DNA of 64,000 nt from contig NZ_CP055156.1 in assembly GCF_014217805.1 (NCBI RefSeq), forward strand, positions 4,408,585-4,472,584, in the 5' to 3' direction. Positions 1 to 64,000 of the stretch are shown here, one piece after another. A program made the position numbers and the translations under genes. Source of the stretch: Adhaeribacter swui. GTDB lineage: Bacteria > Bacteroidota > Bacteroidia > Cytophagales > Hymenobacteraceae. Under the pieces are notes generated by a model, which was given only the letters and a program-made list of their open reading frames with translations, was not told the DNA's origin and ran no database searches. Positions within the stretch are counted from its first letter, which is position 1, and the number at the start of each line of letters is the position of its first letter.

Positions 1-735
1 TGTAAAAGCCATGGTTTCGTCTACCAGCATGGGGCAATCGCAAATCCGGAATTCGATTGTTTCAAAAAAGGGGTGCACCCGTACGTCCCACCAGATCTTC
101 TTGGCGTTATCGATACAATTGGTTTTAACCAGCAGCTTAATGTAGTTATCGTATTCTTCTATGCTTAGAAAATAATCCGGAATGCCCGTGCGCGGAAACT
201 TATCAAATACTTTGGTACGAAACGATTTATAACCCGTATTGCGGCCTTCCCAAAACGGCGAGTTAGTAGAAAGCGCGTAGATGTGCGGTAAAAAGTACCG
301 AACCTGGTTAGCAATATGAATGGCCATTTCGCGCGATTGAAAACCGACGTGCACGTGTAAACCAAAAATTAAATTTGATCGGGCGGCTTCCTGCAATTCA
401 TCCACAATTTCGGCGTAGCGCGGGTGGTCGGTTATGAGTTGGTGCTGCCAATGCGAAAAAGGGTGGGTACCGGCTGCGCCAATCCGAAAGCCTAATTCGC
501 CGGCCAAAGTAGCTACCGTTCTTCGTAATTTGGTAACCTCGGTGCGGGCTTCGGCGGTGTTCTGGCAGATGCTGGTGCCTACTTCTACCACGGCCTGGTG
601 CATTTCGGCTTTTACCTGGTCTTCGTGCACCCGCTGTGCGGCTTCTACAATTTTTTGTTCGTGCGATATTAACTCCCGCGAAACGGGATCAATTACCATA
701 AACTCTTCTTCTACGCCTAAGGTGAATTTATTCAT
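1..735 (-). CDS. YbdK/GCS2-type carboxylate-amine ligase, 3' end cut by window
   Basis: Reading the minus strand from the ATG at 735 gives 245 uninterrupted residues that run off the window edge; the family is usually about 370 residues, so roughly two thirds is present. Visible family marks are GVEEEF at 7-12 (start of the glutamate-cysteine ligase type 2 fold), HVHVG at 127-131, the STNSPFWEGR stretch at 156-165 and WWDVRVHP near 215-222. Known members couple the carboxylate of glutamate (or a similar acid) to an amine using ATP; E. coli YbdK does this weakly with cysteine. The gene lies 263 bases downstream of an ATP-grasp gene on the same strand, suggesting two consecutive amide ligations. 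The true substrate cannot be read from the sequence. Family assignment is firm; pathway is inference. Confidence 0.9.
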   Translation of the reverse strand, partial: MNKFTLGVEEEFMVIDPVSRELISHEQKIVEAAQRVHEDQVKAEMHQAVVEVGTSICQNTAEARTEVTKLRRTVATLAGELGFRIGAAGTHPFSHWQHQLITDHPRYAEIVDELQEAARSNLIFGLHVHVGFQSREMAIHIANQVRYFLPHIYALSTNSPFWEGRNTGYKSFRTKVFDKFPRTGIPDYFLSIEEYDNYIKLLVKTNCIDNAKKIWWDVRVHPFFETIEFRICDCPMLVDETMAFT

Positions 736-998
736 GAGTTTGGTTATGTATAAGTTTTGGCTCGTATGAAGCTATTAATCCCGATTTATTTGACTGATAG
801 GTAAGGTGCTGCTATTCTGTAAAGTCAACCAACGGTAGTAATAAGTAGTTGATAGATTCTTAGAAATTAAGAAATTTAAAAAATTGCTCTTCTGGTTGCT
901 CTTTATTTCGGTGCATACTGAATTTTGATATGCCGCCCGCGGATTCCGGAATTTAATTATAAGTAAGTTATAAAGGCAGCGAATAAACCCAGGACACC
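736..998. other. Intergenic gap between ATP-grasp and YbdK-like genes
   Basis: No gene, clear hairpin or strong TAnnTTTG promoter is seen. It is AT-rich and long enough to hold a separate promoter for the YbdK-like gene, so co-transcription with the ATP-grasp gene is not assured. Confidence 0.5.
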
Positions 999-2015
999 TT
1001 AGGAACTAACTTGGGGTTTTAGGCTGCTTTGGGCCGGAACCTGCGGCGCAACCGCATTTGGTATTAAATCGGTTTTGGAGGCGCCGGATTTTACAAATTG
1101 TCCCCAGGTTAAGTTATCGAGGCCCGGTTTGTGCGCTTTGGCCCGGTTAATGGCGTAAGAAGCTATGGTTTCTACAATCCACTCAAAATTCTCTTCGCCT
1201 ACACTGTTTAAATCGGCATCGGGAGCAGGGTTGCAAAAGTCAATGGCATACGGAATGCCGTCGCGGATGGCAAATTCTACGGTGTTCAAATCGTAACCCA
1301 AATACTGGTTAAGCTTAATAACGTATTCTTTTACTTGTTTTAAGATTTTTTTGGCCGCCGGCGCTTTGCCGTGTTCGTAACGTAAATGGTGCGGATTGCG
1401 GGGTTCGTACTGCATAATGCGCACGTGTTGGCCGCCCACGCAGTAACACCGGAAATAATCTTCAAAAATTATTTCTTCCTGCAGCATCATTACGAGTTGC
1501 CGCGTTTGATTAAACTTATCAAAAAAATCTTCGGGACTGTGCAGTTTGTACACATCGCGCCAGCCGCCCCCGTCAAACGGTTTCATGTAAGCCGGAAAGC
1601 CCACGTATTTAAAAATGCCGTCCCAATCTAAAGGATATTCCAGGTTCCGGAACGAATTGCCGTTGGTATTATCGGGCATATCGCGCGAAGGCAACAATAC
1701 GGTTTTGGGTACCGGTACGCCAATTTTTACGGCTAAGGCATTATTAAAAAATTTTTCGTCGGCGCTCCACCAAAAGGGGTTATTAATTACTGCCGTGCCC
1801 GACATGGCCGCATTTTTTAGCATGGCGCGGTAAAAAGGCACATCCTGCGAAATCCGGTCCACGATTACGTCGTAGCCCGAGGCTTCTCCCTGAATTACTT
1901 TATCTATCAACACAAAGTCGGCCGTTATATTTCTCACCCCTTTTTTATTAATCCGGTCCACGAAAGCTTGCGGAAAGGTGTTTTCCTGACCAAAAAGAAT
2001 TCCGATTTTTTTCAT
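999..2015 (-). CDS. ATP-grasp ligase (glutathione synthase/RimK-like)
   Basis: This 338-residue protein has the order expected for an ATP-grasp amide ligase: a Rossmann-like N-terminus (KKIGILFG), a glycine-rich ATP loop KPFDGGGWRDV at 145-155, the adenine-contact strand LQEEIIFEDYFR at 178-189, and the metal-binding residues in EFAIRDG (near 247) and AIDFCNPAPDAD at 257-268. Such enzymes activate a carboxylate as acyl phosphate and join it to an amine or thiol. The last 40 residues are Pro/Ser/Gln-rich and probably disordered. It starts 17 bases after the upstream esterase stop, so those two are very likely co-transcribed, and a YbdK-type ligase follows. The pairing formally mirrors GshA-GshB of glutathione synthesis, but the substrate is unknown. 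Confidence 0.88.
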   Translation of the reverse strand: MKKIGILFGQENTFPQAFVDRINKKGVRNITADFVLIDKVIQGEASGYDVIVDRISQDVPFYRAMLKNAAMSGTAVINNPFWWSADEKFFNNALAVKIGVPVPKTVLLPSRDMPDNTNGNSFRNLEYPLDWDGIFKYVGFPAYMKPFDGGGWRDVYKLHSPEDFFDKFNQTRQLVMMLQEEIIFEDYFRCYCVGGQHVRIMQYEPRNPHHLRYEHGKAPAAKKILKQVKEYVIKLNQYLGYDLNTVEFAIRDGIPYAIDFCNPAPDADLNSVGEENFEWIVETIASYAINRAKAHKPGLDNLTWGQFVKSGASKTDLIPNAVAPQVPAQSSLKPQVSS

Positions 2016-2032
2016 AATAGATTTTTAAATTT

Positions 2033-2737
2033 TTACAAAGTGGATAAGTAATGCGGGAACATGTCGCGCCATACCGGCCAATCGTGCACGGCATTGGGCC
2101 GGACATCCAGCCAATGCGGAATATTTTTGCGGGACAGAATGCTGCTCAAATTCAAGTTCGCGTCTTTACAAATGTCGTACTCCGAGGTACCCAGAATTAT
2201 TTTTAATTGCCAAATGGCCGGATCTGCACTGTTCGAAACAAAATCTACCGGATTGTTATAATACACATCATCGTTGTAAAAGCCATCCAGTTGTTCCCGG
2301 ATATCAAAAGCGCCGCTCATACTAAACAGGTGGCTGGCTTTATCGGGGTGTTTAAAAGCAAAATTAGCGGCGTGGTAACCGCCAAAGCTACAGCCGGCCA
2401 CGCATACTTTTTCTTTACCGGTTTCGTGCAAAGCCCAGGGCATCAATTCGTGGTACAACATTTGATCGTAGCGCAGGTGGTTTTGTACCCTTTCGGCCGG
2501 GTGCACTGCTTTGTTATACCAGCTAAGCGCATCCACCGAATCGATGCAATAAATTTTTACCAGTCCTTGCTCTATAAACCAGGCAGCACTATCAATTAAT
2601 TTAAAATCTTTGTTTTCGTAATAACGGCCTTTGGACGTAGGGAACAAGATTACCGGGTAACCCTGGTGCCCAAAAACCAGCATTTCGATTTCGGCGTTAA
2701 GTTGCTGCGAATACCATTTATGATACTGCTCGGTCAT
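2033..2737 (-). CDS. Esterase (COG4947-like alpha/beta hydrolase)
   Basis: A 234-residue protein without signal peptide, hence probably cytosolic. It carries a complete serine hydrolase triad: nucleophile elbow GCSFGG at 115-120 (Ser117), a likely acid Asp188 in GTSEYDIC, and His218 in VHDWPVW. It belongs to the esterase-D-like branch that also contains S-formylglutathione hydrolase. It is the first gene of a leftward set with the ATP-grasp gene 17 bases on, and a second esterase gene diverges from it at 2897. The context suggests hydrolysis of an ester or thioester related to the product of the two ligases; that is inference. A TAnnTTTG promoter lies just upstream. Confidence 0.85.
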   Translation of the reverse strand: MTEQYHKWYSQQLNAEIEMLVFGHQGYPVILFPTSKGRYYENKDFKLIDSAAWFIEQGLVKIYCIDSVDALSWYNKAVHPAERVQNHLRYDQMLYHELMPWALHETGKEKVCVAGCSFGGYHAANFAFKHPDKASHLFSMSGAFDIREQLDGFYNDDVYYNNPVDFVSNSADPAIWQLKIILGTSEYDICKDANLNLSSILSRKNIPHWLDVRPNAVHDWPVWRDMFPHYLSTL

Positions 2738-2762
2738 AGCTTAAATATATACTTTTTATTGA

Positions 2763-2770
2763 CAAAAGTA
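2763..2770 (-). promoter_or_regulatory. Bacteroidota -7 promoter element for the 2737 esterase
   Basis: On the minus strand the sequence reads TACTTTTG, a full match to TAnnTTTG, 25 bases upstream of the esterase start. No clear TTG is seen at -33. Confidence 0.55.
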
Positions 2771-2860
2771 TTTTTCTGATAAAGGAATAGGAAAGATTTA
2801 AGTTATTCGGTAATAAAGGATAAAGTACAATTCCATTATACTTATTAAACTTAATTTGGT

Positions 2861-2868
2861 TAATTTTG
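2861..2868 (+). promoter_or_regulatory. Bacteroidota -7 promoter element for the 2897 esterase
   Basis: TAATTTTG matches TAnnTTTG and precedes the ATG at 2897 by 28 bases. With the opposite element at 2763-2770 it forms a divergent promoter pair. Confidence 0.5.
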
Positions 2869-2896
2869 ACTTTTTAGAAATTGCCTGAATTATACC

Positions 2897-3709
2897 ATGT
2901 TTTTTGATTACGCCGAAGCTGAAGTGCGCATTTGTGTGGAAGAATGGACCATTGCGTCGCAAATTTTAAACCGGGAAGTTTCCGGGGTTATTTACCAACC
3001 CGAATACCTGAGCGCTACCGGGCCTTTGCATTTACTTTTATTAAACGACGGGCAAGATTTAGTTACCATGCAGTACGACCGGATCTTAACCCGGACCTTA
3101 CAGCATAAAAATATACAATCGGTACTTACCGTGGGCATTAAAGCCGGTAACCGCCTGCAGGAATACGGCGTATCGGGCCAACCCGATTTTAAAGAACGCG
3201 GCAGCGAAGCGCATCATTACCGGCAGTTTATTGTTCAGGAATTATTGCCTTTTATTCATTCCCACACGAGCCGGGCAGCATTTAGCAGTTATACGATTGC
3301 GGGCTTTTCGCTAGGTGCTTTATCGGCCCTGGATATTGCCTGGCACGAATCAACTATATTCTCCAGAGTAGGGGCTTTTTCCGGTTCGTTTTGGTGGCGC
3401 AGCAAAGAGTATACGCCCAAGAACCCCGATAAACACCGCATTGCGCACCAGGTAATCCGGCAGACAAACGATAAGCCAAATTTAAAATTTTGGTTTCAGG
3501 CCGGCACCCAAGACGAAAAATCAGACCGCAACCAAAACGGCATTATCGATTCCATTGACGATACCACCAGCCTGATTGCAGAACTATACCGGAAAGGCTA
3601 CGAACGGAACACAGAAGTACGGTACGTAGAGCTGCTGGGCGGGCGCCATGATATTACTACTTGGGGTAAAATTATGCCGGAGTTTTTATGCTGGGCTTTC
3701 CGGAATTAA
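2897..3709 (+). CDS. Esterase D-superfamily hydrolase
   Basis: A 270-residue protein of the putative esterase family (PF00756-like, which includes S-formylglutathione hydrolase and enterochelin esterase). The nucleophile elbow is GFSLG at 136-140 (Ser138), the acid is probably Asp206 in GTQDEKSD, and the histidine is His251 in GGRHDITTW. There is no signal peptide. The stretch DRNQNGIIDSIDD near 210-222 looks like a calcium-binding insertion common in these esterases. It diverges from the COG4947-like esterase and shares the intergenic control region, which ties it to the ligase locus. Substrate unknown. Confidence 0.82.
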   Translation: MFFDYAEAEVRICVEEWTIASQILNREVSGVIYQPEYLSATGPLHLLLLNDGQDLVTMQYDRILTRTLQHKNIQSVLTVGIKAGNRLQEYGVSGQPDFKERGSEAHHYRQFIVQELLPFIHSHTSRAAFSSYTIAGFSLGALSALDIAWHESTIFSRVGAFSGSFWWRSKEYTPKNPDKHRIAHQVIRQTNDKPNLKFWFQAGTQDEKSDRNQNGIIDSIDDTTSLIAELYRKGYERNTEVRYVELLGGRHDITTWGKIMPEFLCWAFRN

Positions 3710-3893
3710 GGCTTGAATTTTAATTACTTAAGCATGTAATAGCTTATTTTAAATTCTGCTTTTAAACATTAATTAGTAGTAAGTTAACTTTAAAAAGAGG
3801 GCACGATTAAATTTTAAATTTTTAAAAATTTTTTGTGCCGCATTCTATTGAACAAACAATTACATACATCCAAAAGTAAAACGTACTCGTTAT

Positions 3894-4304
3894 ATGCCTT
3901 TCGAAGTGAGGTATGCCTCTAATTTTTACCGGATTGAAGTTGATTTAACAGCAAATTTATTACAGGCTACTTGGCTACGGGCATCGGATAAAGCCGAAAT
4001 AGTTTCGGGCGGCACTGCGCTTTACCAGGTTTTACGGGACACAGGTATTGAATACGCCGTTGCCAATGCACAAACTTTAACTACTTTATCCAGCGAAGCC
4101 AAGGAGTGGATGTCCACCAGTTTTTACCAGCTTCTTTCTACCACAAAATTAGCCAAGCTTGCGCGCATTTTACCTGAAAACGTTTTTTCTAAAATTGCTT
4201 TAGAGTCGGTAGTAACCCGCGCCGATGCTTTAGGCGTAACCAAATTCCAGGTTAAAAACTTTACCGATTACCAAAAAGCGTTGGCCTGGCTAAATGAAAA
4301 ATAA
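3894..4304 (+). CDS. Small conserved protein, possible STAS/SpoIIAA-like fold
   Basis: A 136-residue soluble protein without signal peptide or cysteines. Alternating beta and helix segments (RIEVDL, LLQATWLRA, GTALYQVLRDTGIEYAVAN, then long helices and FQVKNFTDYQKALAWL at the end) resemble the STAS/SpoIIAA-like proteins common in Cytophagales, but no catalytic or phosphorylation residue can be pointed out. It stands alone between the esterase gene and an exported sugar-dehydrogenase-like gene. I do not assign a function; the fold suggestion is a guess from pattern. Confidence 0.6.
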   Translation: MPFEVRYASNFYRIEVDLTANLLQATWLRASDKAEIVSGGTALYQVLRDTGIEYAVANAQTLTTLSSEAKEWMSTSFYQLLSTTKLAKLARILPENVFSKIALESVVTRADALGVTKFQVKNFTDYQKALAWLNEK

Positions 4305-4750
4305 TAGCTGCCGAGCTAAATTTTAAAAATTTTCTTTTTTTTAATTTTCTTTTTAAAAAGGCTTAGCCAACGGAAGCAGATAGTTATTTGGGTTGCGGCT
4401 CTTTTTAAATCCTGTTTAACCAGTATTTACCAGATATTGGATCTGTTGGCTGCATGCATCAGTCAAATTCCTTTTTTAAGCGGTTTAATCCGTGAGGTTA
4501 AAAATTAATTTTCGGGCTAAGTGGTAGTCTAATTAATTCTTATCCGGAGCTCCCGTTAATCCTTTTCATTTTAAAACTAACCCGTATTGCAACTGCTGCG
4601 GCAAAAAGCGCCTTGTTCCTAAAATTTAGGTAGTTATTTAATTAACTATCTCTACCTACTTCCGTTAAGAATGATAATTATTTAAAAAAAACGGACTCGC
4701 TGGAATGTGTTTGCTGCTGACTGTGATTGTGCTGGTTATAAAATGAAACT
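4305..4750. other. 446-base intergenic region
   Basis: AT-rich, opening with a copy of the AAATTTTAAAAATTT-type motif (about 4319-4334). I see no open frame above about 15 codons, no convincing terminator hairpin and no perfect TAnnTTTG element; it presumably carries the promoter of the following gene. Confidence 0.5.
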
Positions 4751-5971
4751 ATGAAAAACTGGATTAAACTATTTGTTGTATTTTTTACTTTTACCGGATT
4801 AGTGTGGAGCTGTAGCGACGACGATAGTTTCTGGGATGCCATGATTCCGGAAACCGATAAAGACCCTACTACTACCCAAATAAACGGCTACGTTTTTAAA
4901 CCGGCCTTAGTACCGGCCACCGATGAAAATGTGCAGCAGCTAAAAGTACCCGCGGGTTTTAAGGTTAACAAGTTTGCCGAAAATCTGGGCAAACCCCGTA
5001 TGTTGGTGGTAAGCCCCGCCGGGCACGTGTACGCTTCTGACCGGGATGCTGGCACGGTTACTTTACTGCAAGATACCAATGGCGATGGCGCCAGCGATAG
5101 CAAAAATACGGTAGCCAACATTAAACAAGTACACGGTTTAGCCATTCGGGGCAACCAAATGTACTTGGTGGCGGTGCGGGAATTGTACCGGGCCGATATA
5201 AACCCGGATGGTACGCTGGGCCCACCCCAAATGTTATTGAACGATTTACCCGATGCCGGCCAGCACCCTAACCGTACCATTGCTTTTGGCCCGGATGACA
5301 AATTATACATAACCGTAGGCAGTACCTGTAACTCATGTCCGGAACCCAATAAAGAAAATGCCACCATTTTGCAAGCCAATCCCGATGGTACCAACCGTGT
5401 AATTTACGCCAAAGGGTTGCGCAATACCATTGGCTTTGGCTGGCACCCGCAAACCGGGGTTTTATGGGGCATGGACCACGGCATTGATTGGTTAGGCGAC
5501 AACGACCAAAAAGAAGAACTAAATCAGATTAAACAAGGCGCCGACTACGGCTGGCCCTATATTTACGGCGAGGGCAAGTATAACCCCGGCGACCGGCCCG
5601 AAGGCGATACAACTTACCAGCAATATTTACAAAAAACTACTCTACCTACCTTAACGTACCAGGCCCACGCGGCTCCGTTACAAATGGTATACTATACTGG
5701 CACTAAGTTTCCGGCGGAGTACCAGAACGATGCCTTTATTGCTATGCGCGGCTCCTGGAACCGCAGTTCGCCGGTAGGATACAGCGTAGTGCGGCTGCAC
5801 TTTGAAAATGGCCAGCCCACTCGTTTTGATGATTTTTTAACAGGCTTTTTGGTGAATAAGAATAAAGCGCATTTTGCCCGGCCGGTAGGTTTAGCGGTGC
5901 ACCCCGATGGTTCGTTGCTGTTATCAGACGATACAAATGGCGTTATTTACCGGATTGATTATCAGCCATAA
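4751..5971 (+). CDS. PQQ-dependent sugar dehydrogenase-like lipoprotein
   Basis: A 406-residue protein with a lipoprotein signal peptide ending in LVWSC (Cys21), so it is anchored in a membrane facing the periplasm or surface. The rest is a six-bladed beta-propeller of the glucose/sorbosone dehydrogenase family, with characteristic KGLRNTIGFGWHPQTG, WGMDHGIDWLGD, GADYGWPY and GSWNRSSPVGY segments. Family members oxidise sugars or related alcohols with PQQ; whether this one binds PQQ is not provable here, and many Bacteroidota members lack a known substrate. It is monocistronic, ending at a strong terminator shared with the convergent terC-like gene. Confidence 0.85.
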   Translation: MKNWIKLFVVFFTFTGLVWSCSDDDSFWDAMIPETDKDPTTTQINGYVFKPALVPATDENVQQLKVPAGFKVNKFAENLGKPRMLVVSPAGHVYASDRDAGTVTLLQDTNGDGASDSKNTVANIKQVHGLAIRGNQMYLVAVRELYRADINPDGTLGPPQMLLNDLPDAGQHPNRTIAFGPDDKLYITVGSTCNSCPEPNKENATILQANPDGTNRVIYAKGLRNTIGFGWHPQTGVLWGMDHGIDWLGDNDQKEELNQIKQGADYGWPYIYGEGKYNPGDRPEGDTTYQQYLQKTTLPTLTYQAHAAPLQMVYYTGTKFPAEYQNDAFIAMRGSWNRSSPVGYSVVRLHFENGQPTRFDDFLTGFLVNKNKAHFARPVGLAVHPDGSLLLSDDTNGVIYRIDYQP

Positions 5972-5997
5972 CATCAGTTTTTAAAAATATCTAAAAA

Positions 5998-6035
5998 GAA
6001 AGCTCGCCCATGTTGCATCGGCGAGCTTTCTTTTT
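5998..6035. terminator. Bidirectional rho-independent terminator
   Basis: An 11-bp perfect stem (GAAAGCTCGCC at 5998-6008 with its complement at 6020-6030) has T runs on both strands. It separates the convergent genes ending at 5971 and 6089. Confidence 0.9.
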
Positions 6036-6088
6036 ACTACTCTGTTATTAGAAGGAGTAAGTTTATTATTTTTAGAAATTTTAAATAA

Positions 6089-7057
6089 TTATTCCTGCTG
6101 GGGTTTTTCCGATTCTTTGATAACTATTTCGGGTTCATCGGTTTCTTTTTTCGGTAACAAAATAGATATAATTACCGAGCCTCCTAAAATTACCGCCACT
6201 ACAATTAAGGCGTAAACCATGTCTATTTTATAAATATCCGAGAGCAATAATTTGGCCCCGATAAATACCAGAATTAAAGATAAACCATAATGCAGGTAGT
6301 GGAATAACTTCATAATGCCCGCCAGGGCAAAGTACAAGGCGCGTAAACCCAATAAGGCAAACACATTTGACGTATACACGATAAACGAATCGCGCGAAAC
6401 CGCCAGAATAGCCGGAATAGAATCGGCGGCGAAAACCACATCGGTGGTTTCTACCATTACCAGCACCAAAAACAAAGGCGTTATAAACCAGGTTTTATCG
6501 TATTTAACAAAAAACTTATCGCCCACCAGCATGTTGGTAACCGGAATATAACGGCTGATAAATTTAACTACCGGGTTAGCTTTCGGGTCTATTTCTTCTT
6601 GCTCGGTGGTAGCCATTTTAATTCCGGTAAATATCAGGAAAGCGCCCAGGATATACATAATAAAATGAAACTTAGCCAGTAAGGCTACGCCCACCACAAT
6701 AAAAGTGGCCCGCAAAACCAAGGCCCCCAAAATACCCCAAAACAAAACTTTGTGCTGAAACTGGATGGGAATCTTGAAATAAGAAAAAATCATGATAAAC
6801 ACAAACAAGTTATCGACGCTGAGTGATTTTTCGATGAGGTAGGCGGTTAAAAATTCTAAGGCGGGCGTGGGGCCCATCCAGAAATAAATTAACGCATTAA
6901 ACGATAAACTTAAAGCAACCCAAAAGGCACTCCAGCCCAGCGCTTCTTTAATTTTTACTTCGTGCGACTTCCGGTGGAATACAAATAAGTCCAGGCCCAG
7001 TAGTAATAAAATAAAGGCGTTGAACAGTATCCAAAAATATATATTATTGTGATCCAT
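6089..7057 (-). CDS. TerC/Alx-family membrane protein
   Basis: A 322-residue, highly hydrophobic protein with about nine membrane segments. The two family signatures are present: EKSLSVDNLFVF at 76-87 and ETTDVVFAADSIPA at 203-216; acidic residues within the membrane are thought to bind a metal. Length and layout match Alx/TerC proteins, which in other bacteria export manganese or help load metal on exoenzymes. A short charged tail ends the protein. I looked for a yybP-ykoY-type riboswitch in the upstream 170 bases and saw none. It is transcribed alone, towards the terminator near 6000. Confidence 0.9.
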   Translation of the reverse strand: MDHNNIYFWILFNAFILLLLGLDLFVFHRKSHEVKIKEALGWSAFWVALSLSFNALIYFWMGPTPALEFLTAYLIEKSLSVDNLFVFIMIFSYFKIPIQFQHKVLFWGILGALVLRATFIVVGVALLAKFHFIMYILGAFLIFTGIKMATTEQEEIDPKANPVVKFISRYIPVTNMLVGDKFFVKYDKTWFITPLFLVLVMVETTDVVFAADSIPAILAVSRDSFIVYTSNVFALLGLRALYFALAGIMKLFHYLHYGLSLILVFIGAKLLLSDIYKIDMVYALIVVAVILGGSVIISILLPKKETDEPEIVIKESEKPQQE

Positions 7058-7234
7058 TGATTTTAATACGTAAATTTTAGCTGTTAATACCGGCTTGTGC
7101 CTGGTTTTTAGCAGCTTAACAAAAAATTAATACCAGAGTAACCATTTACATTTAACGGGAATTACTCAATTAAAAATGAAATTTAAGGCTAATCAGGCAC
7201 AAAGCATACATCAGGCGCAAAGAATTATCCGGCA

Positions 7235-7966
7235 TTAGCGGTTAAAGTACCGGAAGTAGCTATTAATCTTCATTTTAAGCACGCCGTAAAAAGCTTCTTT
7301 TATAATGCCTTTGCTGATTTTAGAAATGCCTTTGGTGCGGTCGGTAAAAATGATGGGTACTTCTTTTATTTTAAAGCCAAACTTGTACGTTAAAAACTTC
7401 ATCTCAATCTGGAAGGCGTAGCCAATAAACCGGATTTCGTCAAGGTTGATGGTTTCGAGTACTTTGCGGCGGTAGCATTTAAAACCAGCCGTAGCATCCT
7501 GGATGGGCATGCCAGTTACTAAACGCACGTAAGCGCTGGCAAAATAACTCATCAGTACCCGGTTCATGGGCCAGTTTACCACGTTTACCCCTTGTATATA
7601 CCGGCTGCCAATGGCCAGGTCGTAGCCTTCGCGATGGCAGGCATCGTACAAGCGCGGCAAATCGTTGGGATTGTGCGAAAAATCGGCATCCATTTCAAAA
7701 ATATAGTCGTAGCCGTTGGCCAAAGCGTATTTAAAACCATGAATGTAGGCCGTACCTAAGCCTAATTTACCCAGGCGCTGCTCTAAAAAAAGACGGTCAC
7801 GAAATTCTATTTGCAGGCTTTTAACAATGGTGGCGGTGCCATCCGGCGAGTTATCATCTATAATTAAAACGTGGAAAGGTGGGGTAAGCGAAAGTACACT
7901 GCGGATAATATCTTCAATATTTTCTTTTTCGTTGTAAGTAGGAATAATAACAAGCGAATTTTTCAT
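7235..7966 (-). CDS. Polyprenol monophosphomannose synthase-like GT2
   Basis: A 243-residue GT-A glycosyltransferase of the dolichyl-phosphate mannosyltransferase (DPM1) type: VIIPTYNEKENI at 6-17, LIIDDNSPDGT at 34-44, the DxD-containing EMDADFSH at 91-98 and the DATAGFKCYRR segment. No transmembrane helices follow the catalytic domain, so it is the soluble DPM1-type form. It would move a sugar, usually mannose, from a nucleotide to a polyprenol phosphate at the inner face of the membrane. A strong promoter lies so close to the ATG that the mRNA should be nearly leaderless. It diverges from the gmhB-like gene. Confidence 0.87.
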   Translation of the reverse strand: MKNSLVIIPTYNEKENIEDIIRSVLSLTPPFHVLIIDDNSPDGTATIVKSLQIEFRDRLFLEQRLGKLGLGTAYIHGFKYALANGYDYIFEMDADFSHNPNDLPRLYDACHREGYDLAIGSRYIQGVNVVNWPMNRVLMSYFASAYVRLVTGMPIQDATAGFKCYRRKVLETINLDEIRFIGYAFQIEMKFLTYKFGFKIKEVPIIFTDRTKGISKISKGIIKEAFYGVLKMKINSYFRYFNR

Positions 7967-7973
7967 GACCTGA

Positions 7974-8001
7974 CAAAGATAGTAAAAACCCCAGGAAACA
8001 A
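7974..8001 (-). promoter_or_regulatory. Strong Bacteroidota promoter, near-leaderless
   Basis: On the minus strand TATCTTTG (7981-7974) matches TAnnTTTG and a TTG (8001-7999) sits at the proper -33 spacing of 17 intervening bases. Only seven bases separate the element from the ATG at 7966, so transcription should begin within about five bases of the start codon. Confidence 0.75.
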
Positions 8002-8018
8002 GATTTCTCCGATTTGAA

Positions 8019-8026
8019 TATATTTG
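8019..8026 (+). promoter_or_regulatory. -7 promoter element for the gmhB-like gene
   Basis: TATATTTG matches TAnnTTTG, 69 bases upstream of the ATG at 8095. The leader then contains an AT-palindrome copy (about 8040-8060). No clear -33 TTG. Confidence 0.5.
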
Positions 8027-8094
8027 CCGCCTTAACTTGAAATTTTTAAATTTTTAAAATTCTGTCTGGATCCACCGTAGGAGCTTAAATTAGG

Positions 8095-8607
8095 ATGAAA
8101 CAAAAAGCTGTTTTTTTAGACCGCGATGGCGTATTAAACGTAGAACGCGGCGACTATACGTATTTGCCCGAAGATTTTATTCTGGAAGAAAAAGTACCGG
8201 AAGCCTTAGCTTTATTAAAAGAAAATGGATTTTTGTTAATTGTAGTAACCAACCAGGGCGGTTTGGCCAAAGAATTATTTACCCGGGCGCAAATGCAAGC
8301 CTGCCACCAAAAGCTCCAGCAAAATTGCCGGGATATCATCGATGCCATTTACTACGCGCCTTCCCATCCGGCGGTATCGGCTTCGTTGGCGCGCAAACCC
8401 GGTTCGTTAATGCTGGAAAAAGCCATCGCTAAATTTAACATTGATCCGTCCAAATCGTGGATGGTGGGCGACCAGTTACGTGACATGCAAGCGGCTGGGA
8501 AAGTACACGTAAAAGGAATTTTAGTGGGGCCGCACCCGCCGGAAACGTACCTTCAACAGCGTACTAATTTATGGGATGCTACTCAGTTGATCTTAAGCCA
8601 TAAATAA
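8095..8607 (+). CDS. HAD phosphatase, GmhB/histidinol-phosphatase family
   Basis: A 170-residue HAD hydrolase with all core motifs: FLDRDGVLN at 7-15 (nucleophile Asp9, acid Asp11), VTNQGG at 51-56, Lys101 in ARKPGSLML and VGDQLRDMQAA at 124-134. The closest characterised relatives are D,D-heptose 1,7-bisphosphate phosphatase and histidinol-phosphate phosphatase. The zinc loop of classical GmhB, which has cysteines and histidines before the RKP motif, is degraded: the segment APSHPAVSASLARKP (88-102) keeps one His and no Cys. The exact substrate is therefore uncertain, though heptose or another sugar phosphate is likely. A terminator follows immediately. Confidence 0.82.
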   Translation: MKQKAVFLDRDGVLNVERGDYTYLPEDFILEEKVPEALALLKENGFLLIVVTNQGGLAKELFTRAQMQACHQKLQQNCRDIIDAIYYAPSHPAVSASLARKPGSLMLEKAIAKFNIDPSKSWMVGDQLRDMQAAGKVHVKGILVGPHPPETYLQQRTNLWDATQLILSHK

Positions 8608-8636
8608 AAAAACCGGCTCTGGCCGGTTTTTTTATT
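8605..8636. terminator. Rho-independent terminator
   Basis: Stem AAACCGGC with GCCGGTTT around a four-base loop, flanked by A and T runs, directly after the gmhB-like stop. It can serve both this gene and the convergent small lipoprotein gene. Confidence 0.85.
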
Positions 8637-8659
8637 TATCTGAAAAAGCATGAAAACGA

Positions 8660-8815
8660 TTAAATTCTATTTTTTTCAATCGTGGTATTAGCCTTTACCA
8701 TTTGGGAAGCGGGGCTTTTAACGGCATCCTTTTTAGTGTAAGCCGGACAAGGCACAGATCTGCACGAGCTTAACCCTACTAAGCAAACGGCGCCAACAAC
8801 AAGTAACTTTTTCAT
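8660..8815 (-). CDS. Small lipoprotein, 51 residues
   Basis: The minus strand from the ATG at 8815 encodes 51 residues ending at TAA (8662-8660). The first 18 form a textbook lipoprotein signal: MKK, a hydrophobic core and the lipobox LSSC (Cys18). The mature part is short and polar, beginning CRSVPCPAY, with a second cysteine at 23. Tiny lipoproteins with a CPAY-like motif just after the acylated cysteine are frequent in Cytophagales and have no known function. It lies alone, its 3' end facing the terminator at 8605-8636. The signal peptide makes it credible despite its length. Confidence 0.72.
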   Translation of the reverse strand: MKKLLVVGAVCLVGLSSCRSVPCPAYTKKDAVKSPASQMVKANTTIEKNRI

Positions 8816-8896
8816 ATATGATTTTTAGTATCTTTATATAATGCAAAAATACATAAATATTACTGGTATTATAAAATAAACGAACAACTTTTTTTT

Positions 8897-10297
8897 CTAT
8901 TGTTTATAGCCTAATATTTTTAACATCGAATCGCTATCCTGCTCATCTGCAAACATTTTAGTTTTCAGGTGGCCGTTCTCGTCGCGATCGATGATAACAT
9001 GGCGCGGGGCCGGTATTAAACAGTGTTTAATGCCCCCGTAACCACTCAACGACTCCTGGTAAGCGCCGGTATGGAAGAATCCAATGTATAACGGTTCTTT
9101 CTCCTCGGAAGTTATAGTGGGTAAAAACACCTGGAACGAGTGCGTCTCGGAATTATAATAATCCTGGCTGTCGCAGGTTAAGCCGCCAATTTGCACCCGC
9201 CGGTAACCTTTATTTAAATGGTTAATAGCCAATAAAATATACCGCTGGCTCAAAGCCCATGAATCTGGCAAGTTGGTAATAAACGAGCCATCAATCATGT
9301 ACCACAATTCTTTGTCGTTCTGTAATTTTAAATCCAGAATGGAATAAATATTGGCGCCGCTCTCACCAACGGTAAAAATACCAAACTCAGTAAAAATATT
9401 CGGTTCCGGCACGCCTTCGGCCTGGCAAATACGCTGGATAGTACGCAGAATTTCTTCTACCATGTAGCGGTAGTTGTATTCTGATTGAATGGACGTTTTA
9501 ATCGGGAAACCGCCGCCAATATCAATGCTGTCCAGTTCCGGGCAAACTTTCTTCAGTTCGCAATACTTATGCACGAACCGGCTTAATTCTGACCAGTAAT
9601 ACGAGGTGTCTTTAATGCCGCTGTTTATAAAATAATGCAGCATTTTTAATTCGAATTTTGGATCGTCTTTAATTTTATTTAAATAAAGATCTACCACATC
9701 GTTGTACCGGATGCCCAAACGTGAGGTATAAAATTCAAATTTTGGTTCTTCGTCGGAAGCTACCCGAATACCCAGGCGGCATTTTTCGGTTACGTGCTCT
9801 TTGTAATAATCAATTTCCGAAAGGTTATCCAGAATAGGGGTAACATTGTAAAACCCGTCGTTAATTAACTCGGCGATGTAGCTTTTGTATAGTTCGCGTT
9901 TAAAGCCGTTGCAAATCACGTAACGGTCTTTGGTTAATTTTCCCTTTTCGTACAAAGCCCGGATAATCGGAATATCGTACGAGGACGAAGTTTCGATGTG
10001 AATGTCGTTTTTTAACCCTTCTTCCAGCACAAAAGAAAAGTGCGACGACTTGGTGCAGTAGCAATACGTATAAGTACCTTGGTAATTCAGCTTTTCCATT
10101 GATTCGCGGAACAGCTTTTTGGCCTTCTGAATCTGGGAACTGATTTTGGGTAAATAAGTAAGCTTAAGCGGAGTACCGTATTCTTTAATGATTTCGAGCA
10201 GCGGAATGCCGTTAAAAATCATTTGATCATCTTCTACGTGAAATTCTTCGGTGGGAAAATCAAAAGTTTGGTTTATTAAATCGATGTATTTATCCAT
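8897..10297 (-). CDS. speA: Arginine decarboxylase (PLP fold type III)
   Basis: A 466-residue enzyme of the alanine-racemase-like fold used by biosynthetic arginine decarboxylases; the short form lacking the E. coli insert is usual in Bacteroidota. The PLP lysine is probably Lys83 in YCTKSSHF, the phosphate-binding glycines are IGGGFP at 260-265 and the catalytic CDSQD is at 375-379. It converts arginine to agmatine, the entry to polyamine synthesis. It is divergent from an arginase gene, so two arginine-consuming routes share one intergenic region. No agmatine-processing gene is present in the window. The symbol is by function; bacterial SpeA proteins are longer. Confidence 0.88.
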   Translation of the reverse strand: MDKYIDLINQTFDFPTEEFHVEDDQMIFNGIPLLEIIKEYGTPLKLTYLPKISSQIQKAKKLFRESMEKLNYQGTYTYCYCTKSSHFSFVLEEGLKNDIHIETSSSYDIPIIRALYEKGKLTKDRYVICNGFKRELYKSYIAELINDGFYNVTPILDNLSEIDYYKEHVTEKCRLGIRVASDEEPKFEFYTSRLGIRYNDVVDLYLNKIKDDPKFELKMLHYFINSGIKDTSYYWSELSRFVHKYCELKKVCPELDSIDIGGGFPIKTSIQSEYNYRYMVEEILRTIQRICQAEGVPEPNIFTEFGIFTVGESGANIYSILDLKLQNDKELWYMIDGSFITNLPDSWALSQRYILLAINHLNKGYRRVQIGGLTCDSQDYYNSETHSFQVFLPTITSEEKEPLYIGFFHTGAYQESLSGYGGIKHCLIPAPRHVIIDRDENGHLKTKMFADEQDSDSMLKILGYKQ

Positions 10298-10344
10298 GCT
10301 AGGTTTAACTCTCTGCGGGCGATGTAAAATTGTTTGTATTTTAC

Positions 10345-10352
10345 CATCTTTG
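10345..10352 (+). promoter_or_regulatory. Probable -7 element of the arginase gene
   Basis: CATCTTTG matches TAnnTTTG at seven of eight positions. Transcription would start near 10358, downstream of the first in-frame ATG (10334), which supports the ATG at 10376 as the real start. Confidence 0.45.
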
Positions 10353-10375
10353 CAAAAGATTGTTGTGTTATTGTT

Positions 10376-11338
10376 ATGTTAACTAATAAAAACATAAAAC
10401 TTATTGAGGTACGTTCAGAACTCGGAGCCGGCACGCGGGGAGCGAGCATGGGCATTGATGCGCTGAAAGTGGCCTGCCTGAATAAACAATCAGATTACTT
10501 TAAGCGTTTCATTTCTACGGAAGTTGCTAATTTAAATTACGTACTTTTCGACCGCAATTTATTTCCGTTTGCCAAATACATCGATTCTATTTTAACTGTG
10601 CAAAAAAGCATTGCCTCTACGGTGCAGCAAACCATGGTGCAAGGTATGTTTCCGTTGGTGCTGGCCGGCGACCACTCAAATGCCGCCGGAACTATTGCGG
10701 GCATTAAAGCCGCTAACCGCGATAAAACCCTGGGGGTGGTTTGGATTGATGCGCACGCCGATTGCCATTCGCCATTTACCACGCCATCAGGTAATGTGCA
10801 CGGCATGCCTTTAGGAATTGCTTTAAACGAAGACAACCTCTGCTGCCAGGTAAATAACCCAGACCTCGAAACCTTGTTTTTCTGGAACGTGCTGAAAAGG
10901 GTGGGCGGCGAAGGCCCCAAGTTAAAACACGAACACTTAGTGTACGTAATGGTGCGCTCTACCGAAGAACCGGAAAATACGTTAATGCAGCAACACGGGA
11001 TTAAAAACTACAAATACGCAGAGTTTAACGAAAAAGGCCCGCAACAAGTAGGGCAGGAGGTGCTGGAGCGTTTAAAAGATTGCGATATCATTTACGTATC
11101 TTTCGACGTGGATAGCTTAGATCCAAAATTTTCGCGGGGAACGGGTACGCCGGTAGCTATTGGTTTGTCGGTTACCCAGGCTCAGGAGCTATGTTATACT
11201 TTATGCCTCAGTCCTAAAGTATGTTGTTTTGAAATGGTAGAAATTAACCCCATGCTGGATATTAAAAATACCATGGCCAAAAATGCCTTTCGTATTCTGG
11301 AACTTGCCACCGAAGCTATTTTAAGCCGGACAGGCTAA
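10376..11338 (+). CDS. rocF: Arginase/ureohydrolase
   Basis: A 320-residue ureohydrolase from the ATG at 10376; an upstream in-frame ATG at 10334 would add 14 residues unlike the family and precede the promoter. Manganese ligands are visible: GDHS (98-101, His100), DAHAD (125-129) and DVDSLDP (244-250). The GNVHGMPL stretch (139-146) is of arginase rather than agmatinase type. The enzyme would hydrolyse arginine to ornithine and urea. Its divergence from arginine decarboxylase, and argS 190 bases downstream, make this an arginine-centred neighbourhood. Formiminoglutamase or agmatinase activity is less likely but not excluded. Confidence 0.85.
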   Translation: MLTNKNIKLIEVRSELGAGTRGASMGIDALKVACLNKQSDYFKRFISTEVANLNYVLFDRNLFPFAKYIDSILTVQKSIASTVQQTMVQGMFPLVLAGDHSNAAGTIAGIKAANRDKTLGVVWIDAHADCHSPFTTPSGNVHGMPLGIALNEDNLCCQVNNPDLETLFFWNVLKRVGGEGPKLKHEHLVYVMVRSTEEPENTLMQQHGIKNYKYAEFNEKGPQQVGQEVLERLKDCDIIYVSFDVDSLDPKFSRGTGTPVAIGLSVTQAQELCYTLCLSPKVCCFEMVEINPMLDIKNTMAKNAFRILELATEAILSRTG

Positions 11339-11528
11339 TTTTTTAAATTCGACTATTTAGATCTTGGTTCTATAAAATTTAAAAAATAGTAATAACAATA
11401 ATTAAACAGCGCTACCGGCTTAAAACACTAAAAAACGCATGCTCCGGTAGCATTTAAAGAAATATAACCGGGTAAAATAATTTTAACGTTTGTTTTATTT
11501 GCCCAAAACTAAACTTTAGTACTCCTGT

Positions 11529-13322
11529 ATGATTGAATTACAACAAGCTATTGCCCAAAGTATCAGCGAAGCCCTTCTGAATTTATATTCCATTACCGTA
11601 GAACCAACGGCCATTGCCTTGCAGCCCACCCGCAAAGAATTTGCCGGTACTTTTACTTTTGTAACTTTCCCATATACCAAAACCATCGGCAAAACCCCCG
11701 ACCTGATAGGAGTAGAGTTAGGCAAATACCTGAAAGAAAATACCGGTGAGGTTTACAGCTACAACGTGGTGAAAGGTTTTTTAAACCTGGAAATAGATGA
11801 TGCAATTTGGGCCAACGTGTTCCAGCAATTAGCCAACGATCCGGATTTTGGTTACGCTAAAACTAAGAAAAGCAAAGTAGTAGTAGAGTATTCTTCGCCC
11901 AACACCAACAAACCTTTGCACCTGGGGCATTTACGCAATAACTTTTTAGGGTACTCCGTAGCCGAAATTTTAAAAGCCAACGGCCACGAGGTAGTAAAAG
12001 TAAATCTGGTAAACGACCGGGGCATTCACATCTGCAAATCCATGCTGGCGTACCAATTATTCGGGCACAACGAAACCCCCGAAAGTGCCGGCATTAAAGG
12101 CGACCATCTGGCGGGTAAATATTACGTGCTCTTCGATAAAGCGTATAAATCAGAGATTGACGAACTGGTATCGAGTGGCATGGAGGTAGATAAAGCTAAA
12201 AAAGAAGCCCCCTTAATGCGGCAAGCGCAGGAAATGTTGCAGCGCTGGGAGCAAGGCGATGCCGCCACCATCCAACTCTGGCAGCAAATGAACGGCTGGG
12301 TGTACGCGGGTTTTGATGAAACTTACAAAAACATCGGCGTAGACTTTGATAAATTTTACTACGAATCACAAACGTATTTACTCGGTAAATCAACGGTAGA
12401 AGAAGGTTTAGCCAAAGAAGTATTTTTTAAAAAACCGGACGGTTCGGTGTGGGTAAACTTAGCCGACGAAGGTTTAGATGAGAAATTAGTGCTGCGGGCC
12501 GATGGAACTTCGGTGTACATTACCCAGGATTTAGGCACTGCCGAGTTAAAGTACCAGGATTTTAACTACGATTCATCCATTTACGTGATTGCCGATGAGC
12601 AGAATTACCACATGCAGGTGTTGCAGGCTATTCTTAAAAAATTAGGCAAGCCTTATGCCGGCGGCATTTATCATTTATCATACGGCATGGTAGATTTGCC
12701 TTCGGGCAAAATGAAATCGCGGGAAGGAACGGTGGTGGATGCCGATGAACTGGTAGCCGAGATGATAGAAACGGCCCACAAACAAACCGACGAACTAGGC
12801 AAGATTGAAGGATTTACCGAAGCCGAAGCGCAGCACTTGTATCATACATTAGCCATGGGAGCGCTCAAGTATTTTCTGCTAAAAGTTGATCCAAAAAAGC
12901 GCATGCTGTTTAACCCAGAAGAATCGATCAGCTTTATTGGTAATACGGGGCCTTTTATCCAGTATACCCACGCCCGCATTGCGGCTATTTTGCGTAAAGC
13001 CGCCGAGTTAAATATTCCGACTGATTTACAAGCTTATGCCGGTGTAAAATCTTTTCACGAAACAGAACGGGAGGTAATTACCCAATTGGCCGCCTTCCCG
13101 AATGTGGTGCAGGAAGCTGCCAATTTATATGCTCCATCGGTAATAGGGCAGTACGCTTATGAGTTAGCCAAAACCTATAACCGCTTTTATACCGAAGTTT
13201 CTATTTTTCAGGAAACCGATCCGGCGGCCTTAAGCTTTCGGGTTACTTTATCCAGAATGGTGGCTCAAACCATTAAACGGGCCATGCTGCTATTAGGCAT
13301 TGAAGTACCGGAGCGCATGTAG
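11529..13322 (+). CDS. argS: Arginyl-tRNA synthetase
   Basis: A 597-residue class I synthetase of full length. It shows the N-terminal arginyl domain, SPNTNKPLHLGHLRNN (123-138) with the HIGH-type signature HLGH at 131-134, a KMKSREGT loop near residue 397 replacing KMSKS as usual in ArgRS, and a C-terminal DALR anticodon-binding domain ending in MLLLGIEVPERM. It charges tRNA-Arg in the cytosol. The ATG at 11529 gives the expected N-terminus. It follows arginase on the same strand but with a 190-base gap and is probably expressed separately. Confidence 0.96.
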   Translation: MIELQQAIAQSISEALLNLYSITVEPTAIALQPTRKEFAGTFTFVTFPYTKTIGKTPDLIGVELGKYLKENTGEVYSYNVVKGFLNLEIDDAIWANVFQQLANDPDFGYAKTKKSKVVVEYSSPNTNKPLHLGHLRNNFLGYSVAEILKANGHEVVKVNLVNDRGIHICKSMLAYQLFGHNETPESAGIKGDHLAGKYYVLFDKAYKSEIDELVSSGMEVDKAKKEAPLMRQAQEMLQRWEQGDAATIQLWQQMNGWVYAGFDETYKNIGVDFDKFYYESQTYLLGKSTVEEGLAKEVFFKKPDGSVWVNLADEGLDEKLVLRADGTSVYITQDLGTAELKYQDFNYDSSIYVIADEQNYHMQVLQAILKKLGKPYAGGIYHLSYGMVDLPSGKMKSREGTVVDADELVAEMIETAHKQTDELGKIEGFTEAEAQHLYHTLAMGALKYFLLKVDPKKRMLFNPEESISFIGNTGPFIQYTHARIAAILRKAAELNIPTDLQAYAGVKSFHETEREVITQLAAFPNVVQEAANLYAPSVIGQYAYELAKTYNRFYTEVSIFQETDPAALSFRVTLSRMVAQTIKRAMLLLGIEVPERM

Positions 13323-13419
13323 GTTAGAGATTTGACACTAGACGTTAGATACTAGACTTAGATTCTTGTTACTGGCGCAAGTATTCAGCGAAGCATTACT
13401 GGTGTACGTGAACAAAGGG

Positions 13420-13439
13420 CGGCAGTCTGCTGACTGCCG
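13420..13439 (+). terminator. GC-rich hairpin downstream of argS
   Basis: CGGCAGTC and GACTGCCG pair perfectly around TGCT. No T run follows, but an 18-bp AT palindrome begins eight bases later; possible argS terminator or RNA-processing hairpin. Confidence 0.5.
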
Positions 13440-13446
13440 TACATGC

Positions 13447-13464
13447 TAAATTTTTAAAAATTTA
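13447..13464. repeat. AT palindrome TAAATTTTTAAAAATTTA
   Basis: A perfect 18-bp palindrome, identical to copies at 37925-37942 and 39153-39170. It belongs to the dispersed intergenic family with core TTTTTAAAAA described in the findings. Confidence 0.8.
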
Positions 13465-13516
13465 CATTTTTACGCGCTCCTAAAAAGCAAATTACCGGTA
13501 AAATGGTTAAACAAAT

Positions 13517-14125
13517 ATGAAATACCTGGGTATACTTCTGTTATTATGGCTGCCATTTGCTTGTCAGCAGTCTACTAAGGCCAAAGAACAATCTACTCCA
13601 CCCGAAACAACCGTTATGGAAACAACAACAGAACACGTAGAAGGAAACAAACCTTCGGTTTATGATTTTAGATTTAAAACTCTGGATGGTTCAGAAATTA
13701 ACCTGAACGAGTTTAAAGGCCGCAAAATGCTGCTGGTAAACGTGGCCTCGGAGTGTGGTTTTACGCCGCAGTATAAAGAACTGCAGCAACTTTACGACCA
13801 GTACGGCACCAAGGTAGTGGTAATTGGTTTCCCGGCTAACGATTTTGGCGGTCAGGAACCCGGCTCTAATCAGGAAATTGCGGCATTTTGCGAAAAGAAC
13901 TATGGCGTTACTTTTCCGGTAGTAGAAAAAATTGCAGTAACTGGCCCGGAACAGCATCCTTTGTACAAGTACTTATCCAGCAAATCTTTAAACGGCATAA
14001 CCGACGAGGCACCTACCTGGAACTTCTGCAAATATTTAATTAACGAAGACGGCAAAGTAGTGCAGTTTTTCTCATCGAAAGTAGCGCCTATGAGCGAAGA
14101 AATAATCGCGGCTATTCAAAAATAA
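13517..14125 (+). CDS. Lipoprotein glutathione peroxidase (Cys type)
   Basis: A 202-residue protein: lipoprotein signal with lipobox LPFAC (Cys16), a Thr/Glu-rich linker to about 45, then a complete GPx domain. The catalytic tetrad is visible as Cys80 in VNVASECGFT, Gln113 in FGGQEPG and Trp168-Asn169 in TWNFCKYL. Cysteine replaces selenocysteine; Cys125 in AAFCEKNYG is placed like the resolving cysteine of thioredoxin-dependent GPx. It should reduce peroxides at the cell envelope. Most bacterial GPx proteins are cytosolic, so the lipid anchor is notable. menA follows 13 bases later and is probably co-transcribed. Confidence 0.9.
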   Translation: MKYLGILLLLWLPFACQQSTKAKEQSTPPETTVMETTTEHVEGNKPSVYDFRFKTLDGSEINLNEFKGRKMLLVNVASECGFTPQYKELQQLYDQYGTKVVVIGFPANDFGGQEPGSNQEIAAFCEKNYGVTFPVVEKIAVTGPEQHPLYKYLSSKSLNGITDEAPTWNFCKYLINEDGKVVQFFSSKVAPMSEEIIAAIQK

Positions 14126-14138
14126 AAAATTTTAAAAA

Positions 14139-15068
14139 TTGGCTTCATCTTCTTCCATTCAGTCGCCTGGTAAAGTAAAGGCCTGGGTTTCGGCCTTTCG
14201 GCTCCGTACGTTGCCTTTAGCTTTGGCCAGTATCGGCATGGGAAGTTTTCTGGCCGCATCGCAAGGTAAATTTAACTTTACGATTGTGTTTTTATGCGCC
14301 CTTACTACCGTACTTCTGCAGGTTTTATCTAACCTGGCCAACGATTACGGCGACTCGCAGCACGGGGCGGATAGCCTGCACCGCGAAGGTCCTTCCCGCG
14401 CGGTGCAAGCGGGGCATATTAACGCCACCGAAATGAAAAAGGCTATTTACCTGACGGCTTTTTTAAGTTTAGTATCCGGAGTGCTGCTTTTGTTTTTGGC
14501 GCTGGGCACGCACGGCATTTACCTTTTTTTTACTTTTCTGGCTTTGGGCCTGGTGTGCATCTGGGCGGCAGTATCGTATACGGCGGGCAGTAAACCTTAC
14601 GGCTACGCGGGCTTAGGCGATATTGCCGTGTTTGTGTTTTTTGGTTTAGTCGGGGTCTTAGGTACGTATTTTTTGCAAACCGGCGTGTTAACCGCCGATA
14701 TGTTTTGGCCAGCGGCCAGCCTGGGTTTTTTTTCCACGGGAGTGCTCAACATAAACAACATCCGCGATATCCGGTCGGATGAACTGGCTGGTAAACGCTC
14801 GATACCTGTAAGATTAGGGCCGCAGCGTGCCCGGGTGTATCATTGGTTTTTGTTAGCCGCCGGTTTACTTTCCGGAATTATATACGTGGGTTTAAACTAC
14901 CATTCGCCGGGGCAATTTTTGTTTTTAATTACCTTACCGCTTTTTTTTAGAATCGGTACCCACGTATACCGCCTGCAACAACCCGCCCAGCTTGACCCTT
15001 ATTTAAAACAAATGGCTTTAAGCACCATGCTTTTTGTTTTGCTATTTGGCATCGGGCAAATTTTGTGA
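14139..15068 (+). CDS. menA: 1,4-dihydroxy-2-naphthoate polyprenyltransferase
   Basis: A 309-residue integral membrane prenyltransferase with about nine helices. The first aspartate motif is NDYGDSQHGAD (68-78); the second is NNIRDIRSDELAGKRS (about 207-222). The start is TTG at 14139: the next ATG (GMGSF) would remove the conserved SAFRLRTLPLALASI segment, so the TTG start is preferred. MenA joins a polyprenyl chain to dihydroxynaphthoate to make demethylmenaquinone, the quinone that the complex I encoded at 26348-34531 would reduce. An AT-palindrome copy directly abuts the start codon. Confidence 0.92.
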   Translation: MASSSSIQSPGKVKAWVSAFRLRTLPLALASIGMGSFLAASQGKFNFTIVFLCALTTVLLQVLSNLANDYGDSQHGADSLHREGPSRAVQAGHINATEMKKAIYLTAFLSLVSGVLLLFLALGTHGIYLFFTFLALGLVCIWAAVSYTAGSKPYGYAGLGDIAVFVFFGLVGVLGTYFLQTGVLTADMFWPAASLGFFSTGVLNINNIRDIRSDELAGKRSIPVRLGPQRARVYHWFLLAAGLLSGIIYVGLNYHSPGQFLFLITLPLFFRIGTHVYRLQQPAQLDPYLKQMALSTMLFVLLFGIGQIL

Positions 15069-15121
15069 ACTAGTTAAATCTAATAGTTAGAAGTAGTTGC
15101 TGCTATACTAGCTTTGCTGTT

Positions 15122-15160
15122 GTTCTTTGGAGACGGTAACCGGCTCCAAAGAACTTTCCT
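15122..15160 (+). terminator. Possible menA terminator
   Basis: GTTCTTTGGAG (15122-15132) pairs with CTCCAAAGAAC (15144-15154) around an 11-base loop, followed by a weak T-rich run. Confidence 0.5.
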
Positions 15161-15248
15161 TACCAACAAGCAAAATTCAGGATAGCTTGTATATAGTATT
15201 AGGTATAAGCGATACCTAAACTTAAAATTCTTAGAAATTATAAAAATT

Positions 15249-15307
15249 AAAAATCCTTGGTTAACCCAATCATTTAAATACAGGTTAGCCAAGGATTTTT
15301 AAATTTT
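15249..15307. terminator. Bidirectional terminator between menA and helicase genes
   Basis: An 18-base arm at 15249-15266 pairs with 15283-15300 with one mismatch; A/T runs flank both sides. It lies between convergent genes. Confidence 0.8.
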
Positions 15308-15319
15308 TTTGGACTTCAA

Positions 15320-16795
15320 TTACTCTTCGCTTTGTACGGCAGGAGTAGCTTCTGATGCTGGGGTTTCGCCGGTGGATTTATTGCTGCGTTTTTTATTAAA
15401 CCGCGGTTTGGGCTTATACAATTCTTTTGGTCGGTCCTGTTGGTTTTCAGCCACTGGCTTAGGCCGCGAAGGTTTGGGTTTGTTCGATTTGGGTCTTCTT
15501 TCTTTGGGGACCACTGGTTCTGTCAATTTTGCATCCGGCGCAGTTGATTTTTGACCGGGTTTTTTGCGGGATTTATTCCGGGGTTTAGCACGGTCCGTGT
15601 CCCGGTGTTTGCTGGGTTCGAATGCGGGGCCCGGGCCAATTTCTTCTGGGTTTTCCAGCTTAGGTAATTCCCGTTCAATTAAACGTTCAATACGCTTAAC
15701 CCGGATTTGGTCTTTCTCGTTAATAAAAGTTATGGCAGTACCAGTGGTGGAAGCCCGCGCCGTCCGGCCAATCCGGTGAATGTAATCTTCGGCATCCTGG
15801 GGCACATCGTAATTTAAAATATGGCTGATATTATCAATATCAATGCCCCGGGACATGATATCCGTGGCCACCAAAATTTGAAATTGCTTGTTCCGGAAGC
15901 CTTGCAAAGTAGCTTCGCGTTCGTCCTGAGTGCGGTCGGAGGTAATGCCTTCGGCTTTGTGGCCCATCTTTTGTAAAATCCGCACAATTTCATTTACTGC
16001 CGATTTCCGGGACGTAAATATAATCATGCTTTGTACCGTTAAATCTTTCAGCAAATGCTCAAGTAATTTTGGTTTTTGCTTGTCATAAGTCAGGTACATG
16101 CGCTGGTCAATGCCTTCAGCGGGTTTAGAAATCGCCAGGTTTATTTCCTTCGGATTTTTCAAAATTTTGCGGGCCAGCTCCCGTATTTTCGGGGGCATAG
16201 TGGCTGAAAACATTAAAGTTTGCCGTTTAACCGGTAACTCACTTACTATCCGGAGTAAATCGGGCATAAAACCCATGTCCAGCATTTTATCGGCTTCGTC
16301 CAGAACCAGGTAATCCAGTTGGTCAAACTTTACGTAACCCATGTTCATATGCGCAATTAAGCGGCCGGGCGTGGCAATAATAATATCGGCCCCGCTGGTT
16401 ATAGCATTTTTTTGCTGGTCCCAGCTTTCGCCTTTGTTGCCGCCGTAAATAGCAATGGAAGTAGCCGAAACAAAATATGCAAAACCGGCAATCTGGTCGT
16501 CAATCTGCTTAGCCAGTTCGCGGGTGGGCACTAAAATTAATGTGCTGGTATGATTGTGGCCAGCGTGCGATATTTTATCCAGCAGCGGCAATACGTAAGC
16601 GGCGGTTTTACCGGTACCGGTTTGGGCGCAGGCAATTAAATCGTGTTGCTCCAGAATTACCGGAATAGCCGCCTGCTGAATAGGTGTCGGCTTCCGGAAG
16701 TTCATGGCATCGATACCGGCTAAGAGGTCATCGTGTAATTGGAAAGAATGAAAATCTTGTTCCAAAACAGGTTGATCATCGGGTTGAATATCCAT
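15320..16795 (-). CDS. DEAD-box RNA helicase, RhlE-like
   Basis: A 491-residue helicase with the ordered motifs of the family: Q motif FRKPTPIQQAAIP (33-45), Walker A AQTGTGKT (56-63), PTRELA, TPGR, VLDEADKML, SAT, and the C-terminal domain motifs IIFTSRK, TDIMSRGID and HRIGRTAR. The last roughly 110 residues form a Lys/Arg/Pro-rich unstructured tail ending in acidic residues, typical of RhlE proteins that bind structured RNA during ribosome assembly, RNA decay or cold adaptation. A probable -7 element (TATCTTTA on the minus strand, 16834-16827) lies 32 bases upstream. Monocistronic. Confidence 0.92.
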   Translation of the reverse strand: MDIQPDDQPVLEQDFHSFQLHDDLLAGIDAMNFRKPTPIQQAAIPVILEQHDLIACAQTGTGKTAAYVLPLLDKISHAGHNHTSTLILVPTRELAKQIDDQIAGFAYFVSATSIAIYGGNKGESWDQQKNAITSGADIIIATPGRLIAHMNMGYVKFDQLDYLVLDEADKMLDMGFMPDLLRIVSELPVKRQTLMFSATMPPKIRELARKILKNPKEINLAISKPAEGIDQRMYLTYDKQKPKLLEHLLKDLTVQSMIIFTSRKSAVNEIVRILQKMGHKAEGITSDRTQDEREATLQGFRNKQFQILVATDIMSRGIDIDNISHILNYDVPQDAEDYIHRIGRTARASTTGTAITFINEKDQIRVKRIERLIERELPKLENPEEIGPGPAFEPSKHRDTDRAKPRNKSRKKPGQKSTAPDAKLTEPVVPKERRPKSNKPKPSRPKPVAENQQDRPKELYKPKPRFNKKRSNKSTGETPASEATPAVQSEE

Positions 16796-17124
16796 TATAA
16801 TAAAGTAAATGCTAATACGTAAAAAGTAAAGATACTAAATTAAATAGCTTTAACGGCTTAAATTTAGGATTATAACTAAAGTAACAGCTTAGGGTTGTGA
16901 AATTAATATACAAAATAGGGATTAACGAAGAGCTTTTAACCAGAACTTTACATTACTAAGATTATTAAATAATTTGGCAGTAAATCAACGTTTATTTATC
17001 AAATATAAGTTAGTAGAAAACGCGAATTTTTAAAAATCTGTTTTACAGCGTATACACCTATACCGGCAACAACCACTTAAACAGCAAACAACTAATAAAT
17101 AACTCATAACGATTAAAACGGCAC
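16796..17124. other. 329-base divergent intergenic region
   Basis: Separates the leftward helicase gene and the rightward yebC gene; must hold both promoters. A TATCTTTA element for the helicase is at 16827-16834 (minus). For yebC I find no full TAnnTTTG match. It holds a GAATTTTTAAAAATC copy near 17023-17037. Confidence 0.5.
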
Positions 17125-17877
17125 ATGTCAGGACACAGTAAATGGTCAACGATTAAGCGGAAGAAAGGAGCCCTTGATGCCAAACGCTCCAAAATATTTA
17201 CTAAAATTATTAAAGAAATATCGGTGGCGGTACGCGAGAGCGGCCCCGATCCGGATGGTAATCCGCGTTTGCGTTTAGCAATCCAAAGTGCAAAAGCTGC
17301 CAACATGCCCAAAGAAAACATGGAGCGGGCCATTAAAAAAGGTTCGGGCGCGGATGATGCCCACTACACCGAAATTACGTACGAAGGATACGCCAACCAC
17401 GGCGTGGCCGTTTATGTAGAGTGTTTAACCGATAATTTAAACCGCACGGTAGCCAGTGTGCGGTCGGCATTTAGTAAAAATGGTGGGGCTTTGGGTACCA
17501 ACGGTTCTTTGGATTTTCTGTTCGACCGGAAAGGGGTTTTTGTGGTGAAACAAACCCAACCTCCTTTGGATGAAGAAGAATTTACTTTTGAAATGATTGA
17601 TGCCGGAGCCGAAGAAGTAATTTTTGAAGAAGAATATATTACCATCTATTGCGCCATGGAAGATTTTGGCGCTTTGCAAAAAATGGTAGAAAGCCTGCAT
17701 CTGGAAGTAGAAACCGCTGAACTGCAGCGCCTACCCAAAACCACTGTTGCCCTGGACGATGAAGCCGCCAAAAAAGTGCTTAAATTGATTGATGTACTCG
17801 AAGACGACGACGATGTGCAAAAAGTATATCACAATTTGGAATTAAACCAGGAGCAGATGGCCAATTTAGAAATGTAA
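17125..17877 (+). CDS. yebC: YebC/PmpR family protein
   Basis: A 250-residue member of the YebC/TACO1 family, recognised by the N-terminus MSGHSKWSTIKRKKGA, the LRLAIQSAKAANMPKENMERAIKKG region (several separate conserved blocks between 50 and 75) and the acidic C-terminal domain ending in VYHNLEL. YebC was long annotated as a DNA-binding regulator; later work on the family places it in translation, helping ribosomes through difficult stretches such as proline runs. The ATG at 17125 gives the exact conserved start. It precedes a Cytophagales-type conserved gene at 18021 but with a 143-base gap holding a small hairpin (17930-17959). Confidence 0.95.
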   Translation: MSGHSKWSTIKRKKGALDAKRSKIFTKIIKEISVAVRESGPDPDGNPRLRLAIQSAKAANMPKENMERAIKKGSGADDAHYTEITYEGYANHGVAVYVECLTDNLNRTVASVRSAFSKNGGALGTNGSLDFLFDRKGVFVVKQTQPPLDEEEFTFEMIDAGAEEVIFEEEYITIYCAMEDFGALQKMVESLHLEVETAELQRLPKTTVALDDEAAKKVLKLIDVLEDDDDVQKVYHNLELNQEQMANLEM

Positions 17878-18020
17878 CCAGTAAAAAATACCAGCTTGCA
17901 AAGTTTGGCTGAAATTTTGAAATAATAAACGAGTAAATAATTACCGAATCATTTACTCGAAAAACTTAAATAAGATTACGTGCTATTGCACGAATAAAGC
18001 AATAGCTAAATGCATGGAAT

Positions 18021-18713
18021 ATGGAAGACAAACTCGAAGTAATATTTGAAGGGCTTAAACAAAAATCAATCACCAAACAAACAATTTACCGGAACACGCA
18101 GGTAGTATTTGAAAAATTACGGGTAGCAGCGGCCGAGATTGTGGATATTTTAAGTCAAAAAATCACGGAAGTAGACTCTAATGTAGTAATTGAATACCGC
18201 AACATTAACGAATTTGAATTTCAAATTAAGTTTTCCGGCGATCTGCTCATTTTTGTGATGCATTCCAATGTTATAACTTTTCCGGAAGATCATGAACTAA
18301 TGAGTAACCCCTACGTGGAAGAAGATTTCCGCCGCCGGTTTTTTGGGCACATCATGGCATATAATTTTATGGCCGATTCTATTAAATACAACCGCATGAA
18401 CGATCCTGGGTACTTGCTGGCCCGCATCCTGATTAACGTAGAAAACCATTATTACCTGGAGGGGGTTAGCGAGCTTGATCTGGAATACTCGGATATTTCT
18501 AAAAATGTAATTGATGATAAAGCGCTACGTTTATTTATCGAAAGTGCGATGGTGGCTTCGGTTAATAACGATTTAATAGCCCCAGCCATCGATGATATCA
18601 AAAAGATTTCGGTGAAACAAAAAATGGAAAACCAGCAAGTAAGCCGCGGCCAGAAGTTGGGTTTTAGTTTTAGCTACGAAAGCAACAATAACAACTTTCA
18701 AGGCTTGTATTAA
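18021..18713 (+). CDS. Conserved protein of unknown function
   Basis: A 230-residue soluble protein without signal peptide or membrane segments. The N-terminal 60 residues are predicted helical; the middle (VVIEYRNINEFEFQIKFSG, then LLIFVMHSNVITFP) is beta-rich; conserved-looking FFGHIMAYNFMADSIKYNR and YLLARILINVENHYYLEG follow. The tail is Gln/Asn-rich. It resembles a widespread but uncharacterised Cytophagales protein; I recognise no catalytic motif. It may be expressed with yebC but has its own short leader. A strong terminator lies behind it. Confidence 0.75.
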   Translation: MEDKLEVIFEGLKQKSITKQTIYRNTQVVFEKLRVAAAEIVDILSQKITEVDSNVVIEYRNINEFEFQIKFSGDLLIFVMHSNVITFPEDHELMSNPYVEEDFRRRFFGHIMAYNFMADSIKYNRMNDPGYLLARILINVENHYYLEGVSELDLEYSDISKNVIDDKALRLFIESAMVASVNNDLIAPAIDDIKKISVKQKMENQQVSRGQKLGFSFSYESNNNNFQGLY

Positions 18714-18800
18714 GTTTGGGCTGGTGCCGCTTTTCCAAGAATAAAAAATTTAAAAAATAGTACTTTGTTGTATTTATTATGTTAAATACAATTTGCATTT

Positions 18801-18835
18801 AAAAGGCCCACGGTATTATCCGGCGGGCCTTTTAG
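18801..18835. terminator. Bidirectional terminator
   Basis: AAAAGGCCC (18801-18809) pairs with GGGCCTTTT (18825-18833), between convergent genes ending at 18713 and 18854. Confidence 0.85.
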
Positions 18836-18853
18836 TTTTAGTCCATTAAATCG

Positions 18854-20734
18854 TTAATCCATTATATCGGCCAGTTCCAGCCATCGCTCTGATTTTTGAT
18901 CGAGTAGTTGGTCTATTTGCTTCAGACGGGCTGCGTCTTCGGCAAGTTGCTTATGATCGGCGATGCCGCTGTTCATGCGGATAATAATGGCTTCTTTCTC
19001 CGTTTCTAAAGTGGCAATTTCATTTTCTAATTGCTCATACTCTCGTTTTTCGCTGTAACTCGCTTTTCGTTTTGCGCTCGTTGCTGGCTCCGGGGTAGCA
19101 GTAGGAGGGGGAGTGGCTGGTTTGGTACTTGGCTTAGCCGCTTCTTTTTCGTTTTCGGCTTGCCACTCGCGGTAATCGGAGTAATTACCCGGAAAATTGC
19201 GGATTATGCCTTCTCCTTCAAACACAAACAAATGCTCTACCAATTGGTCCATGAAATAGCGGTCGTGCGATACAATTAACAAACAGCCGCCAAATTGCAG
19301 TAAAAAGTCCTCCAGAATATTAAGCGTGATAATATCCAGATCGTTGGTAGGCTCATCCAAAATTAAAAAATTCGGATTTTTGATTAGCACCCGGAGTAAT
19401 TGCAAGCGGCGCTTTTCGCCCCCGCTTAATTTACCTACCAACGTGTATTGCTGCGCCGGTGGAAACATAAAGTGCTGCAAAAACTGCGACGCGGTAATTA
19501 CCTCGCCGTTGGCCATTTCTACCACTTCAGCAATTTCTTTTACAATATCAATTACCCGTTGGTCTTCTTTAAACGTGAGTTCGTCTTGGGTGTAATAGCC
19601 CACCACCGTCGTTTGCCCTGGGTCTACTTCGCCCGAATCGGGTTTTAATTTGCCGGTTAGCATATTCAGGAACGTGGATTTACCTGCGCCATTCTCGCCA
19701 ATGATGCCGATGCGGTCTTTTTTCTTAAAAACGTAGGAAAAATTATCAACTATCTTTTTGGCACCAAATGATTTAGAAATCTTTTCAACCTCAATAATTT
19801 TTCCGCCTTGCCGGGTTGTTTTTACCGATAACTCCAGTTGAGCCTGGTTTACTTTGCTGCTGGCTTTTTCTTTCAGGTCGTAAAAAGCATCAATGCGCGA
19901 TTTAGATTTGGTGCCCCGGGCTTTGGGTTGCCGGCGCATCCAATCTAATTCTTTGCGCATTAAATTGCGGGCTTTTTCAATTTCCAGGTCTTGCTGCAAT
20001 TCCCGCTCAGCTTTTTTCTCAATAAAGTACGCGTAGTTGCCTTTGTAAGAGTAAACTTTGCCTTGGTCCAGCTCCACAATTTCGTTAGCTACTTTATCCA
20101 GAAAATACCGGTCGTGAGTTACCATCAGTATGGTTTGCTGCGGCGACGATAGCACATTTTCGAGCCACTCAATGGTATCTAAATCCAGGTGGTTAGTAGG
20201 TTCGTCCATAATCAGCAAATCGGGTTCTTCAATAAGTACCCGGGCCATGGCTACCCGTTTTTTCTGGCCACCTGATAAATGGCGGATTTCTTTTTCGAGG
20301 TCGTTAATGCCAAATTTACTTAAAATCTGTTTTACCTTGGTTTCGTAGTCCCAGGCGTTCAGTTCTTCCATGCGCTCCATTAAGCGTTGCAGTTCGTCCG
20401 GATTGGCGTTTTCCTGAAGTAAAATCCGTTCGTACTGGCTTATGGTTTCAATAATTTCATTCTGGCCCGAAAACAAGGTTTGTTGCACGGTCATGGCCTC
20501 GTTAAACTCGGGTTGCTGACCCAGGTAGCCCACCTTAATTTCTTTACGGATGCTCACAGAACCGGAATCAGGAGCTAGTTTGCCGGCCAGTACGTTTAAC
20601 AAAGTAGTTTTCCCGGACCCGTTTACGCCTACCAGCGCCATACGCTGCCCTTTGCTGATTCCAAAATTTAAATCCCGGAAGAGCCAGCGGTCAGCGAACG
20701 TTTTCGATATATTTTCGGCAGATAAGTAATTCAT
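18854..20734 (-). CDS. uup: ABC-F ATPase, Uup-like
   Basis: A 626-residue soluble protein with two ABC ATPase domains: first Walker A GVNGSGKT (35-42), signature LSGGQKKR and MDEPTNHLD; second Walker A GENGAGKS, LSGGEKRR and LDEPTND. The linker between domains is the helical arm that ABC-F proteins insert towards the ribosomal P-tRNA. A Pro/Thr/Ala-rich spacer and a C-terminal coiled coil (about the last 75 residues) point to the Uup subgroup rather than EttA. No membrane segments, so it is a translation or genome-stability factor, not a transporter. The promoter element ends only four bases before the ATG. Confidence 0.88.
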   Translation of the reverse strand: MNYLSAENISKTFADRWLFRDLNFGISKGQRMALVGVNGSGKTTLLNVLAGKLAPDSGSVSIRKEIKVGYLGQQPEFNEAMTVQQTLFSGQNEIIETISQYERILLQENANPDELQRLMERMEELNAWDYETKVKQILSKFGINDLEKEIRHLSGGQKKRVAMARVLIEEPDLLIMDEPTNHLDLDTIEWLENVLSSPQQTILMVTHDRYFLDKVANEIVELDQGKVYSYKGNYAYFIEKKAERELQQDLEIEKARNLMRKELDWMRRQPKARGTKSKSRIDAFYDLKEKASSKVNQAQLELSVKTTRQGGKIIEVEKISKSFGAKKIVDNFSYVFKKKDRIGIIGENGAGKSTFLNMLTGKLKPDSGEVDPGQTTVVGYYTQDELTFKEDQRVIDIVKEIAEVVEMANGEVITASQFLQHFMFPPAQQYTLVGKLSGGEKRRLQLLRVLIKNPNFLILDEPTNDLDIITLNILEDFLLQFGGCLLIVSHDRYFMDQLVEHLFVFEGEGIIRNFPGNYSDYREWQAENEKEAAKPSTKPATPPPTATPEPATSAKRKASYSEKREYEQLENEIATLETEKEAIIIRMNSGIADHKQLAEDAARLKQIDQLLDQKSERWLELADIMD

Positions 20735-20738
20735 ACTG

Positions 20739-20746
20739 CAAAGGTA
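20739..20746 (-). promoter_or_regulatory. -7 element, apparently leaderless uup
   Basis: On the minus strand TACCTTTG matches TAnnTTTG; four bases separate it from the ATG at 20734, so the mRNA should begin at or next to the start codon. Confidence 0.6.
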
Positions 20747-20821
20747 GCGGAAAGATTGGAGAAGCCCGCCGTTTAGTTAAGCTGCTTAGGTTTAGCCTGA
20801 ATTTTTAAAAATTTAACAATA

Positions 20822-20845
20822 AAAAAGCCGGCATTTGCCGGCTTT
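20822..20845 (-). terminator. Terminator of the SPW gene
   Basis: AAAGCCGGC and GCCGGCTTT pair around a four-base loop, with a T run following on the minus strand, behind the gene ending at 20876. Confidence 0.85.
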
Positions 20846-20875
20846 CTCCTAAACCAATTAATAATAGATTCTAAA

Positions 20876-21280
20876 TTAACTACGATTGTTATTTAAATCG
20901 TTGATTATAGTGCTCCGGGTAGCGTTTGTTACGGTGGCCGGCACGGTACGGGTCATGAGGGAAGCCAGGATGGAGAAAATACCAAAAATTACGTGCGGTT
21001 CCCAAACTACTTCATGAAAATTAAAAATCCAGGGTGAGGCCGCTAAAAATAAGCCCACAAACAAATCCATCCGCAAGTGGCTTACCATCGGAATTTTCCG
21101 GATTATACCTACTTCAAAGTCGGTCATGATGGTTTGCAATAACACCATAATACCTACAATTACCGGTACCCAGGTTTCTGCTCCGCCGTTGTTAAAATCA
21201 AACACCCATGGTGAGGCTATTAAAATGATACCCACCAGATAATCTAAAATCCCGTGGATTCTTGTTGGAATAATACGCAT
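20876..21280 (-). CDS. SPW-repeat membrane protein
   Basis: A 134-residue protein with four hydrophobic segments arranged as two similar halves. Each half carries an SPW motif at the end of its first membrane segment: SPWVFDFNNGG near 24-34 and SPWIFNFHE near 83-91. This is the SPW repeat family (PF03779-like), found in many bacteria with no established function. It has no operon partner; terminator and promoter regions flank it. Confidence 0.85.
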   Translation of the reverse strand: MRIIPTRIHGILDYLVGIILIASPWVFDFNNGGAETWVPVIVGIMVLLQTIMTDFEVGIIRKIPMVSHLRMDLFVGLFLAASPWIFNFHEVVWEPHVIFGIFSILASLMTRTVPATVTNATRSTIINDLNNNRS

Positions 21281-21514
21281 AGTTTTACTTATTTAGTTGG
21301 TAGTAAAGAGTAATATTATTTATTTGGGTTTCTATACGGTTGGGTGGAGTAAAGGTTTTTAAAATACAAATAACATGTGGGTAACAAGCTAATTTTAGGT
21401 ATTTGGTATTAAATTAATTATATAAGTATAAATACGTAAGTAGGTATACTTAATTTAATATTTCTAATAATTTAAGCCTTTCGGCCAACTAGGTGGTTAT
21501 TCATAAAATTGCCG

Positions 21515-21522
21515 TAATTTTG
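21515..21522 (+). promoter_or_regulatory. -7 element, apparently leaderless murI
   Basis: TAATTTTG matches TAnnTTTG and ends four bases before the murI ATG at 21527. No -33 TTG at ideal spacing. Confidence 0.6.
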
Positions 21523-21526
21523 TTGC

Positions 21527-22342
21527 ATGAGCCAGCATTTAAAACAACAACCCATTGGGGTATTTGACAGCGGCATTGGCGGACTTACCTTGGCCCAGGC
21601 CATTACCCGCTTACTGCCCCACGAAAGATTAATTTATTTTGGCGATACGGCCCACTTGCCCTACGGCGATAAATCTACGGCGGCTATTCAGGCTTATTCC
21701 GTTAAAATTTGCAACTTGCTCATTCAGCAGCAGTGTAAAGTTATTTTAATTGCCTGCAATTCTGCTTCGGCGGCCGCTTACGATTTAGTGCGGGAGTACG
21801 TGGGCAGTAAAGCTAAAATTTTAAATGTGATCGATCCGGCCGTAGAATATATTGGCCAGCATTACGCTAATAAAACCGTCGGGCTTATTGGTACAAAACA
21901 AACGGTAAATTCCAACGTGTACAAAAAGAAGATCGATGCGTTGGAAAAAAACATTACCCTGCAATCTTTAGCTACCCCTTTGCTGGCCACCATGATTGAA
22001 GAAGGATTTTTCAATAATAACATTAGTGAAAGCGTTATAGCAAAGTATCTATCGGACCCAGAGCTCGACAACATCGAAGCGTTAATACTAGGTTGTACGC
22101 ACTACCCATTAATTAAAAACCAGATTAATGAGTTTTATCAGGGGCGCGTAGATATTGTGGATGCATCGACGCTCGTGGCCGAACACGTAAAGCAATTTTT
22201 AATTGCCAACGATTTAACCGCCGAAAAATTAGTTAAAGAGCACGCGTTTTACGTATCTGATTTTACCCGATCCTTCGAAGAATCTACCCGGATTTTCTTT
22301 GAACGGAAAGTAAATCTGGAACACTACCCGTTGTGGGAGTAA
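21527..22342 (+). CDS. murI: Glutamate racemase
   Basis: A 271-residue enzyme with the two catalytic cysteines in their usual settings: IACNSAS (Cys77) and LGCTHYPL (Cys190, followed by His192). The N-terminal GVFDSGIGGLT (11-21) binds substrate. It makes D-glutamate for peptidoglycan in the cytosol. Length is typical. It stands alone, with a very short predicted leader, and is followed by a block of short intergenic repeats. Confidence 0.95.
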   Translation: MSQHLKQQPIGVFDSGIGGLTLAQAITRLLPHERLIYFGDTAHLPYGDKSTAAIQAYSVKICNLLIQQQCKVILIACNSASAAAYDLVREYVGSKAKILNVIDPAVEYIGQHYANKTVGLIGTKQTVNSNVYKKKIDALEKNITLQSLATPLLATMIEEGFFNNNISESVIAKYLSDPELDNIEALILGCTHYPLIKNQINEFYQGRVDIVDASTLVAEHVKQFLIANDLTAEKLVKEHAFYVSDFTRSFEESTRIFFERKVNLEHYPLWE

Positions 22343-22505
22343 GGGGTTACAGGTTGCAGGTTACAAGTTTAAGGTTGAAAGGTGGACGTGTTGGAAAGTT
22401 TAAGGGTATACTTTGGGTTATTCTTAATTATACCTAGACCGGCATTCCAAATTTTAAAAATTTAAAAATCTGTGGTCTATGGACCATGGACTAGGGACTA
22501 AATAA
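22343..22505. repeat. Short-unit intergenic repeats after murI
   Basis: About 22343-22412 is a run of GTTACAGGTTGCAGGTTACAAG-like and GTTGGAAAGTTTAAGG-like units; 22449-22463 is an AT-palindrome copy; about 22468-22500 is built on TGGTC...GACCA. Related units recur at 28038-28184 and 44775-44820. Confidence 0.6.
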
Positions 22506-23117
22506 ATGAAGAAAAGATATCATATCATTGGCGATTTAAAACGCAACATGCTTATTCTGGCGGCGGCGAGCAGTCTGGGTTTAGCGAGTTGTAGTTCGGG
22601 CAGCAATTCGCAGCAGGATACGGCTACCAGCGACTGGTCAACGGGTACCAGCACTTTAAGCCAAGGCGTAATTACCGAAATGACCGAAACCAGCCCGGAT
22701 AATTGGAAAATAACCGACGAAAAACCAGCCGGAGCTGGTCAAGTAGCCGCCATTTTAAAGCATTACGATGGCAAAGTAGATACTTTAACCGGCGAGCCGC
22801 TGCAACGCGCCATGAACGAATATGCCTCGGTGCACCCGAATAATACCAACCGCTTTGGCATGATGGATGTGCTCATGTGGAGCGGCATCGGGTACATGGC
22901 CGGCCGCATGATGTCGCCGAACCCGGCCTATTATGCTAATTCTTCTATCTTAAACCGGACCAGTGGTTGGCGGAATAACATTTACCAGCAACGGCAGCAA
23001 AGTGGGGGCCGGGGTGGTTATTACGGCAGCGGCACTTACCGGAGCCGGAGTGCTACTCAAGCACCGCAGGGCCGTTCGGGCTATTTTTCCGGCCGCCGCA
23101 GTGGTTTTTCCTCTTAA
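22506..23117 (+). CDS. YgiB-like lipoprotein
   Basis: A 203-residue protein with lipobox LASC (Cys29); an internal Met15 would give a more compact signal. The middle holds GIGYMAGRMM (127-136), much like the GYMMGRMM segment of E. coli YgiB (DUF1190), and the C-terminus is Gly/Ser/Arg-rich (GGRGGYYGSG, then RSGYFSGRRSGFSS), also as in YgiB. The next gene encodes a YgiC-like glutathionylspermidine-synthase-family protein, exactly the partner of ygiB in enterobacteria. Homology is inferred from motif and context, not from a search. Role in other bacteria is unclear, probably at the envelope. Confidence 0.7.
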   Translation: MKKRYHIIGDLKRNMLILAAASSLGLASCSSGSNSQQDTATSDWSTGTSTLSQGVITEMTETSPDNWKITDEKPAGAGQVAAILKHYDGKVDTLTGEPLQRAMNEYASVHPNNTNRFGMMDVLMWSGIGYMAGRMMSPNPAYYANSSILNRTSGWRNNIYQQRQQSGGRGGYYGSGTYRSRSATQAPQGRSGYFSGRRSGFSS

Positions 23118-23225
23118 ATCTTCCGGTCTAATCTTTTAGAAATTGCCAGCTAATCAAAATTTTAAAAATTTGAGTTTTCTGGCAACTTCCGCTGTTCTGG
23201 ACGTACATTTAGCTTTTAATACACT

Positions 23226-24446
23226 TTGGCAAACTTAGAGAAATTCGCTTCTTTTAATGGGAGTAAAAATACCCGCGTGCAAGTAATAAAACACCACGGC
23301 AATGTAAATGCGGTGCTGCAAGGTTTAGGCTGGAACTGGGTAACCGAGGAAGGCTGCGCAAATTATTTGCCCGACGAAGCAGTTCTTTTGCCCGAAAAAG
23401 AGGCGGATGCTTTATTAAATGCCGCTACTCAGCTATACGACCTGATGGTGGCCGCCGTGCCCGACGATTTACCCGCTGATTTCTTGCAAATATTAGATAT
23501 TCCGGAAAACCTGTGGCCCATAATCCGGCAGTCCTGGAACGATGACCGGCACTGGCATTTATATGGCCGGTTTGATTTGGTGCAAACTCCTGAAGGGCCC
23601 AAGCTTTTAGAATTTAATGCCGATACCGCTACTTCTATTCCGGAAACCGCCGTGGTGCAATGGGCTAGTTTGGCAGCGGCGGGTAAAAACGAGGCGGCCC
23701 AAGCCTCGGGCTTGTACGAAGCCTTGGTGGAGCAACTAGCCAACTGGCGTTCCCGGAACGACGACTTAGCCCCGAATTTAGTATTAACCTACATTGGCGA
23801 AAGCACCGAAGACCGTACCAACTGCGAAGTTATTGCCCAGGCGGCCCGCGAAGCCGGCTTCGAAGCCTTCTTATTTCCGATTGATGAATTAACTTTTTCT
23901 ACCGAGGGAGCAGACCGGGGCGTTTGGGGCGAAGTGGGGAAGGATGAATGGCTTGAGTTTCCGTTTGTATTTAAATTACTGCCCTGGGAGCAGATTGCTT
24001 GGGAAGAACCGGAACTCGCCGAGGACTTAGCCAGTCTGATGCTTACCCGCAATGTGGTGGTAGCTAATCCGCCGTATACCTTAATCTGGCAAAGCAAAGG
24101 TTTTCTGGCCTGGCTCTGGAAAGCCTACCCGCATCACCCGCTTTTACTAGAAACAGCCTTAGAGCCTATTCCGGGCAAATACATTCGTAAGCCTTTTTTC
24201 GGTCGCGAAGGGCAAAACGTGCAGGTAGTAGATCAAAAAATTGTGGACGAAAAAGAAGGGGAGTACGCCAATCAAAAGTTTGTTTACCAAGCCTGGGTAG
24301 ATTTACCCCAAGACGACCAAGGTAATTTGTACCAGGCCGGCGTATTTTGGGCTGGCGAAGGTTGCGCCATTGGCCTGCGCCGGGAAAAAGGCATTATCAC
24401 GAACTTGTCGCAGTTTTTGCCGCACCTGTTGGATATAAATCGGTAA
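23226..24446 (+). CDS. Glutathionylspermidine synthase-family ATP-grasp protein (YgiC-like)
   Basis: A 406-residue protein of the GspS C-terminal domain family. Family traits are WNDDRHWHLYGRFDLV, LLEFNADTATSIPE (ligand-binding region near 135-148), VFKLLPWE and the ATP-grasp lysine region KYIRKPFFGREGQNV. There is no amidase domain and no signal peptide, like E. coli YgiC and YjfC, which lack true glutathionylspermidine synthase activity in reports on the family. The start appears to be TTG at 23226, since no ATG precedes the first conserved residues. The lipoprotein gene lies 108 bases upstream and is the likely functional partner. Confidence 0.83.
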   Translation: MANLEKFASFNGSKNTRVQVIKHHGNVNAVLQGLGWNWVTEEGCANYLPDEAVLLPEKEADALLNAATQLYDLMVAAVPDDLPADFLQILDIPENLWPIIRQSWNDDRHWHLYGRFDLVQTPEGPKLLEFNADTATSIPETAVVQWASLAAAGKNEAAQASGLYEALVEQLANWRSRNDDLAPNLVLTYIGESTEDRTNCEVIAQAAREAGFEAFLFPIDELTFSTEGADRGVWGEVGKDEWLEFPFVFKLLPWEQIAWEEPELAEDLASLMLTRNVVVANPPYTLIWQSKGFLAWLWKAYPHHPLLLETALEPIPGKYIRKPFFGREGQNVQVVDQKIVDEKEGEYANQKFVYQAWVDLPQDDQGNLYQAGVFWAGEGCAIGLRREKGIITNLSQFLPHLLDINR

Positions 24447-24448
24447 TT

Positions 24449-24943
24449 ATGAAAAAACTTCGGGGCCAAAGAAGATATTACCGCAATCTTCAAAAATTAA
24501 AAAATTTTAAAAATAACGCCTTGGATCTTTCCGGTAATTCAAATTCCTGGTTTGACCTTTGGCACATTCATTTTGATTGGAAAGGATTAGGAAATAAAAG
24601 CTGGAAAAAGAGAAAGCCGCATTTAGATAGCTTAATTAAACATTTTAACAGTTTTGAAGAAAGTTTAAATAGTTATCCCAAGCCATTTCACTTATTCGCC
24701 ATTATTCATGATTATGATAGTTCGGATGATGCTGTTTATATTCACACGTCAAACCCTAATCAGAATAACTTTCCATTAAGCGTGGAAGCAGCAACTGTCT
24801 CAAATTTAAAAAATCACCATTTGCAAAATTACCTGGATAGTTTATCCAGTTTCGAAAAAATATATTGCCAAAGTTTAGAAGAAAATTATTGTATTGTCTT
24901 CAAAAATAATATTGGGCAAGAATTTAACTTAAAGCTTACTTAG
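24449..24943 (+). CDS. Hypothetical protein, AT-rich gene
   Basis: A 164-residue protein starting at the ATG at 24449, three bases after the GspS-like stop; longer reading frames reach back into the GspS gene and are rejected. It is basic and aromatic at the N-terminus (KKLRGQRRYYRNLQKLKNF) with WFDLWHIHFDWKGLG at about 34-48 and an aspartate-rich IHDYDSSDDAVYIH segment. It has no signal or membrane segment. Base composition is visibly richer in A/T than neighbouring genes, hinting at later arrival. I do not recognise the family. It ends at a long AT-rich hairpin. Confidence 0.65.
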   Translation: MKKLRGQRRYYRNLQKLKNFKNNALDLSGNSNSWFDLWHIHFDWKGLGNKSWKKRKPHLDSLIKHFNSFEESLNSYPKPFHLFAIIHDYDSSDDAVYIHTSNPNQNNFPLSVEAATVSNLKNHHLQNYLDSLSSFEKIYCQSLEENYCIVFKNNIGQEFNLKLT

Positions 24944-24966
24944 CATATTTCTTCATTCCTTTTCAA

Positions 24967-25021
24967 TAAATTTTTAAATTTCTATTTTTTCGGATAAATC
25001 AAATAGAAATTTAAAAATTTA
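24967..25021. terminator. Long AT-rich bidirectional hairpin
   Basis: A 21-bp perfect inverted repeat (24967-24987 with 25001-25021) around a 13-base loop, T-rich on both strands, between convergent genes. Its stem is built from the same AAATTTTTAAATTT motif seen elsewhere. Confidence 0.8.
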
Positions 25022-25035
25022 GCTTTTACTAACTT

Positions 25036-25962
25036 TTACAAATAAGTAAACGGACTGGTAGAAGCTATGTGGGTGATATTAACACCAGGTAATTTAGGTT
25101 GTAACCATTTGGCGGCGTATTCCATGCCGGCTTCTTCGCTTACGGCGTGGCTTAATACCAGTAAAGAAGTTTTCTGGCCCATCAGTAAACCGTCTCGTAC
25201 ACGTTCAACCGTTTCCCACTCGCGGGTTTCGCCGCTCAAGATTAAATCGGGTTTCATTTCCTGAATCGCGGCAATTTGCCGGCGGCTATCCATGTAGCCA
25301 AAAGCCAGGTAAACGGTAGTACATTTCTGGTTTAAATTACCCACCACCCGCACACTAGCAATACCCAATTTGTTTTTGGCCAGCGTAGCAATATTTTTTA
25401 AAGCAAGCGGCTGCGGTAAAGTAAGTAACCGCGGATTGTTTGCATCGTAATATTTATCCCAGCCCAGTTTGGTCAGATTACCCATAATAATGCCGTCGGG
25501 TTTGTGGGCATGCCAGTAGTCATGAAAGCGCCAAACGGCAATGTTATGTTTGTTTAGTAAATCTACTTTGTACCGGTAGGCATCATCTTGTTTTAACCAA
25601 TCGGTTTCGTCTTGGTTATTGTAAAACGGGGTTTCGTGGGCAATAATAAAATTCGCGCCGGCTTTAGCCGTTTTCTCAATTACCTCAATGGTCGGGAACA
25701 TGGTAGTAACAATGCCTTTCACTTCCTGTTCCATACTGCCCGACCGCAACTGATCCACAGTGGAGGCAAAAGGCGCATTAGGTATTTCTTTCAAAATTGT
25801 ATTAATAACCTGCTTTACCGTAACTGTTTTTTGAACAGGATTTATCTGGCGAGCGAAACTTTGTCCCGCGGCGGTTAGAAGCACCGTTGTACCCGCTAAT
25901 TTTGTAACTGAAGTTAAAAATTTTCTTCTGCCGTAATCGGCAGCATGGTTGCTGTTTTTCAT
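25036..25962 (-). CDS. Tat-exported Nif3-family protein
   Basis: A 308-residue protein of the Nif3/YbgI dinuclear metal family, seen in IIAHETPFY (near 113) and the C-terminal LVLSHAVSEEAGMEYAAKWL. The N-terminus is a twin-arginine signal: GRRKFLTSV (11-19), hydrophobic AGTTVLLTAAG and cleavage probably after SFA at 37. Nif3 proteins are normally cytosolic and of uncertain function (a GTP cyclohydrolase-like fold binding two metals); Tat export of a folded, metal-loaded form to the periplasm would fit. The start codon directly follows an AT-palindrome copy. Confidence 0.85.
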   Translation of the reverse strand: MKNSNHAADYGRRKFLTSVTKLAGTTVLLTAAGQSFARQINPVQKTVTVKQVINTILKEIPNAPFASTVDQLRSGSMEQEVKGIVTTMFPTIEVIEKTAKAGANFIIAHETPFYNNQDETDWLKQDDAYRYKVDLLNKHNIAVWRFHDYWHAHKPDGIIMGNLTKLGWDKYYDANNPRLLTLPQPLALKNIATLAKNKLGIASVRVVGNLNQKCTTVYLAFGYMDSRRQIAAIQEMKPDLILSGETREWETVERVRDGLLMGQKTSLLVLSHAVSEEAGMEYAAKWLQPKLPGVNITHIASTSPFTYL

Positions 25963-26347
25963 AAAAATTTAAAAATTTTTCTTCCGGTTTTATCAGGTCG
26001 CAAGTTTATAGTTTAAACACCAGCGCTAAGTAAATAGGGCTACAATTCAGATGTTTATATTCCGGACTACTTTTTACTTTCTGGATTAATCCATCAATTT
26101 ACCGCCGAGGTATTCTTAACTTATAAATATATAGTATCTAACTTGTTCTTGATACTACCGGTAGTAGATTTTTAAAATTCAGGAAGTGCCGGAATAAATA
26201 AGTGAAGCAGTGGGTTCTTTTTTTAATTTTAAAGCTAAAGTTTCATAAGTTTACGCGATTTTAAACTAAACCTGTGACCAATCTGGCAGAAAAGTATTTG
26301 GTTTTATATCGACTAAAACTTTTGTCTGCTATTCAGGTAGGATTAAT
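25963..26347. other. 385-base divergent region upstream of nuoH
   Basis: Contains an AT-palindrome copy abutting the Nif3 start and presumably the nuoH promoter (a near match TAAGTTTA at 26246-26253). The nuoH frame stays open upstream of the ATG without another start codon. No trace of nuoA-G is found. Confidence 0.5.
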
Positions 26348-27451
26348 ATGGTGGCACTGCTTGTATGCCTTGTTGTTATTTTGGGGGTGGTAATTGCGCT
26401 GGCCTACGCCGAGCGTAAAGTAGCGGCTTTTATCCAGGATCGCCTCGGGCCTACCGAAGTTGGTCCGTATGGCATGTTTCAGGCCATTATTGATGTAGTA
26501 AAACTGCTGCAAAAAGAAGATATTATACCCACCGTTGCCGATAAAAATTTATTCCGGCTAGCACCAATAATCATTTTTGCTGCAGTTTTAGCTGGATTTG
26601 CCGTGGTACCCGTTTCGCCAGATTTAATTGCTTCCGGGGCCGAAGTGGGTATTTTCTTTTTGTTATCGATTGTGTCGCTGGATGTAATTGGCCTGCTGAT
26701 GGCCGGTTGGGGTTCTAATAACAAGTACGCCGTATTAGGAGCGATGCGCTCGGTGGGGCAAATTGTTTCGTACGAAATTCCGGCCGGACTCGCCATTTTA
26801 AGTGCCATTATGATTTGCCAGTCTTTAAATCTGCAGGAAATCAGCTTTCAGCAGGGTATCTTGTTAAACCAGTTTGCCGGATTAGAGAACGAGAAAAATT
26901 ACCTTTTCGGCTTAAAAGCTTTACAAATAGATGTGACCCAGGTAGGCGGCATAACCACCTGGAACATTGTGCGTATGCCGTTTTTAATGGTGAGTTTTAT
27001 TGTGTACTACATTGCTTCTTTAGCCGAATGTAACCGGGCGCCGTTTGATATTCCGGAAGCTGAATCGGAATTAGTGGCGGGTTTTCACGTGGAGTACTCG
27101 GGTTTTCGGTTTGCTGCTTTGTTTTTAGCGGAGTACACCATGATGGTGCTGGTTTGCCTGGTAGCTACCATTTTGTTTTTAGGTAGCTGGAATACTCCTT
27201 TACCTAATCTGGGCCCACTCAAGCTAGCCACCTGGACAACCAGCACACCCGGAACAATTGTGGCCAACCTTTGGGGCTTTTTCTGGTTAATGAGTAAAGT
27301 AAGCATTTTATTGCTTTCCCAGATTTGGTTACGCTGGACTTACCCCCGCATGCGCGTGGACCAATTAATGCAGTTGTGCTGGAAAATTTTAATTCCGGTT
27401 AGTTTAGGGATGGTTTTATTGGCGGGTATCTGGCGGTTGTTGATGATTTAA
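26348..27451 (+). CDS. nuoH: NADH-quinone oxidoreductase subunit H
   Basis: A 367-residue membrane subunit that joins the peripheral arm of complex I to the proton-pumping arm and shapes the quinone site. Signatures include YAERKVAAFIQDRLGP near 20-35 and CNRAPFDIPEAESELVAGF in the matrix loop with its acidic quinone-site residues. About eight to nine membrane segments. It is the first gene of nuoHIJKLMN; the ATG at 26348 gives a normal short N-terminus. nuoI begins five bases later. Confidence 0.96.
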   Translation: MVALLVCLVVILGVVIALAYAERKVAAFIQDRLGPTEVGPYGMFQAIIDVVKLLQKEDIIPTVADKNLFRLAPIIIFAAVLAGFAVVPVSPDLIASGAEVGIFFLLSIVSLDVIGLLMAGWGSNNKYAVLGAMRSVGQIVSYEIPAGLAILSAIMICQSLNLQEISFQQGILLNQFAGLENEKNYLFGLKALQIDVTQVGGITTWNIVRMPFLMVSFIVYYIASLAECNRAPFDIPEAESELVAGFHVEYSGFRFAALFLAEYTMMVLVCLVATILFLGSWNTPLPNLGPLKLATWTTSTPGTIVANLWGFFWLMSKVSILLLSQIWLRWTYPRMRVDQLMQLCWKILIPVSLGMVLLAGIWRLLMI

Positions 27452-27455
27452 TTAC

Positions 27456-28031
27456 ATGGAAAATAACACAGTAAATATAGAAAGTAAAAATAGCTTTTGG
27501 GCATCGGTCAGTTCGTTGTGGAGCGGGTTGATGTTGTCGTTGCGCCACATCCGGAAAGCTACCAAGCGGCGCAACCAGGCATATATTTCTGACAAAGATT
27601 ATTTTGCGCAGAAAGAAGGATTAGTAACCTTAAAATATCCCTATGAAGCCATCCCGGTGCCGGATAATGGGCGTTACCGTTTGCACAACGAAATAGATGA
27701 TTGCATCGTTTGCGATCTATGCGCCAAAATTTGCCCGGTTAATTGCATCGAAATAGAATCGATTAAAGCCACCGAAGAAATTGGCATTACCTCCGACGGC
27801 ACTAAAAAGCGGTTGTATGCGCCTAAATTTGATATTGATCTGGCCAAATGTTGCTACTGCGGCTTATGCACCACCGTTTGCCCCACCGACTGTTTAACCA
27901 TGACCAAGGTGTACGACTTTCCAGAAGTGGATATTAAAAACATGATTTACCACTTCACCGACCTCACCCCTGAACAAGCCCGCGAAAAACAGCTACTGTT
28001 CGAACAACAACAAGCCGCGAAGAAAAAATAG
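27456..28031 (+). CDS. nuoI: NADH-quinone oxidoreductase subunit I
   Basis: A 191-residue ferredoxin-like subunit carrying clusters N6a and N6b. The two 4Fe-4S motifs are CIVCDLCAKICPVNC (near 83-97) and CCYCGLCTTVCPTDC (near 130-144). It passes electrons towards the quinone site at the NuoH interface. N- and C-terminal extensions are modest. The gap to nuoJ is unusual: 154 bases with an inverted-repeat element, whereas other genes of the operon abut or overlap. Confidence 0.96.
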   Translation: MENNTVNIESKNSFWASVSSLWSGLMLSLRHIRKATKRRNQAYISDKDYFAQKEGLVTLKYPYEAIPVPDNGRYRLHNEIDDCIVCDLCAKICPVNCIEIESIKATEEIGITSDGTKKRLYAPKFDIDLAKCCYCGLCTTVCPTDCLTMTKVYDFPEVDIKNMIYHFTDLTPEQAREKQLLFEQQQAAKKK

Positions 28032-28037
28032 AAGTAA

Positions 28038-28184
28038 GTTGAAAAGTTGAAAAGTTTGCAAGATTAACTGGATTAATAAAATAGTGATAATTTTAAAAAT
28101 ACACTGGTATATAATGTTTGAAGTAAATTCTCAATTTAATTAAAGTTATAACCTTCTAACTTTTAAACTTTCCAACTTTTCAAC
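28038..28184. repeat. Inverted-repeat element between nuoI and nuoJ
   Basis: A 20-base arm at 28038-28057 (GTTGAAAAGTTGAAAAGTTT) is the inverse complement of 28165-28184 with one mismatch. The 107 bases between are AT-rich without an open frame. The right arm ends one base before the nuoJ ATG. Related units follow murI at about 22380-22412. Confidence 0.65.
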
Positions 28185-28185
28185 T

Positions 28186-28707
28186 ATGGTGCTGACCTTA
28201 TTTTATGTATTTGCTTTTCTGATACTTTGCTCGGCGCTGCTCATGGTTTTCATGAAGAATTTGCTGCACGCGGCTTTTATGCTCTTAATTACTTTATTAA
28301 GCTTAGCGGCGGTGTACGTGTTGTTAATGGCCGACTTTATTGCTGTGACGCAACTGATGGTGTACGTAGGCGGAATCTTAGTTTTAATTTTGTTTGGAAT
28401 TATGCTGAGTAACCGCGGCGATAATCTTTTTATCCGCTCTGAATCCAGTAACGTGGCGGCAGGGGGCTTGCTTACTTTTTTGTTACTTGGAGGTTTGGTG
28501 TACATTATTGCCCGGGTGGGTTTTACGCAATTACCCTGGATGAAACAAGGCGAAACCTTAGCAAGCACTGGTGCAAAATCTACTTTACATGGCATTGGTA
28601 TCAACTTATTGAGTAACTTCGCGCTCCCGTTTGAAGTTGCTTCACTGGTTTTACTCGTGGCATTAATGGGAGCTGCCTTTATTAGTTCGCAAAGTAAATT
28701 GAAATAA
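28186..28707 (+). CDS. nuoJ: NADH-quinone oxidoreductase subunit J
   Basis: A 173-residue membrane subunit with five hydrophobic segments and the family segments KNLLHAAFMLLITLLSLA near 23-40 and TQLMVYVGGILVLILFGIML near 55-75, the latter including the pi-bulge helix that couples quinone chemistry to pumping. Its stop codon overlaps the nuoK start by one base (TAATG), indicating translational coupling. Confidence 0.95.
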   Translation: MVLTLFYVFAFLILCSALLMVFMKNLLHAAFMLLITLLSLAAVYVLLMADFIAVTQLMVYVGGILVLILFGIMLSNRGDNLFIRSESSNVAAGGLLTFLLLGGLVYIIARVGFTQLPWMKQGETLASTGAKSTLHGIGINLLSNFALPFEVASLVLLVALMGAAFISSQSKLK

Positions 28708-29018
28708 TGGCGTCCGTACCGCTCGAACATTTGTTGTTGCTCAGTGCTGTTTTGTTCAGCATTGGCGTTCTGGCCATTGTTATTAAAAAGCATGCGGTGG
28801 CCGTTCTCATGGGGATTGAGCTTATTTTTAACGCTGCAAATTTAAATTTAATTGCTTTTAGCCAGCACGACCCCCATTTGTTGCAAGGGCAGGTATTTGC
28901 GCTTTTTGTAATTGTGATTGCGGCCGCCGAAGCTGCCATTGCTTTGGCTATTGTCATAAAAGTATATCAATATTTTAACACTGTAAATGTAAACGAGGTA
29001 GATGCCTCGCAAGGATAA
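28707..29018 (+). CDS. nuoK: NADH-quinone oxidoreductase subunit K
   Basis: A 103-residue antiporter-like subunit with three membrane helices, typical length, beginning MASVPLEHLLLLSAVLF. Glutamates in GIELIFNAANLN and in the AEAAIALAIVIKVY helix are the expected proton-channel residues. It overlaps nuoJ by one base and nuoL begins six bases after it. Confidence 0.95.
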   Translation: MASVPLEHLLLLSAVLFSIGVLAIVIKKHAVAVLMGIELIFNAANLNLIAFSQHDPHLLQGQVFALFVIVIAAAEAAIALAIVIKVYQYFNTVNVNEVDASQG

Positions 29019-29024
29019 AGCGTT

Positions 29025-31226
29025 TTGAACACCAGTCTCCTGACAAGCTCAACCAACCAAAATCTTGCCTTCGCTTTTGCCGGAGGTTTGCTTTTGTTGC
29101 CCTTGCTGGGGTTTGCTGTTTGTTTTTTTCTTGGTAAAAAATTGCCTCGCCAGGGCGATTGGTTTAGCATCAGTGCGGGAGCACTCTCTTTAATGCTGGC
29201 CTTATATCTTTTTAGTCAGGTTTGGCAACAATTTCCTCTTCATCAGCAATTTACCTGGTTTAGGTTAACCGGCCTTAATAATACCCAGCAACTATTTACG
29301 GCAGGTGTTTACCTCGATAACTTGTCGGTACTGCTCCTGGTATTTGTTACCTTTATTTCTTTGCTGGTGCAAATATTTTCGGTAGCCTACCTCCACAACG
29401 ACGAACATTATAACCGGTATTTTGCTTATTTAAATTTATTTACCGGCAGTATGCTGGGTTTGGTTTTAGCGGATAATCTGCTCCTGATTTTTATATTTTG
29501 GGAGTTGGTGGGTTTTTGTTCGTACCTGCTCATTGGTTTTTGGTTTTATCGTCCGGCGGCGGCGCAAGCCAGTAAAAAAGCTTTTCTGGTAAACCGTGTG
29601 GGCGATATTGGCTTACTGATTGGTTTATTCTTACTGTATAGTTTCTTTGGAACTTTTGATTTAATTACCCTAAAAGCGCAGATTGGTACTTTAATAAATA
29701 ATTTACCCGCTGGTTCAAACACTTTTTCTGTTTCAGAAGTTTTTACTCCGGCGCAAATACCCACTTACCTGCTTACCTTAACCGGTTTAGCTTTATTTTG
29801 TGGCTGCGTGGGTAAGTCGGCGCAATTTCCGCTGCAGGTTTGGTTGCCCGATGCCATGGAAGGCCCTACGCCGGTTTCCGCTTTAATCCACGCGGCCACC
29901 ATGGTAGCCGCTGGTATTTACCTGCTGGCCAAATGCTACGCTTTTTTCACCCCCGATGCGTTACTCATAATTACTTTGGTGGGGGCGCTTACCGCTTTCA
30001 TGGGAGCATTAGTAGCCTGCACACAGTTTGATATTAAGAAAATCCTGGCTTATTCTACCATTTCGCAACTGGGTTATATGGTAATGGGTATGGGAGTAGG
30101 GGCACACGATGCCGCTTTGTTTCACCTGACTACCCACGCGTTTTTTAAAGCCGCTTTATTTTTAAACTCGGGCATTATTATTCATGCCGTTCATCATGCC
30201 TTGCTGCACGAAGATGCCGAAACCCGCGCCTTGATTGATGCCCAGGATATCCGTAACATGGGCGGACTGCGCCAAATACTTCCTTTAACTTTTTACGCGT
30301 ATTTACTGGGGGCTGCTGCCCTGGTGGGCGTACCTTTCTTCTCAGGATTTTTATCCAAAGACGCTATTTTAATTGGAGCCTGGAATTGGGCTGCTTACGG
30401 CAAGGCAACTACCGGAAGTTACGGGTGGTATCTTGTTCCAATTGTAGGTTTTACCTCGGTGGCGCTTACAGCCTATTACATGATGCGCCAGCTCATTTTT
30501 GTTTTTTTGGGTAAGTTCCGGTTGGGTTTCGGCGAAAAGCACTTGCGGGTAAGCCCGCAACAAGAAGCTTCCTGGCTCATGCTGGTACCTGTTTTGATTT
30601 TATCCGGGCTGGCGCTCGGCTTTTTCTACTCTTTTAATCCACTATCGGGTAGCCATAGCTGGTTCCTGCAGGGCATTTCTTTAAAAATTTTAAATCCAAA
30701 TAATCTTTTACTGGCGGGTACCTGGTTAAAAAATTTAAATTCCCTAGATCAGCATAATGCGCATTTACTGGCTCCCATTATATCGGTGCTCACCATTATT
30801 TTGGGGGGTGGCCTGGCATGGCGTCGATTTGGCCGTAACTTAATTACTAATGCCACCAACTATCAACTATCAGCTTTGCCGCCTTCCCGGTTTACAAAAT
30901 TTATATTTTTAAATTTTTACCTTGATCGGGTTTACCAGAAAATGTTGGTGCAACCGATATTGTGGTTGGCTGCCGGGGTGGCCAAAACCGATGCCTACCT
31001 GATTGATTACAGCATTAACACCTTCGCTAAAATTTTGGTGGTTTTTTCTAAAATCGTGGGTTGGTTTGACCGGGCTATTGTAGATGGCTTGGTACGAGGT
31101 TTGGCGGTGCTTGCCCGATTATCTGGTAATGTAGGACGGTGGATGCAAAACGGCAAAGTCCAATCGTACTACTTATTTTCTTTACTGGGCTTGTTGCTGT
31201 TGGTATTTTATATTTTAATTTTTTAA
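29025..31226 (+). CDS. nuoL: NADH-quinone oxidoreductase subunit L
   Basis: A 733-residue antiporter-like subunit, the distal pump of complex I. Family blocks are visible: FWELVGFCSYLLIGFW, the lysine-containing KSAQFPLQVWLPDAMEGPT region, HAATMVAAGIYLLAK and KILAYSTISQLGYM. The long C-terminal region ends in a final helix after an amphipathic lateral stretch. The start is TTG at 29025; the next in-frame ATG lies far inside the conserved region. Part of the nuoHIJKLMN operon. Confidence 0.95.
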   Translation: MNTSLLTSSTNQNLAFAFAGGLLLLPLLGFAVCFFLGKKLPRQGDWFSISAGALSLMLALYLFSQVWQQFPLHQQFTWFRLTGLNNTQQLFTAGVYLDNLSVLLLVFVTFISLLVQIFSVAYLHNDEHYNRYFAYLNLFTGSMLGLVLADNLLLIFIFWELVGFCSYLLIGFWFYRPAAAQASKKAFLVNRVGDIGLLIGLFLLYSFFGTFDLITLKAQIGTLINNLPAGSNTFSVSEVFTPAQIPTYLLTLTGLALFCGCVGKSAQFPLQVWLPDAMEGPTPVSALIHAATMVAAGIYLLAKCYAFFTPDALLIITLVGALTAFMGALVACTQFDIKKILAYSTISQLGYMVMGMGVGAHDAALFHLTTHAFFKAALFLNSGIIIHAVHHALLHEDAETRALIDAQDIRNMGGLRQILPLTFYAYLLGAAALVGVPFFSGFLSKDAILIGAWNWAAYGKATTGSYGWYLVPIVGFTSVALTAYYMMRQLIFVFLGKFRLGFGEKHLRVSPQQEASWLMLVPVLILSGLALGFFYSFNPLSGSHSWFLQGISLKILNPNNLLLAGTWLKNLNSLDQHNAHLLAPIISVLTIILGGGLAWRRFGRNLITNATNYQLSALPPSRFTKFIFLNFYLDRVYQKMLVQPILWLAAGVAKTDAYLIDYSINTFAKILVVFSKIVGWFDRAIVDGLVRGLAVLARLSGNVGRWMQNGKVQSYYLFSLLGLLLLVFYILIF

Positions 31227-31255
31227 AAAAAGCCTGCGGGAAACAAATAATTTGA

Positions 31256-32995
31256 ATGAATTTTATCCTGAGTAGCCTGATCTTTATTCCGTTAGCATCT
31301 GTTCTGCTAATTCTTGCCTTGCCTGCCCGGTCCGTTCGCCTGATAAGATCGGTGGTTTGCGGGGTTACCTTCGTGGAATTGTTGTTGGCGGTACTGTTAT
31401 TCTTCGAATTTTGGTCGGGTCCAGGTTTGGGTTCTTCTGGTTACCAATTTGTCGAAAAAGTTAAATGGATTAGTTTAAGCCTGAACAGCCTGGGCTATTT
31501 ACAAATCAATTATTTTTTAGGGGTAGATGGCTTAAGCATTAGTATGGTGCTGCTTACCGGCATTATCGGGCTAGTGGGAGCCATTTCTTCGTTCAGCATT
31601 ACTAAAAGCGTAAAAGGTTATTTTGCCTTATACTTGTTATTACTGGGCAGTATCATGGGCTGCTTTCTGGCTCTGGATTTATTCTTATTTTACCTGTTTT
31701 TTGAATTTATGTTGTTGCCCATGTACTTCCTGATTGGTATTTGGGGTGGCCCCCGGCGGGAATACGCGGCAATTAAATTCTTTATTTACACCCTTATCGG
31801 GTCTATTTTTATTCTGATTGTCATTATTGGTTTATATACCTCGGTTATAGATCCGGAAGCTACAGCGTGGCAAACCGGGGCATTATCTAAAAATATGTCC
31901 GTAGACGCAGAGATAATTAGTCGGGTACAACAACTATTAGCCGCGGGTAAATTGCCTAGCAATGTATTGGTGCATTCCTTCAGTATTCCCGATATGGTTT
32001 CGCCGCAAAACTTTATTCCGGATAGTTTACTGCACGTTACTTCGGGTAAAATGCTGGGTTCGGTGCCTATCCGTTTTGTGGCTTTCTTGTTAATTTTTGC
32101 GGGTTTCGCCATTAAAATGCCTTTGGTGCCGGTTCATACCTGGCTCCCCGATGCCCACGTGGAAGCGCCTACGCCCATATCCGTTATTTTGGCCAGTCTG
32201 TTGTTAAAAGTTGGAGGCTACGGCTTATTCCGGATTGTGTACCCAATCTTCCCGGATGCAGCGGTTTATTTTTCTTTTTTCCTGGGATTGCTGGGGGTGA
32301 TTACAATCATCTATGGTGCGCTGTGTGCCTTAGCCATGAGTGATTTAAAAAAGTTAATTGCCTATTCCTCGGTATCGCACATGGGTTTTGTGTTGCTGGG
32401 ATTAGCGGCTTTAACTTCCGAAGGAGCCAATGGCGCTATTTACCAAATGTTTAGCCACGGCCTTATTTCGGCCATGTTGTTTCTGGTAGTAGGTGTTATC
32501 TACGACCGTTCGGGCAGCCGTTCCATTGTTTGTTTCCGGGGGCTGGCCGATGTGATGCCGGCATTTACTACGGTAGTGATTATTGCTTTTTTTGCTTCTT
32601 TAGGATTGCCCGGTTTAGCTGGGTTTATCGCGGAGCTGCTGGTATTGTTGGGCGCTTTCGCCTCCGCTTCCACTTCGGGTATGTTGCCGCGCTGGTTAGC
32701 TATTGCGGCCATGAGTGGTATGCTATTAGGAGCTGCGTACTACTTATGGGCTTTGCAGCGCATGTTTTTTGGAAAACACTGGATTCATCCGGAACTGCGC
32801 GAACGAACCAAACTGACAGATTTAACTCTCCGGGAGTACGGTTTATTTATTCCGCTGGCTATTCTGGTAATTGTATTCGGAATTTTTCCTTCAATTTTGC
32901 TCGGCAAAATTAATCTGGACGTTAGCCTTTTTCTGGAACATGTGCTTACCCAAGGTAGTACCCAACTCCAGCAGGTTTTAAAATCCATGCCTTAA
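31256..32995 (+). CDS. nuoM: NADH-quinone oxidoreductase subunit M
   Basis: A 579-residue antiporter-like subunit with about 14 helices. Conserved blocks: FFEFMLLPMYFLIGIWGG, KMPLVPVHTWLPDAHVEAPT with the pumping lysine nearby, and KKLIAYSSVSHMGFVLLG. A loop near 195-260 is longer than in E. coli, as in many Bacteroidota. It sits 29 bases after nuoL and 12 before nuoN. Confidence 0.95.
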   Translation: MNFILSSLIFIPLASVLLILALPARSVRLIRSVVCGVTFVELLLAVLLFFEFWSGPGLGSSGYQFVEKVKWISLSLNSLGYLQINYFLGVDGLSISMVLLTGIIGLVGAISSFSITKSVKGYFALYLLLLGSIMGCFLALDLFLFYLFFEFMLLPMYFLIGIWGGPRREYAAIKFFIYTLIGSIFILIVIIGLYTSVIDPEATAWQTGALSKNMSVDAEIISRVQQLLAAGKLPSNVLVHSFSIPDMVSPQNFIPDSLLHVTSGKMLGSVPIRFVAFLLIFAGFAIKMPLVPVHTWLPDAHVEAPTPISVILASLLLKVGGYGLFRIVYPIFPDAAVYFSFFLGLLGVITIIYGALCALAMSDLKKLIAYSSVSHMGFVLLGLAALTSEGANGAIYQMFSHGLISAMLFLVVGVIYDRSGSRSIVCFRGLADVMPAFTTVVIIAFFASLGLPGLAGFIAELLVLLGAFASASTSGMLPRWLAIAAMSGMLLGAAYYLWALQRMFFGKHWIHPELRERTKLTDLTLREYGLFIPLAILVIVFGIFPSILLGKINLDVSLFLEHVLTQGSTQLQQVLKSMP

Positions 32996-33007
32996 ACCCG
33001 GAGCAAC

Positions 33008-34531
33008 GTGCAAAAAACCGTACAAACCTTAACCGCCTCCCTGGAGCAAATTCAAAACGGATTAGGTTCCTTGCTGCCCGAATTGTTACTTGCCAGCTTG
33101 GGTATCTTGCTTATTTTTTTAGATTTATTTAAATCCGGAACCCTGAAGAAACTCTTACCTTGGGTAGCCTTGCTGGGTTTTGGCCTGGTACTAAGCTACC
33201 AATTGTACGAAGGCTTCCATATTTTAAAATTTGCGCTTTCCGATTCTTTTTTGCTGGGCTTGCTTTTAAAAGACGGTTTAAGCATGTACGCCGGTCTGTT
33301 ATTTTCCTTGGCCGGCTTGCTCACCATTTTGCTGAGTTGGAACCATACTCTTTTTAAAACCCCAAACTTTGGCCAGGGTGAGTTTTATGCCTACCTGTTT
33401 ATATTGGCAGTTGGTCTAAATTTCATGGTAAAGTCGGCTAACTTACTGCTTTTATTTGTGAGTATTGAGCTGGTTTCTATTGTGGGTTATCTCCTTACCA
33501 TGATCGTGAAGGATAACGTGCGGAGTACCGAAGCCGGCATTAAATACATTTTGTACGGTACCATGGCCGCCGGAGTAATGCTGTACGGCATGTCGTTTTT
33601 GTACGGATTTACCGGTTCTTTGCAGTTTTTACAAGCCGATTTCTGGCAAGGCGTAAGTCAGGTTTTTCCGCCGGCGGTTACGGTAATTTTAGTTTTTACC
33701 CTGGCCGGTTTACTATTTAAAATTGCCGCGGTGCCGTTTCATTTTTGGGCGCCCGATGTGTACGAGAATACGCCTACCCCGGTAGTCGCCTTGTTTTCGT
33801 CGGCTCCTAAAATAGCGGGTATTGTGGTAATTTTGCGTTTGGTGGAAGTTTTAAAAGCGCAGGAATTATACCAGGCTTTATATTTTGATGTGCTGCTTTT
33901 TGTAGCGGGCATTGCCATTTTTACTTTAATTATTGGTAATTTTACGGCGTTGTGGCAAACAAAGCCTAAACGGATGCTGGCCTATTCTTCGGTTTCGCAC
34001 GCCGGATTTATGCTGGCGGCCTGTTTGTCTTTGTCGGGCGATAACTTAAGCAATTTACTTTTTTACGTTACGGTGCTGCTTTTTACCAATTTCGGCCTAT
34101 TCTGGTTTATTCAGGAGTTTGAAGACCGGTGGGGTATCAACCAATTTCCGGATTATAGTGGCTTGGGCCGGCAATATCCTTTATTAGGGGTGCTTACCTT
34201 AGTTTATCTGGTTTCCTTAACCGGTTTGCCACCTACGGCTGGTTTTACGGCAAAATTATTGGTTTTTAGCTCGGTTTGGCAAAATTACCAGATATCCGGT
34301 AATCCGTTAATGTTGGTATTGGTAGTAGCGGGTTTGTTGTTTACCGGGATCGCTTTTTTTTATTATGTAAAAATTCCGTATTTCTTATTTTTCAAAAGGA
34401 ATTTACGTAAGCAAAAAAAGGTTATACCCGTAACTTCGCAAGTATTTATTCTGATACTCGCGTTGCCCATTATACTTTTTTTCTTTCGTACCGATTGGTT
34501 GATGAATTTTATTCATTTGTATATTAAATAG
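33008..34531 (+). CDS. nuoN: NADH-quinone oxidoreductase subunit N
   Basis: A 507-residue antiporter-like subunit, last gene of the operon, with about 14 helices. Conserved: LFVSIELVSIVGYLL, KIAAVPFHFWAPDVYENTPTP (in two blocks) and KRMLAYSSVSHAGFMLAA. The start appears to be GTG at 33008, 12 bases after nuoM; no ATG lies nearby. No clear hairpin terminator follows; an AT-palindrome copy is at about 34558-34572. Confidence 0.95.
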   Translation: MQKTVQTLTASLEQIQNGLGSLLPELLLASLGILLIFLDLFKSGTLKKLLPWVALLGFGLVLSYQLYEGFHILKFALSDSFLLGLLLKDGLSMYAGLLFSLAGLLTILLSWNHTLFKTPNFGQGEFYAYLFILAVGLNFMVKSANLLLLFVSIELVSIVGYLLTMIVKDNVRSTEAGIKYILYGTMAAGVMLYGMSFLYGFTGSLQFLQADFWQGVSQVFPPAVTVILVFTLAGLLFKIAAVPFHFWAPDVYENTPTPVVALFSSAPKIAGIVVILRLVEVLKAQELYQALYFDVLLFVAGIAIFTLIIGNFTALWQTKPKRMLAYSSVSHAGFMLAACLSLSGDNLSNLLFYVTVLLFTNFGLFWFIQEFEDRWGINQFPDYSGLGRQYPLLGVLTLVYLVSLTGLPPTAGFTAKLLVFSSVWQNYQISGNPLMLVLVVAGLLFTGIAFFYYVKIPYFLFFKRNLRKQKKVIPVTSQVFILILALPIILFFFRTDWLMNFIHLYIK

Positions 34532-34674
34532 TAGCAGAGCTTATTTGTTGTTTCCTCTATTTTTAAAAATTAATTAAGTTTTTTCAAGCATTACAAAATT
34601 TTATTTAATTAAAAACGAACAAGTTAGCTCAAGTAACTTGCAATTCATTACTTCTATTTTTACTCTGAAAAATT

Positions 34675-36567
34675 ATGAGCGACGCAATAAAGCATGAGTG
34701 TGGTATAGCTTTAATCCGGCTCCGGAAACCTACTCAATATTATGTCGATAAATACGGTACCGCCATGTACGGCATTAATAAGTTGTACCTGTTAATGGAA
34801 AAACAACACAACCGCGGGCAAGACGGCGCTGGGGTAGCTAGTATTAAAATTGATGCCGAACCCGGCACCGAATATATTTCGCGTTACCGCTCCGTTAAAA
34901 CCCAGGCAATTCCAGCAATCTTTGGTAAAGTAAGCAGGGCGTATACCAAGCTAAAGAAACAGTTTCCGGATCAGGTAAACGACACCAAATGGCTCAAGAA
35001 AAATCTGTCTTTTTTAGGCGATGTTTACTTGGGCCATTTGCGTTATGGCACGCACGGTTTAAACAGCATTGATAACTGCCACCCCATGGTGCGGGAAAAT
35101 AACTGGCGCAGCCGCAGTTTAGCTGTAGCCGGTAATTTTAACATGACCAATGCCGATGAGTTATTTAACGTGCTGGTAGATATTGGGCAGCATCCGCGCC
35201 AAACCACCGATACCATTACCGTTCTGGAAAAAATCGGCCATTTCCTCGACGAAGAAAATCAATCTTTGTTTGAGTCGTATAAACAACAACAATACACCAA
35301 CACCGAAATAACCCACCTGATTGAAGATAATTTAAATTTACAACGGGTTTTGCGCCGGGCTTGTAAAGATTTTGATGGGGGCTACGCCATGGCGGGACTT
35401 ACGGGTTATGGAGCAGCTTTTGTCGTGCGCGACCCTGCGGGTATCCGGCCGGCTTATTATTACATCGACGAAGAAGTAGTGGTAATTGCTTCGGAAAAAC
35501 CAGCCATTAAAACTGCCTTTGGTATTGAATACAGCCAGATTCAGGAAGTAACGCCAGGGCATGCTTTAATCATTAACAAAAACGGCGGCTCCCGTGAACT
35601 CGAAATTTTACCGGAAGCCGAAAAGAAATCGTGCAGCTTCGAGCGCATTTACTTCTCGCGCGGCAACGATCCGGAAATTTACCAGGAGCGCAAGCGCATG
35701 GGCGAATTGCTTGTACCGCAAGTATTGGAGTCTATTGATTACGATTTAAAAAATACAGTATTCTCTTATATTCCCAACACCGCCGAAACGGCCTGGTTGG
35801 GCATGATGCAGGGCATTGAAGATTACTTGCGCAAGTACCGCAAAGAAGCTATTTTAAAAGGTGTAAGTCCGGAAGAACTGGACGAAATTTTAGTGGCCAA
35901 GCCCCGGGCCGAGAAGTTAGTAATTAAAGATGCTAAAATGCGCACCTTTATTACCGATAACGATAACCGCGACGACCTGGTAGCGCACGTGTACGACACC
36001 ACCTACGAAGTTATCAATAAAGGCGTGGACACCATTGTGATGATCGACGACTCAATTGTGCGCGGTACTACTCTGGAGAAAAGTATCATCCGGATGCTGG
36101 ACCGGCTGGAGCCGAAAAAGATTGTGGTGGTTTCCTGCGCTCCCCAAATTCGCTACCCCGATTGTTACGGCATTGATATGTCTAAACTGAAGGAATTTGT
36201 GGCTTTCCGGGCGATGTTGCACTTGCTGGAAGAAAACGATTTAGACGAAAAGCTGGAAGAAGTGTACGACAAGTGCCGCATGTACGAAGGCACCGAAACT
36301 TTTAAACACAGCAATTTTGTAAAAGAATTATTTGATTTATTTACGCCAGAGCAAATTTCGGCGAAAGTAGCTCAAATAGTGCGGGCTCCCGAAATTAACG
36401 CGGAAGTTGAGGTTATTTTCCAGACCATCGAAAACCTGCACGAAGCCTGCCCCAACCATACCGGGGACTGGTACTTTACCGGTAATTACCCCACTTTAGG
36501 CGGTAATAAAGTGGTAAACCGGGCTTTCATGAATTTCATGGAAAAGAAAGAAGTGCGGGCTTACTAA
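34675..36567 (+). CDS. PurF-like class II amidotransferase/phosphoribosyltransferase
   Basis: A 630-residue protein, longer than standard PurF (about 470-510). Cys9 in HECGIAL would become the N-terminal nucleophile after removal of an eight-residue propeptide; NRGQDGAG and GHLRYGTHG are glutaminase motifs. The C-terminal half keeps a phosphoribosyltransferase loop, VMIDDSIVRGTT at about 454-466. Between them and at the C-terminus are insertions not found in E. coli PurF, for instance the DYLRKYRKEAILKG helix. Bacteroidota often encode such a protein besides a standard PurF. It may make phosphoribosylamine, but another PRPP-dependent amidation is possible. It is monocistronic with a strong terminator. 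Confidence 0.83.
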   Translation: MSDAIKHECGIALIRLRKPTQYYVDKYGTAMYGINKLYLLMEKQHNRGQDGAGVASIKIDAEPGTEYISRYRSVKTQAIPAIFGKVSRAYTKLKKQFPDQVNDTKWLKKNLSFLGDVYLGHLRYGTHGLNSIDNCHPMVRENNWRSRSLAVAGNFNMTNADELFNVLVDIGQHPRQTTDTITVLEKIGHFLDEENQSLFESYKQQQYTNTEITHLIEDNLNLQRVLRRACKDFDGGYAMAGLTGYGAAFVVRDPAGIRPAYYYIDEEVVVIASEKPAIKTAFGIEYSQIQEVTPGHALIINKNGGSRELEILPEAEKKSCSFERIYFSRGNDPEIYQERKRMGELLVPQVLESIDYDLKNTVFSYIPNTAETAWLGMMQGIEDYLRKYRKEAILKGVSPEELDEILVAKPRAEKLVIKDAKMRTFITDNDNRDDLVAHVYDTTYEVINKGVDTIVMIDDSIVRGTTLEKSIIRMLDRLEPKKIVVVSCAPQIRYPDCYGIDMSKLKEFVAFRAMLHLLEENDLDEKLEEVYDKCRMYEGTETFKHSNFVKELFDLFTPEQISAKVAQIVRAPEINAEVEVIFQTIENLHEACPNHTGDWYFTGNYPTLGGNKVVNRAFMNFMEKKEVRAY

Positions 36568-36597
36568 AATTTTAAATTTTTAAAATTTTAATATGAG

Positions 36598-36632
36598 AAA
36601 GGCGGCGTTTACCTAAACGCCGCCTTTTTTTG
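36598..36632 (+). terminator. Strong rho-independent terminator
   Basis: A 13-bp perfect stem (36598-36610 with 36615-36627), loop ACCT and a T run, 31 bases behind the PurF-like gene; it can also act on the convergent gene ending at 36667. Confidence 0.9.
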
Positions 36633-36666
36633 TTGATTTTATTACTGCAGTTCACACGTAGTACAA

Positions 36667-37704
36667 CTAGAAGTTAACTTTTTGTATTTTACCATCGGTG
36701 TTGTATACAATGTAATAGGTTTTTAAACCAGAGCGTTCAATGGAGGTCGGGAAGTTTAAATTAGTTAAAACCGGCACATTTTTTTGCCGGCTCGAAAATA
36801 CCAGACTACCGGCATTAGGAGTAAACGTAAAGGTTTGATTATTGAAAGCGCTGTATTCCACCACAATCGGGTGGCGGTCGGTGCCCAGTACAATATCGGT
36901 GGCGCTGGTAAAGCCGGTTTGATAAACCGAAACATTGCCCTGTAAATCAAATTCGTAAATGGGCGCTTGTTTTTGCGGGAACGGAAAGCCGGTAAAGGTA
37001 GATACTAAAAATTTATCCCCGTCGAAAGTAATGCCGGTAGGTACAGATTGGGCACCGGGTAGCTCCCCGCCCGCATACGGCACAGCCGGCACAAAAGCAA
37101 ACATACTTAACTTACCGGTTTCAGCCTCCCGCCGGATAATGGCGTTAGCTGCCGCATCTACAATGTAAAAATCGCCTTCCGGACCAATCGTTAAATTGTA
37201 AATATTTGATTCGTTCGTGTCTTCGGTAAACTCGTAATTTTTAATAAAAGTACCTAAATCTTCGTATTTTAAATCAGATGCATGGTATGGCGTATCGCCG
37301 GGTTTAAACGTGGTAATATCTAATTTATATAAGCGGCCTTCAATGCCGTGTAAAATCCAGAGCACACCGTTTCTTAAAAGTAAATTATTCAGACCAACCA
37401 CGGCGCCATCGTTAACAAACGAAGTAAAACCTTGTACTACCGGATAAACCTGACCATCCGGGGTAATTAAAGAAACCTGGCCGTCATTAATGCCCTCCAG
37501 CGACTTTCCGGTACCAGATTCAGTAATCCATAATTGATCTTTATTATCCGCTTCAATGCCTATGGGCGCGTGTAAGCCGGTAATTACATTTTTCGATTTA
37601 GGTGGCTTCGGTTTTATTTCGTCCACAATTTCATAAAATTCATCGCAACCAGAGGTGCCAACCAATAAGGCAAAAGACAGGAGGTAAGTAAGTTTTCTGC
37701 GCAT
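36667..37704 (-). CDS. ScyD/ScyE-like lipoprotein beta-propeller
   Basis: A 345-residue protein from the ATG at 37704; an upstream in-frame ATG at 37755 adds 17 residues that would spoil the signal peptide. The signal MRRKLTYLLSFALLVG ends in lipobox GTSGC. The rest is a six-bladed NHL-like propeller with the phrases HAPIGIEADNKDQLWITESG, IYNLTIGPEGDFYIVDAAAN and PTGITFDGDKFLVSTFTG, typical of the ScyD/ScyE family first noted in scytonemin gene clusters. No scytonemin genes are present, so the role here is unknown. It is transcribed alone. Confidence 0.8.
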   Translation of the reverse strand: MRRKLTYLLSFALLVGTSGCDEFYEIVDEIKPKPPKSKNVITGLHAPIGIEADNKDQLWITESGTGKSLEGINDGQVSLITPDGQVYPVVQGFTSFVNDGAVVGLNNLLLRNGVLWILHGIEGRLYKLDITTFKPGDTPYHASDLKYEDLGTFIKNYEFTEDTNESNIYNLTIGPEGDFYIVDAAANAIIRREAETGKLSMFAFVPAVPYAGGELPGAQSVPTGITFDGDKFLVSTFTGFPFPQKQAPIYEFDLQGNVSVYQTGFTSATDIVLGTDRHPIVVEYSAFNNQTFTFTPNAGSLVFSSRQKNVPVLTNLNFPTSIERSGLKTYYIVYNTDGKIQKVNF

Positions 37705-38042
37705 TGTTTTTAGATTAAGTGAAAGGTTATAAATATATAAGTGACATGGTTCCAACCAATTCTATTTTTAAACCCGGAAAAATCTAAATGGGATATTTCT
37801 TTTATTCAAGAAATAAGATGTGTATTTGTACTGGCAAACGTAACTGAAAGCAGGAGGTTTTACAATCCGGATGGGGTATAAGCATAAATTTTATGATCCA
37901 GTGTAAATTCATTCATCGGAATTGTAAATTTTTAAAAATTTATATCTAAATGCATGCTCCATCCAGCCATTTACATTAAGTAAAATTTAGCTTTACGTAC
38001 TAAGCACTTCTTTTTTAGAAAAATGGCAGGAAATAAAAATTT
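37705..38042. other. 338-base intergenic region
   Basis: Holds the promoter of the ScyD/ScyE-like gene and two AT palindromes: a perfect 18-mer at 37925-37942 and a copy fused to the cobA stop at 38037-38052. No further gene is seen. Confidence 0.5.
37925..37942. repeat. AT palindrome TAAATTTTTAAAAATTTA
   Basis: Perfect 18-bp copy, identical to those at 13447-13464 and 39153-39170, lying free in the gap between two leftward genes. Confidence 0.8.
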
Positions 38043-38837
38043 TTAAAAATTTAAATTTTCGGGTGGGCTAAAGCGGTTGGCTTCATTTATAATATGGGCT
38101 TTATGTTCTGAGTTAAACCGTAAATCTACCACCTGACCAATTACAATAATGGCAGGCGAGGTAACTTGCTGTTCCTGGGCTATCTGGTAAATAGTATCGA
38201 TGGTGCCGCAGATAAGCCGCTCGTTGGGTAAAGTACCGTTTTGAATAATGGCTACAGGCGTATTGTTTTTGCCCAATACCTGAAAAACCCGGGTAATATC
38301 TTCCAGGTTTTTCATACCCATTAAAATAATAACGGTGGCCGACGATTGCGCAGCCAAAGCTATATCGGAAGAGATTTGTCCGTGTTTGGTGGCACCGGTA
38401 ATTACCCAAAAGCTTTCGCTTACGCCCCGGCTGGTGAGCGGTATGTTCTGGGAGGCCGGAACCGCTACGGCGCTGCTGATACCCGGAACTACCGCCGTAA
38501 CAATGCCGTGCTGGGCCGCAAACTGAATTTCTTCGTAGCCGCGGCCAAACACAAATGGGTCGCCGCCTTTTAAGCGCACCACGTGCCCGTATTCTAAAGC
38601 GTATTTAACTATGAGCGCGTTAATTTCTTCTTGCGGGTACTCGTGCTTACCGGAACGTTTTCCTACAAAAATGCGCGGCTTATCAGCGGGTACCAGATCC
38701 AATAAAGCCGGATTAATGAGAGCATCGTAAAGTACCAGATCGGCGGCAGCTAAAGCTTTCGCCCCTTTCAGAGTCAACAACTCCACGTCGCCGGGACCGG
38801 CGCCCACTAAAGTAACCTGGGGAGTTTTAGCGTTCAT
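38043..38837 (-). CDS. cobA: Uroporphyrinogen-III C-methyltransferase
   Basis: A 264-residue SUMT from the ATG at 38837; an ATG eight codons upstream (38861) is possible but adds non-conserved residues. Family marks are LVGAGPGDVELLTLKG at the N-terminus, YDALI, GKRSGKH, VVRLKGGDPFVFGRG, PGISSAVAVP and LMGMKNL. It adds two methyl groups from S-adenosylmethionine to uroporphyrinogen III, making precorrin-2 for siroheme, needed by sulfite or nitrite reductase. It is the single-domain form without the CysG dehydrogenase/chelatase part, and no other siroheme or sulfate gene is nearby. The AT palindrome overlaps its stop codon. Confidence 0.93.
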   Translation of the reverse strand: MNAKTPQVTLVGAGPGDVELLTLKGAKALAAADLVLYDALINPALLDLVPADKPRIFVGKRSGKHEYPQEEINALIVKYALEYGHVVRLKGGDPFVFGRGYEEIQFAAQHGIVTAVVPGISSAVAVPASQNIPLTSRGVSESFWVITGATKHGQISSDIALAAQSSATVIILMGMKNLEDITRVFQVLGKNNTPVAIIQNGTLPNERLICGTIDTIYQIAQEQQVTSPAIIVIGQVVDLRFNSEHKAHIINEANRFSPPENLNF

Positions 38838-39167
38838 GTAATAGATAAACTGATAAAGCACCCAATATTACTTAATTTTTACTCTTATCCTGCCTTTTTG
38901 ATAACAAGTATATCTGTTTTGTAGCCCAAAATACTTCTGAAGCAAGCGCTAAAGTTTTTAATTTTTTAAAATTTATTGGTCAAGTATACATTTAGGGTAC
39001 TATAATAGGTTTATAGTATTATTAAAATGTATAGAACAGCGTTATAAAAATTTTACTATTATCAATGCAGATTAACTCTTCTAAAAGTCAATATAACATA
39101 TGTACTACCCACAAAAAAACGGTGACCTATAAATAAGCCACCGTTGTAAAAGTAAATTTTTAAAAAT
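38838..39167. other. 330-base intergenic region
   Basis: AT-rich; contains the cobA promoter region, a TTTTTAATTTTTTAAAATTTA stretch near 38957 in the motif family, and the terminator and 18-mer palindrome behind the oxidoreductase gene. No gene seen. Confidence 0.5.
39113..39145 (-). terminator. Terminator of the Gfo/Idh/MocA gene
   Basis: On the minus strand AACGGTG pairs with CACCGTT around a 14-base loop, followed by a run of Ts. Confidence 0.75.
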
Positions 39168-39170
39168 TTA
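39153..39170. repeat. AT palindrome overlapping a stop codon
   Basis: Perfect TAAATTTTTAAAAATTTA whose first TAA, read on the minus strand, is the stop codon of the Gfo/Idh/MocA gene (39168-39170). Confidence 0.8.
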
Positions 39171-40661
39171 GGCCGTTAAACTCCAACCTGAACGGTACTC
39201 CCGGGTAACGTACGGATTTGCTTCCGGGGCATTGGTAAACTGCATTTTAGCGGAATCCCACAATAGTTTTTTACCGGTAAAGCGGGTAGCAATAATGCCC
39301 AGCAACATGGTTTCGGTAAGCGGACCGGCATAGTCAAAGCTGGAGGAAGGCTGTTTTTTACCGTCTTTGGCGCACCGCACCCAATCCATTTCGTGACTTA
39401 CATCAATCCGCGGGATGGTTTTGGCGGGTTGCTTGTATTCGGCCATGCGGCTGGCTGGGAGCAGGCGCGGGTTAGCACCATAAGTTTCGTGCATTAACTT
39501 GCCTTTGTCGCCAATCATCAATACCCCACCGCTTTTATCCATATTTTCGGTAGGAGCCATTTCCTCAGGTTTAGGTGGCATTAAACCGCCATCGAACCAG
39601 GTTAAGGTAACGGCCGGCATGTTGTCGCGGGCGGCAAATTCGTAGGTTACCATGGAGCCACTCGGGTAGGTAGCTAGGTCGTCTTTTCCGCCACCAAATG
39701 GCGTGCTGGTTGCTTCTACGCTCAACGGAGCGCCTAACTTTAATGCCCAGTTGGGGTGGTCGAGTAAGTGAGCTCCCATGTCGCCGAGTGCGCTGGCGCC
39801 ATAATCTACCCAGCCGCGCCATTTAAACGGATGGTACGCTGAATGATAAGGCCGCAGAGGGGCCGGACCACAGAAAGCATCCCAATCTAAACCATCCGGG
39901 GTGGCCATGGTATCGGTTGGCCGCGGAATACCTTGCGGCCAGATAGGCCGGTTAGTCCAGGCATAAACCGTATTTACTTTACCAATGGCGCCATCAGCAA
40001 TCCATTCGTTAATTAAGCGGGCACCTTCACTGGAATGCCCCTGGTTGCCCATTTGCGTAATTACTTTGTATTTGCGGGCGGCTTCGGTTAAGGCACGGGC
40101 TTCGTGTACGGTATAAGTGAGCGGTTTTTGCACGTACACGTGCTTTTTCCGGCGCATGGCTTCCATGGCAATAATCGCATGGGTATGGTCGGGCGTCGCC
40201 ACTACCACACCATCAATGTCTTTGCCCATTTTATCCAGCATTTCGCGGTAATCTTTAAAACGCTTGGCTTTGGGGTATTGCGCTTTTAATTGCGTAAAAT
40301 TGGTAATCTGTTTTGTAATGTTTTCGCGATCTTTGTCGGTGGTCGCGTTTTTCAAACGCGTTTGGGCGTTTTCTAAATCGGTACCTAACTTATCGAAAGC
40401 TTTTCCCGCAAAATTCCAGTCTACATCGCATAGTGCCACAATATTCTGGCTCGATAAGTTTAGTAAATTAGCCCGGCCCATGCCACCAACACCCACTCCG
40501 GCTACATTAAATTTATCGCTGGGAGCAACAAAACCTGGTCCGCCCAGTACGTGCCGCGGGAAAATGTAAAAAGAGGCGGCGGTTAATGCGGCTCCTTTCA
40601 TAAAATCGCGCCGGCTGAAAGCTTTTTTATTTTGCTCAGAAGAATTTTGGGGGTCTTTCAT
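39168..40661 (-). CDS. Tat-exported Gfo/Idh/MocA oxidoreductase
   Basis: A 497-residue protein with a twin-arginine signal (FSRRDFMKGAALTAASFY, about 15-32), then an NAD(P)-binding Rossmann domain (NVAGVGVGGMGRANL) and the Gfo/Idh/MocA C-terminal domain. VYVQKPLTYTVHEA contains the conserved catalytic-pair lysine. Between 100 and 120 is a charged helical insertion. Bacteroidota carry many such exported members that act on glycans or inositol-like sugars, with the nucleotide bound before export. There is no adjacent sugar operon, so the substrate is open. Monocistronic. Confidence 0.9.
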   Translation of the reverse strand: MKDPQNSSEQNKKAFSRRDFMKGAALTAASFYIFPRHVLGGPGFVAPSDKFNVAGVGVGGMGRANLLNLSSQNIVALCDVDWNFAGKAFDKLGTDLENAQTRLKNATTDKDRENITKQITNFTQLKAQYPKAKRFKDYREMLDKMGKDIDGVVVATPDHTHAIIAMEAMRRKKHVYVQKPLTYTVHEARALTEAARKYKVITQMGNQGHSSEGARLINEWIADGAIGKVNTVYAWTNRPIWPQGIPRPTDTMATPDGLDWDAFCGPAPLRPYHSAYHPFKWRGWVDYGASALGDMGAHLLDHPNWALKLGAPLSVEATSTPFGGGKDDLATYPSGSMVTYEFAARDNMPAVTLTWFDGGLMPPKPEEMAPTENMDKSGGVLMIGDKGKLMHETYGANPRLLPASRMAEYKQPAKTIPRIDVSHEMDWVRCAKDGKKQPSSSFDYAGPLTETMLLGIIATRFTGKKLLWDSAKMQFTNAPEANPYVTREYRSGWSLTA

Positions 40662-40872
40662 TTTTAAGTTTTAAGATTACAATCAGATTTAAATAAATAG
40701 CCTGTTTCGGTAAATTCAGAAGTGTATTTTTTTGGAGAGATTGTTCTAATATTACAGCTTATTTGTAAAACAAGCTACTTTCTTAATAAAAAAATAATTT
40801 GCGGGCGTAAAACCAACCTATTTTTTCGGTTTTTTAAAAATTTTAATTTTAGGGCCCGGGTGTTTTAATAGC

Positions 40873-42018
40873 ATGTATGTTTCTTTTTTGATTTGCGGGG
40901 GATTATGCCTGGCTTACGGATGGATTATTTTACGACGTTGGTGGGCCTGGCTGCGCGTACCAGATGTTGTTCCAACTGTGGCTGTTCCAACTACTTTTAT
41001 CTCGGTAATTATACCGGTGCGTAACGAAGCCCGGCATATCTTAAATTTATTGGCCGATTTAGAGCAGCAAACGTATGCCAAGTCAGGTTTTGAAGTTGTA
41101 GTGGTTGATGATCACTCAGAAGATAATACCGTTGATTTAGTTCAAAATTTTAAAAAAAGCAGTTATTTACCGGTTCGGTTAATTTGTCTGCAGGAGTACA
41201 TCGGCTTAAGTCAAAAAAAAGCGGCGATTACCACAGCCGTAACCCAAGCTCAAGGCGAACTAATCGTACAAACCGATGGAGACTGCCGGGTTAATCCGGA
41301 TTGGCTTTTAACTATAGCCCAATTTTACGAGCAAACCCAAGCAGTATGCATTAGCGGCCCGGTGTGTTTAATAGATAACGGCGATTTATTTACCCGCATG
41401 CAGGTAGTAGAATTTGCCAGTTTAATTGGGGTAGGAGGGGCATCTATGGCTCTGGGAAAACCCAATATGTGCAATGGCGCGAACCTGGCTTACACACGAA
41501 AAGCTTTTCTGGACGTACAAGGTTATGCGGGCACCGAACACGTAGCCTCCGGCGACGACGAATTTTTAATGCATAAACTAGCCGGAAAATTTCCGGGGCA
41601 AGTTCTATTTTTAAAATCGCGGGCGTCCATGGTATATACGGCCGCGCAACAAACAATACCAGCCTTTGTGCAACAGCGCATCCGCTGGGCAAGTAAATGG
41701 CCCAATTACCAAGCTGCCCATATTAAAACGCTTGCAGTGCTGGTTTTTGCCGTAAATTTGGGCTTGTTCTGGGCTATAATCAGTTACTTTTTTGGTGGTT
41801 TTACCGGCCCGCAAACCTTGGGTTTGTATTTGTTTAAGTTTGGCATTGATGGTTTGTTTTTACTAACTGTTTTGCTTTTTTTTAAGCGGGGAAGATATAT
41901 TTTGTATCAAATTCCTTTACAATTTGTTTACATACCCTACGTGCTGTATACGGCGCTGCGGGGTTTACGGGGCGCTTACTCCTGGAAAGGCCGGCAAATA
42001 GAAAAAGTACCGGTTTAA
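40873..42018 (+). CDS. Membrane glycosyltransferase family 2
   Basis: A 381-residue enzyme with an N-terminal membrane segment, a GT-A domain (ISVIIPVRNEA, VVVDDHSEDNT, the DxD-like QTDGDCRVN and QQRIRWASKW near 255-265) and three C-terminal membrane helices. The QxxRW motif is that of processive or lipid-linked GT2 enzymes such as those making exopolysaccharides or transferring sugars to lipids. The similar protein encoded at 52045-53139 shares this layout but is only distantly alike. It is followed by a small gene, a permease and a phosphatase. Confidence 0.85.
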   Translation: MYVSFLICGGLCLAYGWIILRRWWAWLRVPDVVPTVAVPTTFISVIIPVRNEARHILNLLADLEQQTYAKSGFEVVVVDDHSEDNTVDLVQNFKKSSYLPVRLICLQEYIGLSQKKAAITTAVTQAQGELIVQTDGDCRVNPDWLLTIAQFYEQTQAVCISGPVCLIDNGDLFTRMQVVEFASLIGVGGASMALGKPNMCNGANLAYTRKAFLDVQGYAGTEHVASGDDEFLMHKLAGKFPGQVLFLKSRASMVYTAAQQTIPAFVQQRIRWASKWPNYQAAHIKTLAVLVFAVNLGLFWAIISYFFGGFTGPQTLGLYLFKFGIDGLFLLTVLLFFKRGRYILYQIPLQFVYIPYVLYTALRGLRGAYSWKGRQIEKVPV

Positions 42019-42115
42019 CTAAAAACAAAATAAGAACAGCTTTAACCTGTATGCTGGAAATAAGTCCAGGTTAGGGGTTGGTGGAGTATAAATTTTAAAA
42101 ATTTGCCTTTTTGAC

Positions 42116-42373
42116 ATGACGGAAACAGAATTCGATATTATTGATGAGTTATATTTTGTAAATTCTTTCGCGGATATAGCTACTACTTTAGCTTTAGAAG
42201 AGGAAGAGTTAAGCCAAAGTCTACAGGAACTGCTTAAAAAAGGCTATGTAAAGTGCTTCTTCCCCGACCCGGATACCGAAGTAGACTATAATCCAGCTAC
42301 TTTCCGGGAACAAGGCACCCACTTTTACTACCTGGCTACCAAAGCTGGTTTAATGGCGCACAATTCGCGCTAA
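42116..42373 (+). CDS. Small acidic protein of unknown function
   Basis: An 85-residue soluble protein without signal peptide. TEFDIIDELYFVNSFADIA and LALEEEELSQSLQELLKKGYVKCF suggest a small helix-turn-helix or winged-helix domain, ending in a beta hairpin (THFYYLATKAGLMAH). Conserved-looking proteins of this type sit before DppC-like permease genes in Cytophagales. It lies 18 bases upstream of the permease gene and is very likely co-transcribed. Function unknown; a regulatory or adaptor role is only a guess. Confidence 0.65.
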   Translation: MTETEFDIIDELYFVNSFADIATTLALEEEELSQSLQELLKKGYVKCFFPDPDTEVDYNPATFREQGTHFYYLATKAGLMAHNSR

Positions 42374-42391
42374 AAAGCAAAAATTTAAAAA

Positions 42392-43552
42392 ATGGCACAT
42401 CCCCCGGCTTATTACATTAAACAGCGATTACTGCGCAATAAGCCGGCTATGTTTGGTTTAAGTATTATTTTGCTGGCTGTACTCATTGCCGTATTGGGTT
42501 ACGCCATTATGCCCGATGCCACTCCTAATGCCAACCACGCCTTGGTACAATTGCAAAAAAAAGAGCCGGGGTTTTCGGTTCTAATTCTTCGCCTGAAAAA
42601 AAAAGTAACCCGGCCAGCTAACTTCCTGGATCAATGGCTCTTTGGCGAGGATTTGCCTTACGAAGAAATTCCCGTGCAAACTTTTCAGGTTACCGCTAAA
42701 TCCATCCGGATAAATCCGTACGTAAATACCCACGCTTTGCCCGAAGATATACGTATTTTTAATCTGCACGAGGTTTTTGGCTTGAATCTAAGTAACTTAC
42801 AACATCCCTTGAGTGCGGACGAGCTGAAACAAAAAGTAATTAAAGAAGCTGTAGTTCGCAAAACGTATTGGTTGGGTACCGACCGCGCAGGCAGGGATGT
42901 ATTAAGCCGGCTCATGCTCGGAACCCGTATTTCTCTGGGTATTGGTTTTGTGGCGGTGGTTATTTCGGTAAGCCTGGGCATTTTAATTGGGGCGGTGGCA
43001 GGTTACTTTGGCGGTTGGGTAGATCAGGTAATGCTGTTTCTGATGACCGTTGTTTGGTCGATACCCGGCATTTTGCTGGTTATTGCCATTAGTCTGGCGC
43101 TGGATAGCCGGGGCGTGTGGGTTTCTTTTGTGGCTGTAGGCTTAACCATGTGGGTAGATGTGGCCCGGCTCGTGCGGGGGCAGTTTTTAAGTATAAAAGA
43201 AAAAACGTACATTGAAGCAGGCCGGGTACTTGGTTTACCACAAACCCGACTTATTTTCCGGCATATACTGCCAAACATGATTGGCTCGTTAATTGTAATG
43301 GGTACGGCAAATTTTGCGGCGGCCATATTAATGGAAGCTGGCCTTAGTTTCTTAGGGTTGGGGGTACAACCACCGGCCCCTTCCTGGGGAATGATGGTGA
43401 ACGAAGGATTTCAATTAATCGGTACTCGGTCCGGATTGTTTTTGGTGGTGCTGCCGAGTTTATGTATAAGTATGTTGGTATTATCTTTTAACTTGCTTGG
43501 TAACGGGCTACGTGATGCTTATGACCCCAAATTACTTATCCACAATGCCTAA
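42392..43552 (+). CDS. DppC/OppC-type ABC transporter permease
   Basis: A 386-residue permease of the peptide/nickel importer type. TM1 (about 20-40) is followed by a periplasmic insertion of roughly 115 residues, then GTDRAGRDVLSRL (162-174), five helices and the ATPase-coupling EAA loop EAGRVLGLPQTRLIFRHILPN. The insertion is longer than in E. coli DppC. No DppB permease, ATPase or binding protein gene is next to it, so its partners must be elsewhere. It overlaps the next gene by eight bases, implying translational coupling to a signalling phosphatase. Confidence 0.85.
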   Translation: MAHPPAYYIKQRLLRNKPAMFGLSIILLAVLIAVLGYAIMPDATPNANHALVQLQKKEPGFSVLILRLKKKVTRPANFLDQWLFGEDLPYEEIPVQTFQVTAKSIRINPYVNTHALPEDIRIFNLHEVFGLNLSNLQHPLSADELKQKVIKEAVVRKTYWLGTDRAGRDVLSRLMLGTRISLGIGFVAVVISVSLGILIGAVAGYFGGWVDQVMLFLMTVVWSIPGILLVIAISLALDSRGVWVSFVAVGLTMWVDVARLVRGQFLSIKEKTYIEAGRVLGLPQTRLIFRHILPNMIGSLIVMGTANFAAAILMEAGLSFLGLGVQPPAPSWGMMVNEGFQLIGTRSGLFLVVLPSLCISMLVLSFNLLGNGLRDAYDPKLLIHNA

Positions 43553-44774
43553 AGTAAACGCGGAGTTTATGAAGAAGGAGCTTGATTTAAAAAAGCTCGA
43601 GCTTTCGGCATTGCTGGAAATTACGCAGGCAATTAACGGCAACTTAACCGATCAGGATCTTTACAAAATCTATCATTTTACCTTACTGGCGCAATTGCAC
43701 ATTTCGCGGTTAAGTTTATTTGTGCTCGAAGATTCCTGGGAGTGTAAAGTAAATTTTGGCACCAGCTATAATTTTAAAAATGGCGAATCTTTGCCCGACG
43801 CCATTACGTGCCTCACCGAAATCAGCTACGTTACCGATTTGAACCTGGATGCGCAGTGGAGCGAGTTTGAAACCGTAGTGCCTATTTTGCAGAATAAAAA
43901 AATAATTGCTTTTGTTTTTATCGGCAATTCGCACGACTACTATTCTACTTTGGGCGCTTTATCTTTTGTGCAAACGCTAAGTAATATTATTTTGGTAGCT
44001 ATGCAAAATCGGCGCATGGCCCGGCAGCGTTTAGCAGAAGAAGCCATCCGGAACGAAATTAAAATTGCCCGCGAAGTGCAAACCATGCTTTTCCCGAAAG
44101 GTTTGCCCAACGATGATGCCTTAGCAATTCACGCGAGTTATTTGCCCCATTCTTCCATTGGCGGCGACTACTACGATTACATTCAAATTGATGCCGACCA
44201 GTTTTTGTTTTGCATTGCTGATGTTTCGGGGAAAGGTGTGCCGGCTTCGTTGTTAATGTCTAACTTTCAGGCGGGTTTACGCACCATCCTGCGTCAGACT
44301 ACCAACCTGTTAACCATTGTTTCGGAGCTTAATTTTTTAATTTATTGCAACGCCATTGCCGAAAAGTTTATTACGGCCTTCTTCGGTATTTATAACCGCC
44401 AGACTAAAGTATTAAGTTACGTAAACGCGGGGCATAATTCGCCGGTATTGCTGCACGAAAATAATGCGGTGCAATTACTTACCGAAGGGTGTACCATGTT
44501 GGGTATTTTTGAAACCTTGCCCTTTATATCCCTTACGGAGGTTCCCATTCCGGCTAAATCTTTAATGTTGTGTTATACCGATGGCTTAACCGAGGTATTT
44601 AACACCGACGAAGACGAGTATGGCCTGGAAAATACCATCAAGTTCCTGCAAAATTACCGGTACTTGCCCTTGCCCAAACTGCACGAAGAGCTGCTCGAAG
44701 AAATTAAAGAACACAACCAAGGCAGCACCAACTTCCACGACGACATTACCCTGCTTTCTTGCCGGTTTAAGTAG
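43545..44774 (+). CDS. GAF-SpoIIE/PP2C-type serine phosphatase (RsbU-like)
   Basis: A 409-residue protein from the ATG at 43545, which overlaps the permease stop; a longer frame from 43497 is less likely. The N-terminal 150 residues resemble a GAF-like sensor (LLEITQAINGNLTDQDLYKI), then a short coiled coil and a SpoIIE domain from about 190: MLFPKGLP, SSIGGDYYDY with the metal-binding aspartates, CIADVSGKGVPASLL, AGHNSP and CYTDGLTE. Such proteins dephosphorylate anti-sigma-factor antagonists or drive stress signalling. No RsbV/RsbW partner is in the window. Cytosolic. Confidence 0.87.
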   Translation: MPKVNAEFMKKELDLKKLELSALLEITQAINGNLTDQDLYKIYHFTLLAQLHISRLSLFVLEDSWECKVNFGTSYNFKNGESLPDAITCLTEISYVTDLNLDAQWSEFETVVPILQNKKIIAFVFIGNSHDYYSTLGALSFVQTLSNIILVAMQNRRMARQRLAEEAIRNEIKIAREVQTMLFPKGLPNDDALAIHASYLPHSSIGGDYYDYIQIDADQFLFCIADVSGKGVPASLLMSNFQAGLRTILRQTTNLLTIVSELNFLIYCNAIAEKFITAFFGIYNRQTKVLSYVNAGHNSPVLLHENNAVQLLTEGCTMLGIFETLPFISLTEVPIPAKSLMLCYTDGLTEVFNTDEDEYGLENTIKFLQNYRYLPLPKLHEELLEEIKEHNQGSTNFHDDITLLSCRFK

Positions 44775-44875
44775 AGTATAGTCGATGGTCGATAGTCCAA
44801 GGACCATTGGCTAAAGTCTGGCAGGGATGATTATAGGCTGTTTTTAGAATGTGAGGTATTCTTTCAGGTAGAATT
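44775..44875. repeat. Short palindromic repeat between convergent genes
   Basis: About 44780-44815 contains ATGGTCGATAGTCC and GGACCATTGG units with inverse symmetry (ATGGTC/GACCAT), like the block at 22468-22500. It may act as a terminator hairpin. Confidence 0.45.
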
Positions 44876-46336
44876 TTAAAATTTTACATCGATAACTTTG
44901 CCTTTCTCTGTAGTCCAAATATCCAACCGGATTAATACCACCAAAGAGAAGTAAAACAAAAAGCCGATTTTATCGGTTTCTACCAACTCATTTAAAAACA
45001 AGTGCACGGTAATAATAAAAAAGCATAAACCGGCCGCCAAAGTTATTTTTTTAAATTCTGGTGTAGTAGCTGCCCGGTGATACAACTTTTCGGGAAGGAG
45101 CAGGGCATAGCCCATTAAAATTAAAAACAAAATACCGCCAGGGTAACCTTGTTCGGCAAATTGCAACAAGAAATAATTGTGTACCGTGGATTTCTCCGGG
45201 TTATCGCTGACGTAGGTCGTAAATCGGCTTACCGTATATTTAAAATATTCGGGGTAAAAAGAGTTAGGGCCGTGGCCCATCACGGGTTTGGCAGCTACCA
45301 TGCGGGCGGCGGCAATCCAGCGGTACACCCGTTCCATCCCCGATACATCGCGTAAGGTGTAAGTGGCTTTCAAATGTTTGGTAATATCGCCCTGGTTAAA
45401 AATAGTTTTTTCGTACTCCGGGGCGTATTGCATGTAGCGGTAGTTCGAGCTAAAATATAGCACTGTGCCAAGGCAGATTATAAAAACTGAGAGCAACAAG
45501 TAGCGCGTTAACCGGAACCGGATAACCAAAGCATAGGCCAGTGCCAAAGGCAAACTTAACCACGAAGCCCGGGTGTAGGAGGCCGCCACTCCGGCCAACA
45601 GCAGCAAACTAACCATACCCCATAGAGCCTGCCAGAATTTGTTTTTTTGATAAAGGGTGAGGTACACCGAAAAGGGCAAAGCAGCCGCAGCTAATGCCCC
45701 ATAGGCCACGTGGTTCCGGAGAAAAGGCGCGACGATTTTATTAACTAAACCAAAAGAAAAACCTACCTGCGCGTGCCGCAACAACGTTATGCCCACCACA
45801 ATGCCCAAGGCTCCCATAAAAAAGTACAGGTATTTTTGCAGCGTAGCCGGGTTTTGCAGCAAGCTGCTCGTTAAAAATACAAACACCAATAAATACCAGC
45901 TTTTCGCGAGCAAATACTTTACGGAACGCACATAATTTTCAGAAAAAAGCGTAGTTACCACCGCCCACATAAATACGAGCAAAAGCATTTTAATTAAACT
46001 GTGCTTCCAGAAATGCGGGTTTTGTTTGGCACCCAAAAGCCAGGAGCCTAGCGTACAGCCAGCCAGCAAAATAATCAGGGGCTCTGAGAATAAATCGGTT
46101 CCTAAACCATTAGGCAAGTCTACTTCTACGGAAAACGGAATCGCAATCAATAATAAGTAATACAGAATCGAGTAATCCGTGAGTACCACGCCAATTACAA
46201 CGAATAACAAGGGTATAACCAGAATAAAAACATTCTGCCAGTAAATTGCCATTCCCAGACTCGCCAGTAAAATAAAGCTAAAAGCCCAAAACAGACCAAT
46301 AGTACGATTACCAGTAGCAGATTCCGGCCATATCAT
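44876..46336 (-). CDS. O-antigen ligase/Wzy-like polymerase
   Basis: A 486-residue integral membrane protein with about twelve helices. The start at 46336 forms an ATGA overlap with the upstream gene stop; a longer frame would overlap it by 109 bases. The Wzy_C-type region contains a large outer loop with MERVYRWIAAARMVAAKP, MGHGPNSFYPEY and TVHNYFLLQFAEQGYPGG, whose Arg and His residues are those expected in polymerases or ligases of surface glycans. It pairs with a Wzz-like protein, indicating Wzx/Wzy-dependent polymerisation. Confidence 0.85.
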   Translation of the reverse strand: MIWPESATGNRTIGLFWAFSFILLASLGMAIYWQNVFILVIPLLFVVIGVVLTDYSILYYLLLIAIPFSVEVDLPNGLGTDLFSEPLIILLAGCTLGSWLLGAKQNPHFWKHSLIKMLLLVFMWAVVTTLFSENYVRSVKYLLAKSWYLLVFVFLTSSLLQNPATLQKYLYFFMGALGIVVGITLLRHAQVGFSFGLVNKIVAPFLRNHVAYGALAAAALPFSVYLTLYQKNKFWQALWGMVSLLLLAGVAASYTRASWLSLPLALAYALVIRFRLTRYLLLSVFIICLGTVLYFSSNYRYMQYAPEYEKTIFNQGDITKHLKATYTLRDVSGMERVYRWIAAARMVAAKPVMGHGPNSFYPEYFKYTVSRFTTYVSDNPEKSTVHNYFLLQFAEQGYPGGILFLILMGYALLLPEKLYHRAATTPEFKKITLAAGLCFFIITVHLFLNELVETDKIGFLFYFSLVVLIRLDIWTTEKGKVIDVKF

Positions 46337-47484
46337 GCGTAAAAGGCTTGGTGCTGCAGGCTTCTTCTCCGTTCCAGCAGAGTTATTACCACCACCGACA
46401 GCACAAAAGTAACGAGCGTAGAACCCACAACAATTAACCACCGGATAGGCCGAATTTTTTTAAGCGCCGGAGTAGCCGGTTGCACCAGGTACAAAGAGGT
46501 AGTGCCATTTTTCAGGGTAAGTTGCGCTTCGGCGTAGGTTTGCCGGGCTTTTTGGTGTTCTTCCTGCAAAGCTTTAAAAGCGTTTTCCAGACGAGCGATA
46601 CGATCGGAGCCGGCTAAGTAAGACTCTAGATTAATGCTACTGCCGGCGCTTTTACTTTTTAATGCCTTTAATGCCGCCTGTAAACCTTTAATCTCGGCTG
46701 TAAGTGTAATAATTTTGGTATGATTTGCCGGAAGTTGGCTTTTGTAACTTTGCAGCGTGCCCTGCGCCTGTTGCAGATCGGTTTCGGTTTGCACTAAACG
46801 TTCCGCTAAAAAACGGCTTTCGGGCCTACCTTCGGCTTCAGCCGACATAGATCCGAAAATGTTGTATTGCTGCCGCGTTAACAGCAACGAATCCTGCATT
46901 TGTTTTAACTCTTGCCGTAAAACCAGTTCGCGTTGGGCATAAGCATCTAAAATTTTAAACTGATTAGATCGGGTTAGCTGTTGATTAACTGTATCAATTT
47001 GCTGCATAATGGCATTGGCCATCCGGGCCGCAAAAAAATTATTTTGGTCATCGAAAGAAACCTCTACTGCCGAACGGTTATTTTGGTAAATGTTGTAGTT
47101 GTATAAAAATTCTTCCGTTACTTTTTGCCGGATTTTATCGGAAGTATCGTGGGCCGGATAGCCGTAGTGCTCTGCGAGTTTAAATTTTTGAATAATGTGT
47201 TTTAAAACCGGCTGCGATTGCCCGATGCTAATAAGTCGGTCGGCATCGTCAGTGCTCATGCTCAGAGCTAAGCGCTCTTGGGTGGTATATTCGGGGTTAA
47301 GGGTGGTTTGCAGGGCCGGCAAATTAGTAGGATAGAAAATGGCCGTAGACCGGTAAATATCCGGCAATAACAACGCCGTAATAACACTCACCAGAAAACC
47401 AGCCAAAGTTACTCCTGCTAAGGGCCAGCGCCATTGCTGCATTAAGGGTAAAAATTTATTTAAATTAAATTCCGAAGACGCCAT
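46333..47484 (-). CDS. Wzz-like chain-length determinant/polysaccharide co-polymerase
   Basis: A 383-residue protein with two membrane helices (about 18-40 and near 345-367) flanking a large periplasmic domain with long coiled coils (about 150-320), and a proline-containing PALKKIRPIRWL before the second helix: the plan of Wzz/PCP proteins. There is no C-terminal tyrosine kinase domain. The ATG at 47484 is chosen; a TTG at 47499 would add five residues. It overlaps the Wzy-like gene by ATGA, so the two are translated together and should act as a pair setting chain length. Confidence 0.85.
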   Translation of the reverse strand: MASSEFNLNKFLPLMQQWRWPLAGVTLAGFLVSVITALLLPDIYRSTAIFYPTNLPALQTTLNPEYTTQERLALSMSTDDADRLISIGQSQPVLKHIIQKFKLAEHYGYPAHDTSDKIRQKVTEEFLYNYNIYQNNRSAVEVSFDDQNNFFAARMANAIMQQIDTVNQQLTRSNQFKILDAYAQRELVLRQELKQMQDSLLLTRQQYNIFGSMSAEAEGRPESRFLAERLVQTETDLQQAQGTLQSYKSQLPANHTKIITLTAEIKGLQAALKALKSKSAGSSINLESYLAGSDRIARLENAFKALQEEHQKARQTYAEAQLTLKNGTTSLYLVQPATPALKKIRPIRWLIVVGSTLVTFVLSVVVITLLERRRSLQHQAFYA

Positions 47485-47818
47485 GTAACTATTGCCCAAC
47501 TTTACGCTTTATCGTTAATTTAAATTTTTAAAAATTCTGGTTTTCGCCACTCCATTATTGTGTAAGTTTCGAGATTAAAACAGAAGCTGCTTCGCATTCT
47601 AAAATGTAATAATTAAATCTACCAACTAGAAGCGAGTAGGATTTTGTGGAGATATCCCATTTTGGTGGTGGAGACACCCCCAAAGGCGCAGGTTGCCTCA
47701 ATTTCTATTAATACTAAACAGCTTCACAATAAAATACTCGCTATCACTACATCAGCCGATAAGTAGATTTACACTTCTCACTTTATTCAAAAGTCTTCTA
47801 ATATCTTACATCCAACAT
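47485..47818. other. 334-base intergenic region
   Basis: Contains an AT-palindrome copy (about 47521-47536) upstream of the Wzz-like gene and no convincing gene. Short frames here extend only as shadows of the methyltransferase. Confidence 0.5.
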
Positions 47819-48601
47819 CTAATATCCTGCTACTGGTGCCTGGTTAATTTTTTGAAATTCCATTTTGGTAACTTCTTTTTTCAGAATAAAAAATGGATCC
47901 ATAAGCCGGGTAATGGGCAATGTGGCTTTTTCTAAAAATAACGATAATTTACTTAATGGTTCGCCTTCTATCCGGTTAGCCGGGTTAAATAACTTCCGGA
48001 TGGCGCCACAAACATAATAACTAACATGAATAGGCAAATATTGGGTAGCTACCAGTTCAAATCCTTTATTTTTTAAAATTTCGACGTAAGTGCTAATCGG
48101 CCGCCCGATGTTTAACTCGTCGCCTTTTTCCGTTGCTTCGGTTCTTTCAAACAAAATTACTTTCTCGCGCGCTACCCGGCCCATTTCTTCCAGGTACAGC
48201 CGAAACATGTTATAATCGGTGTTGTGTTGCAAAACCGTAACGGAGTAAACAATATCCATGGCGTTATCGGGTAATGGAATGCCGGTACCATCTGTTTTTA
48301 TCAATTCTACGGTATTATTATTTACATTTTGCGCTGCCAATTGCAACATGTTTTCGGATAAATCCACGCCAACTAAACGGGCGGGTAGGTGCCGGAGCAC
48401 TTCCCGTAAGTTGCCACCGGGGCCGCTACCTAGTTCTAAAACCGATTTACCCCGAAAATTTATCTGGTTAAAAACTTTCAGAAATTGCTGCCTTTTGTAT
48501 TCATAATACGGTTCATCATCTCCCGCAATTACGTTTCCGTTGTTTCTTTTGGCAATTTCCTGGGCTACTTTCGACCAGTATTTTTCGGGGATATAGTTCA
48601 T
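47819..48601 (-). CDS. Class I SAM-dependent methyltransferase
   Basis: A 260-residue protein from the ATG at 48601 (MNYIPEKYW); an upstream in-frame ATG at 48664 adds a hydrophobic stretch that does not belong to the domain. The SAM-binding motif VLELGSGPGGNLREV is near residues 54-68, followed by VGVDLSENML and the DIVYSVTVLQH motif. The C-terminal part is larger than the minimal fold. It lies among surface polysaccharide genes, so methylation of a sugar or lipid carrier is likely, but the acceptor is unknown. Confidence 0.83.
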   Translation of the reverse strand: MNYIPEKYWSKVAQEIAKRNNGNVIAGDDEPYYEYKRQQFLKVFNQINFRGKSVLELGSGPGGNLREVLRHLPARLVGVDLSENMLQLAAQNVNNNTVELIKTDGTGIPLPDNAMDIVYSVTVLQHNTDYNMFRLYLEEMGRVAREKVILFERTEATEKGDELNIGRPISTYVEILKNKGFELVATQYLPIHVSYYVCGAIRKLFNPANRIEGEPLSKLSLFLEKATLPITRLMDPFFILKKEVTKMEFQKINQAPVAGY

Positions 48602-48693
48602 TTGCTTAAGCTTATAATTACAAAAAACTACATAAAAACCATGATATGCAAGCCAGGAGAGCATACCGGTTAAATCGCCTTTAAATTAAAATC

Positions 48694-48723
48694 TTGCGAA
48701 CTGGGCTAGGCTATTTATATTTG
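48694..48723 (+). promoter_or_regulatory. Promoter of the flippase-glycosyltransferase operon
   Basis: TTG (48694-48696) and TATATTTG (48716-48723) match the -33/-7 Bacteroidota promoter with 19 bases between. Transcription should begin near 48729, just before a 30-bp palindrome. Confidence 0.7.
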
Positions 48724-48750
48724 CGCATTGTTAATCATCCGGCGATTGCA

Positions 48751-48780
48751 GAAACAGAAATTTTTAAAAATTTCTGTTTC
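48751..48780. repeat. Perfect 30-bp palindrome with AT core
   Basis: Left half GAAACAGAAATTTTT (48751-48765) and right half AAAAATTTCTGTTTC (48766-48780) are exact inverse complements. It lies in the predicted leader of the flippase mRNA and could form a hairpin or bind a dimeric protein. Confidence 0.85.
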
Positions 48781-48848
48781 TATCTTCTGGAAATCATTAT
48801 TCCCTTACCCGAAAACGTATTAAAAAGCTATTTGGTAATATCAGCCTG

Positions 48849-50246
48849 GTGGTGCTGCTTAATTTACTCGTGAAACCGGTTTGGCTGGTTCTGGAAAATA
48901 ACGTGCAAAACCAAATCGGGCATATGGCTTATGGTACTTTTGCTGCTTTATTTTCTTTTACCTACCTCTTTACTGCCTTCACCGATTTAGGCGTTCACCA
49001 GTATTTTACGAAACAAACCGCCGCTAACCCGGCTTTTATGCCCGCGCATTTACCGGTAATTTTGCCTTTTAAAACCATTATTTCTTTGTTGTTTCCGGTG
49101 CTTATGGTGGTAGCGGGTTGGGTAATTGGGTATAAGGCGCAGGAGCTTTATTATTTAACGTTAATTGGCTTTGCTTTTACGTTTACCCAGTTTACGCTTT
49201 TTTTACGGGGCATATTGCAGGCGCACCAATACTTTAATCTCGATGCCTTATTGTCGGTGTTAGAGCGTTTTCTGCTGATTTTTATTATTGCGGCTTTGCT
49301 GTATTTCGGCATTAACCTCGAAAAATACGTGTACGCGCGGCTAGCCTCGGTACTTCTTACGTTCGGTATTTTGTTTTTGATTTTTCGGCGCACCTTTGGC
49401 GCATTTCCGGCCAGGTGGAATTCTTCGCAACTGCTTCGGGTAATTAAAGCCAGTTTTCCGTTTGCCGTAATTAACCTGGTTTATGGAATTAACGAGAAAG
49501 TAGATATGGTGCTATTGGAGCGCTTAGCCTCGAGCGAAGAAGCCGGAATTTACGCCGGGGCGTACCGGTGGGTAGATGCCGTTATGATGTATACCTGGAC
49601 GGTGCTGCCCATCTTTTTTGCCAAGTTTGCGGCGCATCAACGCGAGCCCCAGGAGCAGCAAAAATTATTACGCTTTGGGCAGGTAATCGGGAGTGTACCT
49701 TTAATTTTTATGAGTGTATTCGTGTTTTTTTACGGCGAAAAGTTGTTCTGGCAGTTTAGCAATTCGTCGGCAACGGAGTTAAATTTAATGCGTTTAAACC
49801 TGCAAATTTTATTTGCCAGCGTTTTGGTGCACGGTTTTTTTGCTATTTACTCTACCATTCTTACGGCCAGTAATTGGGAATTAACGGTAAGTAAGTTGGT
49901 GGCCGCTAGTATTGTGGTAAACGTGCTGCTTAACTTTATTTTTATTCCGGCTTATGGTTCTTTGGCGGCGGCCGTTAATACCCTGCTAAGCGCCGTGTTG
50001 GTTTCGGGGGGGTATCTGGCTCTATTGCGGCCTAAGTTAAACATTACCATCCCATTTGTATTAATTTTAAAATTAGGATTAACCACGCTTGGGTTAGCAG
50101 GAATATTTTATATTTTATCCTGGTTTTCGGGTTATTGGTGGTTAAACACTATCCTGGCGGGTTTCGCGTTAATAGGATTGTTGTTTGTTACCCGCATCAT
50201 TAATCTCTCCGAAATCAAGGCAAATCTGCTCACGCCAAATAAGTAA
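48849..50246 (+). CDS. Wzx-like oligosaccharide flippase
   Basis: A membrane protein with about 12-14 helices of the MOP/polysaccharide flippase family, from LVLENNVQNQIGHMAYGTFAAL onward, with INEKVDMVLLERLASSEEAGIYAGAY as the typical central block (two adjacent segments). GTG at 48849 gives 465 residues, but the open frame reaches back to a TAA at 48765-48767 without any ATG, and the extra basic residues (TRKRIKKLFG) look like a real N-terminus. A non-standard start such as ATT at 48819 is possible. It would flip lipid-linked oligosaccharides outward, serving the Wzy/Wzz pair. GT4 follows 19 bases on. Confidence 0.85.
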   Translation: MVLLNLLVKPVWLVLENNVQNQIGHMAYGTFAALFSFTYLFTAFTDLGVHQYFTKQTAANPAFMPAHLPVILPFKTIISLLFPVLMVVAGWVIGYKAQELYYLTLIGFAFTFTQFTLFLRGILQAHQYFNLDALLSVLERFLLIFIIAALLYFGINLEKYVYARLASVLLTFGILFLIFRRTFGAFPARWNSSQLLRVIKASFPFAVINLVYGINEKVDMVLLERLASSEEAGIYAGAYRWVDAVMMYTWTVLPIFFAKFAAHQREPQEQQKLLRFGQVIGSVPLIFMSVFVFFYGEKLFWQFSNSSATELNLMRLNLQILFASVLVHGFFAIYSTILTASNWELTVSKLVAASIVVNVLLNFIFIPAYGSLAAAVNTLLSAVLVSGGYLALLRPKLNITIPFVLILKLGLTTLGLAGIFYILSWFSGYWWLNTILAGFALIGLLFVTRIINLSEIKANLLTPNK

Positions 50247-50265
50247 AATTCTGCTATCTGTTTGC

Positions 50266-51417
50266 ATGAAAATAGTTGTTAATACCCGGGTTTTATTACC
50301 CGATCAGTTAGAAGGAGTGGGCAAGTTTACGCACGAAATACTGTGGCACCTGGTAGGGCAACATCCGGAGCACGAATTTTATTTTTTGTTCGACCGTCCG
50401 TACCATCCGCAGTTTATTTACGGGCCAAATGTAAAACCCTTGGTTATTTACCCCCCGGCCCGGCATCCTTTTTTGTTTTACCTGTGGTTTCAGGGAATGG
50501 TGCCGCGGGTATTGCGGCAACTAAAAGCCGATGTTTTTCTATCGATGGATAACATGACCAGCCTGCGCACGCAAGTGCCCCGGGTTACGGTTATTCACGA
50601 TTTGGCTTACCTGCATTTTCCGGAAGAAAAAAAGTATTTGGACCGGCGTTATTACGAACGGTTTATCCCCCAATTTGCGGCGGCATCGCGGGCTATTTTA
50701 ACGGTTTCGGAGTTTACCAAAGCCGATGTGGTGCAACAATTAGGGGTAGCGCCCCAAAAAATACAGGTAACTCCCTGCGGTGTTTCTAATTTTTTTAAAC
50801 CAACAGCTTACGCGCAGCAAATAGAAATCCGGCAAAAATACTGCGCCGGCGAAATGTATTTTGTATTTGTGGGCGCTTTGCAGCCCCGGAAAAACCTGGC
50901 CAACGTATTTAAAGCTTTTGATTTTTTTAAAAATTTAACCCGCAGCGAAGTAAAACTGGTAATTGTGGGCCGCAAAGCCTGGAAAGCCCAATCTATTTTA
51001 AAAGCTTACCGCCAAATGGAGCATAAAGCCGATGTGGTTTTTACCGGCCGGGTTTCGGATGCGGAGGTCCGGCAATTGTACGGTTCGGCCCTGGGGCTGG
51101 TTTTTCCTTCTATTTTCGAAGGTTTTGGTTTACCTATTATTGAAGCCCAGAAATGCCATTGCCCCGTAATTACCAGCAATACCAGTTCCATGCCCGAAGT
51201 AGCCGGAAATAGCGCCCTGTTAGTAAATCCATTATTGCCCGACGAAATAGGTGAAGCTCTGATGCAACTGTACCATTATCCCGATAAACGAGAAGCCCTA
51301 ATTCGGTTGGGGCAGCAAAATTGCCAGCGCTATTCTTGGTCACATTCTGCGCAATTAGTTTATCAAAAACTGGAAGAAGCCGTACAAACCCCAAATATTT
51401 CAGTTAAGTACGGGTAA
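50266..51417 (+). CDS. Glycosyltransferase family 4
   Basis: A 383-residue GT-B enzyme from the ATG at 50266; a longer frame from 50185 overlaps the flippase gene and is rejected. LEGVGKFTHEILWHL (N-terminal acceptor loop), RVTVIHDLAYLHFPEEKKYL, FVGALQPRKNLANVF and the donor-binding FPSIFEGFGLPIIEA block are all typical. It transfers a nucleotide-activated sugar, often mannose or galactose, to a growing lipid-linked glycan in the cytosol. It is in an operon with the flippase, a deacetylase (one base gap) and a GT2. Confidence 0.88.
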   Translation: MKIVVNTRVLLPDQLEGVGKFTHEILWHLVGQHPEHEFYFLFDRPYHPQFIYGPNVKPLVIYPPARHPFLFYLWFQGMVPRVLRQLKADVFLSMDNMTSLRTQVPRVTVIHDLAYLHFPEEKKYLDRRYYERFIPQFAAASRAILTVSEFTKADVVQQLGVAPQKIQVTPCGVSNFFKPTAYAQQIEIRQKYCAGEMYFVFVGALQPRKNLANVFKAFDFFKNLTRSEVKLVIVGRKAWKAQSILKAYRQMEHKADVVFTGRVSDAEVRQLYGSALGLVFPSIFEGFGLPIIEAQKCHCPVITSNTSSMPEVAGNSALLVNPLLPDEIGEALMQLYHYPDKREALIRLGQQNCQRYSWSHSAQLVYQKLEEAVQTPNISVKYG

Positions 51418-51418
51418 A

Positions 51419-52048
51419 ATGCGAATTTTTAAAACTCCCGCTTTGTTGCGGTTTTTATATCCGGAATACGTCTGGCAACAACCCAATACCAAAAAAATTA
51501 TTTATCTTACTTTCGACGACGGACCTATTCCGGTGGTAACAGAATTTGTGTTAAATCAATTGGCCAACTTTCAGGCGAAAGCTACTTTTTTCTGCGTGGG
51601 CGAAAATATAGGCCGCTACCCGGACATCGCCCGGCAGGTGGTGCAGCAAGGCCATCAACTGGCAAATCATACGCATAATCATTTACGAGGCTGGGCAACT
51701 CCCACGGAAGATTACGTGCAGAATATTCAAAAATGCCAGGAGCAAATAAGTCAAATTCAACCGGAAAACGGCGTTAAACTGTTTCGGCCACCTTATGGCC
51801 GCATTAAAAAAAAGCAATTTTTAAAAATTAAATCTTCTTATCGCGTCATCATGTGGGATATCCTTACGTATGATTTCGATGTTAACCTGGCGCCGGAGCA
51901 AATCCTGCAGAAAATTTTAAAAAAAACTACTGCTGGCTCGGTCGTGGTTTTTCATGATTCCGTAAAAGCGTTTCCTAACCTGCAGTACGTGCTGCCCCGT
52001 TTTCTGCATTATTTCACCGGGCTTGGTTACAGCTTTAAATTATTATGA
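51419..52048 (+). CDS. NodB-type polysaccharide deacetylase
   Basis: A 209-residue protein with all NodB motifs: YLTFDDGPIP (base Asp and metal Asp), HTHNH (metal histidines), FRPPYGR and VVFHDSVKA. It deacetylates N-acetylhexosamine units, and similar proteins act on polysaccharides, peptidoglycan or chito-oligosaccharides. It lacks an obvious signal peptide, so it may act on cytosolic lipid-linked sugars. Its stop overlaps the next glycosyltransferase start (ATGA), and it begins one base after the GT4 stop, so the three are translationally linked. Confidence 0.88.
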   Translation: MRIFKTPALLRFLYPEYVWQQPNTKKIIYLTFDDGPIPVVTEFVLNQLANFQAKATFFCVGENIGRYPDIARQVVQQGHQLANHTHNHLRGWATPTEDYVQNIQKCQEQISQIQPENGVKLFRPPYGRIKKKQFLKIKSSYRVIMWDILTYDFDVNLAPEQILQKILKKTTAGSVVVFHDSVKAFPNLQYVLPRFLHYFTGLGYSFKLL

Positions 52049-53139
52049 TGCTGAAGGTAATTTATTTTGCAGTTTTATTTAGCGTGTCGCTGGTTATCCT
52101 GGGTTTGTGGGTGTTTAACCGCCGGCGTTACCGTTCGCAGTTGCTGGTTTTCCCGAAGGTGAGCATTTTAATTGCCGCGCGCAACGAAGAACATACCATT
52201 CTCCGTTGTTTAAAGGCCATTGAGAATTTAGATTACCCGCGCGATAAAATAGAAGTTTTAATCGGCGACGATGCCTCCACGGACAATACCTACCGGGTTG
52301 TGCGGCAATTTATTCAGGATAAACCCCAGTTTAAATGTGTTACCATTACCCAAAATATGGGAATGGCCCGCGGCAAAGGCAATGTGCTCGCGCATTTAGC
52401 CCACATGGCTACCAGCAATTACTTTTTTATCACCGATGCCGATATTCAGGTACCGCCTTCCTGGATTCAGATTATGATGGCGCACGTGCGACCTTACATT
52501 GGTATTGTTACCGGCATTACCACTGTTAAAGGCCCAAGGTTGTTTGATAAGCTGCAATCTATTGATTGGATTTATGCTCTGGGTTTATTTCAGGTGGTTA
52601 CGGACCTGGATTTGCCGGTATTTACTATGGGCAATAACATGCTGATTACCCGCGAGGCTTACGAAGCTACCGGTGGGTACGAAAACATTCCATTCTCGGT
52701 AACCGAAGATGCCAAACTTTACCAGGAGGTAGTGAAGAAGCATTTTCATACGGTTAACATCTTCGACGAATCGGTACTGGCTTTATCTACACCGGCCTTG
52801 GATACCGGGCAATTATTACGGCAGCGTCGTAGGTGGATGGAAGGCATCAGCCACATTCCGTTTTACATGTCGGCGGTATTTATTTTATATTCTTGCTTTT
52901 ACCCCATCTGGATTCCGTTTTTTCAGGAAACCACGCCTTTATTTTACTGGGGTATATTAGTAGCAAAAGTAACCTGGCAAACTTTGTTTATTTGGTTATG
53001 TGCCCGGCGTATCAATTTTAAATTTTCTATTTGGCAACTACTGCTATATGAGTTCTTTATGATGTTCCTGGGCATTGCGTCTATCATCTATTACATCTTG
53101 CCCGTTAAAATTACCTGGAAACAACGAAAATATGCGTAA
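52045..53139 (+). CDS. Processive-type membrane glycosyltransferase family 2
   Basis: A 364-residue enzyme with an N-terminal membrane helix, a GT-A domain (VSILIAARNEEHTI, IGDDASTDNT, the DxD-containing FITDADIQVPPSW, TEDAKLYQE and LRQRRRWMEG, the QxxRW motif) and four C-terminal membrane helices. The layout is that of hyaluronan/PNAG synthase-like or lipid-glycosylating GT2 proteins. The adjacent deacetylase recalls PgaC-PgaB or NodC-NodB pairs, though no outer-membrane PgaA-like gene is present. The start is one of two adjacent ATG codons (52045 or 52048). Confidence 0.87.
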   Translation: MMLKVIYFAVLFSVSLVILGLWVFNRRRYRSQLLVFPKVSILIAARNEEHTILRCLKAIENLDYPRDKIEVLIGDDASTDNTYRVVRQFIQDKPQFKCVTITQNMGMARGKGNVLAHLAHMATSNYFFITDADIQVPPSWIQIMMAHVRPYIGIVTGITTVKGPRLFDKLQSIDWIYALGLFQVVTDLDLPVFTMGNNMLITREAYEATGGYENIPFSVTEDAKLYQEVVKKHFHTVNIFDESVLALSTPALDTGQLLRQRRRWMEGISHIPFYMSAVFILYSCFYPIWIPFFQETTPLFYWGILVAKVTWQTLFIWLCARRINFKFSIWQLLLYEFFMMFLGIASIIYYILPVKITWKQRKYA

Positions 53140-53146
53140 GCTTGGG

Positions 53147-53154
53147 TAACTTTG
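53147..53154 (+). promoter_or_regulatory. -7 element for tatD-ansA
   Basis: TAACTTTG matches TAnnTTTG, 25 bases upstream of the tatD ATG at 53180 and just after the GT2 stop; suggests separate transcription of the next operon. Confidence 0.5.
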
Positions 53155-53179
53155 GTATTTCAAATGCCATTGCCTTACC

Positions 53180-53950
53180 ATGATTGATTTAATTGATTCG
53201 CACGCGCACATTTACGCTACGGAATTTAAACCGGACCGCGACGAAGTAATCCGGAAGTCGCGGGCTGCCGGGGTTAGCCAGATTTTAATGCCCAACGTGG
53301 ATCATACCTCGCTAGATAGTTTGTTGCAAACCGAAGTAGATTTTCCGGGTTATTGCCTGCCCATGATGGGCTTACACCCTTGTTCCGTAAAAAAAGATTT
53401 TCAGAAAGAGTTATATTTGATAGAAGAGTGGTTGGGTAAACGCCAGTTTATTGCCGTCGGCGAAACCGGCCTGGATTTGTACTGGGATAAATCGTTTATC
53501 AACCAGCAAAAAGAAGCCTTAACCATTCAACTGGACTGGGCAAAAAAATACCAAATTCCTATTGTGCTGCATACCCGCGATGCTTTTGAGGAAACGTACG
53601 AATTAGTAGCTGCCGCCCAGGATGGTACCTTAACCGGGGTATTTCATTGTTTTAGTGGCACGCCGGAGCAAGCCAAACGGGCCATCGATTTAAAATTTTT
53701 CCTGAGTATTGGTGGCGTAAGTACTTTTAAAAACGGGGGAATGGATACCTTACTGCCCGAAATTTCGTTAGACAATCTTTTACTGGAAACCGACTGCCCG
53801 TATCTGGCGCCGGTACCGTACCGGGGTAAACGGAATGAACCGGCCTATTTACCGTTGATTGCGGAGCGAATTGCTACTTTAAAGCAAATTTCTCCCGAAA
53901 AAGTAGGTCAGGTTACCACCCAGAATACCCGTAATTTATTTAAATTATAA
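53180..53950 (+). CDS. tatD: TatD-family metal-dependent hydrolase/DNase
   Basis: A 256-residue TIM-barrel hydrolase with the metal ligands of the family: IDSHAHIY (6-13), VGETGLDLYWD (near 93-103, bridging Glu), LHTRDA, FHCFSGT and LLETDCPYLAP. Characterised relatives (TatD, YcfH, YjjV) are 3'-5' exonucleases or quality-control hydrolases in the cytosol. The asparaginase gene follows after one base, a pairing seen in many Bacteroidota. YcfH-type function is equally possible. Confidence 0.9.
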   Translation: MIDLIDSHAHIYATEFKPDRDEVIRKSRAAGVSQILMPNVDHTSLDSLLQTEVDFPGYCLPMMGLHPCSVKKDFQKELYLIEEWLGKRQFIAVGETGLDLYWDKSFINQQKEALTIQLDWAKKYQIPIVLHTRDAFEETYELVAAAQDGTLTGVFHCFSGTPEQAKRAIDLKFFLSIGGVSTFKNGGMDTLLPEISLDNLLLETDCPYLAPVPYRGKRNEPAYLPLIAERIATLKQISPEKVGQVTTQNTRNLFKL

Positions 53951-53951
53951 C

Positions 53952-55022
53952 ATGAAATTACGTAAAGTTCATTTAAATACCGCAGCTACACTGGAGCCGG
54001 AAGGGTCTGTGTTAATGATATATACTGGTGGTACCATCGGAATGGTGTTTGATAAAACCGGCCAACACCTGGTACCTTTTAAGTTTAACGAAATCATGGA
54101 CAAAATGCCGGAACTGCGGCAATTGAACATTGATTTATCCCTGATTAGCTTTGCCCGTCCTATTGATTCTTCGGACGTAACCGATGCCGACTGGATTATA
54201 TTGTCCTACATCATTCAGCAGAACTACGACGATTTTGATGGTTTTGTAATTTTGCACGGTACCGATACCATGGCTTACACGGCCTCGGCCTTATCTTTTT
54301 TGCTCGAAAATCTACAAAAGCCAGTGATTTTTACCGGGGCTCAGGTGCCCATTGGCAAGATGCGTACCGATGCCCGTGAAAATTTAATTACTGCTTTGGA
54401 GATTGCTACTTCTACCAGCCGGGGTATTTGCATTGTGCCGGAAGTGTGTATTTACTTCGGCGATCTGTTATTGCGCGGCAACCGGTCTAAAAAAGTAGAA
54501 AGCAGTCATTTTAATGCTTTTAAATCAACGAATTACCCGGTTTTGGCTCAAGCAGGTGTTGAAATAGAATACCATGCTAAAAACATCTTGCCTTTACCTA
54601 ATGGCCCTTTTAAAGCGCACCAGAAACTCGATAACCGGGTAGTCCGTTTGCGCTTGTTTCCGGGCCTTTCGGAACACGTTATCCGCAACCTGGTACTTAC
54701 CGAAAATTTGCAAGGAGTGGTGCTGGAAAGTTACGGCTCCGGGAATGCGCCTACTGCCAAATGGTTTTTAGATGCCATGGAGGGCGCTATAAACCGGGGT
54801 ACCTTTATCGTAAACGTATCGCAGTGCGATGGGGGAAGGGTGTTTCAGGGAAAATACCAGAACAGCAAATACCTGGAAGAAATGGGCATTATTGGCGTAA
54901 GCGATATAACCAGCGAAGCCGCCGTTACTAAGCTCATGTTTGTGCTGGGCCAAAATCTATCCCCCGAAGAAACCCGCCGCCTGTTGCAAACTGATTTGCG
55001 CGGCGAAATGACGATGGAATAA
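53952..55022 (+). CDS. ansA: Type I L-asparaginase
   Basis: A 356-residue enzyme; the two catalytic threonine signatures are IYTGGTIGMV (24-33) and HGTDTMAYTASA (near 97-108), with the lysine of KMRTDARENL between catalytic lobes. There is no signal peptide, so it is the cytosolic type I form that hydrolyses asparagine to aspartate and ammonia. It is in an operon with tatD and ends at a strong terminator. Confidence 0.92.
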   Translation: MKLRKVHLNTAATLEPEGSVLMIYTGGTIGMVFDKTGQHLVPFKFNEIMDKMPELRQLNIDLSLISFARPIDSSDVTDADWIILSYIIQQNYDDFDGFVILHGTDTMAYTASALSFLLENLQKPVIFTGAQVPIGKMRTDARENLITALEIATSTSRGICIVPEVCIYFGDLLLRGNRSKKVESSHFNAFKSTNYPVLAQAGVEIEYHAKNILPLPNGPFKAHQKLDNRVVRLRLFPGLSEHVIRNLVLTENLQGVVLESYGSGNAPTAKWFLDAMEGAINRGTFIVNVSQCDGGRVFQGKYQNSKYLEEMGIIGVSDITSEAAVTKLMFVLGQNLSPEETRRLLQTDLRGEMTME

Positions 55023-55081
55023 GTTTTCAGTTGGTTAGTTCATTCTGATTGTAATTTCAATTAAAAAATTAAAAATTTTAA

Positions 55082-55123
55082 AAATAATGCCGCAGTTCTT
55101 AGTTCTGCGGCATTATTTTTTTA
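55082..55123. terminator. Bidirectional terminator behind ansA
   Basis: A 13-bp perfect stem (55084-55096 with 55106-55118) flanked by A and T runs; lies between convergent genes. Confidence 0.9.
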
Positions 55124-55169
55124 CCGGAAAGCGGAAGTTGCTATTTGGGCTAAACCATAAGAGGCATGT

Positions 55170-55225
55170 ATAATCAATTCTTTAACGCTCTTCCGCAGCA
55201 GGAAGAGCGTTAAAGAATTGATTAT
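55170..55225 (-). terminator. 25-bp perfect hairpin overlapping a stop codon
   Basis: Arms 55170-55194 and 55201-55225 are exact inverse complements around the six-base loop GCAGCA. The TAA stop of the leftward repeat-protein gene lies within the right arm. No T run follows on the minus strand, so it is perhaps an mRNA 3'-end stabiliser more than a classical terminator. Confidence 0.65.
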
Positions 55226-58200
55226 TGTTTAATAAATTTAAGAGTTTCGCCTTTGTTGTTTAACTGAAGATGAAATAAGTATAAACCCGCCGGTAGTTTC
55301 TGTACATTAACTTGAATCTGATTCGGGCTAATCTGTTGGTGCTTGTTTACCAACAGTTTTACTCCCTTGGCATCATTAATAATCGTATTTAAGGTAGTTA
55401 CTGGTTCGGGTAAGTTCACCGTTACAGTAGAAATAACAGGATTTGGATAGAGTTCTAGCGTATTGGCGTTTTCCGATTCACCCGATTTTGATTCCTGGCT
55501 AGCTAAACGAACAATGCCCGCAGAAACGGTTACTGTGATGGCTTCTTCGTCGAATAAGGCCGGGGTGCCATTATCGGTTACTCTTATTTTAAAAGTGTAA
55601 CTGCCTGCTGTGGCCGGAGTCCAACTGAATTTACCTGAACTGGCGTTAATACTGGCCCCCGCAGGAGCGCTGATTAAGGAGAAAATTTTATTTTGACCAA
55701 CATCCGGGTCAGTGGCCAAAGCCGTAAACTGAAGTGGAAATCCTACCGTAGCATTTTTGTCGCCAATGGCTGCGAGTACCGGAGCATCGTTCACGTTGGT
55801 TACGGTAATGGACACTGTTTTGACCGTTGATTCCTGACAACCCCAAATTACTTTAAAAGTGAAAGAATCCTTTCCGGCAAAGTTGGTTTTGGGGGTATAA
55901 GTGCGATTAGCGCCTGTTCCGCCGCTTAAAGTACCGTTTTGCGGTGGGGTAACAATGCTATAAGATAGCGGAGTACCACTTCCTGAGCCGGTAAGCGTAA
56001 TGAGTTTACTGGTTTCTTCTACGGTAGTAACACTTTGGGCATTGGCCATGGGATTAGCTTTGCGAATTACCAAACTGCCCAGGGGCTTACCGCCGTCGGT
56101 TTCCTGATCTAACTGTCGAATAACCATGAATGTGCCGCTTGCCGTGATTTTAAAAATAGTACCGCTGCTGAAGTATCCACCTTCCGGAGTTAAACCGTAA
56201 AAACTACCATCACTACCCTGGATTAAACTTCCGGTTGGTTGGCCACCATCATTATAAAAGTCCAGGTGATGAATTACCGTGTACACTCCACCGGCTGTAA
56301 TTTTAAAAATAGTTCCGCTACTAAATAGGCCGCCCCGGTTAGTCATGCCGTAGAAGTTGCCATCTGTGCCCAGAACTAGGTCTCCGTACGGGTATCCGCC
56401 ATCATTACTATAATCTAAATTCCGGAGCACAGTTAGCGTACCACTCGGAGTTATTTTAAATATGGTACCATAGCTTTTTGCACCTCCCTGGTAGGTCATC
56501 CCATAAAAGTTGCCGTCGGTACCTTTTATTAAACTACCGCGCGGACGCCCTCCAGTAGTTGAATTTTCTAAATGCTTTAACACGGTATAAGTACCCGAGG
56601 GCGATATCCGGAAGATGGTACCATAACCCTCAGTACCTCCCGTAGAAGTCATGCCGTAAAGATTAGTACCGCTTTGAATTAAACTGCCCGTGGGGTTTCC
56701 CCCATCAGTAGCGTAGCTCAGGTTACGTAACACCGTCAGGGTACCACCCGGGGTAATTTTAAAAATAGTGCCATAGCTACTGGTACCGCCGTCTTGGGTA
56801 GTGCCGTAAAAATTGCCATCGGCACCTTGTACCACACTGCTTTGGGGGTTACGACCACTTGTGCTTGAGTTAAAGGAATGTAGCGTGGAGTACGAATCGT
56901 TGCACAACCGGAAAAGCGTGCCGTATCCATAGGTTCCTCCGGAAGAAGTTAGACCATAAAAGTTGCCGTTTTTAGCTTGGATTAAACTTCCGAGCGGGGC
57001 TTGGCCTTTGCTGGATTCCGGAAAATGTGCCAGTACAGAATATGATCCGGAAGAAGTAACTCGAAATACAGTACCCTGGTCACCGGGACCACCAGATGAA
57101 GTCATTCCGTAATAATTGCCACCAGTACCTTGCACTAAACCGCCTCTAGGATAACGACCATCATTAATGTTATCTAGATTATGGAGAACCGTAAATTTTC
57201 CGTTGGCAGATATTTTAAAAATTGTACCGGCGCTGTTGGTACCTCCCTGGTACGTAGTGCCATAAAAATTGCCATCAGTACCTTGAATTAAATTTCCTTG
57301 CGCATAACCGCCATCGGTGGTGTAATTGAGGCTATGTAACACCGTAAAGGTACCATTTAAAGCCATCCGGAAAATCGTACCGTAACCGTTAGCACCCCCC
57401 TGGTAGGTAATGCCGTACAAAGAACCATTGCTACCTTGCACCAAACTACCTTGGGGGTATCCCCCCGAAATACTACTATCTAAGTGCCGCCGTATCGTAA
57501 AATTCCCGTTGGGTGTTATCCGGAATATAGTGCCGTAGTTGTTGGTGCCACCCTGATAGGTCAAACCGTAAAAATTACCATCGTTAGCTTTTACCAAGCT
57601 GCCTTGCGGATAACTGCCTGTGGTATTATCTAAATGTTTGATTACGGTAAACGCCCCTGTTGCTGATATTTTAAAAATAGTACCATAATTACTCGAACCA
57701 CCCTGGTAGGTCATGCCGTAAAAGTTACCGTCGTTTCCTTGAACTAAGCTGCCTTGGGGATATCTGCCATCAATTTGTCCGTTAAATTTACGCAGTAAGG
57801 TAAAGTTGCCGGAAGGGGTTATTTTAAATACAGTACCGTACCCAAATGTTCCTCCGCTGTAAGTCATCCCGTAGAAGTTTCCATCAGTAGCCAGTAACAG
57901 GCTGCCTTGGGGGTTACTACCTGTTTCTGCGGAGCGCAGGCTTAGTAAAATTGTTATGGTACCGCTGGAAGTCATTTTAAAAATAGTACCGTCGTTGTAG
58001 GCGCCTCCTTGGTAGGTCATCCCATAAAAATTGCCATCGGGTCCTTTTATTAAGTTATCGTAAGGCGTGTAGCCGGATTGGGTAAAAGTTTTCTGCACAT
58101 TAAAATTAGTGCCATTGCTTTTTATGCTGAAAGCAGTACCGGCTCCTTGTGCTCCACCAACCGAGGTAAGGCCTAAGAGCTCATCTTGGGCATATAGGTG

Positions 58201-58353
58201 CGGAAGAGGCAATAATAAGCCGCTCATAATTAAAGTAATAAAGGTAAGAACCCGGTAAAGAAAGTTCCGGGAGTTCTGGAATCTAGAATTAAAAATTATT
58301 ATTCCTGAATTCAGGAAATCAACCCAAAATGCTATTGGTAAAGATGGTTTCAT
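55222..58353 (-). CDS. Secreted GloVer-repeat protein with T9SS sorting domain
   Basis: A 1043-residue protein. A hydrophobic signal (TFITLIMSGLLLPLPHLYA) sits near 37-55 after an unusually long basic N-region, so the true start may be further in. From about 57 to 770 there are 14 units of roughly 50 residues with the pattern GGxxxxGTIFKITPSGxFTVL, the Gloeo_Verruco (GloVer, TIGR03803) repeat; 14 units would fit two seven-bladed propellers. Then come a cadherin/Ig-like domain with NPPQNGTLSG-type features, a He_PIG-like Ig domain (PVLAAIGDKNATVGFPLQF) and a C-terminal T9SS type A sorting domain (LELYPNPV ... LPAGLYLFHL). It is exported and anchored at or released from the cell surface. Ligand unknown. 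Confidence 0.88.
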   Translation of the reverse strand: MKPSLPIAFWVDFLNSGIIIFNSRFQNSRNFLYRVLTFITLIMSGLLLPLPHLYAQDELLGLTSVGGAQGAGTAFSIKSNGTNFNVQKTFTQSGYTPYDNLIKGPDGNFYGMTYQGGAYNDGTIFKMTSSGTITILLSLRSAETGSNPQGSLLLATDGNFYGMTYSGGTFGYGTVFKITPSGNFTLLRKFNGQIDGRYPQGSLVQGNDGNFYGMTYQGGSSNYGTIFKISATGAFTVIKHLDNTTGSYPQGSLVKANDGNFYGLTYQGGTNNYGTIFRITPNGNFTIRRHLDSSISGGYPQGSLVQGSNGSLYGITYQGGANGYGTIFRMALNGTFTVLHSLNYTTDGGYAQGNLIQGTDGNFYGTTYQGGTNSAGTIFKISANGKFTVLHNLDNINDGRYPRGGLVQGTGGNYYGMTSSGGPGDQGTVFRVTSSGSYSVLAHFPESSKGQAPLGSLIQAKNGNFYGLTSSGGTYGYGTLFRLCNDSYSTLHSFNSSTSGRNPQSSVVQGADGNFYGTTQDGGTSSYGTIFKITPGGTLTVLRNLSYATDGGNPTGSLIQSGTNLYGMTSTGGTEGYGTIFRISPSGTYTVLKHLENSTTGGRPRGSLIKGTDGNFYGMTYQGGAKSYGTIFKITPSGTLTVLRNLDYSNDGGYPYGDLVLGTDGNFYGMTNRGGLFSSGTIFKITAGGVYTVIHHLDFYNDGGQPTGSLIQGSDGSFYGLTPEGGYFSSGTIFKITASGTFMVIRQLDQETDGGKPLGSLVIRKANPMANAQSVTTVEETSKLITLTGSGSGTPLSYSIVTPPQNGTLSGGTGANRTYTPKTNFAGKDSFTFKVIWGCQESTVKTVSITVTNVNDAPVLAAIGDKNATVGFPLQFTALATDPDVGQNKIFSLISAPAGASINASSGKFSWTPATAGSYTFKIRVTDNGTPALFDEEAITVTVSAGIVRLASQESKSGESENANTLELYPNPVISTVTVNLPEPVTTLNTIINDAKGVKLLVNKHQQISPNQIQVNVQKLPAGLYLFHLQLNNKGETLKFIKQ

Positions 58354-59007
58354 GATTTTTTAGTTTTAGGAGTTAAGAATTGATTAGTAATAGCGCCTGA
58401 TAGAAGTAGGCTAAGCTGTTTTTTAATTTTTACGTTTTTAAAATTTTGTATTTCCAGCAGAGCTGGCTAGTAGCAGAAAACATGAAAACTTAGCTTGCTG
58501 CCTTATAAAGCAGAAAAGCTGCGAGATTGTAAAATGAAAATGGAGAAGATGCCAGAGGGAGCTTTAATCAATAATGTTAGCAAGTAGTATGCTGCTGAGA
58601 AAAAAATCAGCCAACCAGGTGTCCGGTAATAAGAAATATACTAGCAGGTAAGCACCTAAATAGGAGAAAATGAAATTAAGAATTGATCTTGTTTTTAACG
58701 ACTGATAAATGTCTCAAAAGCAAGCTTAAAATGGATTAAGGTGGGTAAGGTATAGAAGTTTTTTAGTTTAAAAAATACTGATTTTTCAGTATTTTTTATC
58801 TGTAAGTTAATTGGTTACTTTATAATTTTTTAAGCTTTAGGTAAAGTAGGATTAAGTAGAAAGAAGAGAGTAATAAGATTAGTAAAAGGGGGATAATTAG
58901 TAATTTGCCAAAATATACTGAAATAGGAACCTAATTAAAAACAACATAAAATAACCCGTAAACTTGCTTGGATAAATTTTTATCTGTTTTTTTGCACTCC
59001 CATAAAC
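58354..59007. other. 650-base gap before tRNA-Ser
   Basis: No convincing gene. The first part (58354-58740) must hold the promoter of the leftward repeat-protein gene. An isolated terminator-like hairpin is at 58770-58797. The last 40 bases, with a TTG near 58964 and a TTTTTTTG near 58987-58994, may be the tRNA promoter. Confidence 0.5.
58770..58797. terminator. Orphan terminator-like hairpin
   Basis: AAAAAATACTGA (58770-58781) pairs with TCAGTATTTTTT (58786-58797) around four Ts. It has T runs on both strands but no recognised gene ends here. Confidence 0.6.
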
Positions 59008-59095
59008 AGAGAGGTGTCCGAGTGGTTGAAGGAGCACGCCTGGAAAGTGTGTATACCTCAAAAGGGTATCGAGGGTTCGAATCCCTTCCTCTCTG
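59008..59095 (+). tRNA. tRNA-Ser (anticodon GGA)
   Basis: Acceptor stem AGAGAGG (59008-59014) pairs with CCTCTCT (59088-59094), discriminator G. The anticodon loop CTGGAAA gives anticodon GGA for UCC/UCU serine codons. A long variable arm (TATACC ... GGGTATC region, 59052-59070) is typical of tRNA-Ser, and GGTTCGAATCC forms the T loop. The 3' CCA is not encoded. A terminator follows. Confidence 0.95.
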
Positions 59096-59109
59096 CTGTA
59101 ATTAAATTA

Positions 59110-59144
59110 AAAAGCCTGTAAGATAAGTTCTTACAGGCTTTTTT
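59110..59144 (+). terminator. Terminator of tRNA-Ser
   Basis: A 13-bp perfect stem (59110-59122 with 59130-59142), loop of seven bases, followed by Ts. Confidence 0.9.
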
Positions 59145-59384
59145 GCTTCTATGGGTTTAACAATACTTAAACATTTTTATTTCCGGTAGACTTTAAATCT
59201 ATCAAGCTTGACTGTATTATCTAGATTAACTGCCTCATTTTTCTAGACAAGTCAATCCTGCTTCTCCCGTAAATTTTTATAAAATTTAAAAATTAACTTT
59301 TACTAAGGTCTTCTTAAATCTTTTTTCGTCCTTTTCTGAAGAAGATTGGTCAGGCTGTTGGCAATCAAAATAATGCATTAACTG

Positions 59385-59936
59385 CTATGTGTGTAGATCC
59401 GTAGCAATATACCCTTTGGCGGCGCGTTGCGGTGCCCGGTTCACGTAGAATTGCAAATCGGTAGGAGCCCAGGTTGCCAGACCATCGACGTAGCGATTGA
59501 ACATACAAAAGGCGGCGGCAATCAAAACCGTGTCGTGGATTTCCCGGTCGGTGGCGCCTAAATCGCGGGCTTCGGCTATTTGTTCGGAGGTTACTTTTCG
59601 GCCGCTTTGTTGCACGCTCGCAGCAATTGCCAGCAAGGCTTTCATTTTGTCCGATAAATCGGCGGCAGTAAAATTCTTCTTGATTTCTTCAATCGTTTGG
59701 ATATCGCATTGTAAATAATGACCGGCCAAAGCGCCGTGCACGTGCTGACAAAAAAAGCAGTCGTTTAGGTAAGATACGTACGATCCGATTAATTCGCGCT
59801 CGCCGCGGCTCAGGGTATTATCATCCGACCGCAGGAGCGTTTCGGCTAAGGCATTTAGGTGTTTGGCCGTATCGGGCCGGTAAGCCATTAGACCCCGGAT
59901 ACCGGGTAAATCATTCTGTAAATCAATGTGGGCCAT
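59385..59936 (-). CDS. AhpD-like/carboxymuconolactone decarboxylase-family protein (second copy)
   Basis: A 183-residue helical protein with the AhpD-type redox site CFFCQHVHG (near 61-69), where CxxC plus His form the thiol peroxidase centre, and the family segment ARDLGATDREIHDTVLIAAAFCMFNRYVDGLA. It belongs to the peroxidase-related branch of the CMD family. It starts four bases after the stop of a close paralogue (same length and order, CxxC conserved), so the pair arose by tandem duplication and is co-transcribed. They may detoxify peroxide or process a substrate brought in by the upstream transporters. Confidence 0.87.
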   Translation of the reverse strand: MAHIDLQNDLPGIRGLMAYRPDTAKHLNALAETLLRSDDNTLSRGERELIGSYVSYLNDCFFCQHVHGALAGHYLQCDIQTIEEIKKNFTAADLSDKMKALLAIAASVQQSGRKVTSEQIAEARDLGATDREIHDTVLIAAAFCMFNRYVDGLATWAPTDLQFYVNRAPQRAAKGYIATDLHT

Positions 59937-59940
59937 TTTT

Positions 59941-60498
59941 TTAAATTTTTAAGGCGGGTTGCGGAGTTACATAACCGTGTTCGGACAGGCGTTCGCCCAT
60001 GGCGGCGTAAGCAGCAGCATCAGTGGGGGTTAGAGTAGCCAAGCCATCTACGTAGCGGTTAAACATACAAAAGGTAGCAGCTATCAATACTGTATCGTGG
60101 ATTTCCCGGTCGGTAGCACCTAGGTCGCGGGCAGCCGCTATATCTCCGGGTAAAACGGCTTTGCCCAATATTTGCGTTTTGTGGGCAATGTGCAATAAGG
60201 CTTTTAGTTTGGGGCTAACCGCCGATTGTTGCATATCCGCCAAAACTTCGTCTACGTGGTGAGAATCTTCCGGGCTGTATAAACAACGGGCTGCCGCCGC
60301 GTGGCTGTTGCGGCAAAACATACAGTTATTTAAATGCGATACGTAGGTAGCAATCAGTTCCCGGTCAGCGGCCGAAAGCGGCGACTCGCCCCGCAGTAGC
60401 ACTTGCGCCAAATTATATAAATGTTGTCCGGTGTCGGGCCGGAACATTGCCAATGATCGAATACCCGGTACTCCTTCCGGAACGTTAATGTGAGCCAT
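59941..60498 (-). CDS. AhpD-like/carboxymuconolactone decarboxylase-family protein (first copy)
   Basis: A 185-residue paralogue of the preceding entry, with CxxC site CMFCRNSHA (near 58-66) and the identical ARDLGATDREIHDTVLIAA block followed by TFCMFNRYVDGLA. The N-terminal halves differ more than the C-terminal halves. The AT-rich motif spans its stop codon and the next start. It lies 288 bases downstream of the MFS gene on the same strand; co-transcription with it is plausible but unproved. Confidence 0.87.
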   Translation of the reverse strand: MAHINVPEGVPGIRSLAMFRPDTGQHLYNLAQVLLRGESPLSAADRELIATYVSHLNNCMFCRNSHAAAARCLYSPEDSHHVDEVLADMQQSAVSPKLKALLHIAHKTQILGKAVLPGDIAAARDLGATDREIHDTVLIAATFCMFNRYVDGLATLTPTDAAAYAAMGERLSEHGYVTPQPALKI

Positions 60499-60702
60499 AA
60501 TTCTTTTTATTTTAAATATTTAGTAAATCAATTAAGGTAAGCGTTGTTTATTTTTTACTGTTGTTCTACCGGAAACTCGATGGCTGAAAAGAGCCAGCAT
60601 TAAGCTCCCAGCAGAACAACAGATTTTGAATTTTGGCTTGGAATGAGCCAGGTAAAGGATTGATTAACCAGTTTGCAATAAGTTTTGCCGGTTGCCTTTT
60701 GG

Positions 60703-60723
60703 GTAAAAATTTTAAAAATTTAC
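60703..60723. repeat. AT palindrome-like motif
   Basis: GTAAAAATTTTAAAAATTTAC: nearly symmetrical copy of the dispersed motif with core shortened by one T, in the gap between the MFS and AhpD-like genes. No other feature is seen in 60499-60786. Confidence 0.65.
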
Positions 60724-60786
60724 TTTATCAGCTTCTCCCGGGAATAATACTTTATCTATTTTCAAAATTTTCACAAAGCCTCAATG

Positions 60787-62049
60787 CTATGTATTTAGAG
60801 TTAATTCCCGTTTATCTTGCAGGAACAATACCACTAGCAAGCCTATCAGAAAAACCAGGGAAAACAGGAAAATAGCATTGCCGTAGCCGCCCAGCTTAGA
60901 AACCAGGATACCCACCAACAAAACCGCCGAAGCGGTAAACAAGCGGCCAATGTTAAAACAAAAACCGGTGGCAGTAGACCGGATGCCGGTGGGGAACAAT
61001 TGCGGAATATACACCGACAAAACGCCCTGGCTTAAGCCAAAAAACAAAGCCAGCACCATAATCTCCGCGTAAATAATGGGCGTAAAAATCAGGTTCGTTT
61101 TAAACAGAACGAATGACAGCACCGTGCACACGCCAAAACACAACACCAGCGATTGCCGCAGCCCCAGAAAACGGATGAGCCAACCCGACAAAAAGCCGCC
61201 GCTTAAACCGCCTATTCCCAAAAACATCATGCTAAGTCCGCGCTCTTGCGGTGCATCCGTGGCAATCAGGCTTTGCACCCAGGTAGGTAACCACGAGAAT
61301 ATCGCCCATAATCCAATGAGCATGGCACCAAAAGTTAAAGAACCCCGAAGCAAAGCAGACCGGTGCGCCCCGGAAAACAAGGTGGTTAAAGGTGGGGCAG
61401 ATTGGTGGTTTTGAAGGCGGTAAGCCAGCCATTTATCGGATTCGTGCACGAACCAGATGCCCAGCAAAGCCAGGATTAAAGGTACTAGTCCGATTAAAAA
61501 ACCTGCCCGCCACGATGCCACGGTGTAATTGAGCAAACCCGCCGAGAAAATACCCACCGGAAAAGCAATGGACAAAATACCCGTGTAAATGGCCCGGCTA
61601 CGGGCCGGCCAAACTTCGTTGAGCAAGGTAAACGAAACCACCAATACGCCGCCTACTCCAAAACCACTGAGAAAACGACTAAGCACCACCACGCCCCAGG
61701 TAGGAGCCAAACCTGTAGCCAACGTAAACAAGCCATAAAATGCAATAGCCAGTAGGAGCGCCTTCTTACGCCCAAACTTATCGCTGATTACTCCCCAGGA
61801 GAAACCACCCAAAGCCCAGCCGAAAATAAACATGGCGTTAATGTAGGCACTAACATCGCTGCCAACTTTAAAACTAACACCAACCTGCAAATCTGTAGTT
61901 ACTACCGGCAGATACACGGCCATTAACGTAGAAACCGTGCCGCCAAGGGCACAACTGATAAAACATAGCAAGAACAAAACAGTCCGGTAGCGTTGCCCGG
62001 TGCGTTCTTGCGGAGTAGCTATTGGAGTATTTAATACCGTCGTTTCCAT
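60787..62049 (-). CDS. MFS transporter
   Basis: A 420-residue protein with twelve predicted helices. Motif A after TM2 is GVISDKFGRKKALL (about 85-98), and LSRFLSGFGVGGVLVVSFTLLNEVWPARSR (several adjacent blocks) resembles the sugar/aromatic-acid transporter subgroups. The central cytosolic loop is at about 200-230. It starts four bases after the TonB-receptor stop, so the two form an operon: outer-membrane uptake followed by inner-membrane transport of the same compound. The substrate cannot be read. Confidence 0.88.
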   Translation of the reverse strand: METTVLNTPIATPQERTGQRYRTVLFLLCFISCALGGTVSTLMAVYLPVVTTDLQVGVSFKVGSDVSAYINAMFIFGWALGGFSWGVISDKFGRKKALLLAIAFYGLFTLATGLAPTWGVVVLSRFLSGFGVGGVLVVSFTLLNEVWPARSRAIYTGILSIAFPVGIFSAGLLNYTVASWRAGFLIGLVPLILALLGIWFVHESDKWLAYRLQNHQSAPPLTTLFSGAHRSALLRGSLTFGAMLIGLWAIFSWLPTWVQSLIATDAPQERGLSMMFLGIGGLSGGFLSGWLIRFLGLRQSLVLCFGVCTVLSFVLFKTNLIFTPIIYAEIMVLALFFGLSQGVLSVYIPQLFPTGIRSTATGFCFNIGRLFTASAVLLVGILVSKLGGYGNAIFLFSLVFLIGLLVVLFLQDKRELTLNT

Positions 62050-62053
62050 GTGC

Positions 62054-64000
62054 TTATTTTAAAAGGTCGTTGAAAATAATAGACACGTGGTAGATGGCCC
62101 CAATCGCCGGAGAGCCGTAGGCCTGGTACACCCGATTATTAAATAAATTGCTGGCGCCTATTTTTAAAGTGGAGTTAGCCTTCGGTAACTTTTTGCTGAT
62201 CTGGGCATCTACCAACGAATAGGCATCAATGCGGCCGGGGCGGTTGCCATTAAAAGTGCCGTACCAGTCGAAAGCACTTTGCCAATGCCAGGCCAGGTTA
62301 AAACCAAAATCTTTAAAAACGTTGGGGTTGCCTAAAGTTAAATTGGTGCTGTACTCCGGCGTATTGAAAGCCGCAATGTTGTTGCGGTTCGCATTTTTTA
62401 AATTAAAATCGGCCCAGGTAATATTACCACCCACATTGTAGCTTTTGTTGAGCAGATAAGTCAATGATAAACCGGCACCCTGCGCTGATACTTTATCCGG
62501 AGCATTGGTATACAACTGAAACGCGTGCACCTTGCCGTTCAGAATATCGGTAGCCGCGTCGAAATTTATTTTACCACTCGCATCGTACACGTTATTTTGA
62601 GGCTGAATCACGACCGTATTTAAAAGAAAATCGGTGTAGGAACTGTAGTAGTAATTCACATCCACCAGTAATTTACTAGCTAAGTAACTTTTGTAACCCA
62701 CCTCAAACGCTTTTTGCTGTTCCGGTTTGATGTAAGCGACGTCCGATTTTTGCAATAAATTTAAATTTTCGGAAACTGCTTGCGGGAAAGGTTTGCCACC
62801 GCCCAGGGCTGCCCCGAAAGCGCCCCCGAATGCCCCCACCGAAGCAGCCGTGAAGGAATTTTCGTACACGTTTAAGCCCCGGCTGTTCTTAGGTGCTCCT
62901 CCCAAAATAGTAATAGGCCCTACATTTAATTTAATAAATTGATCTACAGGAGTTGGATTGCGGAAACCAGTTTGGTACGATGCCCGGAAGTAATGCATCT
63001 TATTGATCGCATAAACGCCGGAAAAGCGGGGCGTAAAGTTGCCCTTAAAGTTTTCGTTTTTGTCGTAGCGCAGCGAGGCGGTTAATTTTAATTTATCTTG
63101 GAACAGTTTTTTAGAAGCCTGCACAAAGCTTCCGTATTCTTTAATGGTAATTTTCTGATCTTTATCGTCGAACAAGCTGCCGTTGGTAAACATATCGTAG
63201 TACCGGAAACTACCCCCGGCCAGCAACTCTACCACTTTAGTAAACTTGGTAAAATCGTATTGTCCTTCGGAATGGTAGAACTTACTGTTACTAAACACGC
63301 CAGCCCCGCTTAAACCGTAATTATGAATAGAAGCATCTTTGGCCTGATTAAAAGCCGCTGTACCGGGTAAAAACCGGCCTTGATCAGCAAAAGCGCGGGC
63401 CGCCGGGTGGTTATTGGCCGTTACGCCAGTAGCGCTGCCGTTGAATGCATAGGCGTAACGCGTAAACCATGTGTCGTCGGCTTGGTTGGGCGCTACGGTT
63501 TGCCCATCCAGGTTTTGCACCCAATCGCGGTTAATAAACTGCGCCAGCGAGCGGGTGTTGTACGAATCGTGGGAGTTTTCGGATACGGCGTAGCTGCGCA
63601 GGAAAAAATTGCTGCCTTTTAACTCGGCCCGGTGCGTTTGCAGCACAAAATTATTTAAATCAAAACGGCTGCTGCCGGTATAACTGGCGGTGCCGCGGCC
63701 AAAATTATATTGATAAATGGCTTCCAGGTTATTCGAAATCCGGTAATGTAACGCACCATTTAGTTTCAGGCTGTACACATTATAATTCATCAAATCTTTT
63801 TCTTCGTAACCTGTGCGCGATACCAGACCAATACCCGGTAAAGTGCGGGATACTTCGTCGCCGTAAATATTTAAAGCATCCCGGCCTGGGTTGTTTGGTC
63901 CGCGTTGCGCCGGAGCGGTTTGGGCACTCACATCGGTAAAATTAGTGGCGTACCAATCTACCCCAGATAAATAAGAAGCGTTGAGTTTAAAGGCGAACCG
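62054..64000 (-). CDS. TonB-dependent receptor, 5' end outside window
   Basis: At least 649 residues of an outer-membrane beta-barrel; the frame is open through the window edge, so the plug domain and signal peptide are missing. The GTG at 63931 is internal, not a start. Typical features: alternating strands with RAELKGSNFFLRSY, YDKNENFKGNFTPRFSGVYA, FRASYQTGFRNPTP, AFEVGYKSYLASKLLVDVNYYYSSY and the final INNRVYQAYGSP-like block (here ASNLFNNRVYQAYGSP) characteristic of receptor barrels. It is not accompanied by SusD. With the MFS gene four bases on, it probably imports a small organic compound or metal complex. Confidence 0.9.
   Translation of the reverse strand, partial: RFAFKLNASYLSGVDWYATNFTDVSAQTAPAQRGPNNPGRDALNIYGDEVSRTLPGIGLVSRTGYEEKDLMNYNVYSLKLNGALHYRISNNLEAIYQYNFGRGTASYTGSSRFDLNNFVLQTHRAELKGSNFFLRSYAVSENSHDSYNTRSLAQFINRDWVQNLDGQTVAPNQADDTWFTRYAYAFNGSATGVTANNHPAARAFADQGRFLPGTAAFNQAKDASIHNYGLSGAGVFSNSKFYHSEGQYDFTKFTKVVELLAGGSFRYYDMFTNGSLFDDKDQKITIKEYGSFVQASKKLFQDKLKLTASLRYDKNENFKGNFTPRFSGVYAINKMHYFRASYQTGFRNPTPVDQFIKLNVGPITILGGAPKNSRGLNVYENSFTAASVGAFGGAFGAALGGGKPFPQAVSENLNLLQKSDVAYIKPEQQKAFEVGYKSYLASKLLVDVNYYYSSYTDFLLNTVVIQPQNNVYDASGKINFDAATDILNGKVHAFQLYTNAPDKVSAQGAGLSLTYLLNKSYNVGGNITWADFNLKNANRNNIAAFNTPEYSTNLTLGNPNVFKDFGFNLAWHWQSAFDWYGTFNGNRPGRIDAYSLVDAQISKKLPKANSTLKIGASNLFNNRVYQAYGSPAIGAIYHVSIIFNDLLK

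What the first reader, a model, noticed from the sequence alone, without database searches (positions are those of the whole stretch)
1..3709. Two amide ligases with two esterase-D-like hydrolases: candidate small-molecule pathway
Seen: a YbdK/GCS2-type ligase, an ATP-grasp ligase with intact ATP and metal residues, and two serine hydrolases with intact triads, one co-directional (17-base gap) and one divergent. Known: GCS2 and ATP-grasp enzymes perform the two steps of glutathione synthesis, comparative work on amidoligases has noted such combinations in bacteria, and S-formylglutathione hydrolase is an esterase-D-family enzyme. Inference: the locus could make a glutathione-like peptide or thiol, or a capped amino acid, with its own hydrolases. 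A Cys-type glutathione peroxidase and a GspS-like protein lie within the same window, which makes a thiol connection attractive but unproved.
Basis: partly seen in the sequence, partly recalled or inferred. Interest (0 to 1): 0.65.

Follow-up and report, generated by a model that had tools for sequence, protein, structure and literature searches.

The report
Phylum-wide three-ligase small-molecule pathway
The four genes are the visible part of an uncharacterised six-gene set, conserved across the Bacteroidota phylum including green sulfur bacteria, whose three amide-forming enzymes probably build a small peptide-like or peptide-amine compound that nobody has identified.

Summary
Left of window position 1 the gene run continues with a class I glutamine amidotransferase (GAT) and a second ATP-grasp ligase (Grasp2). 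Gene order is EstB< | EstA> Grasp1> GCS2> GAT> Grasp2>. It recurs in 80 named Bacteroidota/Ignavibacteria loci, always in the expected orientation. In 395 sampled genomes of the phylum, 127 have Grasp1 and 110 of these have Grasp2, against 4 of 268 without Grasp1. Of the 17 exceptions, at least 14 carry a different glutathionylspermidine-synthase-like ligase (G2p) beside Grasp1. Partners co-occur even on separate contigs. Twenty-seven Grasp1-negative genomes have no GCS2, GAT or Grasp2. This is therefore one pathway, not a chance neighbourhood. Folds: Grasp1 is D-Ala-D-Ala-ligase/LysX/RimK-like; Grasp2 is full-length glutathionylspermidine synthetase/YgiC/YjfC-like. Best reading: stepwise synthesis of a small peptide-amine or amidated peptide by the same ligase logic as glutathione to glutathionylspermidine. 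A thiol product is not supported: the bacillithiol gene bshC is in 78 of 80 genomes whether or not the pathway is present, the ligase is not GshA by curated cut-offs, and neither hydrolase is S-formylglutathione hydrolase. The product and all substrates remain unknown.

The parts
2897..3709 (+). EstB, divergent alpha/beta hydrolase of the 'Putative esterase' family (270 aa)
   Evidence: PF00756 106 bits; divergent partner in 72 of 80 named loci; triad Ser138/Asp206/His251 in 73/73
2033..2737 (-). EstA, alpha/beta hydrolase (234 aa), first gene of the co-directional run
   Evidence: PF00756 34 bits; upstream of Grasp1 in 48/48 loci where both were scored; homologues outside the phylum sit next to other ATP-grasp ligases
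999..2015 (-). Grasp1, ATP-grasp ligase (338 aa), the constant member of the set
   Evidence: No Pfam or NCBIfam family above cut-off; AlphaFold model pLDDT 89; nearest folds ArgX/LysX, D-Ala-D-Ala ligase and RimK
1..735 (-). GCS2 carboxylate-amine ligase, N-terminal 245 of 367 aa; the gene continues left of the window to window coordinate -368 (L002:11717-12820)
   Evidence: PF04107 208 bits; NCBIfam PRK13515 542 bits against cut-off 371; nearest solved structure E. coli YbdK 1r8g, E 1.3e-57
1..1 (-). OUTSIDE the window, to its left: class I glutamine amidotransferase-like protein GAT (286 aa, TTG start; window coordinates -1437 to -577; L002:10648-11508)
   Evidence: PF00117 38 bits against cut-off 22.8; Cys116, His219, Glu221 and the SGGPG loop invariant in 26/26
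1..1 (-). OUTSIDE the window, to its left: Grasp2, second ATP-grasp ligase of glutathionylspermidine-synthetase fold (395 aa; window coordinates -2621 to -1434; L002:9464-10651); its ATG overlaps the GAT stop by 4 bases (ATGA)
   Evidence: model pLDDT 89; Z 25 to YjfC/YgiC/GspS over 338-344 residues

Best explanation
The locus encodes a cytosolic pathway, independent of nonribosomal peptide synthetases, that joins small building blocks by successive ATP-driven amide bonds. SHOWN: one pathway by conserved order and by co-occurrence even when unlinked; three ligases with the folds and active-site residues of acyl-phosphate-forming amide ligases; a GAT and two hydrolases with intact catalytic residues. 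INFERRED: GCS2 activates a carboxylate, most likely the gamma-carboxylate of glutamate, and joins it to an amine; Grasp1 (LysX/D-Ala-D-Ala-ligase-like) adds or joins an amino acid; Grasp2, or G2p in other lineages, condenses the peptide carboxylate with an amine (a polyamine, as in glutathionylspermidine synthetase and YgiC/YjfC) or with ammonia that GAT releases from glutamine. EstA and EstB trim, hydrolyse or edit the product. The ligase series matches glutathione to glutathionylspermidine by type (GCS ligase, ATP-grasp, GspS-type ATP-grasp), but the product is unlikely to be a thiol.
For: Conserved order in 29/29 and 80 loci. Grasp1 and Grasp2: both 110, Grasp1 only 17, Grasp2 only 4, neither 264 of 395 genomes. 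In an 80-genome panel all 46 full-strength Grasp1 genomes carry Grasp2 (35) or G2p (11) with no overlap found, and 27 Grasp1-negative genomes carry no GCS2, GAT or Grasp2 apart from matches weaker than 1e-4. Partners are unlinked in 15 of 37 (GCS2), 9 of 30 (GAT) and 18 of 35 (Grasp2) genomes yet still co-occur. Grasp2 fold matches YjfC, YgiC, GspS, trypanothione and eukaryotic glutathione synthetases at Z 22-26; YgiC/YjfC are peptide-spermidine ligases (Pederick et al. 2023, cited in PMC12568646). Grasp1 fold.
Against: No substrate or product is known. GCS2 is absent in 9 and GAT in 16 of 46 pathway genomes, so neither step is obligatory or other enzymes replace it. Grasp2 has an invariant Gln where the GspS/GSS metal-binding motif (recalled as E-x-N) has Asn, and Grasp1 has D-x-x-N instead of E-x-N; activity is therefore not certain. 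No polyamine gene recurs in the neighbourhoods. The co-occurrence statistic was not corrected for phylogeny.
Confidence: 0.6

Rival explanations
1. A glutathione-like low-molecular-weight thiol is made, and the esterases recycle its adducts.
For: GCS2 and ATP-grasp are the two enzyme types of glutathione synthesis; a glutathione peroxidase family gene (13517-14125) and a PF03738 gene (23226-24446) lie in the window.
Against: bshC in 78/80 genomes with and without the pathway, including this genome; GCS2 fails gshA and EgtA cut-offs; EstB fails the S-formylglutathione hydrolase cut-off and EstA does not match it. Green sulfur bacteria with FMO genes (G384, G227) carry Grasp1 and Grasp2, yet thiol profiling of Chlorobaculum tepidum found N-methyl-bacillithiol as the novel thiol and no glutathione (PMC6282198).
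Confidence: 0.1
2. Grasp2 with GAT is an amidotransferase: GAT frees ammonia from glutamine and Grasp2 caps the peptide as an amide (as in glutathione amide or carbamoyl-phosphate synthetase logic).
For: GAT and Grasp2 overlap by four bases here and are co-directional neighbours in 45/45 loci where both were scored; the GAT Cys/His/Glu triad and SGGPG loop are invariant.
Against: 16 of 46 pathway genomes have no GAT of this family; Grasp2 is structurally an amine ligase rather than a CPS-type enzyme.
Confidence: 0.3
3. GAT is a gamma-glutamyl hydrolase (PuuD or plant gamma-glutamyl peptidase type) that removes a glutamyl group placed by GCS2, so the set is a protection-deprotection or amine-utilisation pathway.
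For: GCS2 and a class I GAT together recall the PuuA/PuuD logic (own knowledge). PMC2588565 notes a GCS2-sized ligase next to a GAT-like thiol peptidase in proteobacteria.
Against: 9 of 46 genomes have GAT but no GCS2 and 16 have GCS2 but no GAT; no oxidase, transaminase or transporter recurs beside the set.
Confidence: 0.2
4. The ligases modify a protein (RimK-like tailing or peptide tagging) instead of making a free metabolite.
For: RimK and LysX/ArgX, which act on proteins or carrier proteins, are among the Grasp1 fold neighbours.
Against: No small conserved substrate protein recurs in the neighbourhoods at the 80-aa gene-calling limit; Grasp2 and GCS2 relatives act on small molecules; RimK subfamily cut-off not met (36 against 143 bits).
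Confidence: 0.12
5. Standard gshA/gshB with unrelated neighbours; the linkage is accidental.
For: Gene order can be conserved among close relatives for no functional reason.
Against: Conserved across families and classes, and co-occurring when unlinked; gshA cut-off not met.
Confidence: 0.02

Closest known systems
Glutathione to glutathionylspermidine pathway (GshA, GshB, GspS)
   Same: Same ordered set of enzyme types: a GCS ligase, an ATP-grasp ligase, and a GspS-fold ATP-grasp ligase.
   Different: GCS2 is a YbdK-type ligase below gshA cut-offs; Grasp1 matches no GshB family; Grasp2 misses PF03738, lacks an amidase domain and has Q for N in the metal motif; extra GAT and two hydrolases; bacillithiol, not glutathione, is the likely thiol of the host.
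E. coli YgiC/YjfC peptide-spermidine ligases
   Same: Closest solved folds to Grasp2, Z 25-26 over about 340 residues.
   Different: 13-14% identity; the window's own PF03738 protein (23226-24446) is the sequence-level relative and is a separate gene without significant BLAST similarity to Grasp2.
LysX/ArgX, RimK and D-Ala-D-Ala ligases
   Same: ATP-grasp fold of Grasp1 (Z 12-15 over about 180-200 residues, residues 81-300).
   Different: Below every curated family cut-off; D-x-x-N instead of E-x-N metal motif; no LysW-like carrier protein seen.
E. coli YbdK
   Same: Same GCS2 subfamily (TIGR02050 302 bits against 176) and nearest solved structure.
   Different: YbdK is not next to any ATP-grasp gene in K-12; this one is part of a conserved three-ligase set.
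NRPS-independent amide-ligase pathways such as E-64 (Cp1B/Cp1D) and dapdiamide (PMC12568646)
   Same: Sequential stand-alone ligases build an acid-amino acid-amine compound; Cp1B (9cjn) shares the Grasp2 fold, Z 22.7.
   Different: Those are fungal or sporadic secondary metabolites; this set is distributed across a whole phylum.
Amidoligase gene neighbourhoods predicted by Iyer, Aravind and colleagues (2009)
   Same: Operons combining several ATP-grasp and GCS-type ligases were described in general there (own knowledge; PMC4431377, restates the principle).
   Different: The 2009 paper could not be read here, so whether this exact set was listed is not known.

Membership tests
GCS2 / YbdK carboxylate-amine ligases | Profile above curated cut-off (PF04107; TIGR02050; PRK13515) | tested here: met
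   208 vs 21; 302 vs 176; 542 vs 371 bits
GCS2 / YbdK carboxylate-amine ligases | GhExE ATP/Mg motif | tested here: met
   G7-V-E9-E-E11; G, E and E in 81 of 82 (one gap)
Glutamate-cysteine ligase of glutathione synthesis (gshA equivalogs) | gshA_cyano TIGR02048 or EgtA TIGR03444 above cut-off | tested here: not met
   69 vs 249 and 12 vs 371 bits
Glutathione-like thiol pathway | Cysteine as substrate, thiol product | not testable with these tools
   Indirect evidence against: bshC in 78/80 genomes regardless of the pathway
Glutathionylspermidine synthase family PF03738 | Pfam match above cut-off by Grasp2 | tested here: not met
   No PF03738 match at E <= 1
Glutathionylspermidine synthetase / YgiC / glutathione synthetase fold | Full-length fold match of Grasp2 | tested here: met
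   Z 22-26 over 312-369 residues to GspS, YgiC, YjfC, GSS and trypanothione synthetase
Glutathionylspermidine synthetase / YgiC / glutathione synthetase fold | Polyamine or amine as acceptor | not testable with these tools
   No assay or ligand model
RimK/LysX family (TIGR00768, TIGR02144) | Profile above cut-off by Grasp1 | tested here: not met
   36 vs 143 and 24 vs 276 bits
R2K clade of ATP-grasp (PF18299, PF14243) | Profile above cut-off; two lysines in the RAGNYA domain in place of the linker lysine (PMC4431377) | tested here: not met
   14.6 vs 26.2 and 12.8 vs 26.3 bits; a linker-region lysine (Lys88) is kept in 42/49
Class I glutamine amidotransferases PF00117 | Profile above cut-off and Cys-His-Glu triad | tested here: met
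   38.2 vs 22.8 bits; triad 26/26
Class I glutamine amidotransferases PF00117 | Glutamine hydrolysis coupled to a synthetase | not testable with these tools
   Adjacency to Grasp2 only
S-formylglutathione hydrolase (TIGR02821) | Profile above cut-off by EstA or EstB | tested here: not met
   EstB 15 vs 282 bits; EstA no match at E <= 1
'Putative esterase' PF00756 | Profile above cut-off and Ser-Asp-His triad | tested here: met
   EstB 106, EstA 34 vs 22 bits; triads conserved

The most novel reading that the evidence does not exclude
A previously unknown core metabolite of Bacteroidota, Ignavibacteria and green sulfur bacteria: a non-thiol counterpart of glutathionylspermidine, a glutamyl peptide joined to a polyamine or amidated, made by three dedicated ligases, with Grasp2 replaced by the different ligase G2p in one set of lineages.
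Probability: 0.25. Interest if true: 0.85.

Novelty: new variant of a known kind. Interest (0 to 1): 0.6.

Why it matters
About a third of sampled genomes in a major bacterial phylum (127 of 395) carry this ligase set, it reaches 2-3 Mb green sulfur bacterial genomes where the genes are scattered but kept together, and no product is known. If it makes one compound, a widespread metabolite and its enzymology have been overlooked. The set is small enough to test directly with purified enzymes or a single deletion plus metabolomics.

Tried and rejected
Glutathione synthesis by gshA/gshB: GCS2 fails gshA cut-offs. Thiol by association: bshC does not track the pathway. S-formylglutathione hydrolase: not met. 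R2K clade for Grasp1: below cut-offs, linker-region lysine kept. Apparent further partner c5 (26 loci): its sequence looks like the translation GTPase TypA/BipA, and c5 occurs only in Mucilaginibacter/Pedobacter-type and a few related loci, so a lineage-local neighbour. Chitinophagaceae first looked as if they lacked GAT and Grasp2; whole-genome search showed unlinked partners in several genomes whose only linked partner is GCS2 (for example G274, G298). Divergent Grasp1 matches (31-42% identity; G308, G535, G434, G516, G504, G156, G235) have no partners and are treated as paralogues. Plasmid search for Grasp1: none. Searching a phylum centred on E. coli was not possible, so presence outside the phylum is open. 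Iyer et al. 2009 is not held. The window's PF03738 protein is not the same family as Grasp2 by BLAST (E 0.04). hhalign of Grasp2 against G2p gave E 0.004 but probability 9%: inconclusive.
Full report
OBSERVATION. The GCS2 ligase is cut by position 1. Reading the same contig to the left (locus L002; window position 1 = L002 12086) completes it to 367 aa and adds two co-directional genes: a class I glutamine amidotransferase-like protein (GAT, 286 aa) and a second ATP-grasp ligase (Grasp2, 395 aa). The Grasp2 start overlaps the GAT stop in an ATGA. Spacing is not uniformly tight: EstA-Grasp1 17 bases and GAT-Grasp2 overlapping, but 263 bases between Grasp1 and GCS2 and 208 between GCS2 and GAT. 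A single transcript is therefore not established. A search of this genome found one GCS2-family gene.

CONSERVATION OF ORDER. Grasp1 is found in 46 of 150 genomes of the same family, patchily, with negatives in the same genus. All 29 loci examined there carry EstB (divergent), EstA, Grasp1 and GCS2. A scan of named genomes gave 80 loci, largely Mucilaginibacter, Pedobacter, Chitinophagaceae, Cytophagales and Ignavibacteria. Over these, GCS2 is nearby in 78, EstB in 72, EstA in 48, GAT in 47 and Grasp2 in 46, with every pair in the expected orientation. The next most frequent neighbour occurs in 26 of 81 loci and is lineage-local. Most Chitinophagaceae loci have only EstB, Grasp1 and GCS2 together; EstB was not detected in the three Ignavibacteria loci.

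VARIANTS. In 14 loci of more distant classes, Grasp1 is followed by a different 455-aa ligase (G2p) and then GAT, without linked GCS2 and usually with EstA upstream (in L184 no GAT is in the stretch, and EstA was not detected in four of them). G2p matches a putative glutathionylspermidine synthase, 3n6x (E 3.7e-9). In 14 other pathway genomes of the panel (distant lineages with GCS2 but no GAT), Grasp2 or GCS2 or both lie away from Grasp1 in most cases.

CO-OCCURRENCE. In an 80-genome panel (53 with and 27 without Grasp1) GCS2, GAT and Grasp2 were searched genome-wide, and G2p in 73 genomes. None of the 27 negatives has any of GCS2, GAT or Grasp2; their only matches are weaker than 1e-4. Seven positives are divergent Grasp1 paralogues and also have none. 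The remaining 46 have Grasp2 (35) or G2p (11); no genome searched for both has both at full strength. GCS2 is present in 37 and GAT in 30; none lacks both. GCS2 is unlinked from Grasp1 in 15 genomes, GAT in 9 and Grasp2 in 18. In the wider sample of 395 genomes the 2x2 table is 110 both, 17 Grasp1 only, 4 Grasp2 only, 264 neither (Fisher p 2e-73, not corrected for phylogeny). Of the 17, 14 were shown to have G2p; G252, G271 and G528 were not tested. Persistence of the partnership across contigs is the strongest evidence that these genes serve one pathway.

WHO CARRIES IT. Two Grasp1/Grasp2 genomes without names (G384, G227) encode the FMO antenna protein and so are green sulfur bacteria; G384 also has GCS2, on a third contig. 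Named carriers are listed. Presence outside the phylum could not be surveyed; Grasp1 is not found on plasmids. EstA homologues on plasmids of Peptoclostridium, Pararhizobium and Sinorhizobium sit directly downstream of a different ATP-grasp ligase; in two other plasmid loci examined (Rhizobium lusitanum, Thiodictyon) they do not. EstA-type hydrolases thus repeatedly accompany ATP-grasp ligases.

ENZYMES. GCS2: YbdK-type carboxylate-amine ligase, motif intact. Grasp1: no curated family; model pLDDT 89; nearest folds ArgX/LysX, D-Ala-D-Ala ligase and RimK; Lys145, Glu247, Asp259 and Asn262 conserved in 45-46 of 49, with D-x-x-N in place of the usual E-x-N (the metal role is inferred from the motif). 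Grasp2: model pLDDT 89; full-length match to YjfC, YgiC, GspS and glutathione synthetases, Z 22-26; D95, E112, Q114, K298, E348 and R350 invariant, with Gln where GspS and GSS have Asn (from memory). GAT: triad and SGGPG loop invariant. EstA and EstB: triads conserved; identity as S-formylglutathione hydrolase not met.

MECHANISM. All three ligases belong to folds whose known members phosphorylate a carboxylate and transfer it to an amine (established for GCS2, D-Ala-D-Ala ligase/LysX and GspS/GSS). The simplest reading is stepwise assembly of a small peptide-like acid by GCS2 and Grasp1, closed by Grasp2 or G2p with an amine. YgiC and YjfC, the nearest folds of Grasp2, are peptide-spermidine ligases (Pederick et al. 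2023, cited in PMC12568646), which favours a polyamine or similar acceptor. GAT beside Grasp2 favours ammonia. These two options are not separated by the data. The roles of EstA and EstB are open; being hydrolases they may trim, edit or degrade the product.

AGAINST A THIOL. bshC, a bacillithiol gene, is present in 78 of 80 genomes with or without the pathway. Thiol profiling of Chlorobaculum tepidum found N-methyl-bacillithiol and no glutathione (PMC6282198); that this very strain carries Grasp1 was not checked. The window's glutathione peroxidase and PF03738 genes are not part of the conserved set.

NOVELTY AND SCORE. The enzyme types are known and multi-ligase operons have been predicted in general. 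The phylum-wide, partly unlinked, three-ligase set with alternative third ligases was not found described in the papers that could be searched, but the key 2009 paper could not be read. Filed as a new variant of a known kind, interest 0.6.

Noticed in passing
window 23226-24446 (+): A PF03738 glutathionylspermidine synthase family protein (304 bits), the sequence-level YgiC/YjfC relative in this genome, separate from Grasp2; its own neighbourhood and partners were not examined.
   Followed up: partly
window 8897-10297 (-) and 10334-11338 (+): A SpeA-like decarboxylase (below the speA cut-off) beside an arginase-family protein, about 5 kb from EstB: possible polyamine metabolism near a predicted amine ligase, but not a conserved neighbour.
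   Followed up: partly
L209, L212, L213 (plasmids of Peptoclostridium, Pararhizobium, Sinorhizobium): EstA homologues directly downstream of a different ATP-grasp ligase of about 389 aa: a recurrent ATP-grasp/hydrolase pair outside Bacteroidota.
   Followed up: partly
L214, Selenomonas ruminantium plasmid pSRC2: A cluster with a glutamate-cysteine-ligase family protein, a MATE exporter, a G2p-like ligase, a hydrolase and an NlpC/P60 protein: looks like an exported amide-ligase product.
   Followed up: no
loci L198, L200, L201 (genomes G162, G183, G279): An additional ATP-grasp-like protein of about 390 aa lies beyond GAT in the G2p-type version of the set in L200, and ORFs of similar size lie near the same end in L198 and L201.
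   Followed up: no
L191-L197 (genomes G308, G535, G434, G516, G504, G156, G235): Divergent Grasp1 homologues (31-42% identity) without any of the partner genes; probably a paralogous ligase family with another role.
   Followed up: partly
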